Shown here piece after piece: positions 1 through 64,000 of a DNA stretch of 64,000 bases. The position numbers and the translations under genes were made by a program. The DNA lies in assembly GCF_027923385.1 (NCBI RefSeq), contig NZ_BSEC01000005.1:1-64000 (forward strand), in the 5' to 3' direction. The stretch comes from Methylocystis echinoides (GTDB taxonomy: Bacteria; Pseudomonadota; Alphaproteobacteria; Rhizobiales; Beijerinckiaceae). The notes under the pieces were generated by a model, which was not told the origin of the DNA, did not search any database, and was given only the letters and a program-made list of their open reading frames with translations. Within the stretch, counting starts at the first letter, position 1. The number at the start of each line of letters is the position of its first letter.

Positions 1-311
1 GCGACTTCGAAGGTTCTCCCGTCCGCCTCGGAGGCACCCCTGAGGTGAGCGGTGTCAATGCTGACGACGAATTCTCGCTCCGGATCATTTGGCAGATCAA
101 GCTCGATCTGCTCGCGCTCATCAGTGTGTGGCGGATCGAACCAGGCGCGATCTCGCGCCTTCTCGTCGAGACGCTTGCCGAGAGTAAGCGTGCGATGACG
201 AACCGTGGCGAAAGATTCCGTCGATTTGTCCGGCAGAAACTCTGCGATCACGTCGGCCGCCTTGCGGAGGCATAGATGGTGAGCATCGGTGTCTTTGTCA
301 TTTGAAACCTT
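1..311 (-). pseudogene. transposase fragment (ISKra4-like), cut by window edge
   Basis: Reading leftward from about 311 there is an open frame without a start codon (it follows a TGA at 314-312) encoding about 103 residues. It contains stretches such as KAADVIAEFLPDKSTESFA, TVRHRTLTLGKRLDEKA and FVVSIDTAHLRG, which resemble the middle of ISKra4-family transposases, where a variable N-terminal half leads to a D-containing catalytic strand (here SIDTAHLRG). The ATG at 301 is out of frame, so the N-terminus is missing. The family call rests on recalled sequence style and is moderate; that it is a broken transposase is more secure. Confidence 0.5.
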
Positions 312-462
312 TCAAGCTATCGCTAGCTTCCGGACAATTCAGCATAGGCATCGCGGAGCTTACAACATAACCCCGCCCGGGCGCGCGAATGCGCCCCCGG
401 GCCCTTATGCACAGGGCGCCGCCGAATAGAGCCGGCTGGATATCGACCCGATAGAAGCGGCG
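298..462 (-). pseudogene. degenerate WGR-domain fragment
   Basis: The minus frame from 462 begins MRRFYRVDIQPALFGGALC and continues with ARGRIRAPGRG. This matches the start of the WGR domain seen at 39302 (MARYYRLDIQPDLFGE, then REWGRIGRPGR), but the tryptophan of the WGR signature is lost and similarity ends after the GR-PGR turn. It is therefore a decayed copy. WGR domains bind nucleic acid or recombination-linked partners in better known proteins; no function is expected here. It runs into the transposase fragment on the same strand. Confidence 0.5.
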
Positions 463-1122
463 CATGTTAACAGAGGGCCACCAAGCCGATGCCAACCAGG
501 TCCCACGGCGAAGGGGCGCGGGGAAAGTCATGGGAACTGTTAAAGGTCGGGAAGCACCGAGGTGTCGAGCCGTTATCCAAACGCGGCCTGGCACAATCGG
601 CGGCCGTGGGGCCGTTGTAGGGCGGCAAGGGGCTCTTGTTCTTCATGGGGGGCTTATGGTCCCCGCCGGAACGGCGGCGCCTCATAGGAAAGAAGCCCCT
701 TGGGCGGGTGGCGGGCTAACGCCGTGCTGTCCTTTTCGCAATCATGCGAAAAGCGCTCTTGCCGACGTCGTCCGCAAACGTTGCAAAAGCGTTCTACGCT
801 GTCATAACCCCTGTGGGCGATCAGGGCCCGAGCCGACGGCTATGCCTTGAGCATCATCCGCGCGCCCTTGTGGTCGCTCATCTGCCCTTTCGACACAGAG
901 TGTTTTCACTCACCCCGCGCTCTTCGGTCGCCACGTTAATTGCGGGTTTCTCCTTTCAATCCCTTCCAAGCAATTTGCGCCGCCGAGATCGTGACGGAGC
1001 CCTGCGACGCCGACGGCCAGATGAACTTGACGCGGCGCCGAGCGGCGCGGCAGGATAGAAACGCCGGCGCTTGTGGATTTTCTCCAGCGATAACCGCCAG
1101 CGTCGCCGACGTCACGGCGTAA
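463..1122. other. gene-poor stretch, no supported gene
   Basis: About 660 bases of GC-rich sequence. Several open frames exist on both strands but they overlap, lack natural composition and match no family that I recognise. It sits between a WGR remnant and a possible IS66 remnant, so it is probably decayed mobile DNA. Confidence 0.5.
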
Positions 1123-1284
1123 GCGCGGATCGGGCCTGGCGTCGTCGAGGTGGACCTGAAGGATGTTCGGGTTTGGATCAGCGCAGATGCGCCCTCAGTG
1201 GTGATCGCAGCGACCTTGAAGCGCGTCGTCGTGGTCTCGCGGTTATGCCAGTACGGCGGACGGCGCTCGGCAGACGGCTTCTAA
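1123..1284 (+). pseudogene. possible IS66 TnpA-type remnant
   Basis: A frame open from just after a TAA at 1120 to a TAA at 1282 encodes GVVEVDLKDVRVWISADAPS followed by VVIAATLKRV. IS66-family small accessory proteins (TnpA/OrfA) commonly end with a short beta-strand and a helix of this style. There is no start codon and no TnpB or TnpC nearby. This is a weak, pattern-based call. Confidence 0.3.
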
Positions 1285-1407
1285 CGAATGCTGTGACTCG
1301 AGGTCAGGTCCATCCGGGTTTCCGGCTCGTGCTCAGCAGCAACACCTTGGTCATTCATGATCTTTGCCACGGTGAGCTAGAAGTTCTTCTGATCGCCGCT
1401 CCGCGTC

Positions 1408-3153
1408 CTATCGGGTTTCCTGTGGGGCGTCGCCATCGCCCTTTGGCTCGGGAAGTTTGATCACCTTACCTGGATGGATCCAGCGAGGGTCAAGGCCTGG
1501 ATTTGCCGCTGCAATGTCGCGCCAGCGATTTGCGTTGTGATAAAGCTTGGCGGCGATGCTGCGCAGGGTGTCTCCGGCTGCGATCCTGTAGACGTCCTCG
1601 TGCGCCTGCGGCGGCGAGGCGGTTCGCTCGCGTGGGGTCGTCGACTCCACGGGAGCGATCGGAGGTTGTTCGGTTCCCGCTGTCGGTTCGTCGATCACCT
1701 CGAACTCGCCACGCAGCATTCCCATCCAGCAGCTCCATGGAATGACGCCTGCCTTGTCAGGCATGAATTCGATAACCTGCCGGCCCTTTTTCACATCGAA
1801 CTCCAAATTCAGACTCGGCACGACAATGCGATGGTTACAACTGGTGATCTCCTTTCCGTCGATGATCCACCGGACCGGCACGCCTTTGCTGAGAACGAAA
1901 TGGTTCGGCGAGAAGCCCGAACGGATAACGTCCATCGTGATTGTTTGAAATGCCGGCCGCGATGGCCGAACGGATATCGGTTGCGTTGGCGCCACTGGGG
2001 CCGGCATGAACGTTGGTTGTGATCGCCCGGCTGGCGCGGGCGACTGGGAATCAGGCGAAGCCTGTGGCGAGGGCTTGCTTATTCTCGACAAGGCGCCGAC
2101 GATCGAACGAAGATCGTAACCGGATCCAGTCAGGATCAGTCCACGATTAATCATCACGGCTCCGAGCACGACGACGATCGCGCCAGAGAGCCTCAATAGC
2201 CGGTGCGTCAACGACCCGGAGACGAGCGTCGTCAAGACGCCGAAACTCATCAAGACGGGCAGCGTTCCCACGCCGAAAGCGAACAGCATCTTCGCCCCTT
2301 CGAGGGCGCTGCCTGTTCCCGCGGCCATCACATACATCGCCTGGAGAGGACCACAGGCGATCATGAGGCCGTTCAGCAGGCCGATTATGAAGGGACGATG
2401 CCGGCTGCGCACTTGCCTTTCGTAGACGAAAGCCTGGAGCGGAGCGGGCAGTCCGAGGCGGAATCGGCGCAACGGCGCGAACAAGCCCAGCATGTTCAGG
2501 CCAAAGACGATAAGGAATGCGCCGGCCAGCATGCCCGCGACGCCGCGCAACAGGGGCGTGAAGGCGACGACTGCGCCGAGCAGGCCGAACATCGCCCCGA
2601 TCGATGTATAGGACAGCGTCTTTCCAGCGGCGTAGAGGAGGTGCGATAAGTAAGAACGTCGCCCGGCGCGGGCGTCGTCCGCCGTGTAGCTCAGAACAAA
2701 GCCGCCGCACATGCCGATGCAATGAAAACCCGTCAGGAGGCCGAGCACGAAGATGAGCTGGAGACCCATATGCTGACTGATGTCGGGCGCGCCGCCCTGA
2801 CTGATCCATTCGGTGTCGAAAAGAATGATGAGAAGGATGCAGGCGAGGCCCAAGATCAGACCGGCGAGTTTCTGAAATGTCCGTCGGCGTCTTGCATCGT
2901 CGAGTGAAACGAAGCGATAGCCCAGTTGTTCGATGGCAGCGCGAATCGCGTCTATGCTCGTTAAGGCTGGATCGAAAGCGACTGTGACCATCTCCGTCGG
3001 ATAGTCGGCCTTAACTTTGCGCACCCCGGGGAGTTTGCTCACCGAGACTTCGATGATGTGCTCGCAGCCATGGCAGTGCATGCCGCGGGCGTGAAAACTA
3101 ACGTTTGACTCACCCATCAGTCGAGAATCGACTGCTTCCGGAATTGCGGTCAT
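1408..3153 (-). CDS. HMA / TauE-SafE-like membrane / cupredoxin / LysM fusion protein
   Basis: A 581-residue membrane protein. Residues about 15-80 are a heavy-metal-associated domain with the metal site MHCHGC (Cys27, Cys30). Residues about 95-345 hold six or seven hydrophobic spans of the sulfite exporter TauE/SafE (DsbD-like) family, including GFHCIGMCGG. About 400-490 is a cupredoxin-like domain with candidate copper ligands in TSCNHRIVVP and PWSCWMGMLRG. A Pro-rich linker then leads to a LysM motif (about 515-565: YRIAAGDTLRSIAAKLYH). HMA-SafE-cupredoxin combinations are known in copper handling; the terminal LysM, a peptidoglycan-binding module, is unusual. A role in copper delivery or efflux at the inner membrane, anchored to the wall, is inferred. 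It lies downstream of the small His-rich gene and the cytochrome c gene on the same strand. Confidence 0.85.
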   Translation of the reverse strand: MTAIPEAVDSRLMGESNVSFHARGMHCHGCEHIIEVSVSKLPGVRKVKADYPTEMVTVAFDPALTSIDAIRAAIEQLGYRFVSLDDARRRRTFQKLAGLILGLACILLIILFDTEWISQGGAPDISQHMGLQLIFVLGLLTGFHCIGMCGGFVLSYTADDARAGRRSYLSHLLYAAGKTLSYTSIGAMFGLLGAVVAFTPLLRGVAGMLAGAFLIVFGLNMLGLFAPLRRFRLGLPAPLQAFVYERQVRSRHRPFIIGLLNGLMIACGPLQAMYVMAAGTGSALEGAKMLFAFGVGTLPVLMSFGVLTTLVSGSLTHRLLRLSGAIVVVLGAVMINRGLILTGSGYDLRSIVGALSRISKPSPQASPDSQSPAPAGRSQPTFMPAPVAPTQPISVRPSRPAFQTITMDVIRSGFSPNHFVLSKGVPVRWIIDGKEITSCNHRIVVPSLNLEFDVKKGRQVIEFMPDKAGVIPWSCWMGMLRGEFEVIDEPTAGTEQPPIAPVESTTPRERTASPPQAHEDVYRIAAGDTLRSIAAKLYHNANRWRDIAAANPGLDPRWIHPGKVIKLPEPKGDGDAPQETR

Positions 3154-3260
3154 TGTGTCCGATTGAGCTGCGGGGCCGTACGGCCGCTCATCGCTTCAGT
3201 TGAGTATGCAAACTTGAGGATTCATTCGTTGAGCGAGCGGCGCGTAGGTTGCTAGTGACC

Positions 3261-3289
3261 CGAGCCGGGAGCTTCGAGCTCCCGGCTCG
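3261..3289 (-). terminator. strong hairpin after the His-rich gene
   Basis: Perfect 12-bp inverted repeat CGAGCCGGGAGC (3261-3272) and GCTCCCGGCTCG (3278-3289) with a 5-base loop, 15 bases after the stop of the small minus-strand gene. There is no clear T-tract, so termination is inferred; it could instead act as an mRNA-stabilising or attenuating hairpin between that gene and the HMA fusion gene. Confidence 0.5.
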
Positions 3290-3304
3290 GCGTCAAGCGA
3301 AACG

Positions 3305-3463
3305 TCAATGGCCGCAGCAGCCACATCCATGATGGTGGTCGGAGCCGTTATGATGATGTCCAGAGCCGTTATAATGGTAGCCCTGGGCCGAAGCCCCGTT
3401 CACACTAAGAGCCACCGCGCTCATCGCGATGAGCGACGCCAAAGCCAGTTTGATTTTGTTCAT
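3305..3463 (-). CDS. small secreted His/Cys-rich metal-binding peptide
   Basis: A 52-residue protein. It starts with a clear signal peptide (NKIKLALASLIAMSAVALS, cleavage likely after NGASA) and leaves a mature part of about 25 residues made almost entirely of His, Gly, Asn and Cys (SGHHHNGSDHHHGCGCCGH). A purine-rich ribosome site (AGGAAAGGG) lies 7-10 bases before the ATG at 3463. The composition suggests binding of Cu, Zn or Ni in the periplasm; this is inference from residues alone. It sits between the cytochrome c gene and the HMA/cupredoxin gene on the same strand, and a strong hairpin follows it. No named family was recognised. Confidence 0.7.
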   Translation of the reverse strand: MNKIKLALASLIAMSAVALSVNGASAQGYHYNGSGHHHNGSDHHHGCGCCGH

Positions 3464-3609
3464 CGTTTTCCCTTTCCTCAGGCTTCGTTAAACCAGATTC
3501 AACCGCTCAGTGTTCGTTTTCGATAGCCGCCCGAGCAGTCCGCCCTGCCATTTCTTCATTGGATGCGTCGACCAGCGCCGTTCTGTTATGATCGGCGCGG
3601 CGCTGGCGG

Positions 3610-4161
3610 TTATTTTGTTTTCTGTGGCAGCTGCGTCTGTATGTAAGCGATGACTGCCCAGATATCGTCCTTGGGCAACGCGTCCTTGAATGCGGGCATG
3701 GCGCTGCCGAACTGGCCTCCGCCCTCGGCGATCGTCCAGTACATAAATGGGTCCCACTGCGCCATCGGCATATGGGAAAGCCAGGCGAGATTGCCGGGCG
3801 GCGGGGATAGACTGCGACCAGCGTCGCCATTCCCTTCGCCAGTTGCTCCGTGGCAAGAAGTGCAGCTTTGGCCGTAGACGGCGACGCCGCGATTAATAGT
3901 CTCCCGGGATCGTGGCAACGGGTTTTTAAGTGAATTATACGGCGCCGGAATCCCCGACATCATCGCTTGATGATGTCTAGGCATGCTGCCCATCATCCCA
4001 TCGTCCATCATCCCATGGCCCATTGGCCAATGGCTCATGCCGCAGCACCGACTCCACGGGTTTTGAGCTCGATCTTGAGCTTGCTGCGCGGCGACCGGGC
4101 GAACATTCCCCACTGCGATCATAGCGATGACGGCAACCACAGATAACGACGCGCATCTCAT
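3610..4161 (-). CDS. secreted class I c-type cytochrome
   Basis: A 183-residue protein from the ATG at 4161, chosen because it gives a good signal peptide (RCASLSVVAVIAMIAV, then VRPVAAQ); an upstream in-frame start at 4227 would bury it. One haem-binding motif CTSCH lies near the middle, and AMPAFKDALPKDDIWAVIAY near the end supplies the likely axial Met and the last helix of the cytochrome c fold. Before the haem site is a Met/His-rich stretch (WPMGHGMMDDGMMGSMPRHH) that looks able to bind copper. It is probably a periplasmic electron carrier linked to the metal cluster; its redox partner is unknown. It is divergent from the ArsR-type gene. Confidence 0.85.
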   Translation of the reverse strand: MRCASLSVVAVIAMIAVGNVRPVAAQQAQDRAQNPWSRCCGMSHWPMGHGMMDDGMMGSMPRHHQAMMSGIPAPYNSLKNPLPRSRETINRGVAVYGQSCTSCHGATGEGNGDAGRSLSPPPGNLAWLSHMPMAQWDPFMYWTIAEGGGQFGSAMPAFKDALPKDDIWAVIAYIQTQLPQKTK

Positions 4162-4227
4162 CGCCTCGTTGTTCCTTGCGTGGGCACCGATGGCGAGCGT
4201 GCTCTTAAGCATGGCTGCCCCTCCCAT

Positions 4228-4409
4228 TTGTGTTCAAAACGTCCCGCACCGCTTGACCCGTTATACCTTGAACGTTACAAGCACGATATAACAACATACT
4301 TAAGCACATTGGCGCGAATTGTGCTAGATCAATTTTCCGCTCCGCCGCCTGTATCTCGATCAAACTTTGTCTCTTGTCCTAGCTGGTCCCGAAGCTTGGT
4401 GCTGAACGC
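4228..4409. promoter_or_regulatory. divergent intergenic region between cytochrome c and ArsR genes
   Basis: This AT-richer segment (for example ATATAACAACATACTTAAG at about 4285) separates the two divergent genes and must hold both promoters. ArsR-type proteins commonly bind such regions upstream of their own gene, but no clean operator palindrome was seen. Confidence 0.4.
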
Positions 4410-4769
4410 ATGAAGGCGCATGTTGTTACGAAAACCCTGCCGAGCGACCTCGGCCCTCTCACGGACGCGCAGCTAGCGGAGATCGCCGAGCTGTTGCGTC
4501 TTCTGGGCGAACCAAGCCGCTTGCGGGTTCTTCTCGCTTGTCTCGCCGAACCCGCGCCCGTCGGCGAAATCGCGGCGCGTGTGGAATTGCCGCGCGGTCT
4601 TGTAAGCCATCACCTGCGCATGCTGCGCGCCGGCCGCTTTCTTCGCGCCACGCGCCACGGCAAGCAGATGATCTATGCTTCGGTTGATGATCGCGTGCGA
4701 TGCATCCTCGTGGATTTGGTTGCGCACGTGGTAAAGCCACCCACGGACGACCAAGAGGAAGGAACCTGA
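4410..4769 (+). CDS. ArsR/SmtB-family metal-responsive repressor
   Basis: A 119-residue winged-helix protein. The core LLRLLGEPSRLRVLLACLAE followed by PVGEIAARVELPRGLVSHHL and MLRAGRFLRATRHGKQMIYA matches the ArsR fold: recognition helix, then beta-wing. There is no CxC metal site in the recognition helix. C-terminal residues (VDLVAHVV, with one Cys in RCILVD) could supply an alpha5-type site, but ligands cannot be fixed from sequence. The stop is 5 bases before the ATG of the P-type ATPase, so the two are co-transcribed and the regulator probably controls that exporter. Confidence 0.85.
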   Translation: MKAHVVTKTLPSDLGPLTDAQLAEIAELLRLLGEPSRLRVLLACLAEPAPVGEIAARVELPRGLVSHHLRMLRAGRFLRATRHGKQMIYASVDDRVRCILVDLVAHVVKPPTDDQEEGT

Positions 4770-4774
4770 AAGCG

Positions 4775-7700
4775 ATGTTTTCTTTCGCTCCCTGGGCGCT
4801 CGCCCTATTCGTCTGGCTTTCGTCCAGCGCGGCGACTTTTGCAAAGACCGACCCGTTGGCGGATTGTCGCAGTGCCGAGTTTGAGGCGCGGATCGCCGGG
4901 TGCACGGAAATCATCTCCGCTGGGAAGCGGGAAACCAAGCGCAATCAGATTTTAGCCTACATCAACCGCGGCTCTGCCTACCGGGCGAAAGGCGAATTCG
5001 ACCACGCCATCGCCGATCTCGACAAAGCGCTGCGGCTCAGCCCAAAATCGACGCTCGCACTCACGGAACGCGCGGCAATCTACTATGCTACAGGCGAGTT
5101 CGACCGCGCCATCGCCGATTACCGCGTGGCAATCGCGTCGAAGCCCAAATTCGCGATGGCGTTTTATGGCCGGGGCGAAGCTTATCGTGCAAAGGGCGAT
5201 TTTGATCGCGCCATTGCCGATTTCGACGTGGCGCTGCGGCTCGATAAGGGCTTGGCGATGGCGCACAGCGGCCGCGCGAAAGCTTACCGAGACAAGGGGA
5301 ATTTCGACAAGGCGCTAGCCGACTTCGACGAAGCCCTCAGGCTCGATCCAAAGTCGGCGTCGACGCACGTCGATCGCGGCGTCATCTATCAGTCGAAAGG
5401 CGATCCCGACCGCGCCATCGCCGACTTCAACGAAGCCATCGAACTCGATCCAAACAATGTGAGCGCGTTCGTAAAGCGCGCCAATGCCCTTCGCGGCAAA
5501 CACGAGCTTGAACGGGCGAAGCAAGACCTCGAAGCCGCGTTAAGGCTTAACCCGCAACTTGCGTCCGCGAAAGTCGCGCTCGACGAGGTCAACGAGCTCC
5601 TAGCCGCGAAGGTCGCACCTCCTGCCGCGCCGGCTCCGCCGGCGCCCCCAACCGCGACGCCTCTGACCACGGAACGCCTGATCGCGCTCGCCGCAGGCCT
5701 TGCTCTGACGGCCCTCATGGCCGGAGCCTTTTGGTTCAAAGGCTCAAAGGGCACGCCGGCGGAACCCACCAGCAAGGAGCCGTCGCGCGCGGGGCGCAAG
5801 ACTTTCAAGGTGACGGGTTTGGATTGCGCAGAGGAGGTGGCGGTCTTGCGCCGTGAGGTTGGTCCGCTCGTCGGGGGAGAGGACCAACTCGCGTTCGATG
5901 TATTGAATGGGCGCATGATCGTGCTGGACAGCGCCCTGCCGATCGCAACTGACACGATTGTCGCCGCCGTCCGCCGCACAGGCATGACCGCCGCCGAGTG
6001 GCGCCTTGAAGACCGGGAGCCCTCCGACGTCAGCGACCAACGGCGACGTCAGCAAGTCTGGTTCACGAGCCTCAGTGGACTGTTCGTAGCGGCCGGATTC
6101 GCCATTCACGTCTGGCACGCTGGCGCCTTTAACGATGCGCTGCGGCTTCTGGCGGGCCATGACGGGAAGTCCATGCCTTTGCCAGAGGTAGCCGCCTACG
6201 CTCTCGCGGTCCTTTTCGGGATCCGCTTCGTTATCGTCAAAGCCTGGTACGCCGCGCTCGGCTTACGACCCGATATGAACCTATTGATGGTGATTGCCGT
6301 TGCCGGCGCTGTCGCCATCGGCGAATGGTTTGAAGCGGCGACTGTCGCCTTCTTGTTCGCTCTTTCGCTGGCGTTGGAAAGCTGGAGCATCGCGCGCGCG
6401 CGCCGCGCTATCTCCGCCCTTCTCGATCTCGCGCCACCGACAGTCAGGCTCCTGCGCGGGGACGGAACGGAGGCGGACGCGCCGGCGGCGGAAGTTCGGC
6501 CGGGCGATCGATTCGTCGTTCGGGCTGGCGAACGTATTGCGCTCGATGGTCGTGTGCTGGTGGGCGTCAGCGCGGTGAATCAGGCCCCGATTACTGGGGA
6601 AAGCGTGCCGGTGGAGAAAGAACCGGGCGCCGAAGTCTTTGCCGGGACGATTAACGGCGACGGCGCGCTGACGGTGGAAGCGACACGGGCGGCCCAAGAC
6701 ACCATGCTCGCCCGTATTATCCGCATGGTGGAAGAGGCGCATGCCCGCCGGGCTCCCTCGGAGCAATGGGTGGAGCGATTCGCCCGCGTTTACACGCCAT
6801 CGGTCATGGCGCTCGCGCTTGTCGTTTTTCTCGGGCCGCCGCTGGCGCTGGGGGCGGCATGGGATGAATGGTTCTATCGCGCGCTTGTCCTGCTGGTGAT
6901 CGCCTGCCCCTGCGCGCTGGTGATCTCTACGCCGGTCTCCATTGTCGCCGCGCTGGCCTCAGCGGCCCGCGCCGGCGTGCTGATCAAGGGGGGCGCCTAT
7001 CTCGAGCTTCCCGCCCGGCTGAAGGCCGTGGCCATGGACAAGACGGGAACGATCACGCGCGGGGATCCGGAGGTGGTCCGCATCGCGCCGTTCGGAAACC
7101 ATACAGACGGCGAACTGCTGGCGCGTGCGGCGGCGCTTGAGGCCCGATCCACCCATCCACTGGCGCGCGCTATTCTGCGCGAAGCCGAAGAGCGTGGGGT
7201 GGCGGTCGCCCCAGCGACGGAGGTGCAGGCGCTCAAAGGAAAGGGCCTAACAGGAAGGTTTGACGGCGAACAGTTCTGGCTCGGCTCCCATCGCTATGTC
7301 GTCGAACGCGGCCAGGCTACGACTCAGTCTTCGCAGCTGGCGGAAGCTTTGGAAGCTGATGGCAAGACCGTGATCGCCATCGGCAATGAGAGGCATGTCT
7401 GTGGACTCATTGCCGTTGCCGATACGATTCGACCCGAAGCAAGCGAAATCGTACGGCAACTGCACGCCGCCGGCGTCTCGCATATCGTCATGCTGACGGG
7501 CGACAACCGCGTCACCGCCGAGGCCATTGCGCGCGAGGTTGGCGTCGACGAGGTGTATGCGGAGCTCCTGCCGGAGGACAAGGTCAGAAAAATCGAAGAG
7601 CTGGTCGATCGCTACGGTGTCGTCGCCATGGTGGGCGACGGCGTCAACGACGCGCCGGCGCTGGCGCGCGCCAGTCTGGGCATCGCGATGGGCGCGATCG

Positions 7701-7984
7701 GCTCGGACGCGGCAATCGAAACCGCCGACGTCGCCCTGATGACCGACGACATCTCCAAATTGCCCTGGCTGGTGCGTCACGCCCAGCGGACCCTTGCCAT
7801 CATCTGGCAGAACATTGTCTTTTCGCTCGGCGTCAAGGCAATCTTCATGGCGCTGACTTTCGCAGGCTTGTCGACCCTGTGGGGCGCCATCGCCGCCGAT
7901 GTCGGGGCGTCGCTCCTGGTCATCGCCAACGCGCTGCGGCTATTGCGGCCGCCCCACGCTCTTCACCTCTCCTCGCGTCCGTGA
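4775..7984 (+). CDS. TPR-domain / P1B-type heavy-metal ATPase fusion (Zn/Cd/Pb class)
   Basis: A 1069-residue protein from the ATG at 4775, preceded by GGAAGGAA; an upstream in-frame ATG at 4700 lies inside the ArsR gene and gives no signal peptide. Residues 1-24 are a signal sequence (FSFAPWALALFVWLSSSAA). Residues about 50-275 are six or seven TPR repeats (for example GEFDHAIADLDKALRL). A Pro/Ala linker and one membrane span (about 300-320) follow, then an HMA-like domain (GLDCAEEVAVLRREVGPL) and a full P1B ATPase: TGES, CPC at about 711-713, DKTGT with the phosphorylated Asp at about 755, a Ser-Thr-His-Pro nucleotide-binding motif, and GDGVND at about 954. The C-terminal pattern DVGASLLVIANALRLL fits Zn2+/Cd2+/Pb2+ exporters. 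The periplasmic TPR module in front is rare and may dock a partner protein. Confidence 0.88.
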   Translation: MFSFAPWALALFVWLSSSAATFAKTDPLADCRSAEFEARIAGCTEIISAGKRETKRNQILAYINRGSAYRAKGEFDHAIADLDKALRLSPKSTLALTERAAIYYATGEFDRAIADYRVAIASKPKFAMAFYGRGEAYRAKGDFDRAIADFDVALRLDKGLAMAHSGRAKAYRDKGNFDKALADFDEALRLDPKSASTHVDRGVIYQSKGDPDRAIADFNEAIELDPNNVSAFVKRANALRGKHELERAKQDLEAALRLNPQLASAKVALDEVNELLAAKVAPPAAPAPPAPPTATPLTTERLIALAAGLALTALMAGAFWFKGSKGTPAEPTSKEPSRAGRKTFKVTGLDCAEEVAVLRREVGPLVGGEDQLAFDVLNGRMIVLDSALPIATDTIVAAVRRTGMTAAEWRLEDREPSDVSDQRRRQQVWFTSLSGLFVAAGFAIHVWHAGAFNDALRLLAGHDGKSMPLPEVAAYALAVLFGIRFVIVKAWYAALGLRPDMNLLMVIAVAGAVAIGEWFEAATVAFLFALSLALESWSIARARRAISALLDLAPPTVRLLRGDGTEADAPAAEVRPGDRFVVRAGERIALDGRVLVGVSAVNQAPITGESVPVEKEPGAEVFAGTINGDGALTVEATRAAQDTMLARIIRMVEEAHARRAPSEQWVERFARVYTPSVMALALVVFLGPPLALGAAWDEWFYRALVLLVIACPCALVISTPVSIVAALASAARAGVLIKGGAYLELPARLKAVAMDKTGTITRGDPEVVRIAPFGNHTDGELLARAAALEARSTHPLARAILREAEERGVAVAPATEVQALKGKGLTGRFDGEQFWLGSHRYVVERGQATTQSSQLAEALEADGKTVIAIGNERHVCGLIAVADTIRPEASEIVRQLHAAGVSHIVMLTGDNRVTAEAIAREVGVDEVYAELLPEDKVRKIEELVDRYGVVAMVGDGVNDAPALARASLGIAMGAIGSDAAIETADVALMTDDISKLPWLVRHAQRTLAIIWQNIVFSLGVKAIFMALTFAGLSTLWGAIAADVGASLLVIANALRLLRPPHALHLSSRP

Positions 7985-8059
7985 GGATTGCAACTTAGGC
8001 CGCGCTCACCACTGCGTATCGGCTTCTCGCACGTCTCGCGTTCATGCGTTTCCCTCATC

Positions 8060-8210
8060 AATCATATTGCTGTGATGTGGCGGCGTAATCGACGAACAGC
8101 CGCTCGCCGGCGGCGTGCGTCTGCCGCATCGTCACCGGTAGCGTCTTTTCGAAGGCGCGATACAGCTCGAAAAGCGCGAGTAGCTGTAATCTTGCGCGCC
8201 TGGCGCATCG
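8060..8210 (-). pseudogene. IS21 IstA transposase remnant, frameshifted
   Basis: In the minus direction one frame reads QDYSYSRF and the next frame continues [18 protein letters not shown] and [13 protein letters not shown]. Joined by one frameshift these reproduce the pre-catalytic segment of IS21-type IstA (typically SRFCELYRRWE...MRQ.H.AGEKLFVDYAG). No IstB, start codon or element ends are present, so this is a short dead fragment between the ATPase and the CDF gene. Nothing else was identified from 8211 to 8557. Confidence 0.55.
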
Positions 8211-8557
8211 TAATCCGCTCCGCTGGCATGGATCGCTCCCCTGATTGCCAAAGGAGCGACCTGAACAGGCCAACGGCGGCGCTCGCCACTGCACGAAATC
8301 ACCCGGGAGGGGGGGATCATTCCGTTGCAGGGGGCCGGATAATCTCGGAATCGGGGAGCGCCATCAATCTGAATCAGCACGCGGGAGGGACTAGAACGCC
8401 AATGTGTCCTGTCTCGGCTTGATGGGCGATAGCAAAACACGATCGCGAGGCTTGGATGGCTCCGTGTTAGACGAGGGCGGCGGTTCTGCCATCCGTCAGA
8501 GCGTCGCCGCACTCTCAAGCTCCCGCCTCTCGACCGGCCGTTGCTACGACACTGCCG

Positions 8558-9475
8558 CTATATATTCACCTCGCCCTCGGCCTCACGCAGGTTTCGATCT
8601 TCGATTTGGATCGTGACGTGCCTTATGTCGAAATCAATCTTCATCGCGTCATTGGCGCTGAGAAGCGTAGCCGACGCTTGGGCTATGTCGGCGACGACGA
8701 GGTGGCAACTCATGGCGTCGATGCCGGATGTAATCGTCCAGACGTGCAAATCATGGACGGCGGTCACGCCGGGAATATCCCGCAGCCTCTGCTCCAGTAG
8801 CTTGATGTCGACTTCCGGCGGCGTGCCCTCCATCAGGATGTGGGTCGCCTGTTTCAACAGGATCCAGGTCCGCGGAACGATGAAAAGCCCGATGCCGGCG
8901 CCGACGATCGGATCGGCAAGCGCCCAACCGGTGAGCATGACGACCGCCGCGGCGACGATGACGCCGAACGAGCCCAGCATGTCGCTGAGGACTTCGAAAT
9001 AGGCCCCTTTCACGTTCAGGCTTTCGGACGATCCGGCCGAAAGGAGCCTCACGCTGACGAGGTTGACCGCAAGACCGACCACGGCCACCAACAGCATCGG
9101 GCCCGCGAGGATTTCCGACGGGTTCAGGAACCGCTGATAGGCTTCATACAAAATGTAAATAGTCAACAGAAGAAGAACCACGGCATTGGTCAGCGCCGAA
9201 AGAACCTCCATGCGGACATAACCGTAGGTGTTCTGCGGCGTCGCGGGGCGTTCAGCGAAGCGAATGGCAATGAGCGCCAAAGCCAGGCCTCCAGCGTCGG
9301 TCAACATATGCGCGGCGTCGGCAAGAAGCGCGAGGCTGCCCGTCCACAGACCGCCGATCACCTCGATCGCCATGAACGTCATTGTAAGGGCGAGAGTCGT
9401 GACGAGCCGGCCTTTGTGCCGCCCTGCCGCTGTTCTCGAGAGCGGCGCCGACGCATGCAAATGTTCCGCACCCAT
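8558..9475 (-). CDS. cation diffusion facilitator (CzcD-like Zn/Cd exporter)
   Basis: A 305-residue inner-membrane protein with six membrane spans and a cytoplasmic C-terminal ferredoxin-like domain. The transport site is visible as HMLTDAGG in span 2 and EVLSDMLGS in span 5, the H-D/D arrangement typical of CDF members that exchange Zn2+ or Cd2+ for protons. The His-rich start (GAEHLHASAPLSR) and the C-terminal VHDLHVWTITSG with HLVV.D are also typical of the CzcD branch. It lies convergent with the TPR-ATPase gene, a second export route for similar ions. No regulator is adjacent. Confidence 0.9.
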   Translation of the reverse strand: MGAEHLHASAPLSRTAAGRHKGRLVTTLALTMTFMAIEVIGGLWTGSLALLADAAHMLTDAGGLALALIAIRFAERPATPQNTYGYVRMEVLSALTNAVVLLLLTIYILYEAYQRFLNPSEILAGPMLLVAVVGLAVNLVSVRLLSAGSSESLNVKGAYFEVLSDMLGSFGVIVAAAVVMLTGWALADPIVGAGIGLFIVPRTWILLKQATHILMEGTPPEVDIKLLEQRLRDIPGVTAVHDLHVWTITSGIDAMSCHLVVADIAQASATLLSANDAMKIDFDIRHVTIQIEDRNLREAEGEVNI

Positions 9476-9780
9476 ACTGGCTCCTTAGGATTTGTCTAGA
9501 CCAGATGTTCGCCTGAGATAGGGGCGACCCGTCTCACAATATGCACGCTTACGAGGGTTACGCTGGCTGGGCCAGCGCCGAGCCTCGGCCCCCTCCTGTT
9601 GGCCGGTCGCTTCACGTCTAAATGGCGTCTATAGCTGGAACGTCACAATAAGGTGAACCGTGCTGAATTGGACACACTACCGAAAAACTAATGCTGTTTG
9701 GGTTCCACAACCTTTTTTGAAGTTTGACCCGTTCGCTTATGGCGGTTTAGGTTTCAACGCGATGTTCGGGGCCAAAATTG
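9476..9780. other. intergenic, no supported gene
   Basis: About 305 bases between the divergent CDF gene and the small Cys-rich gene. It must hold the promoters of both. Short frames at 9660-9872 look like noise, and no clear operator was seen. Confidence 0.4.
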
Positions 9781-10143
9781 ATGTGCAGCCTGGCCTACCG
9801 GCTTACTTCAATCTTCCTAATGCTCTTCATGGTTTTTGGGGGCTATGGGAGGTTGGAACTCGCCTTTTCTAAGACAGCCTGGACTCCGAAGATCCACCAT
9901 TGCTCCTCGTCCGCCGGGGGTCAAGGAAGCCAAGACTTCCCATCGAACGAAAAAAGCCACGACGGCTGCTCCACCTGTCAGACTTGCTGCCCTGTTGAGG
10001 GCTTTCTTGCAGTCTTAACAGCACTCGCTGTACTCGTTGCATTGCTTCCAGCGCAGTGCGGCATTGTATTGTTTTCTGATATTATTGTCGCGCAAGGGTT
10101 CCTGGAAGGAAACCGCGCACGAGCGCCGCCGCTTCTTGTGTGA
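9781..10143 (+). CDS. small Cys-rich membrane-associated protein (DUF2946-like)
   Basis: A 120-residue frame from the ATG at 9781 (a TTG codon lies directly before it). It has an N-terminal hydrophobic segment (LTSIFLMLFMVFGGYG), a hydrophilic middle with the cysteine cluster CSTCQTCCPVEG, a second hydrophobic segment (LAVLTALAVLVALLP) and the ending RARAPPLLV. DUF2946-type proteins have this plan (two hydrophobic parts, a central Cys/His cluster and a final Arg-x-x-Pro-Pro tail) and often sit beside TonB-dependent metal receptors, as here. Metal binding is inferred from the cysteines. The family assignment is moderate. Confidence 0.5.
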   Translation: MCSLAYRLTSIFLMLFMVFGGYGRLELAFSKTAWTPKIHHCSSSAGGQGSQDFPSNEKSHDGCSTCQTCCPVEGFLAVLTALAVLVALLPAQCGIVLFSDIIVAQGFLEGNRARAPPLLV

Positions 10144-10306
10144 TCAGCCTGTCTCTCAAGCCGAATCGGGCGTGGAGGCATACTTTAAAGTTGGTTTGCT
10201 GCGTAGGCGTCCAGCGAGTTTTGCCTCGCAAGGACTATTCATTCCCTACCAGCCACCGCGTCACGTCTGCGCAGCAAATTCAAGCGCGAGGAACGCAGGA
10301 ATTCCT

Positions 10307-12760
10307 ATGTCACGACATCAGCTTTCCATAGGCGCAAGCGCCTTCATGCTCGGGCTGGCCGCCTCCCCGGCGCTGGCAGTTCACAATCTGCCGACGATCG
10401 AGGTCGGCGGCGTAAAGCACCGAGCCTCTCGTGTTAGCGGACCCGCCCCGGCGAGAAGAGTCGCAGCGCCGGCGCTTGCGACACCGTCCCCTCTGCCGGC
10501 GCCGCCGCCCGCTGCCGCTACGGGAAACCCGGCGGCGCCCTGGTCGTTGGACGAAGCGAGGGCGCCCCTTACCCAACCGAAAAGGCCGGACGCGGCGTCG
10601 AGCGTGCGCAACTTCTCTGGCGCGCAGGTCAACGCCATCCCCTTCGCCCAACCGAGCGATGCGCTCGAAATCGTGCCCGGTTTGCTCGTCGCCCAGCACT
10701 CCGGATCGGGCAAAGCGAACCAATATTTCCTGCGTGGCTTCGCGCTCGACCATGGCAATGATCTTGCCTTGTGGATCGACGGGATGCCGATCAACATGCC
10801 GTCGCATGCCCATGGTCAAGGTTACGCTGACGCCAACTTTGTCATCCCCGAACTCTTCAGCTCGCTCGATGTCCGCAAGGGTCCTTATTTCGCTGACGGC
10901 GGCATCTTCGCCTCGGCCGGACAGATCAACATGCAGTATATCGACAAGCTGCCGGGCGGCCTGCTTTCGATAACCGGCGGAAGTTTTGGGTGGGCGCGTT
11001 CAGTCGCTGCGAAGTCCTGGGCGGTCAGCGGAGGTGACTTAATCGCCGCCGTTGAGGCAAATCATTACAACGGCCCCTGGGAGGTGGCTGAAAACACGAA
11101 AAAGCTGAGCAGCTTCATCAGGTGGAGCCAAGGCACGCAAGCGAATGGCTTCTCCATCACAGGCATGGCCTACTCCAACCACTGGAACGCGACCGACCAA
11201 ATCCCCCAGCGAACTGTCGATCAAGGATTGCTGTCTCGTTGGGGCACACTGGACCCGACGCAACATGGTAACTCAGCCCGTTACAGCTTATCGGCGCGTT
11301 GGAGTCAGGCGGACGAAAGCACGTTCTCACGCGTAGAGGGTTATGTCATTCGCACGGAGCTTAATCTGTGGGATATGGCGACCGGCATCCTTGAACACCC
11401 AGAACTGGGCGACCAATTCCAAAACTTCGATCGGCGCAATATCTTCGGCCTGAATGCGACGCACGGGTGGAATTACAACCTAGGCGCTGTGCCAGTCACC
11501 ACGCGCGTCGGACTACAGGGTCGCTATGACGACATCCGAAACGGCCTTCAGGATTCGTTCCAGCGTAACGTATTCGACACGCCGCGGGACGATTACATCA
11601 AGGAAGGCAACGTCAGCCTCTGGACGGACACCACCGCTTTCTGGACGCCCTGGCTGCGCACGTCGATCGGCGGGCGATTCGATTGGGTCATGGCCTCTGT
11701 CAATTCGATCCAGACGCCCTTCAACGCTCCTAGACTTGGAGACGGCACTGGCGGCTTCTGTTTTGCCGCTACTGACCTGGAGAACTGCGCTGCGTGGACC
11801 GGCCCGTTCAACTCGGGCCGCAAGGGCCAGACCATGGGCAGCCCCAAAGCCGGGATGGTGCTAGGGCCATTCCACAATACCGAACTCTTCCTCAACTTTG
11901 GCGAAGGGCTTCAGAGCAGCGACGCGCGCGGCACGGTCGCGCGTCTCGACCCGCACAATGGCACGCCCTTCACCGATACCGGGCAGGTCCTGGCGACGCC
12001 GCTTCTCGTGAAGACGCGCGGCGCTGAGGCGGGAGTTCGCAGCAAGGCGCTCCTGGCGGGCCTGGACACATCGCTCTCGCTGTGGTGGCAGGATTTCGAT
12101 TCTGAAAACCTGTTCGAAGGCGACGAGGGCACAACGGTGTTTGGTCGACCCAGCCGCCGCTATGGCTTCGAATGGACAGGCCGATACACGCCGACAGATT
12201 GGCTAAGCCTGGATGGCGAGGTGTCCGCGACCCACGCGCGTTTTCGTGGAACGGACCGAGTTCAGCAAGCCGTTTTTTACCAAATCCTCTCCGGCGGATC
12301 TGAAGCTGACGCCATCTTCCCATTGAACGTGCCGGGGAATAGTCCGGGCAATTATTTGACCAATGCACCGACGGTCGTCGCCACGGGCGGCGCGGAAATA
12401 GGCGAGAAGACAGGCTGGTTCGGCGCGCTGCGTTACCGGTATTTCGGCTCGCGGCCCTTGACCGAGGACGGCCAGATCAGGTCGATCGCGGCAGGAACCT
12501 TGAACGCTCGCGTCGGCTATCGCTTCGACAATGGGTGGAAAGCGCAACTTGACGCCTTTAACATAACCAACAATCGCGGCGACGCGATCGCCTATGGCTA
12601 TGGCTCGTTCGTACGCCAGGACCTCTTGTTCCTGCCCCACCCTGGCGAGTCGATCGGGATCATGGATCGACATTTCAAGTCCGTCGATCCGCCTGCAGTT
12701 CGATTGACCTTAGCGGGGCCGTTGACCGTATTCGACGGCTACATTGCCCAACGACCCTGA
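10307..12760 (+). CDS. TonB-dependent outer-membrane receptor
   Basis: An 817-residue protein from the ATG at 10307, chosen over an upstream in-frame start because it gives a signal peptide (SRHQLSIGASAFMLGLAA, ending ALA) and a nearby AGGAAC ribosome site. After a Pro/Ala-rich stretch comes the plug domain (SSVRNFSGAQVNAIPFAQP, then EIVPGLLVAQHSG and YFLRGFALDHGNDLALWIDG), followed by a 22-strand barrel. It imports a chelated metal or other ligand using TonB energy. The ligand is unknown; the surrounding metal genes suggest a metal complex. A strong hairpin terminator follows directly. Confidence 0.88.
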   Translation: MSRHQLSIGASAFMLGLAASPALAVHNLPTIEVGGVKHRASRVSGPAPARRVAAPALATPSPLPAPPPAAATGNPAAPWSLDEARAPLTQPKRPDAASSVRNFSGAQVNAIPFAQPSDALEIVPGLLVAQHSGSGKANQYFLRGFALDHGNDLALWIDGMPINMPSHAHGQGYADANFVIPELFSSLDVRKGPYFADGGIFASAGQINMQYIDKLPGGLLSITGGSFGWARSVAAKSWAVSGGDLIAAVEANHYNGPWEVAENTKKLSSFIRWSQGTQANGFSITGMAYSNHWNATDQIPQRTVDQGLLSRWGTLDPTQHGNSARYSLSARWSQADESTFSRVEGYVIRTELNLWDMATGILEHPELGDQFQNFDRRNIFGLNATHGWNYNLGAVPVTTRVGLQGRYDDIRNGLQDSFQRNVFDTPRDDYIKEGNVSLWTDTTAFWTPWLRTSIGGRFDWVMASVNSIQTPFNAPRLGDGTGGFCFAATDLENCAAWTGPFNSGRKGQTMGSPKAGMVLGPFHNTELFLNFGEGLQSSDARGTVARLDPHNGTPFTDTGQVLATPLLVKTRGAEAGVRSKALLAGLDTSLSLWWQDFDSENLFEGDEGTTVFGRPSRRYGFEWTGRYTPTDWLSLDGEVSATHARFRGTDRVQQAVFYQILSGGSEADAIFPLNVPGNSPGNYLTNAPTVVATGGAEIGEKTGWFGALRYRYFGSRPLTEDGQIRSIAAGTLNARVGYRFDNGWKAQLDAFNITNNRGDAIAYGYGSFVRQDLLFLPHPGESIGIMDRHFKSVDPPAVRLTLAGPLTVFDGYIAQRP

Positions 12761-12770
12761 TGACATAGAC

Positions 12771-12807
12771 AGGTAGCGCGGAGAAGCTTTTCTCCTCCGC
12801 GCTACCT
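12771..12807 (+). terminator. hairpin terminator of the TonB receptor gene
   Basis: A 13-bp perfect stem AGGTAGCGCGGAG (12771-12783) and CTCCGCGCTACCT (12795-12807) around an 11-base loop, starting 11 bases after the receptor stop. No long T-run follows, so the function is inferred from position and stem strength. Confidence 0.6.
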
Positions 12808-12946
12808 ACCGATCCCTAAGAGGGCTTTATACTATATACTATGTCGTACTACTGTTGATTGTAAGAATGCGGTCGTTAGGGGCGATGCGTTGCACTAAAT
12901 GTGCGAATGATGTCGCTTCACGTTCTCAAATATGCTGCGATAATGA

Positions 12947-13320
12947 TCATTCTTTAGGCGGCGTGGCTACGTTGAGCATGCTGCCAAAGATCTTCTCGAA
13001 GCGGGTACGATTTTGGCCTATTGTTTTGCTTTGAAGCATCGCCAGCATGCGGGGCCCTTGGCGCTCCACGATTGCGACGCCCGCATGCAGGGGGTTAAAT
13101 CCGGCTACTCGGCGATCAACTTGCGAAACCAAGGCGCATGCGCTTCCAATGCCGACGTGCCCCCCGCTCGGTTTGGCGGCCGCGTTCCCGAATTGGACAA
13201 AGCGTTGCATCCATCGGATGGCGCAACTCACGCTGACCTCGAATTGTTCGGCCGCCTCGTGCCGCGTCGCTCCTGCCTCGACAGACAGCACGACCCGCTC
13301 CGGCAGGTCGATAGAATAGG
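12947..13320 (-). pseudogene. IS630-family transposase remnant
   Basis: The minus frame from about 13320 carries DLPERVV in one frame and LSVEAGATRHEAAEQFEVSV, SCAIRWMQRF and AAKPSGGH, the N-terminal helix-turn-helix of one IS630 subgroup (normally MLSVEAGASRREAAERY). Similarity is lost after residue 45 and no DDE catalytic part is present. It is a dead fragment lying head to head with a second IS630 fragment at 13349. Confidence 0.6.
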
Positions 13321-13348
13321 GCTTAGAGTCGGTCCGAAGACTTCATGA

Positions 13349-13672
13349 TTGATTACAGAGCCTTCTGAGCATGAGGCGAATGGAGGCGAGGTGCAAGAAA
13401 GCGAGCGCCTTCCGATTGTGCGGGAAGGCGAACGGCCATCCTCTGTCATCACGTCCTGCGGGTTCAGTCGCACAACAATCTACAAATGGGTTGCAGCCGC
13501 GGCGACACCGGGCGTCGGTTTGAAAGCCCTCCTTTCCCAGCCAGCGACCGGGCGTCCACGAACTCTGTCTCCCCGTCAAGAGCAGCAGGTTTTTCGTTGG
13601 ATCAATGGCCGCGACCCGCGCCAATATGGATTAGACTTTGGCCTGTGGACGCGAGCCGTCGTGGCTAACCTT
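13349..13672 (+). pseudogene. IS630-family transposase N-terminal fragment
   Basis: The plus frame reads SVITSCGFSRTTIYKWVAAA, then LSQPATGRPRTLSPRQEQQV and YGLDFGLWTRAVVANL, the helix-turn-helix and linker of an IS630-type transposase. It stops abruptly at about 13672 where the sequence becomes the antisense of a transporter gene, so the catalytic half is gone. It is clearly different from the complete IS630 at 30638. Confidence 0.65.
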
Positions 13673-13912
13673 CAATGACACGCCCAGACCAGCGTTGAAC
13701 AAGAGCATCGCCAACATCAGCGGCGGCAAATTGAGATTAAACTTGCCCTGCGGCGCAAGAAAAAGTCCGAGATCGAGGCCACGAATCCAAAGCCCGAACT
13801 TTGGTAGCAAGGCGGCCACACCATAGGAAAGGACAATCACCCAAATGAAATACTTATGGACGACATGGACCAATGTTGCAGCAAGATTGCCTTTGTCGTT
13901 GAGAGTCGTCAT
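13672..13912 (-). pseudogene. truncated bile-acid:Na+ symporter-type (BASS/ACR3-like) gene
   Basis: From the ATG at 13912 about 80 residues are normal for the start of this ten-span transporter superfamily: VHKYFIWVIVLSYGVAALLP and NLPPLMLAMLLFNAGLGVSL. The frame then runs into the IS630 fragment at about 13672, leaving only the first two or three spans. Members of the superfamily carry bile acids, arsenite or organic acids; the original substrate cannot be told. The insertion or deletion that removed the rest is the junction at 13672. Confidence 0.6.
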
Positions 13913-14214
13913 GCGCGAACCTTTCGAAGGCTTGCGCAGCGGTCCATCCGGCCTGGCGGATTGAAAAATGAAGGCTTATTCAAGTCGGATTCCTAGCGTG
14001 CAGACACAAGCAGGAGTCATCAGCCCCAAGGGCGGTTATAAGGCGAACTCCATCGCCCTTAAGGTCATTTATTCGAAATGAGACTGGACTTGTCAACGGG
14101 TGATTGTGGTCGAGACCTGTCACGACTGTCGACGAAGTGTTTTCACACAACCATGACCCGAAGCGGGTTCTTACAAATCGACTTGACTCAACGTCCATCC
14201 TGCATCCTTATTGC
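13913..14214. other. intergenic region before the riboswitch
   Basis: About 300 bases with no supported gene. It holds a small hairpin (ACCCG-AAG-CGGGT near 14157) and should contain the promoter of the cobalamin operon, although no strong consensus promoter was picked out. Confidence 0.4.
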
Positions 14215-14395
14215 CGTCGATGGTTCCCTTCGGGGATCAAAAGGGAACTCGGTGCGCGCGTGATAGCGCAATACCGAGGCTGCCCCCGCAACTGTAAGCG
14301 GCGAGCCTTAGAGCCAAAAAGCCACTGGGGAAACTTCCCTGGGAAGGCGGTTCAAGGCGATGACCCGCGAGCCAGGAGACCTGCCGTCGTTCGTG
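14215..14395 (+). ncRNA. cobalamin (B12) riboswitch
   Basis: The conserved cobalamin-aptamer blocks occur in order: AAAAGGGAA at 14240-14248, GAGGCTGCCCCCGCAACTG from about 14275, GCCACTGGGG at about 14320, GGGAAGGCGG at 14341, and GATGACCCGCGAGCCAGGAG at about 14359 followed by ACCTGCC. This is the classic B12-box element. It lies about 130 bases upstream of a BtuB-type receptor gene, and it normally shuts off uptake genes when adenosylcobalamin is bound. The region 14396-14523 is the expression platform; the exact switching helices were not resolved. Confidence 0.95.
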
Positions 14396-14523
14396 GTCAC
14401 GCGCGAGAGCGTCGGGCGGGGTGCACCGAGGCGGTCCAAAATTGTCGCCGCGGGCATTAGGCGCGAAGGCGGCAGGCCAAGACCAATCGCAGTGACGGCC
14501 CACGTTGCTGCGAGTCCCAACTC

Positions 14524-16617
14524 ATGCAATTCGATTGCCTACTTGGCGCCGACAAAGGCGTTCTGGCGCGCGCGTCGCGCTATGTCCTTCCGTGTCTCTT
14601 GCCCTTCATCCTTTCCTCGGCCGCCCTTGCCCAGCAGGCGCTGCCGGCGATCGACATCGGTCGAAACTCTGTTCCTGCGACCGACGGCGACGTAAACAAT
14701 GCTGCCGATTCTTCCGACCAAGAGATTGTCGTCACGCCAGACCGCGTGGAGGAGCCCCGGTCGCGCACGGCCAGCTCCGTGTCCGTCGTCACATCCGCCC
14801 AGGTCAATAAATGGGCCTCGCTCGGACTGGCCAACGCCCTGCGCGGCGTTCCCGGCTTAGATCTCTATGAATCCGGCGGTCCTGGGACGCAGACATCCGT
14901 GTTCTTGCGGGGCGCCACGCCGGGCCAGACGCTCGTCCTGATCGACGGCATACGCGTCGGCGACGCCTCGTCGACAGACGGTTCGGTTGATCTCGGCATG
15001 CTCGCCGCGACGGACATCGACCGTATCGAAGTCCTGCGCGGTCCCCAATCCGCGCTCTACGGCTCCGACGCCATGGGCGGGGTCATCAACATCATCACCC
15101 GCAAGGGCCAAGGAAAGCCGCGCGGCTCGGTGATGCTCGAAGGCGGCGCCTATGGGACGGGGCATACGCGCGCGACGGTCTCAGGAAGCGAGGACCGGCT
15201 CTCCTACGCGTTCTCTGTTGACGCTCTCCATGCGGAGGCTTTCCCCCGCTATGGCTATCGGATCAACCGGCCCTTGACGATCGGAGATGGCGTTACCCCC
15301 CTGCCGCCCCTCCCGCCGAACGACCCGACGAACCGCATTGGCGCGACGGCGCGTCTGTCCTACCAGCTCACCGACGCGCTTTCGGTCGAGGGCGGGTTCA
15401 CGGGCTACGACAACGCCATCCGTTTCGACAATCCCTACGCCTTTGTCGCGGCCGATGTTTTCAACGTCGCCAACCATAGCCACGCGACCTTCGCGCAGGG
15501 CTATGCGCGCGCGGACGCCGATCTCTTCGACCGCACGCTGCACAACCGGGTGACGATCTATGCCAACGAGACGAGCCGCGATGTCTGGCAGACCGAATCC
15601 TGCTTCGACGCTAACTTCAACGCCTACACCTGCCGCCTTGGCTATCGCGGCAAACGGCGCGGCCTGGAATATCAAGGCGATCTGAAGCTCGGCGCGTTCG
15701 GTCTGGCCACCTTCGGCGCGGTTAATTGGACCGACTCCGCTCATACCTCTCAGGGTCCGATCCCAGCGGACCCGACCGCGCCCGTCGATTTCGTGCAAAC
15801 AACGCACTCCGGCTTCGGCCAGCATCAGTTCACGCTCTTCGAGCGGCTCGATCTGACCTACGGCGGCCGCATCGACTCGGTGCAAAGCAATCAGAGTTTT
15901 GCGACCTGGCGCGCGACCGCCGCCTTTCGTCTGGACGAGACGGGCACGAAATTTCGCGGGACAGCGGGAACGGGCGCGAAGGTCGCGTCGCTCTATCAGA
16001 GGTTTAGCCAATATGGAGACCCGAACCTGAAGCCGGAGCGCAGCACCGGCTACGATGTTGGCTTCGATCAGAAATTGCTCGGAGAGCGGGTAACGGCTTC
16101 AGTTAGCTTCTTCGACAATCGTTTCCAGAACCTCATCGACTTTGGCTCGGTTCCGACCTGTTCAATCACCCAGGTTTTCGGGTGCTATTTCAACGTAGGG
16201 CGCGCGGAGACCAAGGGCATTGAGTTTGCCGGGGAGGCCGAGATCATTCCCCAGCAGGTCAGGCTTCGTGCGAGCTACACCCACCTTGTCGCGAAGAATC
16301 TCGTGACCGAGCGCTCACTCTTCCGCCGCCCGCCCGACAAGGGAATGGCGTCCCTGATCTATACGGGAATCCCTGGCCTAGAACTCGAAACGCGTCTCTT
16401 GGCCATAAGCGAGACGCCCGACTACGACTTCATCAACGCCAAGCGCGTGACTCGCCCGGCCTATGCGAGGGCCGACCTCTACGCGAACTATAGGTTCGAC
16501 GAGCGTTTCTCTATCTTCGGTCGCGTCGAGAATGTTGGGAACACCTATTACCAGGAAGCCTACAACTACGGCACGCCGGGGCGTTCGCTCTACGGCGGGA
16601 TGAAATTCACATGGTAA
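14524..16617 (+). CDS. btuB: BtuB-like TonB-dependent cobalamin receptor
   Basis: A 697-residue protein with a signal region (YVLPCLLPFILSSAALAQQ), a TonB-box-like EIVVTPDRVEEPRSRTA, a plug domain (GLDLYESGGPGTQTSVFLRG, then GSDAMGGVINIITRKG) and a barrel ending in GMKFTW, with the usual C-terminal aromatic. About 700 residues is a little longer than enteric BtuB. The riboswitch directly upstream and the cobamide-processing genes downstream make cobalamin the likely ligand. The first 20 residues before the signal are unusually long and the ribosome site is weak, so the true start may lie a little downstream. Confidence 0.92.
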   Translation: MQFDCLLGADKGVLARASRYVLPCLLPFILSSAALAQQALPAIDIGRNSVPATDGDVNNAADSSDQEIVVTPDRVEEPRSRTASSVSVVTSAQVNKWASLGLANALRGVPGLDLYESGGPGTQTSVFLRGATPGQTLVLIDGIRVGDASSTDGSVDLGMLAATDIDRIEVLRGPQSALYGSDAMGGVINIITRKGQGKPRGSVMLEGGAYGTGHTRATVSGSEDRLSYAFSVDALHAEAFPRYGYRINRPLTIGDGVTPLPPLPPNDPTNRIGATARLSYQLTDALSVEGGFTGYDNAIRFDNPYAFVAADVFNVANHSHATFAQGYARADADLFDRTLHNRVTIYANETSRDVWQTESCFDANFNAYTCRLGYRGKRRGLEYQGDLKLGAFGLATFGAVNWTDSAHTSQGPIPADPTAPVDFVQTTHSGFGQHQFTLFERLDLTYGGRIDSVQSNQSFATWRATAAFRLDETGTKFRGTAGTGAKVASLYQRFSQYGDPNLKPERSTGYDVGFDQKLLGERVTASVSFFDNRFQNLIDFGSVPTCSITQVFGCYFNVGRAETKGIEFAGEAEIIPQQVRLRASYTHLVAKNLVTERSLFRRPPDKGMASLIYTGIPGLELETRLLAISETPDYDFINAKRVTRPAYARADLYANYRFDERFSIFGRVENVGNTYYQEAYNYGTPGRSLYGGMKFTW

Positions 16618-16627
16618 GGAGGCACAG

Positions 16628-17218
16628 ATGACGATCCCTTCCGGGCAGACGTTGCCGAAGCGGGTCTTGGAGGCTGACGGAACGCCGCTCGACGTGTTTT
16701 CCCTGCCGACAGATCAGACGAGCCTCGAAGAGCTGCTGCGTGATCTCTTCGAGAATCATTGGCGGGAAATCACCTTCGGCATTCTCATTCAGGGCGCCGC
16801 TTGGGAGATGAAAGCCGATCGCGCGCCGACGCGGATCGGCATGCTCGACGGCTATCTGACCGTGGCCTTCGGCGTGCCTCATTTTCACATCTGCATTGGC
16901 CAGACAAAAGGTTCGCGCAGCAGACCGACATCGCCTGAAGTGGCGCGTCATCGGCGCACGGCGCGAGCGGAAATATACCGCCGGATCGGACGCTCCTGCA
17001 CACCAATGTCGTGGGGCGTCCAACTCTTCAACGGCGCGGGGGAGCAGCAGATAACGGTGTTGCTGCCCAATCCATTCCTCCATCCCGACACCGACAAAAT
17101 CCTCAAGGAGCCCGACTGGTCTCGCCTCGCACTATGGGACAAGCTTCGAGCGCGGTGGTTCGACCTTCACGAACCCGACCCGGTCGACCGGTCGGCAAGC
17201 CGCTTCGTGCATGCATGA
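16628..17218 (+). CDS. conserved hypothetical protein of the B12 operon
   Basis: A 196-residue soluble protein, 10 bases after btuB, with AAGGAGGC just before its ATG. No signal peptide or membrane span is seen. Conspicuous segments are DGYLTVAFGVPHFHICIGQT, RTARAEIYRRIG and MSWGVQLFNGAGEQQITVLL, and several His and Cys residues (HFHIC) could bind a metal or corrin. I do not recognise a functional family. Its place inside a riboswitch-controlled operon points to cobamide handling, for example as a chaperone or enzyme, but this is inference from context only. Confidence 0.7.
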   Translation: MTIPSGQTLPKRVLEADGTPLDVFSLPTDQTSLEELLRDLFENHWREITFGILIQGAAWEMKADRAPTRIGMLDGYLTVAFGVPHFHICIGQTKGSRSRPTSPEVARHRRTARAEIYRRIGRSCTPMSWGVQLFNGAGEQQITVLLPNPFLHPDTDKILKEPDWSRLALWDKLRARWFDLHEPDPVDRSASRFVHA

Positions 17219-17360
17219 TCGTCACAGCCACGTCCCGGCGGCCAATCCAAGCAGCGACCGCCGGGCTCCATCCTCCTCGTCCAGGCGGCAAATGCTGAAG
17301 ACGAGCCGAGCCGATAGCCAAAGAGATCATTCGCTATCATCAACCTCACGGAGACCTGAC

Positions 17361-17915
17361 ATGACCGCAGTTAATTTGCCTTCTTCTCTTTCGCGGGCCG
17401 CGATCGGCATTGTCGCACTCGCTGTCGCGAGCGTTCTGTTCACCCTCGGCTTCGCCTGCGCCGTTCCTCTCGCCGCCTTCGCGGCGATCGCCGCCATCTC
17501 GTTCGACCGACGCGAGGCGCTGGCGGCGATCGGCGCCGTATGGCTCGCGAATCAGGCGTGGGGATTTACCGTGATGCATTATCCGATGGATGGCGAGACG
17601 TTCGCTTGGGGCGGGGCGCTTGGTATCATCGCGGTGCTCTCGTGTGAAGCCGCCAGAGCGGCGACGCGGCGGTTCTCGGGCGCCGTCGGCGCTTGCGTGT
17701 CCTTCCTTGCGGCTTTCGTCGCCTATGAGGGCTCTCTGATCGTTATAAATTTGGTCACCGGCCAAAGTGGCGAGGATTTCGCGCCGGTGACCGTTGCGCG
17801 GATTTTTCTCATCAACGCTTGCGCCTTCGGCGGTCTTTGGGCGCTGAAGGCGGTCGCCGCGAACACGGCGTCCGGCCGCAAGCTGTCAGGAACGCTCGCG
17901 CCTCGGCACATCTAA
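17361..17915 (+). CDS. multi-span membrane protein of the B12 operon, candidate inner-membrane carrier
   Basis: A 184-residue hydrophobic protein from the ATG at 17361, which has a GGAG site 8 bases upstream (the frame is open from 17211 but without a credible start). Five or six membrane spans are visible, for example IGIVALAVASVLFTLGFACA, LAAFAAIAAISF and ALGIIAVLSCEAA, with the polar loop NQAWGFTVMHYPMDGETFAW between spans. The size and plan recall small substrate-binding (S) components such as BtuM, but homology was not established. No BtuC, BtuD or BtuF gene is in the window, so this is the only candidate for moving corrinoid across the inner membrane. Confidence 0.75.
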   Translation: MTAVNLPSSLSRAAIGIVALAVASVLFTLGFACAVPLAAFAAIAAISFDRREALAAIGAVWLANQAWGFTVMHYPMDGETFAWGGALGIIAVLSCEAARAATRRFSGAVGACVSFLAAFVAYEGSLIVINLVTGQSGEDFAPVTVARIFLINACAFGGLWALKAVAANTASGRKLSGTLAPRHI

Positions 17916-17983
17916 AGACGCTTCGCGGAGCGCCTGGCTGCAAGTCGGGCGCTCCGCAGGCTTGCTCGAATTGCGGATACAAC

Positions 17984-18679
17984 ATGACTGAGTTGCCGTT
18001 CCGGCTCGACTTGGAGCCGCCTTTCCTTATCGTTCGCTTCGAGAACACGCAACGAACGTTGGGATGGTCAATAACAATGCCAGGCTTCGCCTCGGCGAGA
18101 GAAGTTGTATGGCTTGAAGTTCGTGACGATGATCTCGCGATCCATATCGACCCAGTCGACTTCGTGGGGGCGAAGTTATTATCACGCGGCCTCACGGATG
18201 CAGCCGCCTTTATGACCTCCCGCGAAATCCAACGTCATCATATCGCGCAATCTCGCATTGGCGTCGCCACTGCCACGTGCCTGACGACCGTCGGTCTGTC
18301 GAATGGCGAGAAGGTCGGAAAGCGCCACAGGCAAGAGACTTCTGCGGTAGGAACGGTGAACACGCTTGTTCACGTCTCACGCCCACTGTCAGCAGGCGCC
18401 TTCGTCGAGTCTGTCTCCATTGCGACTCAGGCGCGAACAGCAGCGATCATGGAAACGAACGATCTTCGGGACGGACCAGCCATAACTGGCACAGGGACGG
18501 ATTGCATCCTCATCATGGCGCCGGAAGGCGATGCGCCTGAAACATGCGCTGGCCTCCACACCGATCTCGGAGAGGCGATCGGCGCGGCCGTGTATGACGC
18601 GACACATGCGGGCGCGACGGAGTGGAGCGCGGAACTCAAGTTGGCCAACGGAATTCAATCACTATGGACGACGCCATGA
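17984..18679 (+). CDS. cbiZ: CbiZ-like adenosylcobinamide amidohydrolase
   Basis: A 231-residue protein. The block SAVGTVNTLVHVSRPLSAGA, then SIATQARTAAIMETND and AITGTGTDCILIMAPEG, then CAGLHTDLGEAIGAAVYDAT carries the CbiZ signatures (NT-V in the first strand, TGTGTD in the catalytic loop, G...LG..IG at the end). CbiZ removes the lower-ligand side chain of adenosyl-pseudocobamides to give adenosylcobyric acid, so that imported cobamides can be rebuilt with the cell's preferred base. Its stop overlaps the next ATG (ATGA at 18676), so the two are translationally coupled. Confidence 0.85.
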   Translation: MTELPFRLDLEPPFLIVRFENTQRTLGWSITMPGFASAREVVWLEVRDDDLAIHIDPVDFVGAKLLSRGLTDAAAFMTSREIQRHHIAQSRIGVATATCLTTVGLSNGEKVGKRHRQETSAVGTVNTLVHVSRPLSAGAFVESVSIATQARTAAIMETNDLRDGPAITGTGTDCILIMAPEGDAPETCAGLHTDLGEAIGAAVYDATHAGATEWSAELKLANGIQSLWTTP

Positions 18680-19206
18680 CTGCAAAACTTTACACAAAGA
18701 AGGGTGACGGCGGCAAAACAAGCCTGTTTTCCGGCCGCCGCGCGGAGAAGTTCGATCCACGTGTCGCCGCAGTCGGCGACCTTGACGAATTGTCGGCAAG
18801 CATCGGACTGGCTCGCGTCGCCTATCCGCCCGCGAGTGAACTGCTGCGTTCGGCCCAGCGCGCGCTCTATACTATAAGCGCGATCGTCAGCGCCGAGGAC
18901 CGTTCGGTCGATATGAGATTCGACGAAACTGAAGTTGGGGCGCTTGAAATCGAGATCGATCGCGCGAGCGCCGAATTGCCTGAGTTGCGAGAATTTATCT
19001 TTCCCGGTGAAGCGGAACAGAGCTGTCGTCTCCATATGGCGCGCGCGGTCGCGCGCCGCGCCGAACGTGGCATTTCTGCCCTTACTGAACCAATTCCGCC
19101 AGAATCTGTTCTGGCTTATCTCAACCGCTTGAGCGATCTGTTGTTCGTCTTGGCGCGACAGGCCGATCAATCGCAGGGGCAATCTGAGACGATTCTACGC
19201 GCGTGA
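18676..19206 (+). CDS. PduO-type cob(I)alamin adenosyltransferase
   Basis: A 176-residue protein starting TAKLYTKKGDGGKTSLFSG, the ATP-binding N-terminus of the PduO family (T-x-x-GD-G-TSL). FDPRVAAVGDLDELSASIGL and RLHMARAVARRAER complete the active site and trimer interface of the five-helix bundle. It transfers the adenosyl group from ATP to reduced corrinoid, making the coenzyme form. The ATG at 18676 was chosen because it overlaps the cbiZ stop and opens the conserved TAKLYTKKGDG. Last gene of the riboswitch operon. Confidence 0.93.
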   Translation: MTAKLYTKKGDGGKTSLFSGRRAEKFDPRVAAVGDLDELSASIGLARVAYPPASELLRSAQRALYTISAIVSAEDRSVDMRFDETEVGALEIEIDRASAELPELREFIFPGEAEQSCRLHMARAVARRAERGISALTEPIPPESVLAYLNRLSDLLFVLARQADQSQGQSETILRA

Positions 19207-19438
19207 ATTTTTGGCTTCCGCCTAGTGAGCCTTCGATTTGCCGGTCCTCCGCACTTACAATAGCGCTGAATCCCCTTCGAGCCCACATATTGCGAGCGCC
19301 TTTTCGGAGAGAACGAAGAGAGAGAGGACAAACGGGACATGCTTTTGATGAGATAGGAATAAGATCGGTCGATAAGAGCAAACGGCCCCCTGATCGGGAG
19401 CCGTCGTGCATCGGCCATTTTCATTGTGAGAATTAGTC
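19207..19438. other. intergenic after the B12 operon
   Basis: About 230 bases between two convergent genes with no supported gene. No clear terminator hairpin was found. Confidence 0.4.
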
Positions 19439-19672
19439 TTACCAATGATAGTCGTAGTGACCGGTATCGTGATAATCGTAGTGGTCGCCGTGACCATCCC
19501 AATGGCCGCTCGGGTGATAGTCGTAATGGCCACCGCCATAGTAATCGGAATGGTAATGGTCGGGATGCCAGTGCCCGTGGTTGTCCCACCACGCCCAGGA
19601 TGCGGCTGGGAAAGCAAGCGTCGCAATCATTGCGGCGGCTAGAAGGAAAGTTCTTGAAATTCTCTGTGTCAT
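19439..19672 (-). CDS. secreted His/Tyr/Asp-rich small protein
   Basis: A 77-residue protein. A good signal peptide (TQRISRTFLLAAAMIATLAF, cleaved after ASWA) precedes a mature part built of short repeats of His with Tyr, Asp and Gly (for example HWHPDHYHSDYYGGGHYDYH, about 17 His in 50 residues). Such composition suggests loose binding of Zn, Cu, Ni or Co in the periplasm. A GGAGCAATG-type ribosome site precedes the start. It is encoded beside the CzcCBA-type export genes on the same strand, downstream of them. No named family was recognised. Confidence 0.7.
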   Translation of the reverse strand: MTQRISRTFLLAAAMIATLAFPAASWAWWDNHGHWHPDHYHSDYYGGGHYDYHPSGHWDGHGDHYDYHDTGHYDYHW

Positions 19673-19899
19673 TGCTCCTGCTCCTTAATTCAGTGGAGCG
19701 CACTGCGCTCGTCGAACTTGTCTCGCGTCGAGCGGGACGATTGAAGTTAAGCCCAATTAAATCGGCGCGGATGTGCGGCAACGCACGTCTGCCAAATCAT
19801 AGCGCCTAGGTTAAGCAAAGGCGGAGGGATCGACTTTCCGTTTGCGCGGCGGATTGAGGGAAGCCCGTCTTTTAGAGCCCAGGCTTCGAAAACGGCCTT

Positions 19900-21297
19900 T
19901 TAAGGCGTCGTGATCCCACCCCAGAGATCCTTCACCCGATCAAAATGGACTGCGGGGTCGTATTGAGACGCCGCCAAATGCAGAGTTTCGGTCGACAGCC
20001 GGCCCATGGACGCAAGCACGGCGTATGACGCGACGACGCGTTCGCGCTGCGCGAAGATCAAGCCGATGCGGGCGTTGAGCAGTTCCAGCTGCGCGTTGAG
20101 AATGTCGAGCGTCGTGCGCTGGCCAGCCTTGGCCTCCTCGCGCACGCCGTAAAGGGCGCGTTCGGCGGCAGCGATCTGGGTCTGCGCGGCGCTGATCTGT
20201 GTTTTGGCCGCCTGCAGCGCTCCCCAATTGGCCCGTACCAGCGCAATGACGTCGGCGCGGGCCACGTCGGCGTCGAGCCGCCTCTGGCCCGCGACCTCCT
20301 TCGCCTCCCTGACCTGCGAGGAGGTGAGGCCGCCTTCATAAAGCGGCACATTGAGACGCGCGCCGACCGACGCGCTGATATTGCGATTATAGATGCCCGC
20401 CACGTCGGTCTGGGTGAACAGATTGCCGACGACGGAGAGCTTCGGCATGAAGTCCGCCTCGATCACCTTGATGTCGAGATCGGCCGCGTCGGCGTCGTGC
20501 AGCGCCGCGAGGATGACGGGATGCTCGGCCTGCGCGATCCGCTCGACGTCTTCGCGCGTCTTCGGAAGCAGGCGATCGACCGGCGCGCCAGGCGCGAGCT
20601 TTCTCGGCTCGTCGCCGATTGTCTGACGATAGGCGCCGATGCTCGCCTCCAGCGCGGCCCGCGCCTGTCCGACGAGGGACTTGCCGGCGGCGAGGCGCGC
20701 CTCGGCCTGGGCGATGTCGGTCAGGGTGATCTGCCCGGCGAGATAGCGCTCGCGCGTCTGGCGCAATTGCTCGGTCAGAACGGCTACGTTGTTTTCCTGC
20801 AATTTCAGGGCGGCAGTGTCGCGCAGCACGTTTATATAGGCCGAAACGGCGTTAAGCAGGACGCGCTGTTCGGTGAGCCGCAGCCGCTCGCGGCCGGCGA
20901 AAACGCCAGTCTCCGCCATGCGCGCGGCGTTCGCCGTCTTGAAGCCGTCGAAGACCGGCTGCTCGATGGTCAGATTGGCCGCGCGCGGCACGCTCTGCCC
21001 GCTCTGAATGCTCTTGGTGGGCGCCCGGATCTGGGGATCGCGCAGGTCGATGTCGAATTGACGCGTCACCGCCCGATTGTCCTGCACACCGAGAAAGGCG
21101 CCGGCGTTGGCGCGCGGCCGCATGCCGGAGAGCGCCTGCGGCACTTTCTCGTCGAGGGCACGGACGCCGGCGCGGCCCGAATTGATCAGCGGGCTATTGT
21201 CGTAAGCGCGGAGCAAGGCTCCGTTCAGCGTCTCGGCCCGGGCGGAAAGCGAGACCGTGCAGAGGGCGAGGAGAAGGGCGCCGTGCGCGCGCGTCAC
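19900..21297 (-). CDS. TolC/CzcC-type outer-membrane efflux channel
   Basis: A 465-residue protein from a GTG at 21297 that overlaps the stop of the RND pump gene (ATGTGA), chosen because it opens a signal peptide (TRAHGALLLALCTVSLSARA). The TolC fold is clear in two halves of long helices with strand pairs: AETLNGALLRAYDNSPLINS, NLTIEQPVFDGFKTANA, and in the second half SVGARLNVPLYEGG and DILNAQLELLNARIGLI. The large upstream frame extending to 21855 is only antisense to the pump gene. Third gene of the RND operon; it forms the outer-membrane duct. Confidence 0.9.
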   Translation of the reverse strand: MTRAHGALLLALCTVSLSARAETLNGALLRAYDNSPLINSGRAGVRALDEKVPQALSGMRPRANAGAFLGVQDNRAVTRQFDIDLRDPQIRAPTKSIQSGQSVPRAANLTIEQPVFDGFKTANAARMAETGVFAGRERLRLTEQRVLLNAVSAYINVLRDTAALKLQENNVAVLTEQLRQTRERYLAGQITLTDIAQAEARLAAGKSLVGQARAALEASIGAYRQTIGDEPRKLAPGAPVDRLLPKTREDVERIAQAEHPVILAALHDADAADLDIKVIEADFMPKLSVVGNLFTQTDVAGIYNRNISASVGARLNVPLYEGGLTSSQVREAKEVAGQRRLDADVARADVIALVRANWGALQAAKTQISAAQTQIAAAERALYGVREEAKAGQRTTLDILNAQLELLNARIGLIFAQRERVVASYAVLASMGRLSTETLHLAASQYDPAVHFDRVKDLWGGITTP

Positions 21298-24200
21298 ATT
21301 GCCTCCCTTTCCCTCGCCGCGGCGAGCGATTTCTGGCTCTCGCCAAAGAAGGCGTAGAGTGCCGGCAGCACGATGAGCGTCAGCAGCGTAGCGCTGATCA
21401 GGCCCCCGATGACCACGGTGGCGATTGGCCGTTGCACCTCGGCGCCCGTCGATGTCGCCAGCGCCATCGGCACGAAGCCAAGCGAGGCGACGAGCGCCGT
21501 CATAATGACCGGGCGCAGGCGCGTCATGGCGCCCCGGAAGATCGACTGTCGCTCCGGCACGCCGCTCACCATGAGCTGATGAATATAGGTGCGCATGACG
21601 AGGCCGTTGAGCACGGCGACGCCGGAGAGCGCGATGAAGCCCACAGCCGCCGAGACGGACATGGGCATGCCGCGCAGCCACAAGGCGAGGACGCCGCCCG
21701 ACAAAGCGAGCGGCACGGCGGTGAAAACCAGCAGCGCGTCCTTCGCCGAGCCGAGCGCCGAATAAAGCAGCAGGAAGATCATGAAGAAGCAGATCGGCAC
21801 GACGATCATCAGCCGCGCGCGCGCGGCCTCGAGGTTCTCGAACTGCCCGCCCCATTCAATCCAATAGCCGGCGGGAATGGCGACCTTGGCGTCGATCTTC
21901 GCCTGCGCTTCATTGACGACGGAGGCGATATCGCGGCCGCGAACGTTCGCGCTGACGACGACGCGCCGCTTCCCGTTCTCGCGCGAGACCTGGTTCTGCC
22001 CGTCGACCACCGAGAAGCTCGCAACCTGTTTGAGCTGCACGGTGGCGACATGGCCGTTGGCGTCGGGCGGCAGCGAGACGGGGATGACCTCCAGCGCGCC
22101 AGCGTTCTCGCGTAAATTGTCACCCAGCCGCACGAGGATCGGGAAGCGCCGGTCGCCTTCGAAGATGATGCCGGAAGGTTCGCCGCCGACTGCTGCGCCA
22201 ATCGTATCCTGCACCGAGGCAAGGCTTAGGCCGTAACGTGCGATCGCCGCCTTGTCGACCTTGATGTCGAGGAGCGGCAGGCCTGCCACCTGTTCAACCT
22301 TGACGTCGTCGGCGCCGGGCGTCGCGCGCAGGATCGCGGCGATCTGGTTGGCCTCCTTCAGCATGACGTCGAAATCTTCGCCGAAAACCTTGACGGCGAT
22401 GTCGCCGCGCACGCCCGCCAGCAGCTCATTGAAGCGCAGCTGAATCGGCTGCGAGAATTCATAAATATTGCCGGGGAGCTTCTCTACCCGCTCACTGATC
22501 ATCTGGATTAGCTCATCCTTTGGCAGAGCGGGGTCGGGCCACTGCGTTTGTGGCTTGAGCATGATGAATGTGTCTGTCGAATTGGGCGGCATTGGATCGG
22601 TCGCGACCTCCGCCGTGCCGGTTTTCGAGAAGACGTAATCGACCTGCGGCAACGCGCGGATCGTGTTTTCGATGTCGAGCTGCATCGACTGAGATTGCGA
22701 CAGCGCTGTGCTCGGAATGCGGCTCGCCTGCAAGGCGATGTTTTTCTCGTCGAGGGTCGGAATGAATTCCTGTCCGAGGTTCATGTAGAGAAGAATGGCG
22801 AAGACGAAGGAACCAACGCCTATGGCCATCACATTTAAAGGTTTCGCCATCGCCCATCTCAGCACCGGCTCGTACATCCGCTTCAAGGCAAGGACGAGCC
22901 TATTCTCCGACTCTTCGCCGTGCCCCGAGACAAAGAGCGCGATCATCGCGGGGAAGAAGGTCAGCGACAGAAGAAACTCCGAGAGCAGCGCGATGATGAC
23001 GGTCATCGCCATTGGATGGAACATCTTCCCTTCGACGCCGGAAAAACTTAGAATCGGTAAATAGACGAGGATGATGATCGACTGCCCGTAGACCGTGGGG
23101 CGTCGCATCTCGACGGCTGAATCGATGACGGTGTCGAGTCGTTCGTCAGTAGTCAGCGCACGCCCTGCCGCATGCTGACGCTCGGAAAGCCGGCGCAGGC
23201 TATTTTCGGCGACAATGATGGCTCCGTCGGCGATAAGGCCGAAGTCGAGCGCGCCGAGACTCATCAAATTGGCGCTGATCTTCCCGAGATACATGCCGAT
23301 GGCGAGGAAGAGCATGGTCAATGGAATGACTGTCGCCGTCACCACCGCCGCCCGGAAATTGCCCAGCATCACGAGGAGCACGAGGATGACGAGGCCCGCC
23401 CCTTCCAAGAGATTCTTCGCCACAGTCTTGATCGTGGCTTCGACAAGGAGCGTGCGATTCAGGACCGTCCGCGCCTCGATCCCTGGCGGCAGGGACTTGG
23501 CGATCAGTTTCATCTTTTCGTCGACGGCGGCCGAGACGGTGCGACTATTGGCCCCGATCAGCATCAGCGCGGTGCCAATAACGACCTCTTCGCCATTCAT
23601 GCTGGCGCTGCCCGTGCGCAGCTCCCGCCCGATGGCGACGCTGGCGATTTCGCCGACCCGCACCGGTACGCCGTTGCGGGTTGTGGCGACGACATTGCGG
23701 ATATCGTCGATCGTTTCCAATCGGCCGCCGCTTCTCACGACGAGCCCCTCGCCATTGCGCTCGACATAGCCGGCGCCGCGGCTGACGTTGTTCTTTTCGA
23801 CGGTGGCCGCGAGATCGCCGAAGGAAAGCCCGAGCGACATCAGCTTCGCGGGGTCGGGCTGGACATGGTACTGTTTCATGAAGCCGCCGAGCGAATCAAC
23901 GCCGGCGACGCCCGGCACGGTGCGCAGTTGTGGACGGATGATCCAGTCCTGTACCGTGCGGAGGTAAGATTCCTTTTCGACCGGGGTGCGCAGCATCGCG
24001 CCTTCGGGCGTGAAATAGGCGCCGTCACGCTGCCAGCCCGGCGCACCGTCCTCCGCTAGGGCATGCGGCTCCTTGTAACGTACTGTCCACATGTAGATTT
24101 CGGAAAGGCCCGTCGAGATCGGCCCCATGCGTAACTCGACACGCGGCGGGAAATCCTCGCGCGCCTGACCGATTCGTTCATTGACCTGCTGGCGCGCGAA

Positions 24201-24512
24201 ATAAATGTCGACATGGTCGCCGAAGACCGCGGTCACCTGGGCGAAGCCGTTTCGCGACAGCGAGCGGGTATATTCCAGCCCGGGAATGCCGGCGAGCGCA
24301 TTCTCGATCGGGTAGGTGACTTGTTTCTCCATCTCCAAGGCGGAGAGCGCCGGCGCGCGGGCGTTGACCTGAACCTGATTGTTGGTGATGTCCGGCACGG
24401 CGTCGATCGGCAGATGGGCAAGCGCGTAGACGCCAAACGCGCCGACGAGCGCGACCAGCAATACGACCAGCCAGCGATTATGGACAGAAAGGGCGATGAT
24501 TCGCTGCATCAT
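21294..24512 (-). CDS. czcA: heavy-metal RND efflux pump (CzcA/CusA family)
   Basis: A 1072-residue proton-driven inner-membrane pump. The start IIALSVHNRWLVVLLVALVG with HLPIDAVPDITNNQVQVNAR is diagnostic of the heavy-metal (HME) branch. The proton relay in the fourth span is seen as ALDFGLIADGAIIVAENS, and the second half repeats the fold (YSALGSAKDALLVFTAVPLA). HME pumps export Co/Zn/Cd/Ni (CzcA) or Cu/Ag (CusA) from periplasm or cytoplasm; the DFG..DGA motif leans to the divalent-ion class, which is not decisive. It is 12 bases after the membrane-fusion gene and overlaps the channel gene. Confidence 0.93.
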   Translation of the reverse strand: MMQRIIALSVHNRWLVVLLVALVGAFGVYALAHLPIDAVPDITNNQVQVNARAPALSALEMEKQVTYPIENALAGIPGLEYTRSLSRNGFAQVTAVFGDHVDIYFARQQVNERIGQAREDFPPRVELRMGPISTGLSEIYMWTVRYKEPHALAEDGAPGWQRDGAYFTPEGAMLRTPVEKESYLRTVQDWIIRPQLRTVPGVAGVDSLGGFMKQYHVQPDPAKLMSLGLSFGDLAATVEKNNVSRGAGYVERNGEGLVVRSGGRLETIDDIRNVVATTRNGVPVRVGEIASVAIGRELRTGSASMNGEEVVIGTALMLIGANSRTVSAAVDEKMKLIAKSLPPGIEARTVLNRTLLVEATIKTVAKNLLEGAGLVILVLLVMLGNFRAAVVTATVIPLTMLFLAIGMYLGKISANLMSLGALDFGLIADGAIIVAENSLRRLSERQHAAGRALTTDERLDTVIDSAVEMRRPTVYGQSIIILVYLPILSFSGVEGKMFHPMAMTVIIALLSEFLLSLTFFPAMIALFVSGHGEESENRLVLALKRMYEPVLRWAMAKPLNVMAIGVGSFVFAILLYMNLGQEFIPTLDEKNIALQASRIPSTALSQSQSMQLDIENTIRALPQVDYVFSKTGTAEVATDPMPPNSTDTFIMLKPQTQWPDPALPKDELIQMISERVEKLPGNIYEFSQPIQLRFNELLAGVRGDIAVKVFGEDFDVMLKEANQIAAILRATPGADDVKVEQVAGLPLLDIKVDKAAIARYGLSLASVQDTIGAAVGGEPSGIIFEGDRRFPILVRLGDNLRENAGALEVIPVSLPPDANGHVATVQLKQVASFSVVDGQNQVSRENGKRRVVVSANVRGRDIASVVNEAQAKIDAKVAIPAGYWIEWGGQFENLEAARARLMIVVPICFFMIFLLLYSALGSAKDALLVFTAVPLALSGGVLALWLRGMPMSVSAAVGFIALSGVAVLNGLVMRTYIHQLMVSGVPERQSIFRGAMTRLRPVIMTALVASLGFVPMALATSTGAEVQRPIATVVIGGLISATLLTLIVLPALYAFFGESQKSLAAAREREAM

Positions 24513-24524
24513 GGCGTTTGGCCG

Positions 24525-25793
24525 TCACTCTTCGGGAATTTCGTGCTTGCCGGCTTCGGCCTTGAGCACGAAACTATTGACGACGGCGATCGTCTCGCCG
24601 GGCTTGAGGCCCTTGACGATCTCGACCGAACGCTCGTCGCCGTCGCCCAGTTCCACGACACGCTTCTCGAAACCGTTCTTCACGCGCACGAAGACGGTCG
24701 GCTCGTTGTGAACGAGCTGAACAGCGGCGCGCGGAGCCAGGATTTTCACCGGGCTCTGCTCGAGCGTAACCTCGGCGTTGATGAGGGTGCCAGGGCGAAG
24801 CGCAAAATCCGGATTTTTTACGGTTGCGAGGACATTGCCCGTGCGCGTCTCGGGCGTGATCATCGCATTGACGACCCGCACCCTGCCTTGAAAACTGCGG
24901 CCGTCTGGCGCCTTCAAGGCGACCGGCTGGCCCTCCCGCACACTGGCGAGGTCCGCAATTGGGACGGCAAGATCCGCCTCGATCTCGGTGAGATCAGCAA
25001 GAAGGTACAGTTGGCTTTCCCCCGTCACGGGCTGACCTAGGCTTGCTAAGCGTTCGATGACTCGCCCCTTGATTGGTGCGTAAATCTCCTTCTCACGCAG
25101 CCGCGAGATTGGTTGGGAGGAAAGCGCCGAAATCTCTCCTTCGGAAAGATCCAGGGCGGCGAGCTTGCCGCGCGCAAGATCGAGACGCAGCTTGGCCTCG
25201 GTGAAGGCTGCCTTGGCCTTGAGAAAAAGCTGCTCGGCCGTTATCTTCTTCTCGAAGAGCCCTTTCTCGCGTTGGAAGAGCTGCGACTGTAAGTCGTAAT
25301 TTGCCACCGCCGCGAGATACTCGCTCTTGGCGTCTGCCACTTCGCGGGAATCAATGAGGGCAAGGGTTTCGTTCTTCGCGACCTTGTCGCCGAGCTTCTT
25401 GCGCATTTCGGCGACGACGCCTGAGACCTTGGCTGCGACGCGTGCAAAATGGTCTGGCTCTGGCTTCAGGGCGGCTGGAACGGTAAGCTGGCGCTTTATG
25501 AGGCCAGGGCCGACCGGGGCTGTCTCGATCTTGGCGACGGAGATTTGGTCATCGGTCAGCGGAATGAAACTATCGGGCGTCTTTTGCTCAACAGGTTCTG
25601 GGGCCTGTGTCTTCGGCGGAAAGATGGATCGCACTGGCGCCCAAATCTGAGGGAACCACGAACCCAAAAAGGCGCTTGCAAGGATCGCTGCAGCGAATAG
25701 AAGCCAGCGGGAGGCCAATTTAGCGCTACTGCGCCACGCCCCCCCGACAAGCGTGCGCCGGAGAGTCTCCGTCCAGCGATCGTTGTTCTCCAC
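24525..25793 (-). CDS. czcB: RND membrane-fusion (periplasmic adaptor) protein
   Basis: A 422-residue adaptor. One N-terminal membrane anchor (RWLLFAAAILASAFLGSWF) precedes a barrel-sandwich/lipoyl domain split by a coiled coil (KLGDKVAKNETLALIDSREV, then QLFQREKGLFEKKITAEQLF), then the second lipoyl half (EIYAPIKGRVIERLASLGQP) and a beta-barrel with GTLINAEVTLEQSP. It links the pump to the outer channel. First gene of the CzcBAC-type operon, divergent from the PepSY/two-component operon, which probably regulates it. Confidence 0.92.
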   Translation of the reverse strand: MENNDRWTETLRRTLVGGAWRSSAKLASRWLLFAAAILASAFLGSWFPQIWAPVRSIFPPKTQAPEPVEQKTPDSFIPLTDDQISVAKIETAPVGPGLIKRQLTVPAALKPEPDHFARVAAKVSGVVAEMRKKLGDKVAKNETLALIDSREVADAKSEYLAAVANYDLQSQLFQREKGLFEKKITAEQLFLKAKAAFTEAKLRLDLARGKLAALDLSEGEISALSSQPISRLREKEIYAPIKGRVIERLASLGQPVTGESQLYLLADLTEIEADLAVPIADLASVREGQPVALKAPDGRSFQGRVRVVNAMITPETRTGNVLATVKNPDFALRPGTLINAEVTLEQSPVKILAPRAAVQLVHNEPTVFVRVKNGFEKRVVELGDGDERSVEIVKGLKPGETIAVVNSFVLKAEAGKHEIPEE

Positions 25794-25978
25794 TCAGGCA
25801 ACTCCCAAACGCGTCTCAATTCAACGCGGCGAAGACGACCCGGTCTGGCCCCGGGAAAGCATGGGCCGCGCCCTTTTCAGGACACGCTCCAGCGCTGCCC
25901 CTCATATCAGCGCTAAGCTGTCAAGTCGCTATCCGGGGTTGTTATCGATTTGACAGGAACAGTCGCGCATAATCGGTC
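25794..25978. promoter_or_regulatory. divergent promoter region of the RND and two-component operons
   Basis: 185 bases between the divergent czcB-type gene and the PepSY gene. It includes a repeat pair, CTGTCAAGTCG at about 25917 and TTTGACAGGAAC at about 25950, that could be response-regulator sites (TGTCAA and TTGACA are inverted). Promoter positions were not resolved. Confidence 0.4.
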
Positions 25979-26311
25979 ATGGCCAAAATGTTGCGAGAAA
26001 CCTGCTGCCGGGCGCTCGTCGTGCTTTCCATGGGATTAAGTGGCAGCGCCGTGGCCGGGGACGAAGTAAGCAAGAAAGCAGAAGATCATGACATTGCCCT
26101 TGGGGCTCTGGCTCGCCAGGAAGTACTGCCTTTGGAGACGGTTCTGTCTCAGGTCCGCAAAACTATTTCTGGCGAAATCGTCGGCATTGAGCTCGAACGA
26201 AACAGCGGCGTCTGGGTGTACCAAATCAAGGTAATAGCGCCTGGAGATAACATGATCCAGGCGTTCGTCGACGCACGAACAGCTAAAGTCATCGAGACCC
26301 GAGGCCAATAA
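25979..26311 (+). CDS. periplasmic PepSY-domain protein
   Basis: A 110-residue protein with a signal peptide (CCRALVVLSMGLSGSAVAGD) and a PepSY domain (LPLETVLSQVRKTISGEIVG, IELERNSGVWVYQIKVI, AFVDARTAKVIETRGQ). Small PepSY proteins are common partners of metal-sensing two-component systems, where they may bind the metal or protect the sensor. The stop overlaps the response-regulator ATG (TAATG), so they are one transcript. Confidence 0.85.
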   Translation: MAKMLRETCCRALVVLSMGLSGSAVAGDEVSKKAEDHDIALGALARQEVLPLETVLSQVRKTISGEIVGIELERNSGVWVYQIKVIAPGDNMIQAFVDARTAKVIETRGQ

Positions 26312-26973
26312 TGCGCGTTTTGCTTGTCGAAGACGACGAGCGCATCGCTCGCAACGTCGAGGAAGCGCTCGTTGAGGCAGGTTATCTTGTGGACTGCGAG
26401 GGCGACGGCGAACAAGCTTGGTTCAAGGGCGACACTGAGGACTACTCTGCCGTCATTCTCGACCTCGGCTTACCCCGTCTGGATGGTCTCACCGTCTTGA
26501 AAAGGTGGCGCGCCAGCGGCCGAGCGATGCCTATTTTGATCCTTACCTCGCGCGACACCTGGCCGGAAAGGGTCGAGGGGATCAATTCCGGAGCTGATGA
26601 CTATTTGCCAAAACCATTCAAGATGGAAGAGTTGTTGGCGCGGCTTCGCGCAATCGTGCGTCGATCTGCTGGACTCTTCGCGCCAATCATTACTATCGGT
26701 CCTTTGAGCCTCGACACACGCCAAATGCGGCTGACCCGCGATGGTGCGCAAATCAATCTCACGCCACAGGAGTATCGGCTATTGAGCTATTTGATGCACC
26801 ACTCCGGTCGCGTGGTTCCGCATTCGGAGTTGATGGAGCAGCTTTTTTCTCATGATTACGACCAGAACAGCAACGCAATTGAAGTTCTGATTGGACGCGT
26901 GCGAAAAAAAATCGGGCTAGACTGCATCGAAACGCGCCGCGGCTTCGGCTACATCATCGGCAGGGACGGATGA
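26311..26973 (+). CDS. OmpR-family response regulator
   Basis: A 220-residue regulator. The receiver domain shows the acidic pair (VEDDERIARNVEEAL), the phosphorylated Asp in SAVILDLGLPRLDGL, the switch Thr in ILTSRDTW and Lys in DDYLPKPFKMEEL. The winged-helix output domain follows (LTPQEYRLLSYLMHHSGRVV, SNAIEVLIGRVRKKIG, TRRGFGYII). It overlaps the kinase gene by 4 bases. By position it likely activates the divergent metal RND operon, as CzcR or CopR do. Confidence 0.93.
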   Translation: MRVLLVEDDERIARNVEEALVEAGYLVDCEGDGEQAWFKGDTEDYSAVILDLGLPRLDGLTVLKRWRASGRAMPILILTSRDTWPERVEGINSGADDYLPKPFKMEELLARLRAIVRRSAGLFAPIITIGPLSLDTRQMRLTRDGAQINLTPQEYRLLSYLMHHSGRVVPHSELMEQLFSHDYDQNSNAIEVLIGRVRKKIGLDCIETRRGFGYIIGRDG

Positions 26974-28352
26974 GCGGCAAGTCTTTGCGTCTGCGTCTCT
27001 TGGTTGCGGCCGCGATATCTCTTATCCTTGCCGTACTTCTTGCTGGGGTAGCGCTAGTTGGCGTGTTTGAACGTTATGTGGTTCGCCGCATCGGAGCCGA
27101 ACTCGACACTTACGTTCGCCAGCTTGCGGCGAACGTTTCCCTATCGGCGGATGGTTCGCTTCAAATCAGCCGGCAGTTGGCGGACCCCCGCTTCGACATC
27201 CCACTGAGCGGTCTTTATTGGCAAGTGAGCGATGACGCCACGGGAGCTAAATCGCGTTCACGCTCATTGTGGGATCACGTAATAGAACTTCCCGAAGATC
27301 CACTGAAGCCTGGAGCGGTTCACCGACACGATTTGCCCGGACCGAACGGCGAAATGCTCTTCGTCAGCGAACGAGGCGTCATCTTTACCGTGGGCGAGGA
27401 AAGACGCCTTCTGAGGATCATAGCCGGCATAGATCGCAATGAGATTGTTGAGGCGCGAAGCGAATTCGCCGGCGACGTCGCCCAGTCTCTGGCAATCCTG
27501 GCCGCGGTTCTGCTGGCGGCTGCGTGGGGACAGATTGCGATCGGTCTGAAACCTTTGGAAGCCGTCCGCCGCAGCGTCAACGCCGTTCGCTCAGGGGAGC
27601 AAAAGACGATCCGCGTTGACGGCCCAGAAGAGATCATGCCCCTCGTCGCCGAGGTCAACTCGCTCCTTGAAGCAAAGGCGAAGACGATTGAAGCCGCCAA
27701 GGCGCGCGCGTCCAACTTGGCGCATGCGCTCAAGACGCCGCTAACGGTGCTGGCTACGGATGCCGAGCGGCTGGCGCGAAAAGGCGAGACGGAAATCGCG
27801 AGCGAACTTCATGACCTTGCCTTTGGCATGCGTCGCCATATTGACCGTGAGCTTTCCAGAGTGCGTTTGCAATCGGCTGCGGCAACGGCCAAACAGTCGA
27901 CCGGGGTGCGAGACATAATCGAGGGCGTCATCAGGACGCTGTCCCGCAGTCCCAAAGGGGCAACGGTATCTTGGAGAATCGAGATAACGAGCGATGCAAG
28001 AACCAGCGTCCCCGAAGAAGACGCGACCGAACTGTTCGGCGTGCTCTTGGACAACGCCGTCAAATGGTCACGGTCGGAAATCCGCGTCGCCAGAGAGGGC
28101 GGAAACGGCCTATGCATCATTATCGAAGATGACGGCCCAGGTGTTTCAGCGGACCAACTGGTCAGACTTGGTCAGCGAGGAATCCGGCTAGACGAAACCA
28201 CCGAAGGGTCGGGGCTAGGCCTCGCGATCGCTGCCGACATCCTCGAGGCCTACGGTGGCGAGATTAGGTTTAGAATGCGCCAGCCCCACGGGTTGCAAGT
28301 GGTCGTCACCTTGCCTGCCGTCCATGGCGGCAAATTGAGCGCGCCCAAGTAA
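26970..28352 (+). CDS. sensor histidine kinase
   Basis: A 460-residue kinase with two membrane spans (LRLLVAAAISLILAVLLAGV and SLAILAAVLLAAAWGQIAIG) around a periplasmic sensor of about 140 residues, then a linker, a dimerisation helix with the phospho-His in ASNLAHALKTPLTVLATDAE, and an ATPase domain with N box (ELFGVLLDNAVKWS), IIEDDGPGVS and GSGLGLAIAADILEAYGG. The family resembles PhoQ/CzcS-type kinases. The signal is unknown; the neighbours suggest metal ions in the periplasm. Confidence 0.93.
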   Translation: MSGKSLRLRLLVAAAISLILAVLLAGVALVGVFERYVVRRIGAELDTYVRQLAANVSLSADGSLQISRQLADPRFDIPLSGLYWQVSDDATGAKSRSRSLWDHVIELPEDPLKPGAVHRHDLPGPNGEMLFVSERGVIFTVGEERRLLRIIAGIDRNEIVEARSEFAGDVAQSLAILAAVLLAAAWGQIAIGLKPLEAVRRSVNAVRSGEQKTIRVDGPEEIMPLVAEVNSLLEAKAKTIEAAKARASNLAHALKTPLTVLATDAERLARKGETEIASELHDLAFGMRRHIDRELSRVRLQSAAATAKQSTGVRDIIEGVIRTLSRSPKGATVSWRIEITSDARTSVPEEDATELFGVLLDNAVKWSRSEIRVAREGGNGLCIIIEDDGPGVSADQLVRLGQRGIRLDETTEGSGLGLAIAADILEAYGGEIRFRMRQPHGLQVVVTLPAVHGGKLSAPK

Positions 28353-28380
28353 TGACAGCCAACAAATGCGGTTGCAGGGT

Positions 28381-28458
28381 TTTGACGCCGGTCTCGCCTC
28401 GACGCGGCTGGTGGTTTCTTTCATCGTTAGCTTCGGCGTGCTGATGCGCGGCGCTTAA
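28381..28458 (+). pseudogene. 24-codon remnant of an MFS transporter gene
   Basis: The frame encodes DAGLASTRLVVSFIVSFGVL and stops soon after. It matches a segment of the complete MFS gene at 34317-35597 (IASTTLVVSFIVSFGVVKAF) in protein and closely in DNA. It has no start and is a scar of a related gene, between the kinase and methyltransferase genes. Confidence 0.5.
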
Positions 28459-28477
28459 CCGGACGTGAGAAAGATCA

Positions 28478-29152
28478 ATGACAAACGGCCGTGATGACGA
28501 AACCTCCGAGCCCCAGGGGCGCGCCCTTCCCAGGGAGCGACTGAATTTTTACGAACGATGGATTCTCCCCACGCTGCTCGATTGGGTCATGCGGCAAACC
28601 CAACTTGAAAAATACCGCCGCGAGGCCGTTGCCCCAGCACGGGGCCGGGTGCTCGAAATCGGAATCGGCTCAGGCCTCAATTTTCCATTCTACGGCCAAC
28701 AGGTTGAGATGGTCATTGGGATCGACCCGTCGCGCCGTTTGCTCGCCATGGCGCGGCAACGTGCGGCGGATGCTGGAATCAAGGCTGAACTTATACAAGG
28801 GACTGCAACGGCGCTACCTCTCGCCGAACGCACGATTGATACGATCGTTGTGACGTGGGCGCTTTGCTCCATCCCAGAGCCTTTCCTCGCTCTCCGCGAG
28901 ATGCGGCGCGTGCTCAAACCAGACGGTAGGCTGTTTTTTATCGAACATGGGCTTTGCCCTGAGAGGCGCGTGGAACGCTGGCAGCATTGGCTGACCCCCG
29001 CATGGCGGCATGTTTCGGGCGGTTGTCACTTAAATCGAAGGATCGATGATCTCATCCGCGCAGCTGGCTTCGGACTAATAGAGCTTAGACACGAATATGC
29101 GGAGGGGCCTCGCATCTTCACATACATGTACGGAGGATGCGCGCGCCCGTGA
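28478..29152 (+). CDS. class I SAM-dependent methyltransferase
   Basis: A 224-residue cytosolic enzyme. Motif I is RVLEIGIGSGLNFPFYG, the acidic end of strand 2 is VIGIDPSRRLLAMA, motif II region is ALPLAERTIDTIVVTWALCS and motif III is VLKPDGRLFFIEHGL. The helical start (ERWILPTLLDWVMRQTQLEK) resembles the YcgJ/UbiE-like and phospholipid N-methyltransferase groups. Substrate unknown. In other genomes such genes lie near metal-resistance genes, but no specific link can be shown here. Confidence 0.85.
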   Translation: MTNGRDDETSEPQGRALPRERLNFYERWILPTLLDWVMRQTQLEKYRREAVAPARGRVLEIGIGSGLNFPFYGQQVEMVIGIDPSRRLLAMARQRAADAGIKAELIQGTATALPLAERTIDTIVVTWALCSIPEPFLALREMRRVLKPDGRLFFIEHGLCPERRVERWQHWLTPAWRHVSGGCHLNRRIDDLIRAAGFGLIELRHEYAEGPRIFTYMYGGCARP

Positions 29153-29229
29153 CGCGCAAGTTCTCCGACCTCAACATAATCTTGTCGGTGACGCACGCCG
29201 ACCATCTCGCCGTTAGAAAGCCCGACAGT

Positions 29230-29245
29230 GGCGACACATGTCGCC
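29230..29245 (+). terminator. short hairpin after the methyltransferase gene
   Basis: A 7-bp perfect stem GGCGACA / TGTCGCC with a 2-base centre, about 78 bases after the methyltransferase stop. No T-run; weak candidate terminator. Confidence 0.25.
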
Positions 29246-29489
29246 CTGACCGCGCCGACATGTGATTGTGCAACGTGGTGTCACCGGACTTCGCGTGACG
29301 TCATGAAAGCGGCCGCCTCCGCCAAGCCGCGCGATGAGAGTTTGCTCCTTAGAAATGTCGCCGGATCGCCTAAGGACCTCGTCCGCCAACTTTGCACCGA
29401 CGTGGTCGCCGCCACTCCTTACTGCGCAACGCCGATCGACAGAGACGTTCGGCGCTCAAAGTTATGGCGCAGTGAGACAATAGCCCCGA

Positions 29490-29825
29490 ATGTCACTTGG
29501 GAGAAGGAACGACGCGGATCTTGGCCATCATTCCTCCGTCTTCACCCTTACAGCGACTGCGTACGAAGAGCTGCAACGACTTGCAGGAATATTGAAAGAA
29601 TATCCAAGGACACACGTTGTGATAGGCGTGCACAACGATGTTGGCGGCGGCCCGACGCAAATCGCGCGGCTCTCTACTCAGCGTGCCAAGACTGTCCAGA
29701 GAGAGTTGATGCGGCTCGGCATGGGACATTCATACCTTACAGTGACGGGTGCGGGGAGAGCCTCCCCGCCTGCATCGACCGCCGCACGGCCGGGCTGTGT
29801 CTGGATCGATGTCGGAAAGAAATGA
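29490..29825 (+). CDS. OmpA-like domain protein, probably truncated
   Basis: A 111-residue frame whose centre is an OmpA-type peptidoglycan-binding fold: FTLTATAYEELQRLAGILKE, RTHVVIGVHNDVGGGP, IARLSTQRAKTVQRELMRLG, then YLTVTGAGRASPPAS. The usual first strand with its conserved beginning and any signal peptide are missing, and the C-terminus lacks the NRRVEI-type ending, so it may be a degraded gene. The 29153-29489 stretch upstream holds no better start in this frame. Confidence 0.5.
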   Translation: MSLGRRNDADLGHHSSVFTLTATAYEELQRLAGILKEYPRTHVVIGVHNDVGGGPTQIARLSTQRAKTVQRELMRLGMGHSYLTVTGAGRASPPASTAARPGCVWIDVGKK

Positions 29826-29871
29826 TCGTAACTTAAACGTTGCGTTCGATGCCCTATGTGAGGACTACAAA

Positions 29872-30141
29872 ATGCCGGATAAGAACAAAGTCGGTTTAGT
29901 CGGAGCAACGCTGCTCGGGGGATGGCGTCTCATGTGGTCGATCCTCGTAGCAACCGGAGTCGGACAGGCGCTCTATGACTTCATCCTGTGGGCGCACATG
30001 ATCCAACTCAAAATCGTGATTGGGCCGTTTAATCTAGCCGCGGCCGCGACGCTCATCGTAGTGACAGCCGCATTCGGCTATGTGATCGGCTACACCGGCG
30101 CTTGGATGTGGAATCGAGTGTTCCCTGAAAGTCGCGCATAG
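29872..30141 (+). CDS. small two-span membrane protein
   Basis: An 89-residue protein from the ATG at 29872, chosen because GAGGA lies 8 bases upstream; an in-frame ATG at 29809 overlaps the OmpA-like frame and lacks a ribosome site. Two or three hydrophobic segments are seen (GLVGATLLGGWRLMWSILVA, IGPFNLAAAATLIVVTAAFG, VIGYTGAWMWNRVF). No family was recognised; the size and plan recall small holin-like or DUF5676-type proteins. Function unknown. Confidence 0.55.
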   Translation: MPDKNKVGLVGATLLGGWRLMWSILVATGVGQALYDFILWAHMIQLKIVIGPFNLAAAATLIVVTAAFGYVIGYTGAWMWNRVFPESRA

Positions 30142-30254
30142 TCCGATTTCTATCTGGCCAGGGAGAATACATGACAATGAAGGATGCGGCGGCCTGAGCT
30201 GACAGACCGCCGCTTTCGTTGCGTGTCGCGACGACGCAATCGGCTGCTTGGCGC

Positions 30255-30563
30255 TTAATAATAGGCGATACAGACCCGACGGCCGTAGTCGTCCCAGCCC
30301 CATTGTGCACAGGCAGGGGGCGGAGGAGGAGGCGGCGGGTAGGAAGGGGCTGTAGCTGCACCGATTGCCGCACCTGACGCGGCTCCGATAGCCGCCCCCG
30401 CGAGCGTGCCAGTGGTCGATCCGTGGGACACGGCTGCGCCGATCCCAGCACCGCCAAGGCCGCCAATCACTCCACCGCCCACCGCACGTTCGCCAGGTGA
30501 GTAACAGCCTGAAAGGAAAGCGGCGCCAATCCCGACCCCCGCAAAAAAGATGGTCTTTTTCAT
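30255..30563 (-). CDS. glycine-zipper lipoprotein
   Basis: A 102-residue protein from the ATG at 30563. A lipoprotein signal (KKTIFFAGVGIGAAFLSGC, lipobox LSGC) precedes a glycine-zipper region (GGGVIGGLGGAGIGAAVSHG, GAAIGAASGAAIGAA), a run of prolines (PPPPPPPP) and a C-terminal WGWDDYGRRVCIAYY. Glycine-zipper proteins sit in the outer membrane and often respond to envelope stress. Function not known. It is convergent with the small membrane protein gene. Confidence 0.75.
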   Translation of the reverse strand: MKKTIFFAGVGIGAAFLSGCYSPGERAVGGGVIGGLGGAGIGAAVSHGSTTGTLAGAAIGAASGAAIGAATAPSYPPPPPPPPACAQWGWDDYGRRVCIAYY

Positions 30564-30637
30564 TGTATGTCCCCGTAACTCCTGCATTGCGAGAGCAGAA
30601 GCTGATTCCAGTGGATGCGCATCTCCCTAAACAGGGG

Positions 30638-31768
30638 ATTATTAATCCGTTCATAAGTAATTCGACATTTTCCTTGCCTGATCGACCGGCGTGTGATTCG
30701 TGTTGTTGATGAAAAAGAATGACGCTCGCAAACTGGATCACAGGACCCTCGAGGAAATGCGCATACGCGTTGTCAAACGTGTGCAGGATGGCGAGAGCCC
30801 CGAGATTATCGCGAAAATTCTAGGCCTTGATCGTTCCACCGTTTACGGCTGGCTTGCGAGGTATCGCCGTGGCGGCTGGGATGGGCTGAAGGCGAAGCCT
30901 CTCGCCGGGCGTCCGCCAAAACTTTCGGGCAAGATGATGCAGTGGGTTTACGAATCGGTGACGCGCAAGAATCCCCTCCAGCTCAATTTCGTCTTCGCGT
31001 TATGGACGCGTGACATGGTCGCGAAGCTGATCAAGGACAAGTTCGGCATGAAGCTCAGCGTGGCGTCGGTCGGTCGGCTTCTCGCTCAACTCGGGATCAC
31101 CTGTCAGAAGCCCCTGCATCGTGCGCAGGAGCGTGATGAAGCTCTGGTTCAGCAGTGGCTCAAGAAGGACTATCCGCAAATCAGGGCGACGGCGCGGAAA
31201 GCCGGCGCTGACATTTATTTCGGCGATGCGGCACACATTCGTTCTGATCATCATGCTGGCCGCACATGGGGAACGAAAGGCGAGACGCCGATTGTGGAAA
31301 CGACAGGCGCGCGTCATGCAATGAGCCTTATTTCCGCGATCACCTCGCGCGGGCATATGCGATTCATGATCGTCGAGAAGGGCGGCGTCAACGCCGATGT
31401 GTTTATCGAGTTTTTGAAGCGACTGATTGCCGGCGCAAAGCGCGTAATTTTTCTCATCGTGGATCGCGGACCGGCGCACGTGGCCAAGAAAACCAAGGCC
31501 TTCGTCGAGAGCCTGAACGGGTCGTTGCGGCTATTTTATTTGCCTCCCTATTCGCCAGATCGCAATCCCGACGAACTGGTCTGGAAACATCTGAAGGCCG
31601 ACACGGTAGGCCGCATGGCGGTGACGAACAGGGACGACTTCAAGAGCAAGGTCCGATCGTCAATGCGCCAGCTGCAAAACAACCCTGCGAAAATCCGCGC
31701 TTTCTATCAAAAACCATCTTTGCAATATGCCGCGTGAACGTCGAACTACTTATGAACTGATTAATAAT
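30638..31768 (+). mobile_element. complete IS630-family insertion sequence
   Basis: Near-perfect terminal inverted repeats bound the element: left end ATTATTAATCCGTTCATAAG (30638 onward) and, read on the minus strand, right end ATTATTAATCAGTTCATAAG (31768 leftward), with similarity continuing through TTCGAC on both sides, 3 mismatches in about 29 positions. The single transposase gene lies between them. IS630 elements insert at TA; flanking duplications were not clear. The right end abuts the promoter of a small secreted-protein gene. Confidence 0.8.
30709..31737 (+). CDS. IS630-family DDE transposase
   Basis: A 342-residue transposase, full length, from the ATG at 30709 (GTG at 30700 is possible). 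Helix-turn-helix segments ([40 protein letters not shown]) are followed by a catalytic core with acidic residues in [36 protein letters not shown] and [20 protein letters not shown] (Asp, Asp and the Asp/Glu of the third motif). The frame is intact, so the element may be active. Confidence 0.92.
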
Positions 31769-31914
31769 GGCGGTAGCCCTTAGGGTGGATTAAACTGGAA
31801 CATGCCAGTTATCCCTGATTGCGCCTTCGTCCGACGCACTCATTCAGCACCTGTTCAGGGGCGCGAAAGCACGCTCCACATGCATTGTTCATCGAACCAT
31901 CGCGGAGAGGTCCG

Positions 31915-32262
31915 ATGAAAACACCTCTGAAGTTTGGCTACGTATTCGCGGTTGCGATTGCCAGCTACATCGTGACGTCTCAAACATCACGCGCGCTGCC
32001 GGTTGATATTACGACAACCGCTCCGGCGCACATCGAGCGCGCAGACTGGGCGTGTGGGCCAGGCTGGCACGTGGACGCATGGGGACGGTGCGACCGCAAC
32101 CACTGGGGCAGTTATGGATACGGATATAGCGGCTGGAATGGCGGTTGGAATGATTCTGGCTGGCAGCGCCCCGGATATGGCGGGTATCCAGGGTGGCAAA
32201 GTGGCGGCTACTACGCTCGTCCCGTGCGGCACCGTCGCTGGGACGATGATGATGACGATTGA
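31915..32262 (+). CDS. small secreted GCG_CRPN-like protein
   Basis: A 115-residue protein from the ATG at 31915 (GGAGAGG upstream). A signal peptide (FGYVFAVAIASYIVTSQTSR) is followed by WACGPGWHVDAWGRCDRNHW, like the CGPGWHR-GPWGRC prefix domain of GCG_CRPN proteins, then a Gly/Trp/Tyr-rich low-complexity stretch and an acidic tail of seven Asp. Function unknown; such proteins are common in methanotroph and rhizobial genomes. The IS630 right end is about 150 bases upstream and may have replaced the native promoter. Confidence 0.6.
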   Translation: MKTPLKFGYVFAVAIASYIVTSQTSRALPVDITTTAPAHIERADWACGPGWHVDAWGRCDRNHWGSYGYGYSGWNGGWNDSGWQRPGYGGYPGWQSGGYYARPVRHRRWDDDDDD

Positions 32263-32422
32263 GCCCCGAAAAAATTCAACTGGGAAAAATAGCTCATAGT
32301 GCGCAATCAGGATTCGATTGGAAGGGCCAAAAAAAACGCTTCCTCGATGTGAATAGGCCCCGAAGGATGACCCCAGGAAAATCACTCTAACATTCTGATA
32401 TTGCGTTTGGATCTGACATAAT

Positions 32423-32450
32423 AGAGGGGGTGCCGGTCGGGACCCCCTCT
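32423..32450 (+). terminator. 9-bp GC-rich hairpin
   Basis: Perfect inverted repeat AGAGGGGGT (32423-32431) and ACCCCCTCT (32442-32450) with a 10-base loop. It lies between the convergent GCG-type gene and the IS110 fragment; it has no T-run on either strand, so it may be a bidirectional terminator or part of the mobile element. Confidence 0.4.
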
Positions 32451-32463
32451 AGAAGAACACAAA

Positions 32464-32988
32464 TCACTTATGAATCCATATGTTTAGAGGCAATACCTGC
32501 GGGGTCCCATTTCGGTGCTTTTTCGCACCCTTGTACGGCGGGATTAGGTTGGCATGTAGAATCGATTGGAGTCGGTTTTTGAGCCGGGTCAGCTGGGAGG
32601 CTAGTTGCGTTCGTTCGGCCACCACGCGACGACGCGTCTCGGTTTCTTCATCCGGCATCCACACTTGGGGTAGAAATCCGCTTGCATGGAGCTTCGCCAG
32701 GACCGCCGCATCGATCTTATCGGTCTTCACCTTTGCCCAGGCGATCGCCCGAACTATAATCGGATTGGCGATGACGCTACGGCTCACGAAAGGCGAGAGC
32801 AAGCGAACGATCGATGTCGTGTTGCCGGTCGCCTCGATGACGATTTCGTCATCGGATTTGAGCTTCCTGGCGAATTGCAACAGGCACCCGCGTTCGAGAC
32901 CAATCTTCCCGGCGTCTCGGAGCTTGCCATTCTCGAGAATAGCCACTTGAGCAAATGATCGATGCACATCAAGAGCAATGATTCTCAT
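32464..32988 (-). pseudogene. truncated IS110-family (DEDD) transposase
   Basis: From the ATG at 32988 about 150 residues match the N-terminal DEDD domain: IIALDVHRSFAQVAILENG, EIVIEATGNTTSIVRLL and AWAKVKTDKIDAAVLAKLHA, with the RuvC-like acidic residues in DVH, EATG and DKIDA. After SILHANLIPPYKG the sequence changes and ends at 32464, so the C-terminal serine-containing half is missing. It cannot transpose by itself. Its start faces an IS6 fragment. Confidence 0.8.
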
Positions 32989-33029
32989 CCCCGGCTCCTT
33001 GCATGTTCAACAACCATGGGAGCCGGCGG

Positions 33030-33204
33030 GCTTACACTTCGTTTGAGGCCCATGCTCGGGTTCAAGCGATTTCGGCGTGCGTCGATTACGATCGCCGGCA
33101 TCGAGCTCGTGCATCGGATCAGGAAAGGCCAGTTCGAATTGGGTAAGCTTCGAGTGAAAGACGAAACCGCACCAGAGATTTGGACCGCGGTGCTTGCCGC
33201 CTGA
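33030..33204 (+). pseudogene. IS6-family transposase C-terminal fragment
   Basis: The last about 50 codons of an IS6/IS26-type transposase: RPMLGFKRFRRASITIAGIE, then LVHRIRKGQFELGKL and a stop at 33204. These match the GFKSF...GIEL.H.I.KGQ ending of the family. The catalytic DDE part is absent. Confidence 0.7.
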
Positions 33205-33355
33205 TTGCCATTGAATGACCTACCTCGAAGTTTGCGACACGCCACTATCTCGCGCAAGAAACTTCTCGATTGCCAGCAATTCCGCTCGGCGGATTAATCC
33301 GGCTCTGGGCGGTGCAGGCGTCGTTTCGTCGCGTCAATGTCTTCCTGACGCCGCC

Positions 33356-33517
33356 TCATTTCCTCGCCTCTGAGGCGATTAATTTCGTCAATTGCCGCTG
33401 CTGTGGTTCCTGTTCCTTTCTGCGTTCGATATTAGGGCGCATGCCTTCGGTGGCGCTGTCCGCCCACGCGCCTGACGCGGCGACCAAAGCAATCGCAATA
33501 ACGACAGACTTAAGCAT
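33356..33517 (-). CDS. small secreted protein, unknown
   Basis: A 53-residue frame from the ATG at 33517. A plausible signal peptide (LKSVVIAIALVAASGAWADS) is followed by a short charged tail (RRKEQEPQQRQLTKLIASEA). No family was recognised. The signal sequence is convincing but the short tail leaves some doubt that it is a real gene. Confidence 0.4.
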   Translation of the reverse strand: MLKSVVIAIALVAASGAWADSATEGMRPNIERRKEQEPQQRQLTKLIASEARK

Positions 33518-33785
33518 GGCATTTTCCAGCATCATGTTCAGCAACATATTCTGGAATTCCTGAGCACGCGCCTGCGGATGCGTCTTTTTCCATGCTTCCG
33601 AGAAAACTATTTTTTATATTCGGGAAAAATCATGAGGAGCCGCGTCCAGGACATGGCGTTGCACCAACTATCGGCCGACCCAAAAACGAGTTGAGAAAAA
33701 AATTGGCGCCTCGGCGTTCGCATCGGCCGCGTTGCACTAATTATCCATGCTCATCATCGGCGTCGCGCCGGTAGAGAGGTGCCAC

Positions 33786-34010
33786 ATGCATACGCTCACG
33801 CTTCTAACAGCAGCAGCGTTTCTTACAGCTACGCCGTTGGCTCTTGCCCATGATGCTGCGGGCCATCCCTTCCATGGGACCACCCGGGCGGATTATGGCG
33901 GCCAATTTCGGTATCAGCACCGCGACTGGAGCACTCCCACTAAGCACAAGCCCGGCATCTGCTGGGAGTGGGACATCCTCGAAGGCTGGCAGTGGACCTG
34001 TAATGAATGA
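33786..34010 (+). CDS. small secreted protein, unknown
   Basis: A 74-residue protein from the ATG at 33786, with AGAGAGG-type ribosome site about 12 bases upstream. A signal peptide (HTLTLLTAAAFLTATPLALA) precedes a mature part of about 52 residues with several His and two Cys (HDAAGHPFHGTTRADYGGQF, GICWEWDILEGWQWTCNE). The two cysteines could form a disulfide. No family was recognised. Confidence 0.55.
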   Translation: MHTLTLLTAAAFLTATPLALAHDAAGHPFHGTTRADYGGQFRYQHRDWSTPTKHKPGICWEWDILEGWQWTCNE

Positions 34011-34054
34011 GGAACCTCTGCCGAAAAACCGCACTGGCCCAACCGCAGTGCTGC

Positions 34055-34320
34055 GGGGCCACCCGTTCGACCGCGCGTGTCGGCGACACGACATTGAGCA
34101 TCGCCTCACAAAACCAAATCACCCATGGACCAATGGCCAGGTCGAGCGCATGAACCGCACGATCAAGGATGCGACCGTCAAGAGATATCACTATGACGAT
34201 CACAATCAGTTGCGACGCCATCTCGCCGACTTCATCGACGCCTACAATTTCGGCCGGCGGCTCAAGACCTTCATAGGACGCGATCAAACTCCGCCGCGCG
34301 CTGGGAAGCTTTCTCTCTAG
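34055..34320 (+). pseudogene. IS481-family transposase C-terminal fragment
   Basis: The frame carries HPFDRACRRHDIEHRLTKPN and HPWTNGQVERMNRTIKDATV, the last catalytic Glu region of IS481/IS3-type integrase cores, then HLADFIDAYNFGRRLKTF. The N-terminal half is missing, and the final residues differ from the usual GLTPYE ending. It abuts the MFS gene. Confidence 0.7.
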
Positions 34321-35597
34321 CGTCGCCGGGCATGGGTGCGCCTCGCTTCGGGTGAATCGCGCATCAGCAGGGCGACGATCAGGCCGGAGACAAAGGTGAG
34401 CGTTGCGACCGTGCCGATCGCCCACGCCATTCCGAACAAGTCGGCAATGACGCCAGCCGAGAGCGCGCCGATCGCGTAGCCGAGATCGCGCCAAAACCGG
34501 TAGACGCTGAGCGAGCGCGCCCGCCAGCTCGCATGCGACGCATCCGAGACGGCGGCAATCAAGCTGGGATAGACCATGGCGGTCCCCAAGCCCAGAAGCA
34601 GGCTGGCGATCAGCCAGGAATGGAACTCGCGGGTCAAAGCCACGAGGAACAGCGCGGCCGCCTGGACCCACATGCCCGCGACGATCAGGCCTTTACGCCC
34701 CCAGCGATCGCTCAAGGGGCCGGTCGCGATTTGCAGAATGCCCCAGCTCGCCGGATAGACGGCTTTGAGAATGCCAATGCGTTCGATGCCGAGTCCAAAA
34801 GCGGCGAAGAACAGCGGAAAAATGCCCCAGCTCATACCGTCATTCAAATTGTTAACCAGCCCCGCCTGCGACGCCGCGAAGAGATTGCGATCGCGGAAGG
34901 AGGTGAGCGCAAACACCTCCCAAAAGCTCATGGCGGCGGCTTCCTGGGGCGTGTCGCCGATTTCCGCGCGAACATGGGCGCGCGTGTCACGAACAAGAAG
35001 AATGGAGAGCATCGTGCCTACTATCGCGTAGCCGAACCCCAAATAAATTGGGATCGGCCGCAGCCCATATTCGGAGGCGAGATAGCCCGTGAGAAAGGCC
35101 GTGACGCCGACCGCGAGATAACCGGCAAACTCATTGAGGCCAACGGCCAGGCCGCGCGACTTCGGCCCGACAAGATCGACTTTCATGATGACAGTCGTCG
35201 ACCAGGCGAGGCCCTGATTGACCCCGAGCAACGCATTGGCAGCGACGATCCATCCCCAGCTCGGAGCCCAGATGATCATGAAGGGAACCGGCAGGCCGAC
35301 CAGCCAGCCCAGCACCAGCACGCTTTTGCGGCCCCAAACGTCGGCGAGATGCCCCGAGACCAGATTGGCGAAGGCCTTCACGACGCCGAAGCTGACAATG
35401 AATGAAACCACCAGCGTGGTTGAGGCGATGCCGAATTCCTCCGAACCGATCAACGGCACGACCGTGCGCTCGATGCCGACCATGCCGCCGACAAAAGCGT
35501 TGATCACAACAAGCAGCGCGAACTGCCGCCAATTGGCCAACCCGAGGGTGACGCCGGAAGTGGAAGGATTGCGCGCGCTCGTGTCGCTCACGCTCAT
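34317..35597 (-). CDS. MFS transporter of a sulfur-type cluster
   Basis: A 426-residue carrier with 12 predicted spans, for example FALLVVINAFVGGMVGIERT and SWLIASLLLGLGTAMVYPSL, and the MFS loop motif in LVSGHLADVWGRKSVLVLGW (repeated in GPLSDRWGRKGLIVAGM). Its ATG overlaps the stop of the MBL-fold gene (35594-35597), so it is co-expressed with it and with the divergent ArsR-rhodanese gene. A sulfur-containing anion or thiol compound is a fair guess for substrate, by context only. Confidence 0.9.
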   Translation of the reverse strand: MSVSDTSARNPSTSGVTLGLANWRQFALLVVINAFVGGMVGIERTVVPLIGSEEFGIASTTLVVSFIVSFGVVKAFANLVSGHLADVWGRKSVLVLGWLVGLPVPFMIIWAPSWGWIVAANALLGVNQGLAWSTTVIMKVDLVGPKSRGLAVGLNEFAGYLAVGVTAFLTGYLASEYGLRPIPIYLGFGYAIVGTMLSILLVRDTRAHVRAEIGDTPQEAAAMSFWEVFALTSFRDRNLFAASQAGLVNNLNDGMSWGIFPLFFAAFGLGIERIGILKAVYPASWGILQIATGPLSDRWGRKGLIVAGMWVQAAALFLVALTREFHSWLIASLLLGLGTAMVYPSLIAAVSDASHASWRARSLSVYRFWRDLGYAIGALSAGVIADLFGMAWAIGTVATLTFVSGLIVALLMRDSPEARRTHARRR

Positions 35598-36334
35598 TCC
35601 GCCGCTTCCTTCAGGCCAGAATTGATCGCGCGGATTTCCGCCGCCTGCGCGGGTGCCGGCGGAATGTCGGCGACCATGGCGCGGACAAAGGCGTGTTCGT
35701 CGTCGATGCGAAACGCCTTGTTGTGGCGCTTCTCGAAGCCGATCGTCGAGGTCGGCTTGCCGCTCAGGCTGCGTCCGCAGACCGAGCCGGAATAGGCCCC
35801 CGGCAGGACTTCGAGATAGTCGGGGAGAGCCTTGAGCCTCTGCACTGACTGAAACAACACGCGCGCGCCTTGCTCCGCATCCGCGGCGAGTTCGGTGCGG
35901 CCCAGATCGCCGACCATAAGCGTATGGCCCGTCAATACGAACCAGGGCTCATCGGCGCGAGTGCGATCGGTAACAAGGAGCGAAATATGCTCGGGCGTAT
36001 GGCCCGGCGTGTGCAGGACGCTGATCGTGACGTTGCCCAGCTCCAAAACGTCGCCGTCACGCACGCCATGGAAGGGGAAAGCGGCTTGCGCTTCGGCGGA
36101 CAGCACATATGGCGCGCCTGATGCCTCAGCTAATTTGCGGCCTGCCGAGACATGATCGGCATGCAGATGCGTGTCGATCACGTAGCGGATGCGCATGCCG
36201 GTTTCTTCGGCGGCGCGCAGATAGGGGCCGATGTCGCCGACCGGATCGACGACGGCGCCGGCGGCGCGCCCGCCGCAGCCGAAAAGGTAAGAAGCCGCGA
36301 CCGGGCTCGTATGAAGGAACTGACGTAAGATCAT
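35594..36334 (-). CDS. MBL-fold hydrolase, persulfide dioxygenase-like
   Basis: A 246-residue metallo-beta-lactamase-fold enzyme. The metal motif is VIDTHLHADHVSAGRKLAEA (HxHxDH), with further ligands in LHTPGHTPEHISLLVTD and VLTGHTLMVGDLGRTEL. The pattern of one iron-type site and GHTP resembles ETHE1/Blh persulfide dioxygenases, which oxidise glutathione persulfide to sulfite, rather than glyoxalase II. Divergence from an ArsR-rhodanese regulator supports a sulfide-detoxification role. The start FLHTSPVAASYLFGCGGRAA is typical of this group. Confidence 0.88.
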   Translation of the reverse strand: MILRQFLHTSPVAASYLFGCGGRAAGAVVDPVGDIGPYLRAAEETGMRIRYVIDTHLHADHVSAGRKLAEASGAPYVLSAEAQAAFPFHGVRDGDVLELGNVTISVLHTPGHTPEHISLLVTDRTRADEPWFVLTGHTLMVGDLGRTELAADAEQGARVLFQSVQRLKALPDYLEVLPGAYSGSVCGRSLSGKPTSTIGFEKRHNKAFRIDDEHAFVRAMVADIPPAPAQAAEIRAINSGLKEAAE

Positions 36335-36407
36335 GGAGGCCTCCGCATTTGCTTATCCCGGCGCCCGGCGCGGAGCGCCTTGACAAAGTGCAGGGAAACA
36401 TTCAAGT

Positions 36408-36419
36408 ATTCAATTGAAT
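36408..36419. promoter_or_regulatory. candidate operator palindrome ATTCAATTGAAT
   Basis: A perfect 12-bp palindrome 17 bases before the ArsR-rhodanese ATG, extended by a third TTCAA copy 8 bases to its left (ACATTCAAG at 36399). It lies in the divergent interval between the MBL-fold gene and the regulator. BigR-type ArsR proteins bind AT-rich palindromes in such places, so it is the likely operator for both directions. Confidence 0.6.
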
Positions 36420-36435
36420 GATATAGACAAGGCGT

Positions 36436-37107
36436 ATGATGTCAACTCAAGGTCCGAAACAGGCGCTGTTCGCGGCATTCGCGGCCGTCGCGAAAGCTTT
36501 AGGCCACGCGCATCGCCTCAAGATGCTGGAGCAACTCGCTCAAGGCGAACGTAGCGTCGAGGTCCTTGCGCAAAAGACCGGGCTTTCGATCGCCAACGCC
36601 TCGCAGCATCTCCAGCATATGCGGCGCGCCGGGATCGTCGGCGCAAGGCGTGACGGCAAGTTTGTCTATTACCGGCTTGCCGATGACGGCGTTCTCGATG
36701 TCCTGGCCGCTCTGCGCAGAGTCGCCGAGCGCAATGTGGCGGAGGTCGAGCGGATCGTGCGCAGCTATTTCGACCAACGCGACAGCCTGGAGCCGGTGTC
36801 ACGCCGCGAATTAGCGGAGCGGTTGCGCGCGGGAACAGTCACGGTTCTGGACGTTCGGCCGGAGGATGAATTCGCCTTGGGGCATGTGCCTGGCGCCGTG
36901 AACGTTCCGCTACGCGGGCTGGAAGCGCGGCTTTCAGAATTCGACCCCGCGAAAGAGATCGTCGCCTACTGCCGCGGCGCTTTCTGCATCCTCTCCTACG
37001 AAGCGGTCGCCGCATTGCGCGCGCACGGTTTTCACGCACGGCGGCTCGAAGATGGATTTCCCGAGTGGCGTTCCGCTGCATTGCCCGTCGTGATCGGCAA
37101 TGCCTGA
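36436..37107 (+). CDS. ArsR-family regulator fused to a rhodanese domain
   Basis: A 223-residue protein. Residues about 10-100 are a winged helix (AVAKALGHAHRLKMLEQLAQ, QKTGLSIANASQHLQHMRRA, RDGKFVYYRLADDGV). Residues about 120-220 are a rhodanese domain (AGTVTVLDVRPEDEFALGHV, PGAVNVPLRGLEARLSEF) with the active-site loop AYCRGAFCILSYEAVAAL, whose first Cys is the sulfur carrier. A second Cys in that loop could make a disulfide or tetrasulfide switch. ArsR-rhodanese fusions are known but uncommon; sensing of persulfide through the rhodanese Cys is inferred. Divergent from the MBL/MFS pair. Confidence 0.9.
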   Translation: MMSTQGPKQALFAAFAAVAKALGHAHRLKMLEQLAQGERSVEVLAQKTGLSIANASQHLQHMRRAGIVGARRDGKFVYYRLADDGVLDVLAALRRVAERNVAEVERIVRSYFDQRDSLEPVSRRELAERLRAGTVTVLDVRPEDEFALGHVPGAVNVPLRGLEARLSEFDPAKEIVAYCRGAFCILSYEAVAALRAHGFHARRLEDGFPEWRSAALPVVIGNA

Positions 37108-37135
37108 TAGGTTTGACACGGGCTTTTGTTCTGAC

Positions 37136-37363
37136 TTACGCGTCAGAGCAAAACTCAGCCGCCTCGCCACGTTGTTTCGCCTCCTGAACAGGAGGGCAGG
37201 GCGCGTCGCCATAGGAGCAGAACACGCAGCAATCCCCCGGGGTTGGCTTGAGACGCGCACCGCAGCCCTTGCACTCGTAAATGACGAGACAGGCGTCTGT
37301 CGGCATCGTTTCCGTCGCGCGATGACCGCAGCTTGGGCAAATGATGGTCGAGAGGGTTCGCAT
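37136..37363 (-). CDS. small Cys-rich protein with GDCCVFCSYG motif (mer-linked)
   Basis: A 75-residue protein with nine Cys. Two zinc-ribbon-like CxxC pairs (ICPSCGHRATE and YECKGCGARLKP) are followed by GDCCVFCSYGDAPCPP, a conserved signature of a small family found next to merT and merR-like genes. It may pass or hold Hg2+ or another soft metal in the cytoplasm. Its start touches the merT stop at 37363, so the two form an operon. Confidence 0.75.
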   Translation of the reverse strand: MRTLSTIICPSCGHRATETMPTDACLVIYECKGCGARLKPTPGDCCVFCSYGDAPCPPVQEAKQRGEAAEFCSDA

Positions 37364-37794
37364 CAGCGCCCCCGAAACAGTTTGAGCATTACCGGATCAA
37401 CATAACCCCAGCTTGCGGCGGCCAGCACGATTGCCGAGGCGCAGAAGAGAAGCGCGATCGTGGCGCGTGAGCGGCGGGGCGACGCGCAGCTTGCCTCGAA
37501 AGCGCAAGCGACCGGCTGCTTTGACCACAGAGCGCCCCAGCCGCCGATGACGGCGACGGCGCTGATCGAGAGAAGCGGAACGCGCCAGGCTGCGACCGTT
37601 TCGAGGCCGCCGAGGATACTCGCACTTGCCCCGAGCGCGGCGAGCCCCAGAGGGATGACGCAGCAGGAAGATGCGACAACCGCGCCGAGTCCGGCGACGA
37701 GCCCCAACGCCCCGAACCAACTAGGAAAGCCCGGCGCGGCAAGCGGAGACGAAGCGGCTGCCGGCGCTTCGTGGGTGGCCTCATCGATGATCAT
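37363..37794 (-). CDS. merT: MerT-like mercuric ion transporter
   Basis: A 143-residue protein from the ATG at 37794 (the frame is open upstream but that part is antisense to merR). Three hydrophobic spans are seen (GALGLVAGLGAVVASSCCVI, RVPLLSISAVAVIGG, IALLFCASAIVLAAASW). Span 1 carries the Cys pair SSCCVIPLGLAALG that accepts Hg2+, and the cytoplasmic loop has another pair (VACAFEASCA). It imports Hg2+ from the periplasm; merP and merA, its usual partners, are not in the window. Confidence 0.85.
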   Translation of the reverse strand: MIIDEATHEAPAAASSPLAAPGFPSWFGALGLVAGLGAVVASSCCVIPLGLAALGASASILGGLETVAAWRVPLLSISAVAVIGGWGALWSKQPVACAFEASCASPRRSRATIALLFCASAIVLAAASWGYVDPVMLKLFRGR

Positions 37795-37821
37795 AGCTCG
37801 CCCTTCTTTGATGGTCCCCTC

Positions 37822-37852
37822 ATCATGCACCCTGTAGCGACTACGGGTGCAA
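37822..37852 (-). promoter_or_regulatory. MerR-type promoter/operator with 19-bp spacer
   Basis: On the minus strand a -35 TTGCAC (37852-37847) and a -10 CATGAT (37827-37822) are exactly 19 bp apart, the long spacer typical of promoters that MerR proteins untwist. Between them lies a dyad, ACCC-T-GTAG / CTAC-GGGT around CGA, with one bulged base. It points at merT and lies between merT and the divergent merR gene. Confidence 0.75.
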
Positions 37853-37863
37853 GGAAATTCTCT

Positions 37864-38271
37864 ATGAAATCTTTGAGCATTGGGCAGCTCGCTACGGCGG
37901 CGGGCGTCAATCTTGAGACCGTGCGCTATTACGAGCGCATCAGGCTCATGCCGGCGCCCGCACGGACGGCGAACGGGCATCGCGCCTATGAGGAAGGCCA
38001 TATCCGAAGGCTGGCGTTCATCCGCCGCGCCCGCGAGCTTGGATTCAGCATCGAGCAAATCCGCGCTCTTTTGGCGCTTGCCCAGCCGTCTCGCACGTCC
38101 TGCGCCGAGGTGAGAGAGGTCGCGCGAGCGCATCTCGACGACGTGCGGTCGAAACTGGCCGACCTCGCCAGACTGGAAGGCCTTCTCGCGGGAACAATCT
38201 CCCGTTGTTCCGACGACTCCGCTCCTTCCTGCCCCGTGCTCGATATGCTGAAGACACCAGGACGCGCATAA
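37864..38271 (+). CDS. merR: MerR-family mercury-responsive regulator
   Basis: A 135-residue protein from the ATG at 37864. The DNA-binding part is SIGQLATAAGVNLETVRYYE with RANGHRAYEEGHIRRLAFIR-like wing residues, followed by the long dimer helix. Three Cys stand where MerR binds Hg2+: one in RTSCAEVREVA, one in SRCSDDSAPS and one in SCPVLDML. This fits mercury rather than Zn or Cu sensing. It is divergent from merT, with the 19-bp-spacer promoter between them. Confidence 0.9.
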   Translation: MKSLSIGQLATAAGVNLETVRYYERIRLMPAPARTANGHRAYEEGHIRRLAFIRRARELGFSIEQIRALLALAQPSRTSCAEVREVARAHLDDVRSKLADLARLEGLLAGTISRCSDDSAPSCPVLDMLKTPGRA

Positions 38272-39006
38272 GCAAAATTTTTGACCGACCAAAAGCCGCA
38301 GAAGCACGTTTCATCGGTGCGAGAATGGCTCGTCGGACGACCGCTTTCCTCGGCCTCGAGCGCGACCACCGGCACTCCCCGACCGCGCGTCGCCGCGTGG
38401 CCTCCGAGCGCCCCGAGGTGGGCTGCGTAGCCTGCCAGGCCGCCGCAAGGGACTTTTTTCTGTCAGACTCCGCGGTTGCGGCGGGGCGCGACTGCCGCCG
38501 GCACGAGAAATGGTGCTTCGAGCTCTAATTCCCAAACCTTTGCCTACGCCGCAGGGGGCTCTCGCCTTCGTCGCGGCTGAGACGGAAGCTGCCACGCTGC
38601 TTTTAAATACAAGAATCTGGGTTTCTACATTTCAATGCCTTAGCCGTGAGCTTATATAATCGGAACGCATCACATGCACCGAATTCGGTGAGCCTAAAAT
38701 GCCCGATCCGTTCCCAATGGGCTGGTGCCGCATGATTGGCCAAAACCGTATCAAATATGCTGCAATAATGACGCCGCGGCCTGTGCAGTGACGCTGAGCA
38801 TGGTTGAGGCGAGTTCGCTGCAGCAACGCGCGCGAACCGGCGCATTCTTACAATTTCGTACAACGTGACACCCGGGGTCGGCGCGATTGTAGCGCTAACT
38901 TATGTTTCGGCGATCGACGATCCATCGCGGTTTTCCTCGTCCAAGCGAGCTGGACCGCATTTTGGTTTGATGCCCAGGAAATAGCAGTCCGGTCAAACAG
39001 ACGTGA
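38272..39006. other. gene-poor stretch
   Basis: About 735 bases without a supported gene. It includes a 21-base segment (38751-38771) that recurs with one mismatch at 12926-12946, next to an IS630 remnant. The rest looks like decayed accessory DNA before the recombinase fragment. Confidence 0.45.
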
Positions 39007-39264
39007 GTGAGCGGATACGGTGACTGCTATGGGCCACGGTGCAATAGCAACCGCTGTCCCCAGCGAACCCGTGCGGAGCTAAAGGCCGCCTTGGCGCGGG
39101 GCCGGAAGGGCGGAAGGCCCAAGGCCCTGAGTGAGGACAAGTTGGCCAAGGCGCGCGCTGCTCCGCGATCCGGCGATTCCGTGGCGGAGATGTCGGTTGT
39201 CTCCCGCGCCACCATTTACACCCACCTCCCCGAATCCCAGAGACGGGCGCAGGAGGACGTATGA
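39007..39264 (+). pseudogene. serine recombinase (resolvase) C-terminal fragment
   Basis: The frame carries RTRAELKAALARGRKGGRPK, then ALSEDKLAKARAAPRSGDSV and VSRATIYTHLPE. These are the hinge and helix-turn-helix of a Tn3-type resolvase/invertase. The N-terminal catalytic domain with its Ser is absent, so it is a remnant. It is followed closely by a broken WGR gene; plasmid resolvase and WGR genes are often neighbours. Confidence 0.65.
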
Positions 39265-39301
39265 TTGCCGTCACCTTCGCCGGATCGACCCGGACAAGGA
39301 C

Positions 39302-39505
39302 ATGGCCCGGTATTATCGCCTGGACATTCAGCCTGACCTGTTCGGCGAGTGACGCTTCATTCGGGAATGGGGCCGCATCGGGCGGCCTGGCCGGGTGCGC
39401 AGCACCCCCTACCCTTCCCCAGCTGAGGCTTTGGCCGCACTAGAGAGGCAGCGACGCGTGAAGATACGGAAGGGGTATTTCGAACCGGCCTTTTGCAACA
39501 CGTAA
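39302..39505 (+). pseudogene. WGR-domain gene with in-frame stop
   Basis: From the ATG at 39302 the frame reads MARYYRLDIQPDLFGE, a TGA at 39350-39352, then RFIREWGRIGRPGRVRSTPY and PAEALAALERQRRVKIRKGY before a TAA at 39503. The TGA stands exactly where the family has Trp (TGG), so a single base change breaks an otherwise intact 67-codon WGR gene. WGR proteins of this size are common on plasmids; their role is unclear. Confidence 0.75.
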
Positions 39506-39627
39506 GCCATTGATTTAACGCACCTGTTTCAACTGAGCGTAAGGTTTGAGTTTTGAAAATCAACCTCTCGCCACGCGAGGCTTCCCTGTTCGCGGATGCC
39601 TAAAGTAAGAGGGCCCCAATCCCACAT

Positions 39628-40314
39628 TCAATTCTTATCACCGCAAACGGGATGATCGCACTTGCTAGAATTAGCAATAATTGATTGAAGTGCTTTTACG
39701 CCGGGCCATCCCAAGATACCGATTCCTGCGATCACGAAGGATGGCGTCATCGACATCCCAAGATTCGCGGCGAGCTGCGTCTGTCGTGACAACACATCCG
39801 TCACTACGGAGCTGTCGGCGGTCTCTTCAACCTTGCGCACGTCGAGGCCCATGTCCCTAGCGATGCCGATCGCCGAGGCGCCGTTACTTTGTCCGTGCGT
39901 CGCGAACATTCTCACATGAAAATCATAGGCGACCTGTGGGCCACGGAGTTTCAGGATCGCCTGCTGAACTTTCGCGGCCTGGATCGAGCCGATCGACAAA
40001 ATGGCGTTGTTGATGAGTCCGAGACGAAGATCGGAATCCTTCACGCGGATGGCCTCGATCTCGTGAGCCGCTTTGCGGCAAAACGCGCAGTTGTAGTCGA
40101 AAAACTCATAGAGAATGACGTCCGCAGATTCCCTGCCGTTCCAGACTATGCCCGGCAAGATCGCGGGATCGAGCTCCGAGGGAATGCGAAAGTTCTGAAC
40201 CGGAGCGCCGTCGTCGGCCTGAATGGGGAACTCTTGGGCGTTTTCCGCGTGAGCGGATTTCGACATCAGGGGAAAAACGCTGATAAGTTGCAAAGCTTGT
40301 CTTCTAGTTTGCAC
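39628..40314 (-). CDS. DsbA-family periplasmic thiol oxidoreductase
   Basis: A 228-residue protein with a signal region (QTRRQALQLISVFPLMSKSA, twin Arg near the start). The thioredoxin fold with helical insert shows VILYEFFDYNCAFCRKAAHE (active-site CAFC) and the cis-Pro loop in LGMSMTPSFVIAG. A further Cys pair is near the end (KCDHPVCG). It resembles the ScsC/DsbA-like group (DUF/thioredoxin_4), acting on disulfides in the periplasm, possibly in copper stress. It follows, on the same strand, the truncated nuclease gene. Confidence 0.85.
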   Translation of the reverse strand: MQTRRQALQLISVFPLMSKSAHAENAQEFPIQADDGAPVQNFRIPSELDPAILPGIVWNGRESADVILYEFFDYNCAFCRKAAHEIEAIRVKDSDLRLGLINNAILSIGSIQAAKVQQAILKLRGPQVAYDFHVRMFATHGQSNGASAIGIARDMGLDVRKVEETADSSVVTDVLSRQTQLAANLGMSMTPSFVIAGIGILGWPGVKALQSIIANSSKCDHPVCGDKN

Positions 40315-40347
40315 GAGTTGCTCCTATTTTCACCGAAAGCTCGAGCG

Positions 40348-41340
40348 CTATCGTTCCGGCCGGGCCCGAAAGTAGTCCCGGCTGCGGGCCGGCCCAGCGT
40401 TCCTCTTGTTGCCGGCGCTGCAGGGCCCGAATGTGCCTGGGGGGCCCCCGTCATCGAACGCGGCGTGAAGGAAAACGTCTTTGAGCGTCGTTCCTTCGAG
40501 GAGCGGCTGCAGCGGCTCGCTGTCAGGTGTGTCGTTGAGATCACCCATCACTGCGATATGCTCGTAGCCCTGCGCCAGACGCTCCTGATAGATCTGGGCG
40601 ACGCGAGCCGCCTGCGCGCGGCGCTTGGCGTTTGAATCTTGTTGAGAGCCGAAGCCCTTGCTCTTGAAGTGGTTTAGCATTACGAGCAGCGTCGCGCCCG
40701 AGGGCGCGGCCACCTCGAACTCGGCGCAATCGCGCGAGAAGATCGGCTTTCCGTCGGGGAGGCGGTCGTCGACATGGCTGCGCAGGTTGCCGATGGGAAA
40801 TTGCTCGCCGGTGAGAAGGCCGACGTCGATTCCGCGGTCGTCATTGCCGTCGATCAGCATGGCGTGTCTAAAGGGCGTGCCGCCGAGCGTGGCAATGAGC
40901 CCCGTATTAAATTCCCAGAGCGCCGGGCGGTTTTCCGCCTCGACGACGCCGAGAACGTCGGCCGCGACGTCGATCATGACGCGCGCGGTATTCTGCATCG
41001 CCTGCTCGGATATTGGCTCGTCGCGCAGTTCGAGTGAGCCCGCCCAGTCAACGCGGCCATTGGCGACGATCTCTACCCCGCCGGTGCGCGGGCGGCGCAG
41101 CAGCTTGCCCCTGTTCTGGCGCAGGATGACAAATTCGGATGAGTCGGATTTCTCGAGTCCCAACTCCACGATCAGCCCGGCAATCCGCGTTTTGTCGGCA
41201 CCGCTGTAGGCGACCTTGCCAAGGAGCGAGTTGAGTTTGGCGAATTTGTCGAGGACCACCTTCCCGTCCGCCCATTTCTCAAGATTCATCGCGCGGGCGC
41301 GGTCAAAAAGATTTTCGACGTTGTAAACGGCGAGCCGCAT
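40348..41340 (-). CDS. endonuclease/exonuclease/phosphatase-family protein, C-terminus lost
   Basis: A 330-residue frame with the EEP core: RLAVYNVENLFDRARAMNLE at the start, DVLGVVEAENRPALWEFNTG with the metal-binding Glu, VMLNHFKSKGFGSQQDSNAK and IAVMGDLNDTPDSEPLQPLL. The family should end with a catalytic D-H segment (as in NK-IDYIL...SDH), but after PCSAGNK this frame turns into an Arg-rich tail and stops. The last about 30 residues, including the catalytic His, appear to be missing, so activity is doubtful. Confidence 0.8.
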   Translation of the reverse strand: MRLAVYNVENLFDRARAMNLEKWADGKVVLDKFAKLNSLLGKVAYSGADKTRIAGLIVELGLEKSDSSEFVILRQNRGKLLRRPRTGGVEIVANGRVDWAGSLELRDEPISEQAMQNTARVMIDVAADVLGVVEAENRPALWEFNTGLIATLGGTPFRHAMLIDGNDDRGIDVGLLTGEQFPIGNLRSHVDDRLPDGKPIFSRDCAEFEVAAPSGATLLVMLNHFKSKGFGSQQDSNAKRRAQAARVAQIYQERLAQGYEHIAVMGDLNDTPDSEPLQPLLEGTTLKDVFLHAAFDDGGPPGTFGPCSAGNKRNAGPARSRDYFRARPER

Positions 41341-41693
41341 GGCTCTCTCCCTGAAAATGACTAGGCGACGATGGTAACTGCAGGATGGCTTTTAATGCGC
41401 CGGATATATTTTATGGATGCAAAGATCCTCGAGATTGGCGTTTTGGCAAGAGCAGGCTCTTCTCGCCAGCCGCCTCGTTATTTCTGATTTTGTTCATGCC
41501 TCTTCCAGGGCATGGCCCTACCGTCTTTATGTATCGCGTTCGTGTCGATCATTGGCGAAACGGCTCCTGGCTCCTCATTCCAGAAATCGCACTGACTCGG
41601 CTCAGCTTCGGCGCAGGCTCGCCACAGGCGGCCGACCACGTCCTCGACAGACAAAGTTTTAGGCAGTCGTAGGCCTGGGCGGAGCCGCCTGCA
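41341..41693. other. intergenic, no supported gene
   Basis: About 350 bases between two minus-strand genes. Plus-strand frames here do not look like protein. Nothing recognised. Confidence 0.4.
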
Positions 41694-42404
41694 TCACGCC
41701 TCGGCCTCCGTTTCGTGCAATAAACCGTCCTTCGGCGACGCGCGTTCCTCTTCCATCAGCCCGAACGCGTCGTCGAGCGCGGCTTCGACGCTGTCGTCGC
41801 TTTCTCTCGGCCCAGCGTCATCGAGCCCGTCGAGATCCGGGAGATCGCGTAGACTCCCGAGCGTGAAGACCGCGAGGAAGCGGGCGGTCGTCACCCAAGC
41901 GATCGGCGCGCCGGGCTGAGGGGCGCGGGGGCCGGGCGCAATGACGCCGAGGCTCTTCAACCGGCCGAGAATATCGCGGCTGATATCGTGGCCGACGAGG
42001 CGCGAAAGCTCCCCCCGTGTGACGGGCTGCTGATAGGCGATGGCCGAGAGCGCCAGCATTTCGAGCCGGGTGAAAGACGGCGGCCCCGCATCCTTCGTGC
42101 CGACGAGCGCGCGAAGGGTCTCGGCGTGGCGGGGGCGCGTGCGAAACTGATATCCCCCCGCGACGAAGACGATCTCGTAAGGCCGCGCTTTGAGTTCGTC
42201 GTTGATGTCGGCGATGAGCGCGTCGAGCCGGCAGGCGTCGCCGACGAGCCCGGCGAGCGTCTCGCGCGAAACCGGCCGGGCCGCGGCGAAGATCGCCGCT
42301 TCGGCGCGCAGCATCCATTCGCGCCAGCGCATCCCTTCCGGCAGGTCGGCAAGATCGCGGTCGGGAAGATCGCGGTCGAGACGGGCGGCGCTGGCGCGGC
42401 TCAT
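41694..42404 (-). CDS. scpB: ScpB-like chromosome segregation protein
   Basis: A 236-residue protein with two winged-helix domains: MLRAEAAIFAAARPVSRETL and FVAGGYQFRTRPRHAETLRA, then RLEMLALSAIAYQQPVTRGE and DISRDILGRLKSLGVIAPG, WVTTARFLAVFTLGSL. This matches ScpB, the kite subunit of SMC condensin. It overlaps the DUF1403 gene by 4 bases. No smc or scpA gene is in the window, so the plasmid copy either works with host SMC or forms another complex. Confidence 0.85.
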   Translation of the reverse strand: MSRASAARLDRDLPDRDLADLPEGMRWREWMLRAEAAIFAAARPVSRETLAGLVGDACRLDALIADINDELKARPYEIVFVAGGYQFRTRPRHAETLRALVGTKDAGPPSFTRLEMLALSAIAYQQPVTRGELSRLVGHDISRDILGRLKSLGVIAPGPRAPQPGAPIAWVTTARFLAVFTLGSLRDLPDLDGLDDAGPRESDDSVEAALDDAFGLMEEERASPKDGLLHETEAEA

Positions 42405-43408
42405 AAGCCATAGATCCTGAAAGCGTCGCGTCCGGAGAGTTCGCGCACGGCGTCAAGCGCGACGAGCCGGTCGAACAGCCGGCGCGCGGCGCGATCCGAC
42501 ATCCCCGTGCGGGCCGCGGCTGCGGCAGGGGTGACGCCGTCGTCGCCGAGCAGCATGTCGACGACGCGGCGCGCGCCTTTCGCGCGCAACATCGGCGCGA
42601 CGGCAAGGAGCCTGTCCGCCCGACGCGCCAGATCGACGGCGAGCGCATGGGCGTCGACGACCGCGAGGGCGTAACCCCGCGCTATGGTCGCCGGCCAGTT
42701 GTCGTCCAGGGGTCGCGGCCGCCGGCCCCCTGCCCCGCGCCTGAGCGAGGGATGCGCGATCGCGAGGGCGAGCAAAGGGATCGGCCGCGCCCAGGTTAGA
42801 CGGCTTGCCAAAGCGAGATCGGCGACCACGAAGGCGAAGATTTCGGCGTCGGCGGCGTGTGGGCAAAGTTTCAGGGCGGCCGCGCTGGCCCGCGCTGCGG
42901 CCATGAGCGGGTCGGGCGCCGTGGCAGCGGCGGCGGCGAGCGCGCTGGCGTCAATCGCCTCCGGCAGACCGAGCCGCCCCGCAACGCGCAGGATCGCCGT
43001 ATCGACGCGCGCCGGCAGGGCGGCGTAAAGCCGGAACAGGCGATGCAGCCGGCCGGCTGGGCTCGTCTCGCCGCCACTTGAAAGATGTTCGGCGTCACGC
43101 ATCGCGGCCGCATCCTCGCGCAGCCGCGACAGCGTCGCGCCGGCTTCGGCGGATTTGAGCGCGAGCCGCTGACGCAGGCAGCCGGCGAAGACCGGCTCGC
43201 CGCCGTCCGGACGGCGCAGGAGGGCGTCGAAGAGCGCAAGGCCGGCGCCGGCCGCAAAGATCGCCGCGCCGGAGTCGGCGCTCTGCGGCCGCGCCCAGCG
43301 CGGCAGGGCTTGTATCGGCTCGTCGTTTGCGATCATCGGCGCCTCGGCGCGCGGCCGCGGCGCGGTGGAAACAGGGTCGAGGGTCGACATCGAATCAAGC
43401 AAGTGCAT
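42401..43408 (-). CDS. DUF1403-family protein
   Basis: A 335-residue Ala/Arg-rich helical protein: GAGLALFDALLRRPDGGEPV, AAMRDAEHLSSGGETSPAGR, PDPLMAAARASAAALKLCPH, and a C-terminal helix-turn-helix-like part (TPAAAAARTGMSDRAARRLF). I place it in DUF1403, a plasmid-borne family usually encoded just before ScpB. It overlaps scpB by 4 bases, so the two are translationally coupled and probably work together. Function is not known. Confidence 0.7.
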   Translation of the reverse strand: MHLLDSMSTLDPVSTAPRPRAEAPMIANDEPIQALPRWARPQSADSGAAIFAAGAGLALFDALLRRPDGGEPVFAGCLRQRLALKSAEAGATLSRLREDAAAMRDAEHLSSGGETSPAGRLHRLFRLYAALPARVDTAILRVAGRLGLPEAIDASALAAAAATAPDPLMAAARASAAALKLCPHAADAEIFAFVVADLALASRLTWARPIPLLALAIAHPSLRRGAGGRRPRPLDDNWPATIARGYALAVVDAHALAVDLARRADRLLAVAPMLRAKGARRVVDMLLGDDGVTPAAAAARTGMSDRAARRLFDRLVALDAVRELSGRDAFRIYGL

Positions 43409-43510
43409 GGAAAGAATCGTACCCCCGGATCGAGTCCGGGGGCAAGGCGCGGCGGCGCTTTGTCACCTGTTTTCGGGCTCTATCCGCCGCGCTTGTCTTC
43501 CTGATTAGAT

Positions 43511-43535
43511 GTCCGATAATGTGCGCTTATCGGAC
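43511..43535. promoter_or_regulatory. candidate tyrosine-recombinase crossover site
   Basis: A perfect 9-7-9 inverted repeat: GTCCGATAA (43511-43519), spacer TGTGCGC, TTATCGGAC (43527-43535). Two inverted arms around a 6-8 base spacer is the layout of a tyrosine-recombinase core site. It lies 131 bases upstream of a complete tyrosine recombinase gene, between it and the divergent DUF1403 gene. It could instead be an operator or a divergent hairpin. Confidence 0.5.
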
Positions 43536-43665
43536 GTAAAGGGAAACCCCTGCTAGACTCGGCCGCGAAGCGCCTTTTGGACCGCTCACAGCGGGCCGCG
43601 GCGTCGGATTTTTGAACCCCAGGCACGCGCCAGACCCGCCCGCGGCGGCGCAAGCGAGGACAAGA

Positions 43666-44709
43666 ATGGCTAAAGCCGACGAGGACAAGACCCGCGGCAG
43701 GGCGCTCGCCGAGCCCGCCCCGCATCTCGCGGCGCTCTCGGAAAAGGCCCGCGACTACGCCCGCAACGCCCGCTCGGAAAATACCCAAAGGGCCTATGAC
43801 GCCGACTGGCGGCACTTCGCCTCCTGGCTACGGCGTCAGGGGCTCGATCCCCTGCCCCCGGATCCGCAGACCGTCGGCCTCTATCTCGCCGCCTGCGTCG
43901 AGGGCGGGCCGGGCCGGCCGCCGTTGTCGGTTTCCTCGCTGGAGCGCCGGCTCTCCGGCATTTGCTGGCGCTATCGCCAGCTCGGCCGCCTGCTGGACAC
44001 GGGCGATCCCCATATCGCCACCGTGCTGGCCGGCATCCGCCGCGCCCATGGCCGCCCGCCGGTCCAGAAGGAGGCGATCTTCGCCGACGAGCTTCTGGCC
44101 ATGCTGGCGGTCCTGGACAACGATCTGCGCGGCCTGCGCGACAAGGCTATTCTTGCCATCGGGTTCGCGGGCGGCCTGCGGCGCTCGGAGATCGTCGGCC
44201 TGGACTGCGGCCCGGAGCAGACCGACGACGGAACCGGCTGGATCGAGATCGTCGGCGCCGACCAGAACGGCGGCGGCCTGCTTTTGACCCTCAACGGCAA
44301 GACCGGCTGGCGGGAGGTCGAGATCGGCCGCGGCTCATCTTCCCTCACCTGCCCTGTCGCCATGCTCGAGACCTGGCTCAAACTCGGAAGGATCACCCGG
44401 GGTCCTGTGTTCCGGCCCCTCGCCCGCAAGAACGGCGGCGTCTCCGCCGAGCGGCTCTCGGACAAGCATGTCGCCCGCCTCGTGCAAAAATGCGCGCTCG
44501 CGGCTGGCCTGCGCGGCGATCTCCCCGAAGGAGAACGACGCCGCGCCTTTTCCGGCCACTCCTTGCGCGCCGGCCTCGCCTCCTCGGCGCAGATCGAGGA
44601 AGGCCATGTGCAAAGGCACCTCGGCCACGCCTCGGCGGAAATGACCCGCCGCTATCAGCGCAAACGCGACCGCTTCAAGGTCAACCTCACCAAGGCCGCC
44701 GGGCTGTGA
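43666..44709 (+). CDS. site-specific tyrosine recombinase
   Basis: A 347-residue recombinase from the ATG at 43666, chosen for GAGGA five bases upstream (frame open from 43612). The N-terminal SAM-like DNA-binding domain (YARNARSENTQRAYDADWRH) is followed by the catalytic domain: Arg in GFAGGLRRSEIVGL, His-x-x-Arg in FSGHSLRAGLASSAQ, His in QRHLGHASAEMT and the nucleophile Tyr in TRRYQRKRDRF. All catalytic residues are present. On a repABC plasmid such an enzyme often resolves multimers or integrates the plasmid. Confidence 0.92.
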   Translation: MAKADEDKTRGRALAEPAPHLAALSEKARDYARNARSENTQRAYDADWRHFASWLRRQGLDPLPPDPQTVGLYLAACVEGGPGRPPLSVSSLERRLSGICWRYRQLGRLLDTGDPHIATVLAGIRRAHGRPPVQKEAIFADELLAMLAVLDNDLRGLRDKAILAIGFAGGLRRSEIVGLDCGPEQTDDGTGWIEIVGADQNGGGLLLTLNGKTGWREVEIGRGSSSLTCPVAMLETWLKLGRITRGPVFRPLARKNGGVSAERLSDKHVARLVQKCALAAGLRGDLPEGERRRAFSGHSLRAGLASSAQIEEGHVQRHLGHASAEMTRRYQRKRDRFKVNLTKAAGL

Positions 44710-44718
44710 CGGCCAGGG

Positions 44719-45138
44719 CTATTTCAACTCCGCCGCCAGCTCTGGATGGCGGTCGAGGAGCGCCATCAGCTGGATCGTCGGGCCGCTCGGCTCGACCAGG
44801 CCCCGCTCATATTTGTCGAAGGCGTTCTCGCCGACCTTGAACAGAGCGCCCGCCTCCCGCCACGACAGCTGAAGCTTGGCATGCAGACGCCGGATCGTTT
44901 CTGGCGATGGCACGCCGTCCGCTTTCTCCTTGAGACCGCGAAGCGCCTGGTCGACGATGGCCATCTCCTTGCCGATGTGGACGCCCTCGCCGTCGCCCGT
45001 GGGATAATAGCCCGGCAGATCGACGACGACGCTTTCGCCCTTGTAGGCGACCGTAAACGGGCGCAGGTCGCGCGTCAGCGTCTCTCCGGTTTCCGGAGAA
45101 ATCATCGTCTCGGGAAGCGGCTCGTCTTTCGTCGCCAT
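44719..45138 (-). CDS. MqsA-family antitoxin
   Basis: A 139-residue protein from the ATG at 45138. The N-terminal part (SPETGETLTRDLRPFTVAYK, GESVVVDLPGYYPTGDGEGV) lacks the zinc Cys pairs of classical MqsA; the C-terminal helix-turn-helix is clear (SPETIRRLHAKLQLSWREAG, LFKVGENAFDKYERGLVEPS). Such proteins repress their own operon and neutralise a toxin encoded just upstream. Here only a 20-codon frame (45202-45140) precedes it, so the toxin seems lost. Confidence 0.8.
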   Translation of the reverse strand: MATKDEPLPETMISPETGETLTRDLRPFTVAYKGESVVVDLPGYYPTGDGEGVHIGKEMAIVDQALRGLKEKADGVPSPETIRRLHAKLQLSWREAGALFKVGENAFDKYERGLVEPSGPTIQLMALLDRHPELAAELK

Positions 45139-45221
45139 CACTTACTTTTCCTTGAACGAGACGACCGTGAACTCGATCAGCACATCCGACCTGAAATTTC
45201 CCATAGTGCAGCAATCCGCCA

Positions 45222-46559
45222 TCACCCTGCCCTCTTCCGCTCGCGCGCTGCTGCGGCCTTGCCGCGCAACAGCGCCATCAGCACAGGCCCCAGCGAAAAC
45301 TCCCCTGCCCGCGCCTTGGCGGTCAGAACGCGCAGATAGCCGCCAGCGGATCTGATTTCATCGCCCCGCTGCAGGATCGCGGCGATGACGATGGCGGCGT
45401 CATGCTCGCCCATGGCGTCCAAGGCCTGAGCCCAAGCGTCAGGCGAGACGCCGAGCGCCGAACGCACGGTCGCAGCCGCCGTTGCGAGATCGCGCCAGGA
45501 TGAAATCTCGCCCCCCTTGGCGTAATCGACGATATCCGGGCAAGCTTGCAGCACCATCCCCAGCGGATAGGTTTTGGGGGTTGGCGTGGGACGGGGCGGA
45601 GCTTCAGTTTCCCGCTTCTCCGGTTCCGCAGTCCGTGCTCCATCCGCCTCCGCTTCATCGACGATTGGCCCGGGCGGTTCGGCCCTGCCTTCTCGAAGGC
45701 TAGGTTCAAGATCAGAAATGTTTGTGGTTTGATTCTGTATGTGGCGCTCAATCTGAGACTCATTGGCGCTCTTATTTTTGATTTTAGCAAAATTTTCCAA
45801 AAGGTTACGGATTTCGGTCGCAAGCGCCGTTAAATCTGCCGCCAAAGCTTCCAAATCGACGCGTGAGAGATTACGCGCATATCGCCCGGAAAGCGCCGCA
45901 TAGCTCATGTGGCGCTGCTCCCAGTCGCCGGGAATGGCTTCTTCCAAGGCCATTTCGATCATCTTGACGATGTCGCGCCGCGTCAGCGTGATCTTTTCGC
46001 GCAGCAAAGCTATCGCTCGGTTTTCCGCCCGCACCTCTTCGGCGAGGTTCTCGATCTCGCTGGCGCGCGCGACGAGCGGTGTCAGATCAAAGCCGAAAGC
46101 GTCCTCGATCTCTCCACCCTGCCCCCTGCGCGCGAAGCGCTTGCCGTTAGCAGAGTCGCGGCGGATGATCAGCCCGGCTTCGACGAGCGCGGCGAGGTGG
46201 CGACGCAGCGTCGCCGGTGCCATCCCATGGGCGCGGATGGAGAGTTCCCGATTGGAAGGGAACACCACGACGCCAAGTCCGGGCGAATCATCCTCACTGT
46301 CCGCTTTTGGATCGCGCTGCGGCAGCGTCAGCGCTGTTTCCTGGTGGAAACTGAGCAGCGCGTGCAGCACCGACAGCGCCCGATCGGTGACGCCGATAGG
46401 CCCCTTCGCTTCGGTCAGTGCCCGAAACAATCGCCATTTATGGACAACCAGTTCGGATGCATCTGGCTTTGCCTCGAAATCTCTTGTGTTCGCCTGGCTC
46501 GCCACCATGGCGAGCGACAGCGATCGCCGCCCAAAGGGCGTCGTTGAATGTGTGCGCAT
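45222..46559 (-). CDS. repC: RepC replication initiator of a repABC replicon
   Basis: A 445-residue initiator. The conserved N-terminus reads FGRRSLSLAMVASQANTRDF, then VHKWRLFRALTEAKGPIGVT and DRALSVLHALLSFHQETALT, LGVVVFPSNRELSIRAHGMA and TLRRHLAALVEAGLIIRRDS (winged helix). The C-terminal domain ends with YLRVLTAKARAGEFSLGPVL. In this family the origin lies inside repC itself. It is the last gene of the operon, controlled by RepA/RepB and by the antisense RNA in the 208-base gap before it. Confidence 0.95.
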   Translation of the reverse strand: MRTHSTTPFGRRSLSLAMVASQANTRDFEAKPDASELVVHKWRLFRALTEAKGPIGVTDRALSVLHALLSFHQETALTLPQRDPKADSEDDSPGLGVVVFPSNRELSIRAHGMAPATLRRHLAALVEAGLIIRRDSANGKRFARRGQGGEIEDAFGFDLTPLVARASEIENLAEEVRAENRAIALLREKITLTRRDIVKMIEMALEEAIPGDWEQRHMSYAALSGRYARNLSRVDLEALAADLTALATEIRNLLENFAKIKNKSANESQIERHIQNQTTNISDLEPSLREGRAEPPGPIVDEAEADGARTAEPEKRETEAPPRPTPTPKTYPLGMVLQACPDIVDYAKGGEISSWRDLATAAATVRSALGVSPDAWAQALDAMGEHDAAIVIAAILQRGDEIRSAGGYLRVLTAKARAGEFSLGPVLMALLRGKAAAARERKRAG

Positions 46560-46614
46560 GATCCTTTGCCTCGTTCAGGCAAAAGAAATCTGCTCGCCAA
46601 AACGGCGCCGACTC

Positions 46615-46643
46615 TTGACAGCGATTCGCGGAAGTGTGATTCT
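46615..46643 (+). promoter_or_regulatory. promoter of the antisense RNA
   Basis: TTGACA (46615-46620), 17-base spacer, GATTCT (46638-46643) on the plus strand, antisense to the repC leader. The -35 is perfect; the -10 is weak (3 of 6 consensus bases). Placement about 57 bases before the terminator end suits a repABC counter-transcribed RNA. Confidence 0.55.
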
Positions 46644-46649
46644 CTTAGG

Positions 46650-46706
46650 TGCTAAACTTCGAGAAGGGCTTCCGGGACGGTGACGTTTCGGGGGCCTTTT
46701 TCTTTT
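46650..46706 (+). ncRNA. counter-transcribed RNA (incA-type) controlling repC
   Basis: Between repB and repC, on the strand opposite to them, a promoter-like pair leads to an about 57-base segment that ends in a strong terminator. The stem is GGCTTCCGGGACG (46667-46679) with CGTTTCGGGGGCC (46684-46696), a GTGA loop and TTTTTCTTTT; several pairs are G-U on the plus-strand RNA. All repABC plasmids studied carry such an RNA of about 50-60 bases, which blocks repC translation and sets incompatibility. The transcription start is estimated, not observed. Confidence 0.8.
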
Positions 46707-46767
46707 GCGTTAACTCCTGCTCATGTTTCTAGAGTGTCCCGCTGGCGCTGGACGGCGATCTTCCGGA

Positions 46768-47736
46768 TTAACCCGGGTTATTGTTCTGGTCCGCCTCGAA
46801 TTCGCGGATCAGATCCGGCAGTCGGGCTTCCAGATAGGCGCTGAAACGGCGGTTCCTCATGACGAGCCGACTCCCGGACGGCTTGGATACGAACTGTCCG
46901 AGGAGAATCCCCGCTGTAGTTTTGAGGTCGGTCGGCTGCGCGACGGTTTTTTTCTCCGCGAGACGTTCGACAAGATGGGCGAAGCGGTCTTTGGCGGTCT
47001 GGAAATCGGGAGTGGCCGTGATCTGGATCGCGTAATCGATGGCGTCGGAATTCTTCAGCCGGTCTGCAAGCGCTTGCCATCGCGTGCGTCCAATCGACGG
47101 AGCGGCACCGATCTTGAGGACGATTTCCGGCGTCACTGTTTGGATGATCGTCAGATGGTCTGAAAGGTGAGTTTTCGATACGCCAAGAGCGATCGAGATT
47201 ACCTCGCGAGCGACACCGGAGTTTGAAAGGCGCCAAGCGAAGAGGGACTTTTCGATATACGTCAGGTCCTTTCGCGCGTTGTTCTCCTGCCCCTGCGCGA
47301 TGATCAGCTCATCATCAGTGAGGCGGCGGACGACGGCTTTGACCTTTATCCCGAGCGTGCGCGCCACTCTAACTCGCCGATGCCCGAAGGCGATCTGGAA
47401 ACGGCCGTTTGTCTGCGCCGGGCGTACGAGAATTGGGATTTGCTGCCCCGAACTGCGTATGCTTTCGACAAGGGACTGGAACGCTTCGTCATCGTCATTG
47501 TCGATCCGATCGCTGGCGAATGACACGTCGAGGTCATGAGGATCGAGTTCGACGATGATCTCGCCCTTGGCAATCTGCTCACGGATTTCTTTCACTTCCT
47601 CAACTTCGTGCTGAAGTTGCTCGCCGAAACTCTTGACAGAGCCAGCCATCATGCGCGGCGGCGGAGGGCTCGCCTGCGCTGTCACAGGCCCCGCCTTCGT
47701 GATTTCGTTGAGGAGGTTTTTGAGTGGAGACTTCAT
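46768..47736 (-). CDS. repB: RepB plasmid partition protein (ParB family)
   Basis: A 322-residue protein from the ATG at 47736, which overlaps the repA stop (ATGA); an upstream in-frame start at 47751 is less likely. The ParB/Srx CTPase box shows SIRSSGQQIPILVRPAQTNG and RFQIAFGHRRVRVARTLG, and the linker NARKDLTYIEKSLFAWRL precedes the helix-turn-helix (ISIALGVSKTHLSDHLTIIQ). It binds centromere sites and cooperates with RepA. A perfect palindrome, TAACCCGGGTTA, spans its stop codon. Confidence 0.93.
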   Translation of the reverse strand: MKSPLKNLLNEITKAGPVTAQASPPPPRMMAGSVKSFGEQLQHEVEEVKEIREQIAKGEIIVELDPHDLDVSFASDRIDNDDDEAFQSLVESIRSSGQQIPILVRPAQTNGRFQIAFGHRRVRVARTLGIKVKAVVRRLTDDELIIAQGQENNARKDLTYIEKSLFAWRLSNSGVAREVISIALGVSKTHLSDHLTIIQTVTPEIVLKIGAAPSIGRTRWQALADRLKNSDAIDYAIQITATPDFQTAKDRFAHLVERLAEKKTVAQPTDLKTTAGILLGQFVSKPSGSRLVMRNRRFSAYLEARLPDLIREFEADQNNNPG

Positions 47737-48965
47737 GATTCCCTCCCCCATGCCTGGCGGATGAGTCTTTCGACCTCTTCGTTCACGGAATTTACGGAGT
47801 CGATCGCACGGTCGTACGTGTTCCGGTTCATGCTCTCGCGGCCTGCCTCGTAGAGCGTCAGACGGGAAAGACCGGCGTCCGAGATGGCAGTCGATTTGAG
47901 CATCATGTTCGTCATAACGCGATCGGCGAACATGCCTCTCAGAAATGTGACGATCTGCGTCTGGGGAGCGTCGTTCGGCTCGTAACGGGTGATCAGATAG
48001 CGGAACCAGTCAATGTGGGAGTCGCCGCCGGCATTCTCGATCACCTGCAGCAACTGTCCTTTCATCGCGAGAAACTGGCTCATGCTGGCGACATCTAGCA
48101 TCTGCGGATGGATTGTGATGATCGCGGCGGTGGCGGCGCATAGCGCGCTCAATGTCAAAAAGCCAAGTTGAGGCGGGCAATCAACCACGACGATGTCGTA
48201 GCAATTATCTACTTCACGGAGGACGCCGCTCATTCGATTAAAGAAGGCCGCGCCGCCTCCCGGCTGCCGCATGAATCTCGCGGTGTCGTGTTCAAACTCT
48301 TGAAGTTCAATATTAGCGGGAACGATGTCCGCGCCTTCCATGTAAGTCTTTCGAATGATGTCGGTCAGGTTTTTGCGCTGATCGTCGTATCGCATCGCGC
48401 CATAGATCGACTGGTCCGGGCCGACGTCATATTCAGGTTGAAGGCCGAACATGGTCGAGAGCGACGCCTGCGGGTCGAGGTCTATGGCCAGCGTGCGGTA
48501 GCCCCGCATCGCGAGATACTGGACGAGATGCGCCGTCGTCGTAGTCTTTCCTGAGCCGCCTTTAAAATTCGAGATGGCGATAACGCAGAGCCTTTCGCCC
48601 GCCCTGCGGGTCGGCATGTGCGATGCTTTGAATTCCGCGAGACGTCGGCGCACGGCGTGAATTTGCCCGAGCGTGAAAAGGAACCGGCCGCCGGGCGTGC
48701 GTTCCGGCTCTTCGATTCCACTTTCGGGATCCGATATGATCTGCCTCAAATAGGTGTCGCTGATACCCAGCAGTTTCGAGGCTTCGTTGCTAGTGAACTT
48801 ACGCAGCGTCTTGCTTGCCGAGGGAGGATAGAGTCTTTCCCGAAACTCCTGAAGTCGAATGCTCAGGGTATTCGCGTCATCGAGCGCGTGCTGCGTGTAG
48901 GATTGTCTCCTCTCGGACGAATCCACATTGGGTGCCAGCGGCACCGCAGGGCTTGCAGCGTTCAT
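47733..48965 (-). CDS. repA: RepA plasmid partition ATPase (ParA family)
   Basis: A 410-residue protein from the ATG at 48965, chosen because GGAG lies 7 bases upstream (in-frame starts at 48986 and 48998 lack this). An N-terminal helix-turn-helix (FTSNEASKLLGISDTYLRQI) precedes the Walker-type ATPase: deviant Walker A in ISNFKGGSGKTTTTAHLVQY, A' in RTLAIDLDPQASLS, and B in DIVVVDCPPQLGFLTLSAL. It represses the operon and moves plasmid copies apart with RepB. First gene of repABC. Confidence 0.95.
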   Translation of the reverse strand: MNAASPAVPLAPNVDSSERRQSYTQHALDDANTLSIRLQEFRERLYPPSASKTLRKFTSNEASKLLGISDTYLRQIISDPESGIEEPERTPGGRFLFTLGQIHAVRRRLAEFKASHMPTRRAGERLCVIAISNFKGGSGKTTTTAHLVQYLAMRGYRTLAIDLDPQASLSTMFGLQPEYDVGPDQSIYGAMRYDDQRKNLTDIIRKTYMEGADIVPANIELQEFEHDTARFMRQPGGGAAFFNRMSGVLREVDNCYDIVVVDCPPQLGFLTLSALCAATAAIITIHPQMLDVASMSQFLAMKGQLLQVIENAGGDSHIDWFRYLITRYEPNDAPQTQIVTFLRGMFADRVMTNMMLKSTAISDAGLSRLTLYEAGRESMNRNTYDRAIDSVNSVNEEVERLIRQAWGRES

Positions 48966-49361
48966 TGAGTTCTCCAAAATCCACATATCGTCGATCATTT
49001 GACGAACTGCGGGAATAGCGCGGACAGCGAATCTATCAGAGACAGCGCTTTGAACGGCATCAGGGCGCCAGCACCGATTCGTGTCAAGAGAAAATGGGTT
49101 AACGAAGTGTTAGCGAGCCGGGCGCTCGGTAATACAGACGCTTTGAACACGGACTTGCAAATAACCGGCAAAAATCAGTCTAATATTCTTGCCGAATTAC
49201 CTGCCTCAATAGATCAAATCGCAAAATATTCCGGGTTGGAGAACGTGGCCGGAATGGTTGAAATTTGGAGCTTCCATTGATTGAAAGCGTGTGTTGCTTT
49301 GACCTGCGGCACCCCACCTGCTCCCAGCTGTCACTTCTTGAGAGCCGTCGATGTTTAGGTC
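48966..49361. promoter_or_regulatory. repA leader and promoter region
   Basis: About 395 bases upstream of repA with no supported gene. It contains an AT-rich block near 49190-49250 that may hold the minus-strand repABC promoter, and an imperfect inverted repeat AGCGAGC-CGGG-CGCTCG near 49112. The exact promoter was not resolved. Confidence 0.4.
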
Positions 49362-49645
49362 GTTCCCATGTGGGAACTCCCATCTGGGAACTTTCCAAGC
49401 AACAATAAGAGTTCCCATCTGGGAACTTCATGTTGGGAACTGAAATACGCCGTGATTAGCTTTCTAATTGGTTTGGCTCGCCGCCTCATCCTTTTTTTCG
49501 TCCAGATCGCCCCGATGTCCTGCCCGATCTCTTCGACTGCGTCCTGCTCCTGAAACAATGGGGTTGCATCGGCTCCCGCGGGCAATGCCAGACGCCGGGT
49601 TTCGAGGATGCGGCGACCGCCTATGCGGCTTAGTTCGTCCATGTG
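49355..49645 (-). CDS. possible small hypothetical protein upstream of repA
   Basis: A 96-residue frame from an ATG at 49645 with natural-looking composition (DELSRIGGRRILETRRLALP, EQDAVEEIGQDIGAIWTKKR, RKLITAYFSSQHE), but its C-terminal third is just the translation of the palindrome cluster. No family was recognised and the ribosome site is unclear. It may be a remnant or chance frame. Confidence 0.25.
   Translation of the reverse strand, partial: HMDELSRIGGRRILETRRLALPAGADATPLFQEQDAVEEIGQDIGAIWTKKRMRRRAKPIRKLITAYFSSQHEVPRWELLLLLGKFPDGSSHMGTT
49362..49441. repeat. cluster of GTTCCCA-NN-TGGGAAC palindromes, candidate parS/operator
   Basis: Within 80 bases lie two perfect 16-bp palindromes, GTTCCCATGTGGGAAC (49362-49377) and GTTCCCATCTGGGAAC (49411-49426), a third with one arm shortened (CTCCCATCTGGGAAC, 49377-49391, sharing a base with the first) and a half-site TTGGGAACT (49433-49441). 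They lie about 400 bases upstream of repA. repABC replicons carry 16-bp palindromic centromere (parS) sites bound by RepB near this position, and this is the best candidate here. Confidence 0.7.
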
Positions 49646-49792
49646 CAGCGTGAGGAGACACGGGACTATCCCGAGCAAGCAGAGTAGGGGGCTGCCCTAC
49701 CCTTCGCTTGCTTCCAGCATGCGTGCGCCGATCTGAAGAAAGTCGAGGATAAGCTGGATTCAATCGTTTGCGCCTGGGTCGCAATTCGCGCT

Positions 49793-52039
49793 CTAGATGG
49801 GCAAGCAACGCCATTTGGTGATCAATACTCTGCAATCTGGATTCCTCATGCTCACGCTTCTCGATAAATTCGCGCTGTCGCGAATCTGTTGTCTCGCATG
49901 CTCATCAAGAAAGCGTCGACATGCGTCAAAATCCTGCTGATAGCCCTCAGGCAAGGGCGCCTTCTTAGTGCGCGCGATCGTCTGCGCGTAGGCGACCATT
50001 TTCGCGGTAGGCGCTTTCCGGCTTCCAGCTCTCGCGCCGCCAGTGTTCGCGACTGAGCCGAGATCCTTGTTTGTCGTTGCTCGGCGGTTTGTCGATCGGC
50101 GCTGTGTTCGACCCGTCTGCAGGCCCTTAATCTCGGTCCGATTGTTAGTCTTTCCGGTATAACGACGTCTCCCGGTTTGACTAGCTTGCGTGGAACTTTC
50201 CAAATTGATCGTTCCGCTCGATCGCTTTTGGAGCGCCTCAATCAGATCCCCCGCGGCGGCGGCAATGCCGTCAATCACCGCGCGGAAATCCGCTTTCCCA
50301 GTGACAACCTCGTCGAGACGCATTTCCCATAAAGCCGTTGTCCCGGGATCGACGAGAGCAGGGGCCGAAGCGCGCAGAAGCTCGAACAGTTGGAGTCCCT
50401 CAGGGCTTGGCGCCGCCAGCTTGCCTTCTGCAATCAGCAAGTTTTGACGCTTCAATCCTTTGATGATTTCAGCCCGGGTGGCGGGGGTCCCTATGCCCTT
50501 GGCTTCTTTGAGCCGGTCACGCAAAGCTGGATCTTCGACAAAGCGCCATGCGTTTTGCATAGCGTCCACCAGCGTGCCTTCGCTATAGCGAGGCGGAGGT
50601 TGGGTTCTTTTCGCCTCCACCTTCGTTTCCGACAGGGCTGCGGCGTCACCGTCTTCGATGGGCGGCAGCGTCTGCTCTGCATCTGAGTCCGCTTCCGCCT
50701 CGCCGGTCTGATAGACCGCCTTCCATCCAAGGCGCAGAGGAACGCGGCCGATTGCCCGAAACTCTGCCGCGCCCCCCTTTGGCAATGGAACCGGCATGGT
50801 GACGACAGTCTGCCGATATTCGTAATCCGGCTTGATGACCGCCAAGTAAGAACGGCAAATCAGTGCGAACAACCGTCTTTCGTCATCGTTCAGGCGCGCT
50901 AAGCGACTTGCCAGATCATCGAGAACGTTAACATTGGGCACGATGGCGTGATGCGAAACGCCCTCGAGCGCCTTGTCGCAGAAATGGCCCGATTTCCCGC
51001 GGCGGATCACCGGTGAGGCGATCTCCAGGTGTGCAAAACCACGCAGGCGCGTAGGCGCGGCGACGATCGCCGCCACGTCATGGATCTGGTTTTCGCTTAA
51101 GTAACGGGCCTCTGCGCGAGGATAGGTGATCAATTTCTTGCCGTCGCCGTCATACAGCTCCTGCGCGATGGCGAGCGTCTTATCTGCTGTCCATCCCCAA
51201 CGTTGGCCGCAGGTCTTCTGGAGAGAGGGCAGATCGAATAGACGAGGCGGCGCTTGTCGCTTCTCCTCGACCAAGACACCCAGCGGTCCCTGATAACCGG
51301 CCGCAGCCTTTGCGATCGCCTCGGCCTGGGCGCGCTCCTTGATGCGCATTTTCGCGGAAGGCGCGTGGCGCATCAAAAAGTCGCCGGTGGCGACGGTCGC
51401 GACGGCGACAACCTCGAAATAGTCTTCCGGCCGGAAATTGAGGATCTCCAGTTCACGCAGGCAGACAATCGCCAGCGTCGGCGTCTTGACCCGACCGATA
51501 CCGATGACCCCGCGCGCGCCTGGCGCGACTAACGTTTTCGTTGCGGTCCGGGTGAGCGAAAGATTAAAAATCTGATCCGCCTGCTGGCGGGCCACCGCAG
51601 CTTCATAGAGCGGGCGCATCTCTGCGTTCGGCTTCAGTCGAGCGAAGGCTTGCTGCAGCGTTTTCGGATCCTGCGCCGTGAACAAGGCCCGCCGCACCCG
51701 TCCGCGATAGCCGAGGTGTTCGAGGATTTCTTGGCCGATCAACTGGCCTTCACGGTCACAGTCGGTCGCCAGAATAACGTCGTCGCAGGCCTTGAGCGCC
51801 GCGGCGATGGCTTTCAGTTTTGGCCCTTTGTTTCCCCCCGTGGCTGGGCGGGTCGGATAGAGCCCCTCGGGATTAAGGACGACGCAGGACCAACTCTTCC
51901 AGGCCGCATTAACCTCTTCGGGTTCGGCCAAGCGGAGGAGGTGCCCCTCAGCCGGGAGAATTTGCTCGAAGCGCGCGCCCAGGGCGGCCCGGAGGTCCTT
52001 GGCTTGGCTGGTCTTCTCCGTAATGATCACTGTCGCCAT
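49793..52039 (-). CDS. topB: DNA topoisomerase III (plasmid type)
   Basis: A 748-residue type IA topoisomerase. The Toprim domain is at the N-terminus (TVIITEKTSQAKDLRAALGA, with VILATDCDREGQLIGQEILE). GVIGIGRVKTPTLAIVCLRE marks domain II/III, and the catalytic Tyr lies in KLITYPRAEARYLSENQIHD. The C-terminal about 150 residues are basic and low in complexity, with no zinc fingers. Plasmid TopB enzymes decatenate DNA and are typical of conjugative plasmids. The coding frame is intact. Confidence 0.93.
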   Translation of the reverse strand: MATVIITEKTSQAKDLRAALGARFEQILPAEGHLLRLAEPEEVNAAWKSWSCVVLNPEGLYPTRPATGGNKGPKLKAIAAALKACDDVILATDCDREGQLIGQEILEHLGYRGRVRRALFTAQDPKTLQQAFARLKPNAEMRPLYEAAVARQQADQIFNLSLTRTATKTLVAPGARGVIGIGRVKTPTLAIVCLRELEILNFRPEDYFEVVAVATVATGDFLMRHAPSAKMRIKERAQAEAIAKAAAGYQGPLGVLVEEKRQAPPRLFDLPSLQKTCGQRWGWTADKTLAIAQELYDGDGKKLITYPRAEARYLSENQIHDVAAIVAAPTRLRGFAHLEIASPVIRRGKSGHFCDKALEGVSHHAIVPNVNVLDDLASRLARLNDDERRLFALICRSYLAVIKPDYEYRQTVVTMPVPLPKGGAAEFRAIGRVPLRLGWKAVYQTGEAEADSDAEQTLPPIEDGDAAALSETKVEAKRTQPPPRYSEGTLVDAMQNAWRFVEDPALRDRLKEAKGIGTPATRAEIIKGLKRQNLLIAEGKLAAPSPEGLQLFELLRASAPALVDPGTTALWEMRLDEVVTGKADFRAVIDGIAAAAGDLIEALQKRSSGTINLESSTQASQTGRRRYTGKTNNRTEIKGLQTGRTQRRSTNRRATTNKDLGSVANTGGARAGSRKAPTAKMVAYAQTIARTKKAPLPEGYQQDFDACRRFLDEHARQQIRDSANLSRSVSMRNPDCRVLITKWRCLPI

Positions 52040-52242
52040 CGGGCCGCCGAATCAGAATGCCTGCAGCAAGCCTAGCGCAAGGTATAGAACAAATACAGAA
52101 CACCGAAGAGGGGGAGCCGACGGCCAGGTGGCCGACCCAATGGTCAGTGGTAGAGTCAGCGCGGCGGTTTTCCCGACAGCCTTGATCCGAGGCATGGCCG
52201 CGGCTTTGGGCACGCGTCGCCGTTCCCCCACGGGGCTGATCC

Positions 52243-52551
52243 ATGACCGCGCTGGTTGTCTTCGATATCGAAGCTGTCCCCGATCTTGAGGTGGGCCGGC
52301 GTCTGCTTGGCCAGCCGGAAGACGCGCCCGATGCCGACGTCAGGCGCATGCTCGGGGAACGTTACGCGCGCGATGGCCTGGATCCGACGACCTGGATCCG
52401 ACGACGGCCTTTTTGAAGACGCCGATGTATCGGATCGTCTCTATCGCCGCCCTCTACGCCAAGCGCGAAGAGGGTAGCGGACCTTGGACCGTTGTGCTCC
52501 ATTTTTTCTCGACCGAGCGCGTGATGGCGAACGAGCCTTTTCCAATTTGAC
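52243..52551 (+). pseudogene. PolB-like 3'-5' exonuclease gene broken by a 14-bp tandem duplication
   Basis: From the ATG at 52243 the frame reads TALVVFDIEAVPDLEVGRRL and MLGERYARDGLDPTTW, then fails. The cause is visible: CCTGGATCCGACGA is present twice in tandem (52377-52390 and 52391-52404). Removing one copy restores GLDPTTAFLKTPMYRIVSIA and ALYAKREEGSGPW, as in the predicted PolB-type DnaQ exonuclease family (DxE in FDIEAVPD). The restored frame still ends early (52551), so the 3' half is also lost. A plasmid repair or replication nuclease, now inactive. Confidence 0.75.
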
Positions 52552-52662
52552 GTGGTCGGAAGCGGAAAAGCATAAGGCGAAATCCGTAATCCAGAAAATT
52601 GCGAATTTACCCTTGCTGCAAACTATCCTTGAAAAATTTTTGGGGCGGCGGGGGCTAGGACG

Positions 52663-53487
52663 TTACGGGTGAGAGCCTGTTGTGCCGGAAAACGATGCGA
52701 ACCGTGTAGCGAGCGCCGCGGCCTGTTCCTTAACACGCTCCATATCGTCTTCTAGCAGCTTTGCGAGCGGCGACTCCCCCGGCGCGTAGGCCCCACCAAG
52801 ATTGGCAGCGACGAATTGGATTGCGGTGAGGGTCTCCGCGAGGCGGCGGCCGTAAACAGGCTCATGATGCGCAAGGCGATTGCGAGTCTGATAGATGCGC
52901 TCAAGCTGCAAAGCAACATCAGCGCGGCGGAGCTTCTTGTTGGGAAAAACGCGCCTTAGCGACGTTTTCCAAAGCGTCTCTTCGTAGTCCTCGGAAAAAA
53001 GCCGCTTCCAAAAATACATGGTCACCTCGGCAATGACCTTGCCGTTCGAGACCGGGATTTGCGCCTGTCGAGCTTTAGCGCGATCGCTATGACTGAGATT
53101 GGGGGGACGGCCAGCCGGGAAGGCAAGCGCGTCGAGGGCATGCTTTTCAGCCTGACTCAGCTTAGAATAAGCGGCACGGCGCGCGCTCTTTTCGGCATCA
53201 AGAACTTTCCCGCCCTCGCTCCGCCGCCAAGAGAAGGGAGCCGGAGGATTGCGAAGCCAATCAGGACTCCCGAAATGCTGGCTCAGCCGCTCACAGACAG
53301 CGTTCCGCAAGGCAATCTCAACAACGGCAATGACGGCCATAAGGGAGGTGCCGACCTGAAGAACCTGCTGGTGCAGAGCAATGGCTTCGCGGTTTGAGCC
53401 GGTTAGCTGCGTATAAGCTGTAAGTCGTTCTACGGAAAGGAAAATCGTAATTGTCGCCACTTCCGTATCGTTCAATTCCCTTGACAT
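52663..53487 (-). CDS. Abi-like HEPN-domain protein
   Basis: A 274-residue helical protein. FLSVERLTAYTQLTGSNREA and IAVVEIALRNAVCERLSQHF near the start, and LERIYQTRNRLAHHEPVYGR near the end, match the Abi-like (AbiD/F, Abi_2-type) family. RNRLAH gives the R-x4-H motif of HEPN RNases. Such proteins abort phage infection or act as toxins by cleaving RNA. No antitoxin gene overlaps it, but a candidate small RNA begins at its start codon on the opposite strand. Its frame is complete. Confidence 0.8.
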   Translation of the reverse strand: MSRELNDTEVATITIFLSVERLTAYTQLTGSNREAIALHQQVLQVGTSLMAVIAVVEIALRNAVCERLSQHFGSPDWLRNPPAPFSWRRSEGGKVLDAEKSARRAAYSKLSQAEKHALDALAFPAGRPPNLSHSDRAKARQAQIPVSNGKVIAEVTMYFWKRLFSEDYEETLWKTSLRRVFPNKKLRRADVALQLERIYQTRNRLAHHEPVYGRRLAETLTAIQFVAANLGGAYAPGESPLAKLLEDDMERVKEQAAALATRFASFSGTTGSHP

Positions 53488-53508
53488 AGCCCCTCAAATG
53501 ATTATCTT
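53481..53508 (+). promoter_or_regulatory. promoter-like pair divergent from abi
   Basis: TTGACA (53481-53486), 16-base spacer, TATCTT (53503-53508) on the plus strand. The -35 overlaps the ATG of the abi gene, which reads the other way. It would start an RNA near 53515. Confidence 0.5.
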
Positions 53509-53514
53509 CAGAAC

Positions 53515-53610
53515 CGAAAAGTCGAGATCAGGTCGGCCGTTGCTTTCGAGCAAAACGGACCCTCGACTTACCCATTGAAGGGACACTCGGGAGAGTGTCC
53601 CTTTTTCTTT
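53515..53610 (+). ncRNA. candidate structured small RNA next to abi
   Basis: Downstream of the promoter-like pair, an about 96-base segment folds as two hairpins. The first has an 8-bp outer stem, AAGTCGAG (53519-53526) with CTCGACTT (53562-53569), inner pairs GGT/ACC, CCGT/ACGG and TGCT/AGCA, and a TTCG tetraloop (53545-53548). The second is a perfect 11-bp terminator, AAGGGACACTC / GAGTGTCCCTT, followed by T-rich TTTCTTT. No protein frame fits. It could be an RNA regulator of abi, a replication-control RNA, or a long terminator. No family was recognised. Confidence 0.5.
53578..53610 (+). terminator. strong intrinsic terminator
   Basis: An 11-bp perfect stem AAGGGACACTC (53578-53588) and GAGTGTCCCTT (53593-53603) with loop GGGA, leading into a TTTTTCTTT run. 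It terminates plus-strand transcription, yet no plus-strand protein gene lies upstream, which supports the RNA call. Confidence 0.85.
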
Positions 53611-53674
53611 GCGAGCTTGCCAGCTTAAATAGAGCCCTGCAACCATCTGATTGCAGACAGAAAACCAGACAGAC

Positions 53675-53875
53675 TCAGCTATATCCCTTGCCTTTCTTAC
53701 GTTCGGCTTGGCGGCGCGCTCCCGCAAGGGCCTCGCTTTTAAACCGCTCGGCAGCGACGCGTCCCGGCGTGCCGATGCGCGCCCATTCCTTCATCAGCAA
53801 CACCCCGCCGAACAAGTCGGGCTCATGTCGAGCGGGTAGAAGTGGTATATCGCGCGCAGGATCTGTGAAGCTCAA
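53675..53875 (-). CDS. small WGR-domain protein
   Basis: A 66-residue protein: SFTDPARDIPLLPARHEPDL then FGGVLLMKEWARIGTPGRVA and ARRQAERKKGKGYS. The WGR core (KEWARIGTPGR) and basic tail are intact, unlike the copies at 298 and 39302; the first residues suggest that it follows the longer plasmid form (ERIDPARNMARFY...). WGR proteins of this type are widespread on alphaproteobacterial plasmids; function not established. Confidence 0.6.
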   Translation of the reverse strand: MSFTDPARDIPLLPARHEPDLFGGVLLMKEWARIGTPGRVAAERFKSEALAGARRQAERKKGKGYS

Positions 53876-54018
53876 GAGCAGTCACCAAGCTTTTCATCGC
53901 CGACTCCGGAGTGATGCAACCGTCTGGCGCAAGTGTCATACACGAACGTTTTCTGAGACCTCTCTAGGAGGCATGAGCGTCGCCGCTACAAGCCTCCTTT
54001 CCTGTCTCGAAACTCGTC

Positions 54019-54961
54019 TCAGATAACCACGCGCTCAACCTCGTCCAAACTCATCTCGTCGCGCCGCCGGTCATAGAGCTGGGTTGTGCGCGTCGAGGCG
54101 TGGTTCGCCATGGCGGCGGCTTTTTCGAGGGTGCCGCCATTTTTGACGCGGTGATACCCGTGGCGCGGAAAGAGTGATTGCCGATCTTGGTCTTGATGTC
54201 GGCTGCCGTCGCGCGGTGGCGGATCATGACGTAGGCATTCGCCTGGGGAAAGGGACTCGCGGTCAACTGCCCCGAGCCGCGCCCGATCGTGCGGAACAGC
54301 GGCCCCTTCAGATCGCCAGAGAGCCCGCAGCCGTCGAGATAGGCGGCCTCCAGATTATGGGGGGCAGGGCATTTCAAGGCGCTTTCCTGCCTTTCTCGTG
54401 TAGCCGCACCCAGAGGCGGCGATCCTGCACGTAAACATCCTCCACCTTCATGGCGAGCGCCGCGCCGACCCGCGCGAAGGAATAGACCATCAACCCGATC
54501 AAAGCGCGGTCGCGCAAGCCGACCGGGGCCGAGACGTCGATGCTGTCGATGAGCGCGCGCGCCTCGGCCGGATCAAGCAGGGCGGTCTTCCCGACTTTGA
54601 CGACATGCTTCTGTCCGCGCACGATGGCCGCCGGATTGGTCGGCACGATCTGCCCCGTTACAAGCCAATCGAACAGCATGCGAATTGCGGCGAGACGCCG
54701 CTTGGCGGTCGGCGCGCTGTGGCTGCGGGTTAGCGCTTCGACATAAGCGCCGAGATGTAAGGGCTACACGTCGGCGAGCGCCGCAACGCCCCGCCGCTCG
54801 CACCGGGTCAGGAATTCCCCGATCGCGCGGCCATAGGCCCGCCACGTATGAGCATTGCGGATATTTTGAGACGAAGAATTCCCAAAAGCACGTTTGCGCG
54901 CGATCGTTCTCCACCCTAAAAGCGGCAGGTTAAAACCGATGAAGGGAACAAGCGACTTCAT
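54019..54961 (-). pseudogene. tyrosine recombinase/integrase pseudogene
   Basis: Joined across lesions, this region encodes a complete integrase: NIRNAHTWRAYGRAIGEFLT and RCERRGVAALADV, then a TAG at about 54765, then SAPTAKRRLAAIRMLFDWLV, PVGLRDRALIGLMVYSFARV (catalytic Arg), a frameshift near 54375, GNHSFRATGITA (His-x-x-Arg), a frameshift near 54150, NHASTRTTQLYDRRRDEMSL (His and Tyr) and a stop at 54019. One nonsense and two frameshifts make it dead. It resembles phage/ICE-type XerC-like integrases, different from the intact one at 43666. Confidence 0.75.
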
Positions 54962-55452
54962 CCAGCATCCTCATCATCGGGAGGCAAAATTGCCGCCAAC
55001 CCAGGCTCAATCTCAATGTCGTAATCAATGGCAAGCGCTGCGACTTGCGCTCCTATATTTGCCCGCAACACTCCAAGAGCGGTGAAAAAACCAGCGTGGT
55101 TTGTAGAACCGCCAAACTGCGAAGGAGCAAGGTTCTTAAAATTTCCCTGGTGTTGTTCCAGAAAATTGCGACAAGCAGCTCTAATCGCTCTTATGGTTTC
55201 TTGCGCATCTGAATGTTCCGAGATCGATGTCAGCGCCTCTGTACATTTCTTCCGTATATCGTGCACTGACTGATTGACCTGCTCAGGCGCTTCAAGATGG
55301 AAATCGCTGTATAAAGCTCGCCTGTCCTCCAGGAATGTGAGCAGACCTCGCACGGTATCCCGATCTGAATTTGAAACGTCGAATGACGCCCCGATGCCCA
55401 GCAGGCTCATACCCTTGAGCTTCACCTTGGTTCCTTTAAATCGGCCAGCCAT
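54958..55452 (-). CDS. hypothetical protein (possibly DUF6650)
   Basis: A 164-residue protein from the ATG at 55452, with GGAGGG upstream. It starts AGRFKGTKVKLKGMSLLGIG, continues SNSDRDTVRGLLTFLEDRRA and is largely helical (VNQSVHDIRKKCTEALTSIS, IRAIRAACRNFLEQHQGNF), with an acidic end. The first 60 residues recall DUF6650, but I am not sure. No membrane span or signal. Its gene overlaps the start of the dead integrase by 4 bases and may be a cargo gene of that lost element. The base composition is more AT-rich than its neighbours, suggesting transfer. Confidence 0.55.
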   Translation of the reverse strand: MAGRFKGTKVKLKGMSLLGIGASFDVSNSDRDTVRGLLTFLEDRRALYSDFHLEAPEQVNQSVHDIRKKCTEALTSISEHSDAQETIRAIRAACRNFLEQHQGNFKNLAPSQFGGSTNHAGFFTALGVLRANIGAQVAALAIDYDIEIEPGLAAILPPDDEDAG

Positions 55453-55476
55453 GATCCCCCTCCAAATATTTGGCAA

Positions 55477-55890
55477 AGGACATTATCATTACATAAGCTT
55501 ATGGCACAAAAAACGTATAACCAAGCCCTTTCTGCGGGGACAAAATAATGGTTTCTCCTTCTCGCGTCGCCGCGTGAAGTCGTGACCGAGGTTGGCGGCG
55601 GTCGTCTTCGGAAAGAGCGCGATCAACAATACTTATCAAAAGAAGCTACTGCCGCGGGTGGGCGCGCCCTTCGAGGTCACTGACTCGCTCGAAGTCTGTG
55701 TTTCGGCGCGATTGAACAACCCCACGACAAAGCAAGCGAATCGACTGAACAATGCGATAATGATCGAATAAGGAGGCAGCAGCAGATCTGCGTCGCTCTG
55801 GCGAGAGTGGGACAGCTAATCAGGCTAAATGAATTAGCAGCGGCTATTTTTTAGCCGCTGCCGTAATTCTCAGAATTCTAGTCGAACGGA
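55477..55890. other. intergenic with an unassigned remnant
   Basis: About 410 bases without a complete gene. A plus-strand frame ending at 55773 reads AINNTYQKKLLPRVGAPFEV and RLNNPTTKQANRLNNAIMIE; it looks like real but truncated coding sequence of unknown family. A hairpin made of AGCAGCGGCTA / TAGCCGCTGC lies near 55835-55860 and could end transcripts from both sides. Confidence 0.45.
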
Positions 55891-56286
55891 TCAGCCGATA
55901 GCCGCCGCCTTCAGTTTTGACAGCGCACGGACTTTTACCCGGACGCTGGCGGGTTTGGCGGCTCCTTTCACCATCTCGCCGGTAGCTGGATTGCGAACCA
56001 GGGTTCCAGCTTTGCGGGCAGGCACCTTACGGAGCGAGACTTTGAAGAGGCCCGGCATCGTAAACTCGCCAACGCCACGCGGATGAACTGAGCCCAGCGC
56101 CAGATTTTCTATCGTCGCGAATACGGCGGCGGCTGTCTTCCGGGGAAGCTCATTCTGCTCCGCGATGAGATTGATTAGAGCGGACTTTGTCAGGGTTTCC
56201 TTGAAGGGGCGGGTAGCCGCAGCCTCCCGCCTAACCACCGTCTTCTTTGGAGTAGCCTTGCGGGCTGCGACCTTACCTTTAGCCAT
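55891..56286 (-). CDS. HU/IHF-like DNA-binding protein with basic extension
   Basis: A 131-residue protein from the ATG at 56286 (the frame extends to 56337 without a ribosome site). A Lys/Ala-rich tail (AKGKVAARKATPKKTVVRRE) precedes an HU fold: ALINLIAEQNELPRKTAAAV, FATIENLALGSVHPRGVGEF, and the DNA-binding arm KVPARKAGTLVRNPATGEMV, where the Arg-Asn-Pro tip is intact. Alphaproteobacterial plasmids often carry such nucleoid proteins. It probably bends DNA and limits silencing conflict with the host. Confidence 0.85.
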   Translation of the reverse strand: MAKGKVAARKATPKKTVVRREAAATRPFKETLTKSALINLIAEQNELPRKTAAAVFATIENLALGSVHPRGVGEFTMPGLFKVSLRKVPARKAGTLVRNPATGEMVKGAAKPASVRVKVRALSKLKAAAIG

Positions 56287-56434
56287 GTGACTTTTCCTTG
56301 GTTTTTGCCGATCTATGATCCATTTTGGTGGAAACACTCACCGAAAATTGCTTATCGACGCTTCTGATTCGTTCCAAGCCAATAATTCATTATTGACTTG
56401 TCCCAGACCTTTTCGTTCACGATCCCAGCAAAAG

Positions 56435-56722
56435 ATGATGGCCGACCCCCAAACGGGAGACGCAGTTTTTGACGTTCTCGCGCTCTCGTCAAACAAGGGG
56501 TTTGTCGTAGATAGTTACGAAGACGACGCCGTCGGGCGCCTCGAAAAGAACGCCGGTGGCAAGTTCGCCGTTACGCACATCGAATTGCGCCCAAGAATTC
56601 AGTCAGACGGAGTCAACCAGCCGACGCAGGCCGATCTCGGTTGGCTGCACGACAAGGCACACCGCGAATGCTTTATCGCCAACTCGGTGACGACGGAAGT
56701 CAGGGTCATACCCGCTCAATGA
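56435..56722 (+). pseudogene. OsmC-family C-terminal fragment
   Basis: The frame encodes ADPQTGDAVFDVLALSSNKG, FVVDSYEDDAVGRLEKNAGG, FAVTHIELRPRIQSDG and LHDKAHRECFIANSVTTEVR. The last part is the OsmC/Ohr signature around the second reactive Cys (HRECFIANS). The N-terminal half with the first Cys is missing, so this is a remnant of a peroxide-detoxifying OsmC-like gene. A further short frame after it (to about 56917) may belong to another lost gene. Confidence 0.6.
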
Positions 56723-56903
56723 TCGTTGAGGCGATGCGCACCATTGCCGCGACAGACCTGGTCCTGGCCGATCAAATCCATCAATCGGATGTTCGATCAA
56801 ATGGAAGCCTATGCCCCAAAGGCGTTCGACGCCAATCAACTGCTGGGAATCGAAGCTTTTTCCGAGGAGGGAAAGGAAGCCGCTATGCGGCTTCCTCCTT
56901 TCG

Positions 56904-57797
56904 CTATGGGCGGCTGAACGCCAAGATGTAATCCGCGGCGGCGCTCGCGGCAGTGGCCGCCTGAAATATCGCGCGCTTATCGTTCTCCAGGATCTCAAGA
57001 TATTGCGCGATATACTGCGCGTGATCCGGTCGCGGGTCGTTTGTAATTCCGAGTGCCGCGCAAAGGAATGCGGCAGAGAGCTCCGCGATCAGTTCCTCGA
57101 ACGCATAGGCTCGATCGGCGAAGCGTTTGCCCTTTTCGCGATTGAGCCGGCTCTCAGCGCCCGAATAATGGGACAGCTCATGAAGGATGGTCGAATAAAA
57201 GGCTTCCTGCGCAGTGCTCGTCTCGGTTCCGAAAAAGGATCGTTCGTCGGGGATGCTGATGCAGTCGGTTAGCCGATTGTAGCAGGCGCGGGAACCGCCA
57301 TATACGATCCGCGCGCCCGTGGCGGAAATTGCCTGGTCCGCGCTGGCGATGCGTTCGAAAAGCGGGCGCTCGGGCAAAGTCGGGGCGTCCGACGGGTGGC
57401 CCTCGACCTGGGAAGCGTTGAAAACCCAACTGGCCCGCGCAAAGGGGATCGTCTTTCCACTCTCTTCGCCGTCAGCGCCGGAGCCCTCGCGCGCATCGAC
57501 TGCCAAGTTTTTGTAGAAAACGATCGGCGTGCCCTTCTCGCCTTTGCGAACACTGGCGCCGCGCTCCTGCCATTGCTTGAACGTCGCCCATTTGTGCGAC
57601 TCGTAGCCCAAGGCCTGCGTCGTAATCCACAGGGACAGAATATTGACGCCTCGATAGGCCCGACCCGTGGTCGCATTGATCGGGGCTCTCGTGCTGGCCG
57701 CGCGATGCCAGGGAAGCTTGAAATCGCCCGCGCCGGCCTCGATGGCGGAGACAATGCGGTTGGTGATTTCCTGGTGAATGTCGAAACGGTCTTTCAT
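56904..57797 (-). CDS. ardC: ArdC-type antirestriction protein
   Basis: A 297-residue protein. Residues about 1-130 are the ArdC/DUF1738 single-strand DNA-binding domain (RFDIHQEITNRIVSAIEAGA, INATTGRAYRGVNILSLWIT, ERGASVRKGEKGTPIVFYKN). The C-terminal part is a zincin-like domain with YSTILHELSHYSGAESRLNR (HELSH with the catalytic Glu) and YAFEELIAELSAAFLCA, whose Glu can be the third ligand. ArdC protects entering plasmid DNA from host restriction. It is usually one of the first genes to enter the recipient, in line with the nearby transfer genes. Confidence 0.93.
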   Translation of the reverse strand: MKDRFDIHQEITNRIVSAIEAGAGDFKLPWHRAASTRAPINATTGRAYRGVNILSLWITTQALGYESHKWATFKQWQERGASVRKGEKGTPIVFYKNLAVDAREGSGADGEESGKTIPFARASWVFNASQVEGHPSDAPTLPERPLFERIASADQAISATGARIVYGGSRACYNRLTDCISIPDERSFFGTETSTAQEAFYSTILHELSHYSGAESRLNREKGKRFADRAYAFEELIAELSAAFLCAALGITNDPRPDHAQYIAQYLEILENDKRAIFQAATAASAAADYILAFSRP

Positions 57798-57981
57798 GGC
57801 TCTCTCTCCGTTGCGAGGCGGTCGCCCCGTGAGAGCCCGTGAGCCGGGGCGCCGGCGAGCGCACCCAAAGGGCGGCGTCAGCCGAGGGCTTGCCCCTTGC
57901 GCTTGTCAGCCGACGTTTCGGCTAGGGCTTCTCTCTCCGGGGCTCCCGCGAACGGGGATGAGCAATCGAGAGGTGCGGCAC

Positions 57982-58212
57982 ATGGCAGGATACCGGGGGA
58001 TTGGCTCGATCGCCATAACGGTCGTGGCGATAGCTGTCCTGACGCTCGTTCGCACGTCCCGATGGGATGAGCTCGGGTTGCTCGCTTCCCTTATGATCTT
58101 CGTCTTGTGGATCGCGGTTGCCGTCGGCGCGACGGCGATAGGCGTGACGCTCTGGCGCTATGTGAGCCTGCGCGCCAAATTGAAGGGGCCAGGGCGCCCA
58201 GGCCGGGTGTGA
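57982..58212 (+). CDS. small two-span membrane protein
   Basis: A 76-residue protein from the ATG at 57982, chosen for GAGAGGTG just upstream; an in-frame ATG at 57958 is possible. Two hydrophobic helices (GSIAITVVAIAVLTLVRTSR and LLASLMIFVLWIAVAVGATA) are followed by a basic tail (WRYVSLRAKLKGPGRPGRV). No family was recognised. It lies between ardC and the nuclease genes in the conjugation region and may be a transfer-linked protein. Confidence 0.55.
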   Translation: MAGYRGIGSIAITVVAIAVLTLVRTSRWDELGLLASLMIFVLWIAVAVGATAIGVTLWRYVSLRAKLKGPGRPGRV

Positions 58213-58227
58213 ACAACCCCGGTCGGC

Positions 58228-58845
58228 CTAACGAGGTTTCTTGTCCTGCGCGGACGAAGCGGCGGCAGGGGAGGGGCCTGCGGGCTTTGGAGCTTTGTAA
58301 TTCTCAAGAATGATGGCGTTCGGGTCGGGGATGTCGGGATAGGCCCAAAGCCCGGATTTCGTGTTCTTCGCCCGACCCTCCGCAATGAGATAAGGCGAGT
58401 AGAACGGGCGACCGTCGAGCGTGACAGAGGCGAAGGCATATCCAATGGAAATGAGCGCCGTTCCGAGATCCAAGCGCGAACCCTTGTTTCTGCCTTGCTC
58501 CATCGTGGCGAAGCAAAAGACGAGAAGGGTCCGGCCGTAATCGATATTGGCCGCGGCGTAGCACATGGGCCGCAGATCCCGGACAAGGCTGACCAGCATC
58601 GCCAGGCTCGTCTCTCCGCAATCGCGCTTCACACCCTTAGCGTTCGTGAATGACGTGCCGCGCAAGCACGATTGGACGCCGTAAAGCCGATAGCGTTTGC
58701 CTCCCGCCGTCCAAGTGTCACCAGTTTCATAGGTCGCGTCGGGCGGAATCGGGAACCAAGGCGACGGCTTGGTCTGCGCGAGCGTGGAAGTGGTCGAAAG
58801 GGCGGCGACGAGCGCAATCGCCAACCTAAGCCGAGCCATCGTCAT
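58228..58845 (-). CDS. secreted thermonuclease-like protein
   Basis: A 205-residue protein with a signal peptide (ARLRLAIALVAALSTTSTLA). The rest follows the staphylococcal-nuclease (SNase-like) fold: DTWTAGGKRYRLYGVQSCLR, NIDYGRTLLVFCFATMEQGR, NKGSRLDLGTALISIGYAFA and IAEGRAKNTKSGLWAYPDIP. The usual catalytic Arg/Glu positions are not all clear, so it may bind rather than cut nucleic acid. SNase-like genes are common in T4SS regions of alphaproteobacterial plasmids. Its start overlaps the stop of the preceding small gene. Confidence 0.75.
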   Translation of the reverse strand: MTMARLRLAIALVAALSTTSTLAQTKPSPWFPIPPDATYETGDTWTAGGKRYRLYGVQSCLRGTSFTNAKGVKRDCGETSLAMLVSLVRDLRPMCYAAANIDYGRTLLVFCFATMEQGRNKGSRLDLGTALISIGYAFASVTLDGRPFYSPYLIAEGRAKNTKSGLWAYPDIPDPNAIILENYKAPKPAGPSPAAASSAQDKKPR

Positions 58846-59072
58846 TGCGAAGCCACCATGCCGCTTTGCGCCGGGGCAGGGGGATTTGTGATCGTAAGAT
58901 CAGCCGCCTTGAGAAGCGTCGAGCGCTTACCATCGGTATACGCTGAACTTTGAAAAACGACGATGCGCTGCACCGCCGACAACGTCGGCGCCCCGCACGT
59001 CGAACCAACCGGCGGCAAGGCCGCTAAGGCGCTGGAAAATAAACCGGTTGCAAGGCGGTGCTTGTTGATCAT
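58842..59072 (-). CDS. small exported hypothetical protein
   Basis: A 76-residue protein from the ATG at 59072, which has AAGG upstream. Its start INKHRLATGLFSSALAALPP looks like a signal sequence, possibly a lipoprotein (VGSTC), followed by PTLSAVQRIVVFQSSAYTDG and a Pro/Ala-rich end. No family was recognised. It is divergent from virB1 and coupled to the thermonuclease gene (ATGA overlap at 58842-58845), suggesting a link with conjugation. Confidence 0.55.
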   Translation of the reverse strand: MINKHRLATGLFSSALAALPPVGSTCGAPTLSAVQRIVVFQSSAYTDGKRSTLLKAADLTITNPPAPAQSGMVASQ

Positions 59073-59149
59073 CTTTTCAGCCTTTTGGTGCTTGCGCCGC
59101 GACTCCACATCGGTATATGTCATACATTAAATAGTAGGAGCATGAAACC

Positions 59150-59881
59150 ATGCGTCGAAGCCTTTTCGTGCCCGGAGCGATCCTATGCGCCCTGAGCTCG
59201 CCTACCGTCGCAGAGACTTCGCCCGAAAAGGCCGCGCCTCGGGTGATCGAAGCGGCTGTCACGCCGGAGGGACGGGTCGTCGCCGCGCAACCCGTCGTGG
59301 AGAAGCTGAACGCTGGGACCGACGCAAAGCCGCGCTCGCCGTGCAGCGCTCCAGTCGATATGGACGCCGCTACCGCGCGAACCCTTGTCGAGAAAATCGC
59401 GAAGGAAGAAAGTTTCTATCCAGAATTCGTGTTGGCGGTTGCTCACGGCGAGAGCCGATTCGATGCGAACGCGCTGTCGGCGAAAGGCGCCGTTGGATTG
59501 ATGCAATTGGAGCCCGCCACGGCCGAGCGCTACAAGGTCAACATTTGCGATCCCGCCGACAATGTGCGCGGCGGCATTAGGTTCTTGCGCGACCTTCATG
59601 GGCGTTACCGAAATCCCCTCTTTATCCTCGCCGCCTACAACGCCGGCGAAGAGAACCTGCTGCAATATCATGGCGTCCCGCCCTATCCGGAAACGGTGCG
59701 CTTCGTCGCGACCGTGTTGAACGAATTTTACGATTGGCCGGCGCCCGACCGAAAAACACGCCAAGGCGCCGCGGCAAGAGGGCAGGGACCAAAATCCGAC
59801 CCGCCTTTGCGAGAGGCCTTTTCGTCAGGCGAAGCGGGCGACAATCGCTGGCAATCCGGCTTCGTTTGGAACGTCGAGTGA
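59150..59881 (+). CDS. virB1: VirB1-type lytic transglycosylase
   Basis: A 243-residue protein with a signal peptide (RRSLFVPGAILCALSSPTVA) and an SLT domain: FYPEFVLAVAHGESRFDANA (catalytic Glu in HGES), SAKGAVGLMQLEPATAERYK and NVRGGIRFLRDLHGRYRNPL with AAYNAGEENLLQYHGVPPYP. It cuts peptidoglycan to make room for the T4SS channel. The C-terminal tail is basic and Gly-rich. First gene of the virB operon, 19 bases before virB2. Confidence 0.92.
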   Translation: MRRSLFVPGAILCALSSPTVAETSPEKAAPRVIEAAVTPEGRVVAAQPVVEKLNAGTDAKPRSPCSAPVDMDAATARTLVEKIAKEESFYPEFVLAVAHGESRFDANALSAKGAVGLMQLEPATAERYKVNICDPADNVRGGIRFLRDLHGRYRNPLFILAAYNAGEENLLQYHGVPPYPETVRFVATVLNEFYDWPAPDRKTRQGAAARGQGPKSDPPLREAFSSGEAGDNRWQSGFVWNVE

Positions 59882-59900
59882 CGGCAGGAGAGAGAGAACG

Positions 59901-60215
59901 ATGTTGAGAATTTTCACAGGCCGCATTGTCAGCCTATTCGGTTTGGCGGCCGCGCTATCGTTTGGAGTTGCGTCGCCCGCTTTCGCAACGGGCGGAACAT
60001 TGACGCCGGTTCAATCGACTCTTCAAACGCTCGTCACGACCCTCACCGGTCCAATTGCGACCTCTCTCGCAATCCTTGCGGTGATCGCGCTCGGCTTCTT
60101 CGCCTGGTCCGGCCGCCTGACCTGGGGCTTGGCCGCCTCCGTGATTTTTGGAATCGTCCTGGTGTTCGGCTCGACGCAAATCGTGAGCTTCTTCCAATCC
60201 GCCGTCGGGGGCTGA
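59901..60215 (+). CDS. virB2: VirB2-type major pilin
   Basis: A 104-residue protein with a long signal (TGRIVSLFGLAAALSFGVAS ending AFA) and two hydrophobic helices in the mature pilin (TSLAILAVIALGFFAWSGRL and WGLAASVIFGIVLVFGSTQI) separated by a short basic turn. This is the standard VirB2/TrbC plan. It forms the conjugative pilus. The stop is 2 bases before virB3. Confidence 0.88.
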   Translation: MLRIFTGRIVSLFGLAAALSFGVASPAFATGGTLTPVQSTLQTLVTTLTGPIATSLAILAVIALGFFAWSGRLTWGLAASVIFGIVLVFGSTQIVSFFQSAVGG

Positions 60216-60217
60216 CG

Positions 60218-60514
60218 ATGGACGCCACCGAACTGGAAAAGCCGCTCGTCATTCCGCTGGTCAAGGCGTTGACGCGGGCTCCGACGATCGTCGGGGTCCC
60301 GTACATGTATTTCATGTTCGAAATGGTCGCGACCTCGGTGATCTTTTTGGCGACGCACAATCTCGTGAATTTGCTGTGGATGATCCCGTTGCATCTCTTC
60401 GGCTACGTCATGACGCTGAAGGACGATCGCATCTTCGAAATCCTCTTCGTCAAATCGTCGAAATGTCCGCCGCGCTCGCGCTCATTCTGGAACTGCGACT
60501 CTTACAAGGTCTAA
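60218..60514 (+). CDS. virB3: VirB3-type inner-membrane T4SS protein
   Basis: A 98-residue protein: EKPLVIPLVKALTRAPTIVG, then one long hydrophobic region (YMYFMFEMVATSVIFLATHN, LLWMIPLHLFGYVMTLKDDR), matching VirB3. VirB3 works with VirB4 in pilus assembly. It is tightly packed between virB2 and virB4. Confidence 0.88.
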   Translation: MDATELEKPLVIPLVKALTRAPTIVGVPYMYFMFEMVATSVIFLATHNLVNLLWMIPLHLFGYVMTLKDDRIFEILFVKSSKCPPRSRSFWNCDSYKV

Positions 60515-60516
60515 AG

Positions 60517-62928
60517 ATGCTGCGTGCGCTGCAGGACGAATTGACGTTTGGGGCGGTGTCGAGGCGGGAGCTGCCCGTCGCGACCCACCTGCCGTATACC
60601 CGTCACGTCGATGATTGGATCGTGCGCACGAAAGCAGGGCTCTTGATGAACTTCATCAAGCTCGACGGGTTTTCGTTTCAAACGGCGGATTGGTCCGAAA
60701 TCAATGTGAGGATGCTCGGGCGGAACGATCTGGTGCGCACTCTCGCCAACAGCCGTTTCGCCATTTACTCCCATATCATCCGGCGAGAAATCGAGCCGAA
60801 GATCGCTTCGACCTTCGACAATGACCTCTGCCGGGAGATCGACGAGCGATACGACGAAAGCCTTTCCAAAAGGCGCATGTTCGTCAACGACATCTATTTG
60901 ACGATCGTCCGCCGGCCCCTGCAAGGGCATGCGGGAACGTTCGAGCTCATGTTGCAGAGCCTCCTCGGCAGAAAGAATAAGGCGGGCAGGTCGGCCGATG
61001 AAGACGAAGCCCTCATGGAGCTGCGAGACGTGACGACGGCGATAACGTCTTCGCTGGCCGCCTATCGTCCGCGCCACCTGAGAGTGGTCGAGCGCGAGGG
61101 CTCATGGTTTTCCGAGCCCCTAGAATTTCTCGTTCAACTGATCAATGGCGCCATCCGCCGCCCGATGCACCTGCCGCGCATGCCGCTTAATGAAGCGATG
61201 GCGCTGAAGCGCCTGTCCTTCGGGCGTAACGCTTTGGAGATTCGAGGCGCATCGAAAAGCGACACGCGGTTTGGGGCGATGATCTCGGTCCGGGAATATC
61301 CCTCGCTCACCGGACCCGGTTTTCTCGACAATCTGCTGACGATCCCGCACGAATTCATCGTCTCCCAATCCTTCGCGATTATCGACCGTCCGGTGGCGCA
61401 ATCGCATATCGATCGTGTCGCCCGGCAAGTCGACATGTCGTCGGAAGCCGATTCGGTCATCGCCGAACATCTCGGCGAGGCCCGCGACGAGTTGCTCGCC
61501 TCGGAATCGCTTTACGGCGAACATCACATGACCGTGATGGCCTTGGGTAAGACGCTTCCAGAAGTGGACTCGACGATCACGGCCGCCGGCGCGGCCTTGA
61601 CCGATCGCTCGGTGATTTGGGTGCGCGAGGATTTGAATACCGAGCCGGCCTTTTGGGCGCAACTGCCGGGCAATTTCCCCTATATTGCGAGAGGCGCGAT
61701 CATCAGCTCGCGAAACGTCGCGGGCTTCGTGTCTCTGCACAACTTCCCGAGTGGATCCGCGACAAATAATCACTGGGGGCCGGCGATCTCCGTGTTTCAA
61801 ACGGCGTCGCAAACCGCATATTTCTATAATTTCCACGTCCGCGATCTCGGAAATTTCAGCGTCGTCGGCCCTTCGGGCTCCGGCAAGACCGTCTGGCTGT
61901 CGTTCATTGCCGCCCAGGCGCAACGGATAGAGCCGCGTCCGAAGCTGGTTTTCATCGACAAGGATCGCGGCGCGGAGATTTTCATCCGGGCGCTCGGCGG
62001 ACAATATGAAACCCTCGATCCCGGAACGCCAACCGGCTTCAATCCCTTGATGCTGCCGGACAACGGCGAAAACCGCGAGTTCTTGTTTCAGTTGTTCTCC
62101 TTCATGTTGAAGCCGGCGCGAGCCGGCGAACTCCTGACGTCCTCCGAAGAACAGGTGATCCGCAACGCGATCAAGACCGTGGTTTCGGGTCCGCGGCAGG
62201 GGCGAAACTTGGAAGCCTTCTCCTCGCTGCTGCGCGGACGCATTCAGGCCGGCGAAGGCGACCTAACCTCGCGCCTTGAAAGCTGGATTCGGCCGGATCA
62301 AAAAGGCTGGCTGTTCAACAATCGCGAAGACAGGTTCTCGCTTTCGCAGATCTTCGGCTTCGACATGACGAAAGTGCTGGAGGATCCCGTCATTCGCACG
62401 GCGTCGCTGCTCTATATTTTTCATCGGCTGGAAGAGCTGCTCGACGGCTCGCCGGTCATGCTTTTCCTCGATGAAGGCTGGCGTCTGTTAGATGACGCGG
62501 TGTTTTCCGTTTTTCTCAAGGACAAGCTCAAAACCATTCGCAAGCAAAATGGCGTCGTCGGATTCGGGACGCAAAGCGCCGCGGATATTGTCCGCTCGCA
62601 GGCTGCGAACACCTTGATCGAGCAAACCTCGACCAATGTATTTTTCCCAAATTCCAAGGCCGACGACGAGAGCTATAAAATCGCCTTCCAGCTCTCAGAT
62701 CGAGAAATCCGCTGGATACGTGAGACCGTGCCCGAAGCGCGCTCCTTCCTGATCAAGCACGGTCAGGACTCCGTGATCGCCAAACTTGATCTTGGCTCCA
62801 TGCCGGATTTGATCAAGGTTCTCTCGGGACGCACCGAAACGGTCGCCGAGCTCCATGCCCTCATCGAGAGGGTCGGCGACGATCCGAAGGTTTGGCTGCC
62901 CATCTTTATGGGAGGGGCGCCCTCATGA
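60517..62928 (+). CDS. virB4: VirB4-type T4SS ATPase
   Basis: An 803-residue ATPase from the ATG at 60517, 2 bases after the virB3 stop (the frame is open from 60376 inside virB3). The N-terminal part (TFGAVSRRELPVATHLPYTR) is the VirB4 domain. The motor shows Walker A in FSVVGPSGSGKTVWLSFIAA, followed by KLVFIDKDRGAEIFIRALGG, Walker B in SPVMLFLDEGWRLLDDAVFS and GVVGFGTQSAADIVRSQAAN. It powers pilus biogenesis and substrate transfer. Its stop overlaps the next start (ATGA). Confidence 0.95.
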   Translation: MLRALQDELTFGAVSRRELPVATHLPYTRHVDDWIVRTKAGLLMNFIKLDGFSFQTADWSEINVRMLGRNDLVRTLANSRFAIYSHIIRREIEPKIASTFDNDLCREIDERYDESLSKRRMFVNDIYLTIVRRPLQGHAGTFELMLQSLLGRKNKAGRSADEDEALMELRDVTTAITSSLAAYRPRHLRVVEREGSWFSEPLEFLVQLINGAIRRPMHLPRMPLNEAMALKRLSFGRNALEIRGASKSDTRFGAMISVREYPSLTGPGFLDNLLTIPHEFIVSQSFAIIDRPVAQSHIDRVARQVDMSSEADSVIAEHLGEARDELLASESLYGEHHMTVMALGKTLPEVDSTITAAGAALTDRSVIWVREDLNTEPAFWAQLPGNFPYIARGAIISSRNVAGFVSLHNFPSGSATNNHWGPAISVFQTASQTAYFYNFHVRDLGNFSVVGPSGSGKTVWLSFIAAQAQRIEPRPKLVFIDKDRGAEIFIRALGGQYETLDPGTPTGFNPLMLPDNGENREFLFQLFSFMLKPARAGELLTSSEEQVIRNAIKTVVSGPRQGRNLEAFSSLLRGRIQAGEGDLTSRLESWIRPDQKGWLFNNREDRFSLSQIFGFDMTKVLEDPVIRTASLLYIFHRLEELLDGSPVMLFLDEGWRLLDDAVFSVFLKDKLKTIRKQNGVVGFGTQSAADIVRSQAANTLIEQTSTNVFFPNSKADDESYKIAFQLSDREIRWIRETVPEARSFLIKHGQDSVIAKLDLGSMPDLIKVLSGRTETVAELHALIERVGDDPKVWLPIFMGGAPS

Positions 62929-63734
62929 AGGCGATCGCGGGAGCAGTGTTGCTGGCCGTCTTTTGCGGCGGCGGCGCATCGGCCGATATTCCCGTCAACG
63001 ACGATCTACAGTTGACGCAAAAGACCCAGACGCAGACGAGTACCACAAATGCAGTCCCAATCCTGCAAAACCACAATAAGGGGCAGGGCGGCATTAACTG
63101 CGCGACGCACACCGGGCAACAGGGAACCACCCAGAACAACACACAACCGCCCAACGTGGTGACCGGCAATACCGCGGTTCAGCAATATGATCCGCAGGCA
63201 TCGAGCGCGCCGACCAATCCATTGAGCGCGCCCGGCGCAGCGACACAAAATCTCGAGCAGACCTCGGCCGGCGTTGTCGCCGGCAACGCCGCAAACCAGA
63301 GCACGATCACGGCGAATGGCCCCACCTATCAAACCGCCTCGGCGGGCGTCGGCCCCGCCGCGACAATTATGGCCGGCTATGACCAGAACTCGTCATTGGG
63401 CGCGCAAAACGGCCTCAGCTGGAACCAAGTCTTGCAGGCGGCGAATCTGTGGGTCTCGGCCTACAACGCGATCAACGTCTTCGAGAACGCACAGCTCAGC
63501 CAGTCGGCGCGCGCCATGGTTTTCGTGCCCTGGTCGATCGGCGCCGGAGCGGTTCCCTCAAACGCCGTCTGTGCAGCCGGCTACACCGGCGCCGGCACGG
63601 CGAACAGCCCCTGTGTCGCCGCCAACGGACCCTGCCAGTCCCTGTCGGATGGCGGCTGCTGGCAATACCGGACCTTCGATACAAAAGGGAATGTGACCGT
63701 CTATCTCGTTCGCGCCCAAGCCCCGTCATACTAA
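62925..63734 (+). CDS. exported T4SS-operon protein of unknown function
   Basis: A 269-residue protein from the ATG at 62925, overlapping the virB4 stop. A signal peptide (KAIAGAVLLAVFCGGGASAD) precedes a Gln/Asn/Thr-rich region (LTQKTQTQTSTTNAVPILQN, TGQQGTTQNNTQPP) and a C-terminal part with six Cys (AVCAAGYTGAGTANSPCVAA, GPCQSLSDGGCWQYRTFDTK). No known VirB protein fits this place in the order. The Cys-rich end suggests disulfides, and the low-complexity part a surface or pilus-tip role. It is likely a lineage-specific T4SS part. Confidence 0.7.
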   Translation: MKAIAGAVLLAVFCGGGASADIPVNDDLQLTQKTQTQTSTTNAVPILQNHNKGQGGINCATHTGQQGTTQNNTQPPNVVTGNTAVQQYDPQASSAPTNPLSAPGAATQNLEQTSAGVVAGNAANQSTITANGPTYQTASAGVGPAATIMAGYDQNSSLGAQNGLSWNQVLQAANLWVSAYNAINVFENAQLSQSARAMVFVPWSIGAGAVPSNAVCAAGYTGAGTANSPCVAANGPCQSLSDGGCWQYRTFDTKGNVTVYLVRAQAPSY

Positions 63735-63752
63735 GCCACAGAGGACAGCATC

Positions 63753-64000
63753 ATGTCGAAGCGATTTCTTGGGCTCCTCGCCGGACTGATTTGGACCTCG
63801 GGCGCCCTTGCGCAGGCGCCAGTGATCGACGCCGCGAATCTGACGCAAGCTCAACAAACGGCCTCGAACACGCAACAGATTCTGACGACCGATCAAAGCA
63901 TATTGAACAATGTCCAGAAGACCTTGCAGGCGGTGACTGGCGATCGATCGTCGCTGGCGCAAGGCTCGCTGGCGCAAATGGCGCTCGGCGGCGGCTTCTC
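63753..64000 (+). CDS. virB5: VirB5-like T4SS protein, cut by the window end
   Basis: A frame from the ATG at 63753, with GAGGACAG upstream, running off the right edge (82 residues seen). It has a signal peptide (SKRFLGLLAGLIWTSGALAQ) and a helical Gln/Asn/Thr-rich part (LTQAQQTASNTQQILTTDQS, ILNNVQKTLQAVTG) typical of VirB5 minor pilins. Call based on place in the operon and style. Confidence 0.6.
   Translation, partial: MSKRFLGLLAGLIWTSGALAQAPVIDAANLTQAQQTASNTQQILTTDQSILNNVQKTLQAVTGDRSSLAQGSLAQMALGGGF

Follow-up and report, generated by a model that had tools for sequence, protein, structure and literature searches.

How does corrinoid cross the inner membrane of a bacterium whose B12 operon encodes an outer-membrane receptor and salvage enzymes, with a small membrane protein in the place of BtuCDF? 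The operon in question lies at 14,215 to 19,206 of the window, by which we mean the whole analysed stretch of 64,000 nucleotides (contig NZ_BSEC01000005.1, forward strand, positions 1 to 64,000), from the methane-eating bacterium Methylocystis echinoides (GCF_027923385.1; genome of 5.32 Mb, 99% complete). Its order is cobalamin riboswitch, btuB, DUF7676, a 184-residue membrane protein to which we give the working name MEMB, cbiZ and a PduO-type adenosyltransferase gene. We consider it probable that MEMB, like BtuM, is a solitary carrier of corrinoids, and that DUF7676 is a chaperone that delivers them in the cytosol for adenosylation and for remodelling by CbiZ, the whole making up a compact salvage route under riboswitch control. 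The carrier interpretation put forward in an earlier note on this DNA is partly supported.

The operon and its second copy

The leader (14,204 to 14,402, + strand) matches the cobalamin riboswitch RF00174 over model positions 1–189 of 189, at 141.8 bits (cut-off 31.5; E 9.3e-36), exceeding the Rfam gathering score. Five genes follow, all on the + strand: a btuB-type TonB-dependent outer-membrane receptor of 697 residues (14,524 to 16,617), with plug and barrel (PF07715 and PF00593) over the Pfam cut-offs and TIGR01779 (TonB-dependent B12 receptor) as its best NCBIfam match, at 253 bits under the equivalog cut-off of 600; DUF7676, of 196 residues (16,628 to 17,218; PF24724, 236.4 bits, cut-off 27, E 1.5e-70); the six-helix MEMB (17,361 to 17,915), with no Pfam or NCBIfam family over cut-off; the adenosylcobinamide amidohydrolase CbiZ, of 231 residues (17,984 to 18,679; PF01955, 147.5 bits, cut-off 27, E 5.9e-43); and a PduO-type cob(I)alamin adenosyltransferase of 180 residues (18,664 to 19,206; PF01923, E 5.4e-47; TIGR00636, 143.6 bits, cut-off 108.45), whose gene overlaps cbiZ by 16 bases. 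The riboswitch-led operon of btuB, two unknowns, cbiZ and PduO that the earlier note had described is borne out by these matches, and its plasmid location is backed by the repABC-type RNA features RF00489 and RF00490. GGAG precedes the MEMB start at 17,361, and the resulting length of 184 residues is common to many relatives; a longer frame starts at 17,211. The host carries the operon twice, the second copy being on contig C2 (riboswitch 16,033 to 16,231, MEMB at 19,198), with a MEMB 71% identical to the first.

MEMB relatives and the importers around them

Among the 49 MEMB relatives outside the host genome, 31 have a same-strand cobalamin riboswitch upstream and nine more adjoin B12 genes, giving 40 of 49 with a B12 link; with the second copy in the host's own genome and these 31 loci, an accidental operon is rejected. 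MEMB thus belongs with B12 genes, as had been proposed; at the remaining nine loci no link is seen, and a sequence model trained on 23 riboswitches gave nothing new there. MEMB is most often accompanied by a TonB receptor like those that head DUF7676–BtuFCD operons, some loci adding CbiZ and PduO, and in otherwise similar sister operons MEMB holds the slot occupied by BtuFCD parts, which agrees with the suggestion that it sits where a carrier is needed. The place in the operon (riboswitch, TonB receptor, DUF7676, importer) is shared with BtuCDF, whereas MEMB is one small protein, with no ATPase or obligatory binding protein, against three parts. In a sample of 349 genomes of the phylum, MEMB is confined to its own class.

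The absence of BtuCDF from the window extends to the genome, where the FecCD/BtuC permease (PF01032) has no match, against 13 of 14 control genomes positive. EcfT (CbiQ/EcfT, PF02361) likewise has none in the host (10 of 14 controls positive), and a working ECF transporter is rejected on this ground; a search of the host genome for the BtuF-like protein that neighbours MEMB in relatives was also empty. MEMB was nevertheless overstated as the “only possible carrier,” because the host has the second MEMB copy and encodes two SbmA/BacA-family proteins. The cobalamin-importing BacA of a mycobacterium we take to be kin to PF05992. Its import of cobalamin is reported in PMC10960864.

Across the family, MEMB is not a strict replacement for BtuC, because 16 of the 25 MEMB-bearing genomes of the family also have FecCD matches; the other nine (the host and eight more) have none, against 28 of 124 without a match in the comparison, a weak test of co-occurrence. 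It is accordingly conceivable, if unlikely, that MEMB is an accessory and not a carrier, namely a periplasm-facing protein of S-component fold that exchanges corrinoid ligands, holds corrinoid or senses it, with entry through BtuCDF where present and through SbmA/BacA or another route in the host. The 16 genomes with both, the operon order BtuF-C-D-MEMB at locus L075, genome G379 (L122, L160), in which MEMB lies a few kb from a DUF7676–BtuFCD operon, and the two SbmA/BacA genes of the host all fit such a role, as do the receptor functions of S-component folds described in PMC11109136. It is harder to square with the nine genomes that have no FecCD match at all, and with L115 and L117, where MEMB is the first gene behind the riboswitch and is followed by a BtuF-like protein, while BtuC/BtuD are not matched within the 13 kb examined. 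At L122 and L128, which have the same MEMB/BtuF-like arrangement, an ABC ATPase match lies some kb off.

In Gram-positive bacteria, CblT is thought to carry a lower-ligand precursor, and a CblT-like role for MEMB, with alpha-ribazole or benzimidazole and not a corrinoid as its substrate, is less likely again. MEMB does lie within cobT/cobS/cobC/cobU groups at L073, L078, L122, and L126 (cob names here are by-eye sequence readings carried over by tblastn, not HMM assignments), and many small vitamins are carried by S-component folds. However, the TonB receptor is its commonest neighbour, the CbiZ and PduO found at some loci act on corrinoids, the slot is that of BtuFCD, and the invariant outside cysteine described below would suit a cobalt ligand.

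Predicted fold and loop-L1 cysteine of MEMB

The structure comparison that the earlier note had called for gives a predicted six-helix fold like that of ECF S-components, with RibU and its like at VIA-align ranks 1–6; Foldseek on MEMB returned nothing significant, and BtuM is absent among the best 50 VIA-align matches listed, an absence that excludes nothing. Cys33, in outside loop L1, is invariant in 52/52 MEMB sequences, and loop L3 carries Tyr-Pro, not an invariant cysteine; a charge bias is a further part of the evidence on MEMB. The predicted fold is what MEMB shares with ECF S-components; unlike them, it occurs in a host with no EcfT match, and it has neither detected sequence similarity to them nor a conserved AXXXA register in helix 1, any single register reaching at most 8/30 (register 18/22) and 32/135 (register 19/23) MEMB sequences, with AXXXA anywhere in helix 1 in 18/30 and 46/135.

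BtuM is a tested solitary B12 carrier of S-component fold with an adenosyltransferase gene nearby (PMC6072759); the assay used there is in E. coli K-12 lacking metE, btuC and btuF. MEMB resembles the Thiobacillus denitrificans protein in size (≈20–22 kDa), in its predicted six helices and perhaps in an S-component-like fold, in its invariant outside cysteine, in the nearby adenosyltransferase gene, and in that no ECF module is found in the host. On these likenesses MEMB could be a divergent BtuM, which would only enlarge a family already known (PMC6072759); we regard this as improbable. The needed cysteine of BtuM (Cys80) is in L3, alongside the conserved pocket residues H28, D67, Y85, and R153, while in MEMB Cys33 is in L1 and L3 has Tyr-Pro, and profiles of 22 and 135 MEMB sequences run against PDB sequences at E ≤ 10 found no relatives and no BtuM chain, in a PDB copy that may lack that chain. 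No sequence match between the two was found, and the MEMB operon adds DUF7676 and CbiZ.

If MEMB is a corrinoid carrier, one-protein carriers gain a second candidate family, marked by one invariant cysteine; this loop-L1 cysteine, if it is a cobalt ligand, would be a different solution from the loop-L3 cysteine of BtuM. In PMC7038796 and PMC8954225 the name BtuN is given to a gene for B12 uptake in Methylobacterium and Rhodocyclus, and MEMB may already carry this label in some annotation; its restriction to its own class in the 349-genome sample is mild evidence that it is not the betaproteobacterial BtuN. Titles and abstract openings among the literature matches listed name no such carrier or chaperone, and the word DUF7676 was not found in the papers searched. 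A role for MEMB in bringing in cobalt for de novo synthesis is very improbable and is rejected, even though cobalamin riboswitches control cobalt carriers too (PMC3766115): in the host, the cobW-cobN-cobG cluster encodes a CbtA-type subunit of a cobalt carrier and has a riboswitch of its own ahead of that gene, and MEMB accompanies receptors and salvage enzymes.

DUF7676 and the proposed corrinoid route

Pfam lists DUF7676 as of unknown function, and the earlier note had seen no role for it. It recurs, however, in riboswitch-led B12 uptake operons, usually with BtuF/BtuC/BtuD next and here with MEMB, and its predicted model (pLDDT 91.2) matches in fold the ChuX/HutX/HemS haem chaperones, in VIA-align only, where the 15 rows above background are 12 named haem proteins and three unnamed. 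Across 69 DUF7676 sequences, H85 and H87 are invariant and C89 nearly so (HxHxC). No Pfam family of the ChuX/HutX/HemS group is among the matches at E ≤ 1 for these 69 members, two of which weakly match LFE_1968-like (PF22684, E 0.0047), and the PDB sequence search gave no relatives. In haem operons, a TonB receptor, a cytosolic tetrapyrrole protein and an importer follow the same logic; DUF7676 differs from the ChuX/HutX and HemS/PhuS/ChuS proteins in lacking a Pfam match to them, in its B12 riboswitch control and HxHxC motif, and in its predicted corrinoid substrate.

With MEMB as carrier and DUF7676 as chaperone, BtuB would bring cobamides across the outer membrane and MEMB would bind corrinoid on the periplasmic side, with Cys33 probably as cobalt ligand, and take it across with no ATPase, to be trapped inside by adenosylation. 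DUF7676 would receive the corrinoid, perhaps with reduction or upper-ligand loss, and pass it to the PduO-type adenosyltransferase, after which CbiZ would strip the nucleotide loop of foreign cobamides, so that the host could rebuild its own. MEMB and DUF7676 together could account for bacterial scavenging and remodelling of foreign cobamides.

The human corrinoid chaperone MMACHC/CblC has a nitroreductase-like fold, different from that predicted for DUF7676, and the task proposed for DUF7676 is the same, cytosolic receipt of corrinoid and processing of its upper ligand. For a B12 chaperone in the bacterial cytosol, DUF7676 is a concrete candidate. More tentatively, and with the balance somewhat against it, we suggest a bacterial B12 hand-over line, in which a solitary S-component carrier holding cobalt by its loop-L1 cysteine delivers to DUF7676 as a trafficking chaperone of haem-chaperone fold doing the work of MMACHC. 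If so, many B12 uptake operons led by riboswitches, from Alphaproteobacteria to Actinomycetota and cyanobacteria, would have in DUF7676 a cytosolic chaperone that has so far escaped notice, with BtuFCD or the small carrier as its importer.

Riboswitches accompany DUF7676 at sister loci of the class as well. A crude motif scan, which recovers 34 of 39 known loci, placed four sites at 14 such loci, three of them on the operon strand. The model from 23 riboswitches recovered 4/4 known riboswitches outside its training set (L075, L115, L123, and L125) and, of four cyanobacterial/actinobacterial controls, found L084 and L087 weakly and missed L086 and L088; it placed a same-strand riboswitch before the receptor in 10 of the 14 loci. 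At L153, one of the other four, the sequence ends about 145 bases beyond the receptor match.

A plasmid-borne operon and its copies

The riboswitch-led operon proposed in the earlier note is real: a full cobalamin riboswitch (14204-14402, forward strand; 141.8 bits in Rfam) is followed on the same strand by the genes for a BtuB-type receptor, DUF7676 (the PF24724 protein at 16628-17218), MEMB (the 184-residue membrane protein at 17361-17915, with six predicted helices), CbiZ and a PduO-type adenosyltransferase. Neighbouring genes lie 10 to 142 bases apart, except that those for CbiZ and the adenosyltransferase, at the end of the operon, overlap by 16 bases. The plasmid setting is likewise supported, the 169-kb contig carrying RNA features of repABC plasmids in a replication region at 46557-46708: the antisense RNA RF00489 at 46662 and the S-element RF00490 at 46557.

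Four cobalamin riboswitches were found in the host genome (E <= 0.001), two of which head this same operon, in the window and on contig C2; the C2 copy is 82-83% identical in btuB, 88% in DUF7676, 71% in MEMB, 69% in CbiZ and 74% in PduO. The third heads a chromosomal cluster of CbtA, cobW, cobN, a cobG-like gene, cobH/CbiC and a tetrapyrrole methylase, part of the B12 pathway, because of which the host is probably a maker of B12 itself, with a cobalt carrier gene elsewhere; the fourth heads another TonB receptor. The operon in the record of MAG Hyphomicrobiales AWTP1-1 (L005) matches the window with identities equal to those of the C2 copy, so the record may be this genome or a very near one, and the counts exclude it.

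A second TonB receptor lies upstream of the operon (10310-12760, forward strand). It shares 44% identity with a receptor encoded on the chromosome (L011, 6686-9223) behind a cobalamin riboswitch; the Rfam scan of the window found no riboswitch ahead of the window receptor itself. In near relatives (L047-L051, L006) another type of TonB receptor, longer at about 850 residues, stands in the place of BtuB; its likeness to the window BtuB is confined to the first part (24-28%), so the same operon comes with two receptor types. Just upstream of the window operon and facing away from it is a fluoride riboswitch (RF01734, 14004-14066, reverse strand, 59.1 bits), whose gene looks cut off, since the first ORF to follow on that strand is a 93-residue piece (13631-13912) with no Pfam match, followed by ORFs that are transposase-like by eye.

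Distribution of MEMB and its link with B12 genes

Relatives of MEMB were sought with family profiles in overlapping genome samples, the own genome being included in each count, and were found in 25 of 149 family, 7 of 199 order, 13 of 337 class and 10 of 349 phylum genomes. Outside the own genome this gave 49 loci in 47 genomes, and the DNA around all of them was examined with Rfam for riboswitches and by tblastn with the operon and neighbour proteins; the names of neighbouring cob genes and metH/metE were read by eye. A same-strand cobalamin riboswitch lies within 6 kb ahead of MEMB in 31 of the 49, spread over 17 genera by the search tables, where by our own arithmetic (4 riboswitches per 5.3 Mb) about 0.1 would be expected by chance; in four (L115, L117, L122, L128) only 125-170 bases separate the riboswitch end from the MEMB match. 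In another nine the riboswitch is divergent or B12 genes adjoin MEMB (L061, L064, L067, L072, L073, L074, L076, L078, L127). For the remaining nine, Rfam and tblastn returned no B12 link (L066, L069, L070, L071, L112, L116, L118, L119, L124); in the tree these are tips and small groups scattered among linked ones.

Four plasmid records carry MEMB, and three were examined: Methylocella has riboswitch-btuB-DUF7676-MEMB, in Acaryochloris a riboswitch precedes MEMB by 146 bases, and in Qipengyuania MEMB adjoins a "cobalamin-binding protein" with no riboswitch. On the Acaryochloris plasmid (L081), ribonucleotide reductase genes, DUF1636 and cobW come next, with metE nearby on the opposite strand. 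L118 has a cobalamin riboswitch (9209-9412, reverse strand) 2.6 kb from the MEMB relative, which is on the opposite strand; the gene next to this riboswitch is Rieske-type oxygenase-like by eye.

Exchange of MEMB and BtuFCD in one slot

Eight of the 14 listed plasmid DUF7676 records were examined, the eighth being Methylocella. Six (Azospirillum, Diaphorobacter, Paracoccus, Nostoc, Trichormus, Acaryochloris) share the order riboswitch, TonB receptor, DUF7676, binding protein (in Paracoccus annotated as hypothetical) and permease, followed in all but Acaryochloris by an ATPase. The Rhodococcus record has DUF7676 flanked by two ABC sets, beside an FhuF-C-type protein. Among the 14 class DUF7676 loci outside the own genome, 10 have a same-strand riboswitch ahead of the receptor and 11 have a BtuF, BtuC or BtuD match next on the same strand, all three being present in seven. 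Thirteen of the 49 MEMB loci show DUF7676 with MEMB after it, and tblastn gave no BtuC match in any of these. MEMB is placed where BtuFCD, the three-part B12 importer, stands elsewhere, a pattern, read from gene order, of one importer swapped for another.

The pattern is not absolute. L075 reads riboswitch-BtuF-BtuC-BtuD-MEMB, and in five class genomes MEMB and DUF7676 are encoded apart from each other. FecCD proteins of some kind, a family that includes siderophore permeases, occur in 16 of the 25 positive family genomes; a search of the own genome gave no match to FecCD/BtuC or to EcfT. The own genome also encodes two SbmA/BacA proteins. In L059 two divergent riboswitch-led operons stand back to back, with BtuD, a DUF7676 paralogue and BtuC matches on one side and BtuB-MEMB on the other.

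A candidate carrier resembling BtuM

In the published account, BtuM is a 22-kDa six-helix protein of S-component fold that needs no ECF module to support B12-dependent growth, holds the corrinoid base-off via Cys80 in L3 and decyanates it, and its gene is mostly near that of an adenosyltransferase, which could trap the product (PMC6072759). MEMB is similar to it in size, outside cysteine and gene company, and probably in its predicted fold, but its cysteine (Cys33) lies in L1, and MEMB profiles found no sequence relation to BtuM among PDB sequences, a set that may lack the BtuM chain. We therefore call MEMB BtuM-like in mechanism, as a working designation, and not a BtuM member.

CbiZ is a remodeller of cobamides. 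The parts, their control and linkage, the slot exchange and the predicted folds come from the computation; the route itself, with each of its steps of binding, transport and hand-over, is inferred: the receptor would bring the corrinoid in, a carrier with a cobalt-gripping cysteine would follow, a cytosolic chaperone (DUF7676, with a predicted fold like ChuX/HutX/HemS) would take over, adenosylation would act as the trap, and CbiZ cleavage would let foreign cobamides be rebuilt. The carrier idea for MEMB stands, its second half stronger than the earlier note saw, and both key claims on the B12 set lie one standard experiment away.

A "BtuF-like" protein adjoins MEMB relatives in six loci (L067, L072, L076, L113, L115, L117), with PF01497 in the one scanned (L076); its N-terminus has no signal peptide evident by eye, and it is perhaps a cytosolic corrinoid-binding partner.
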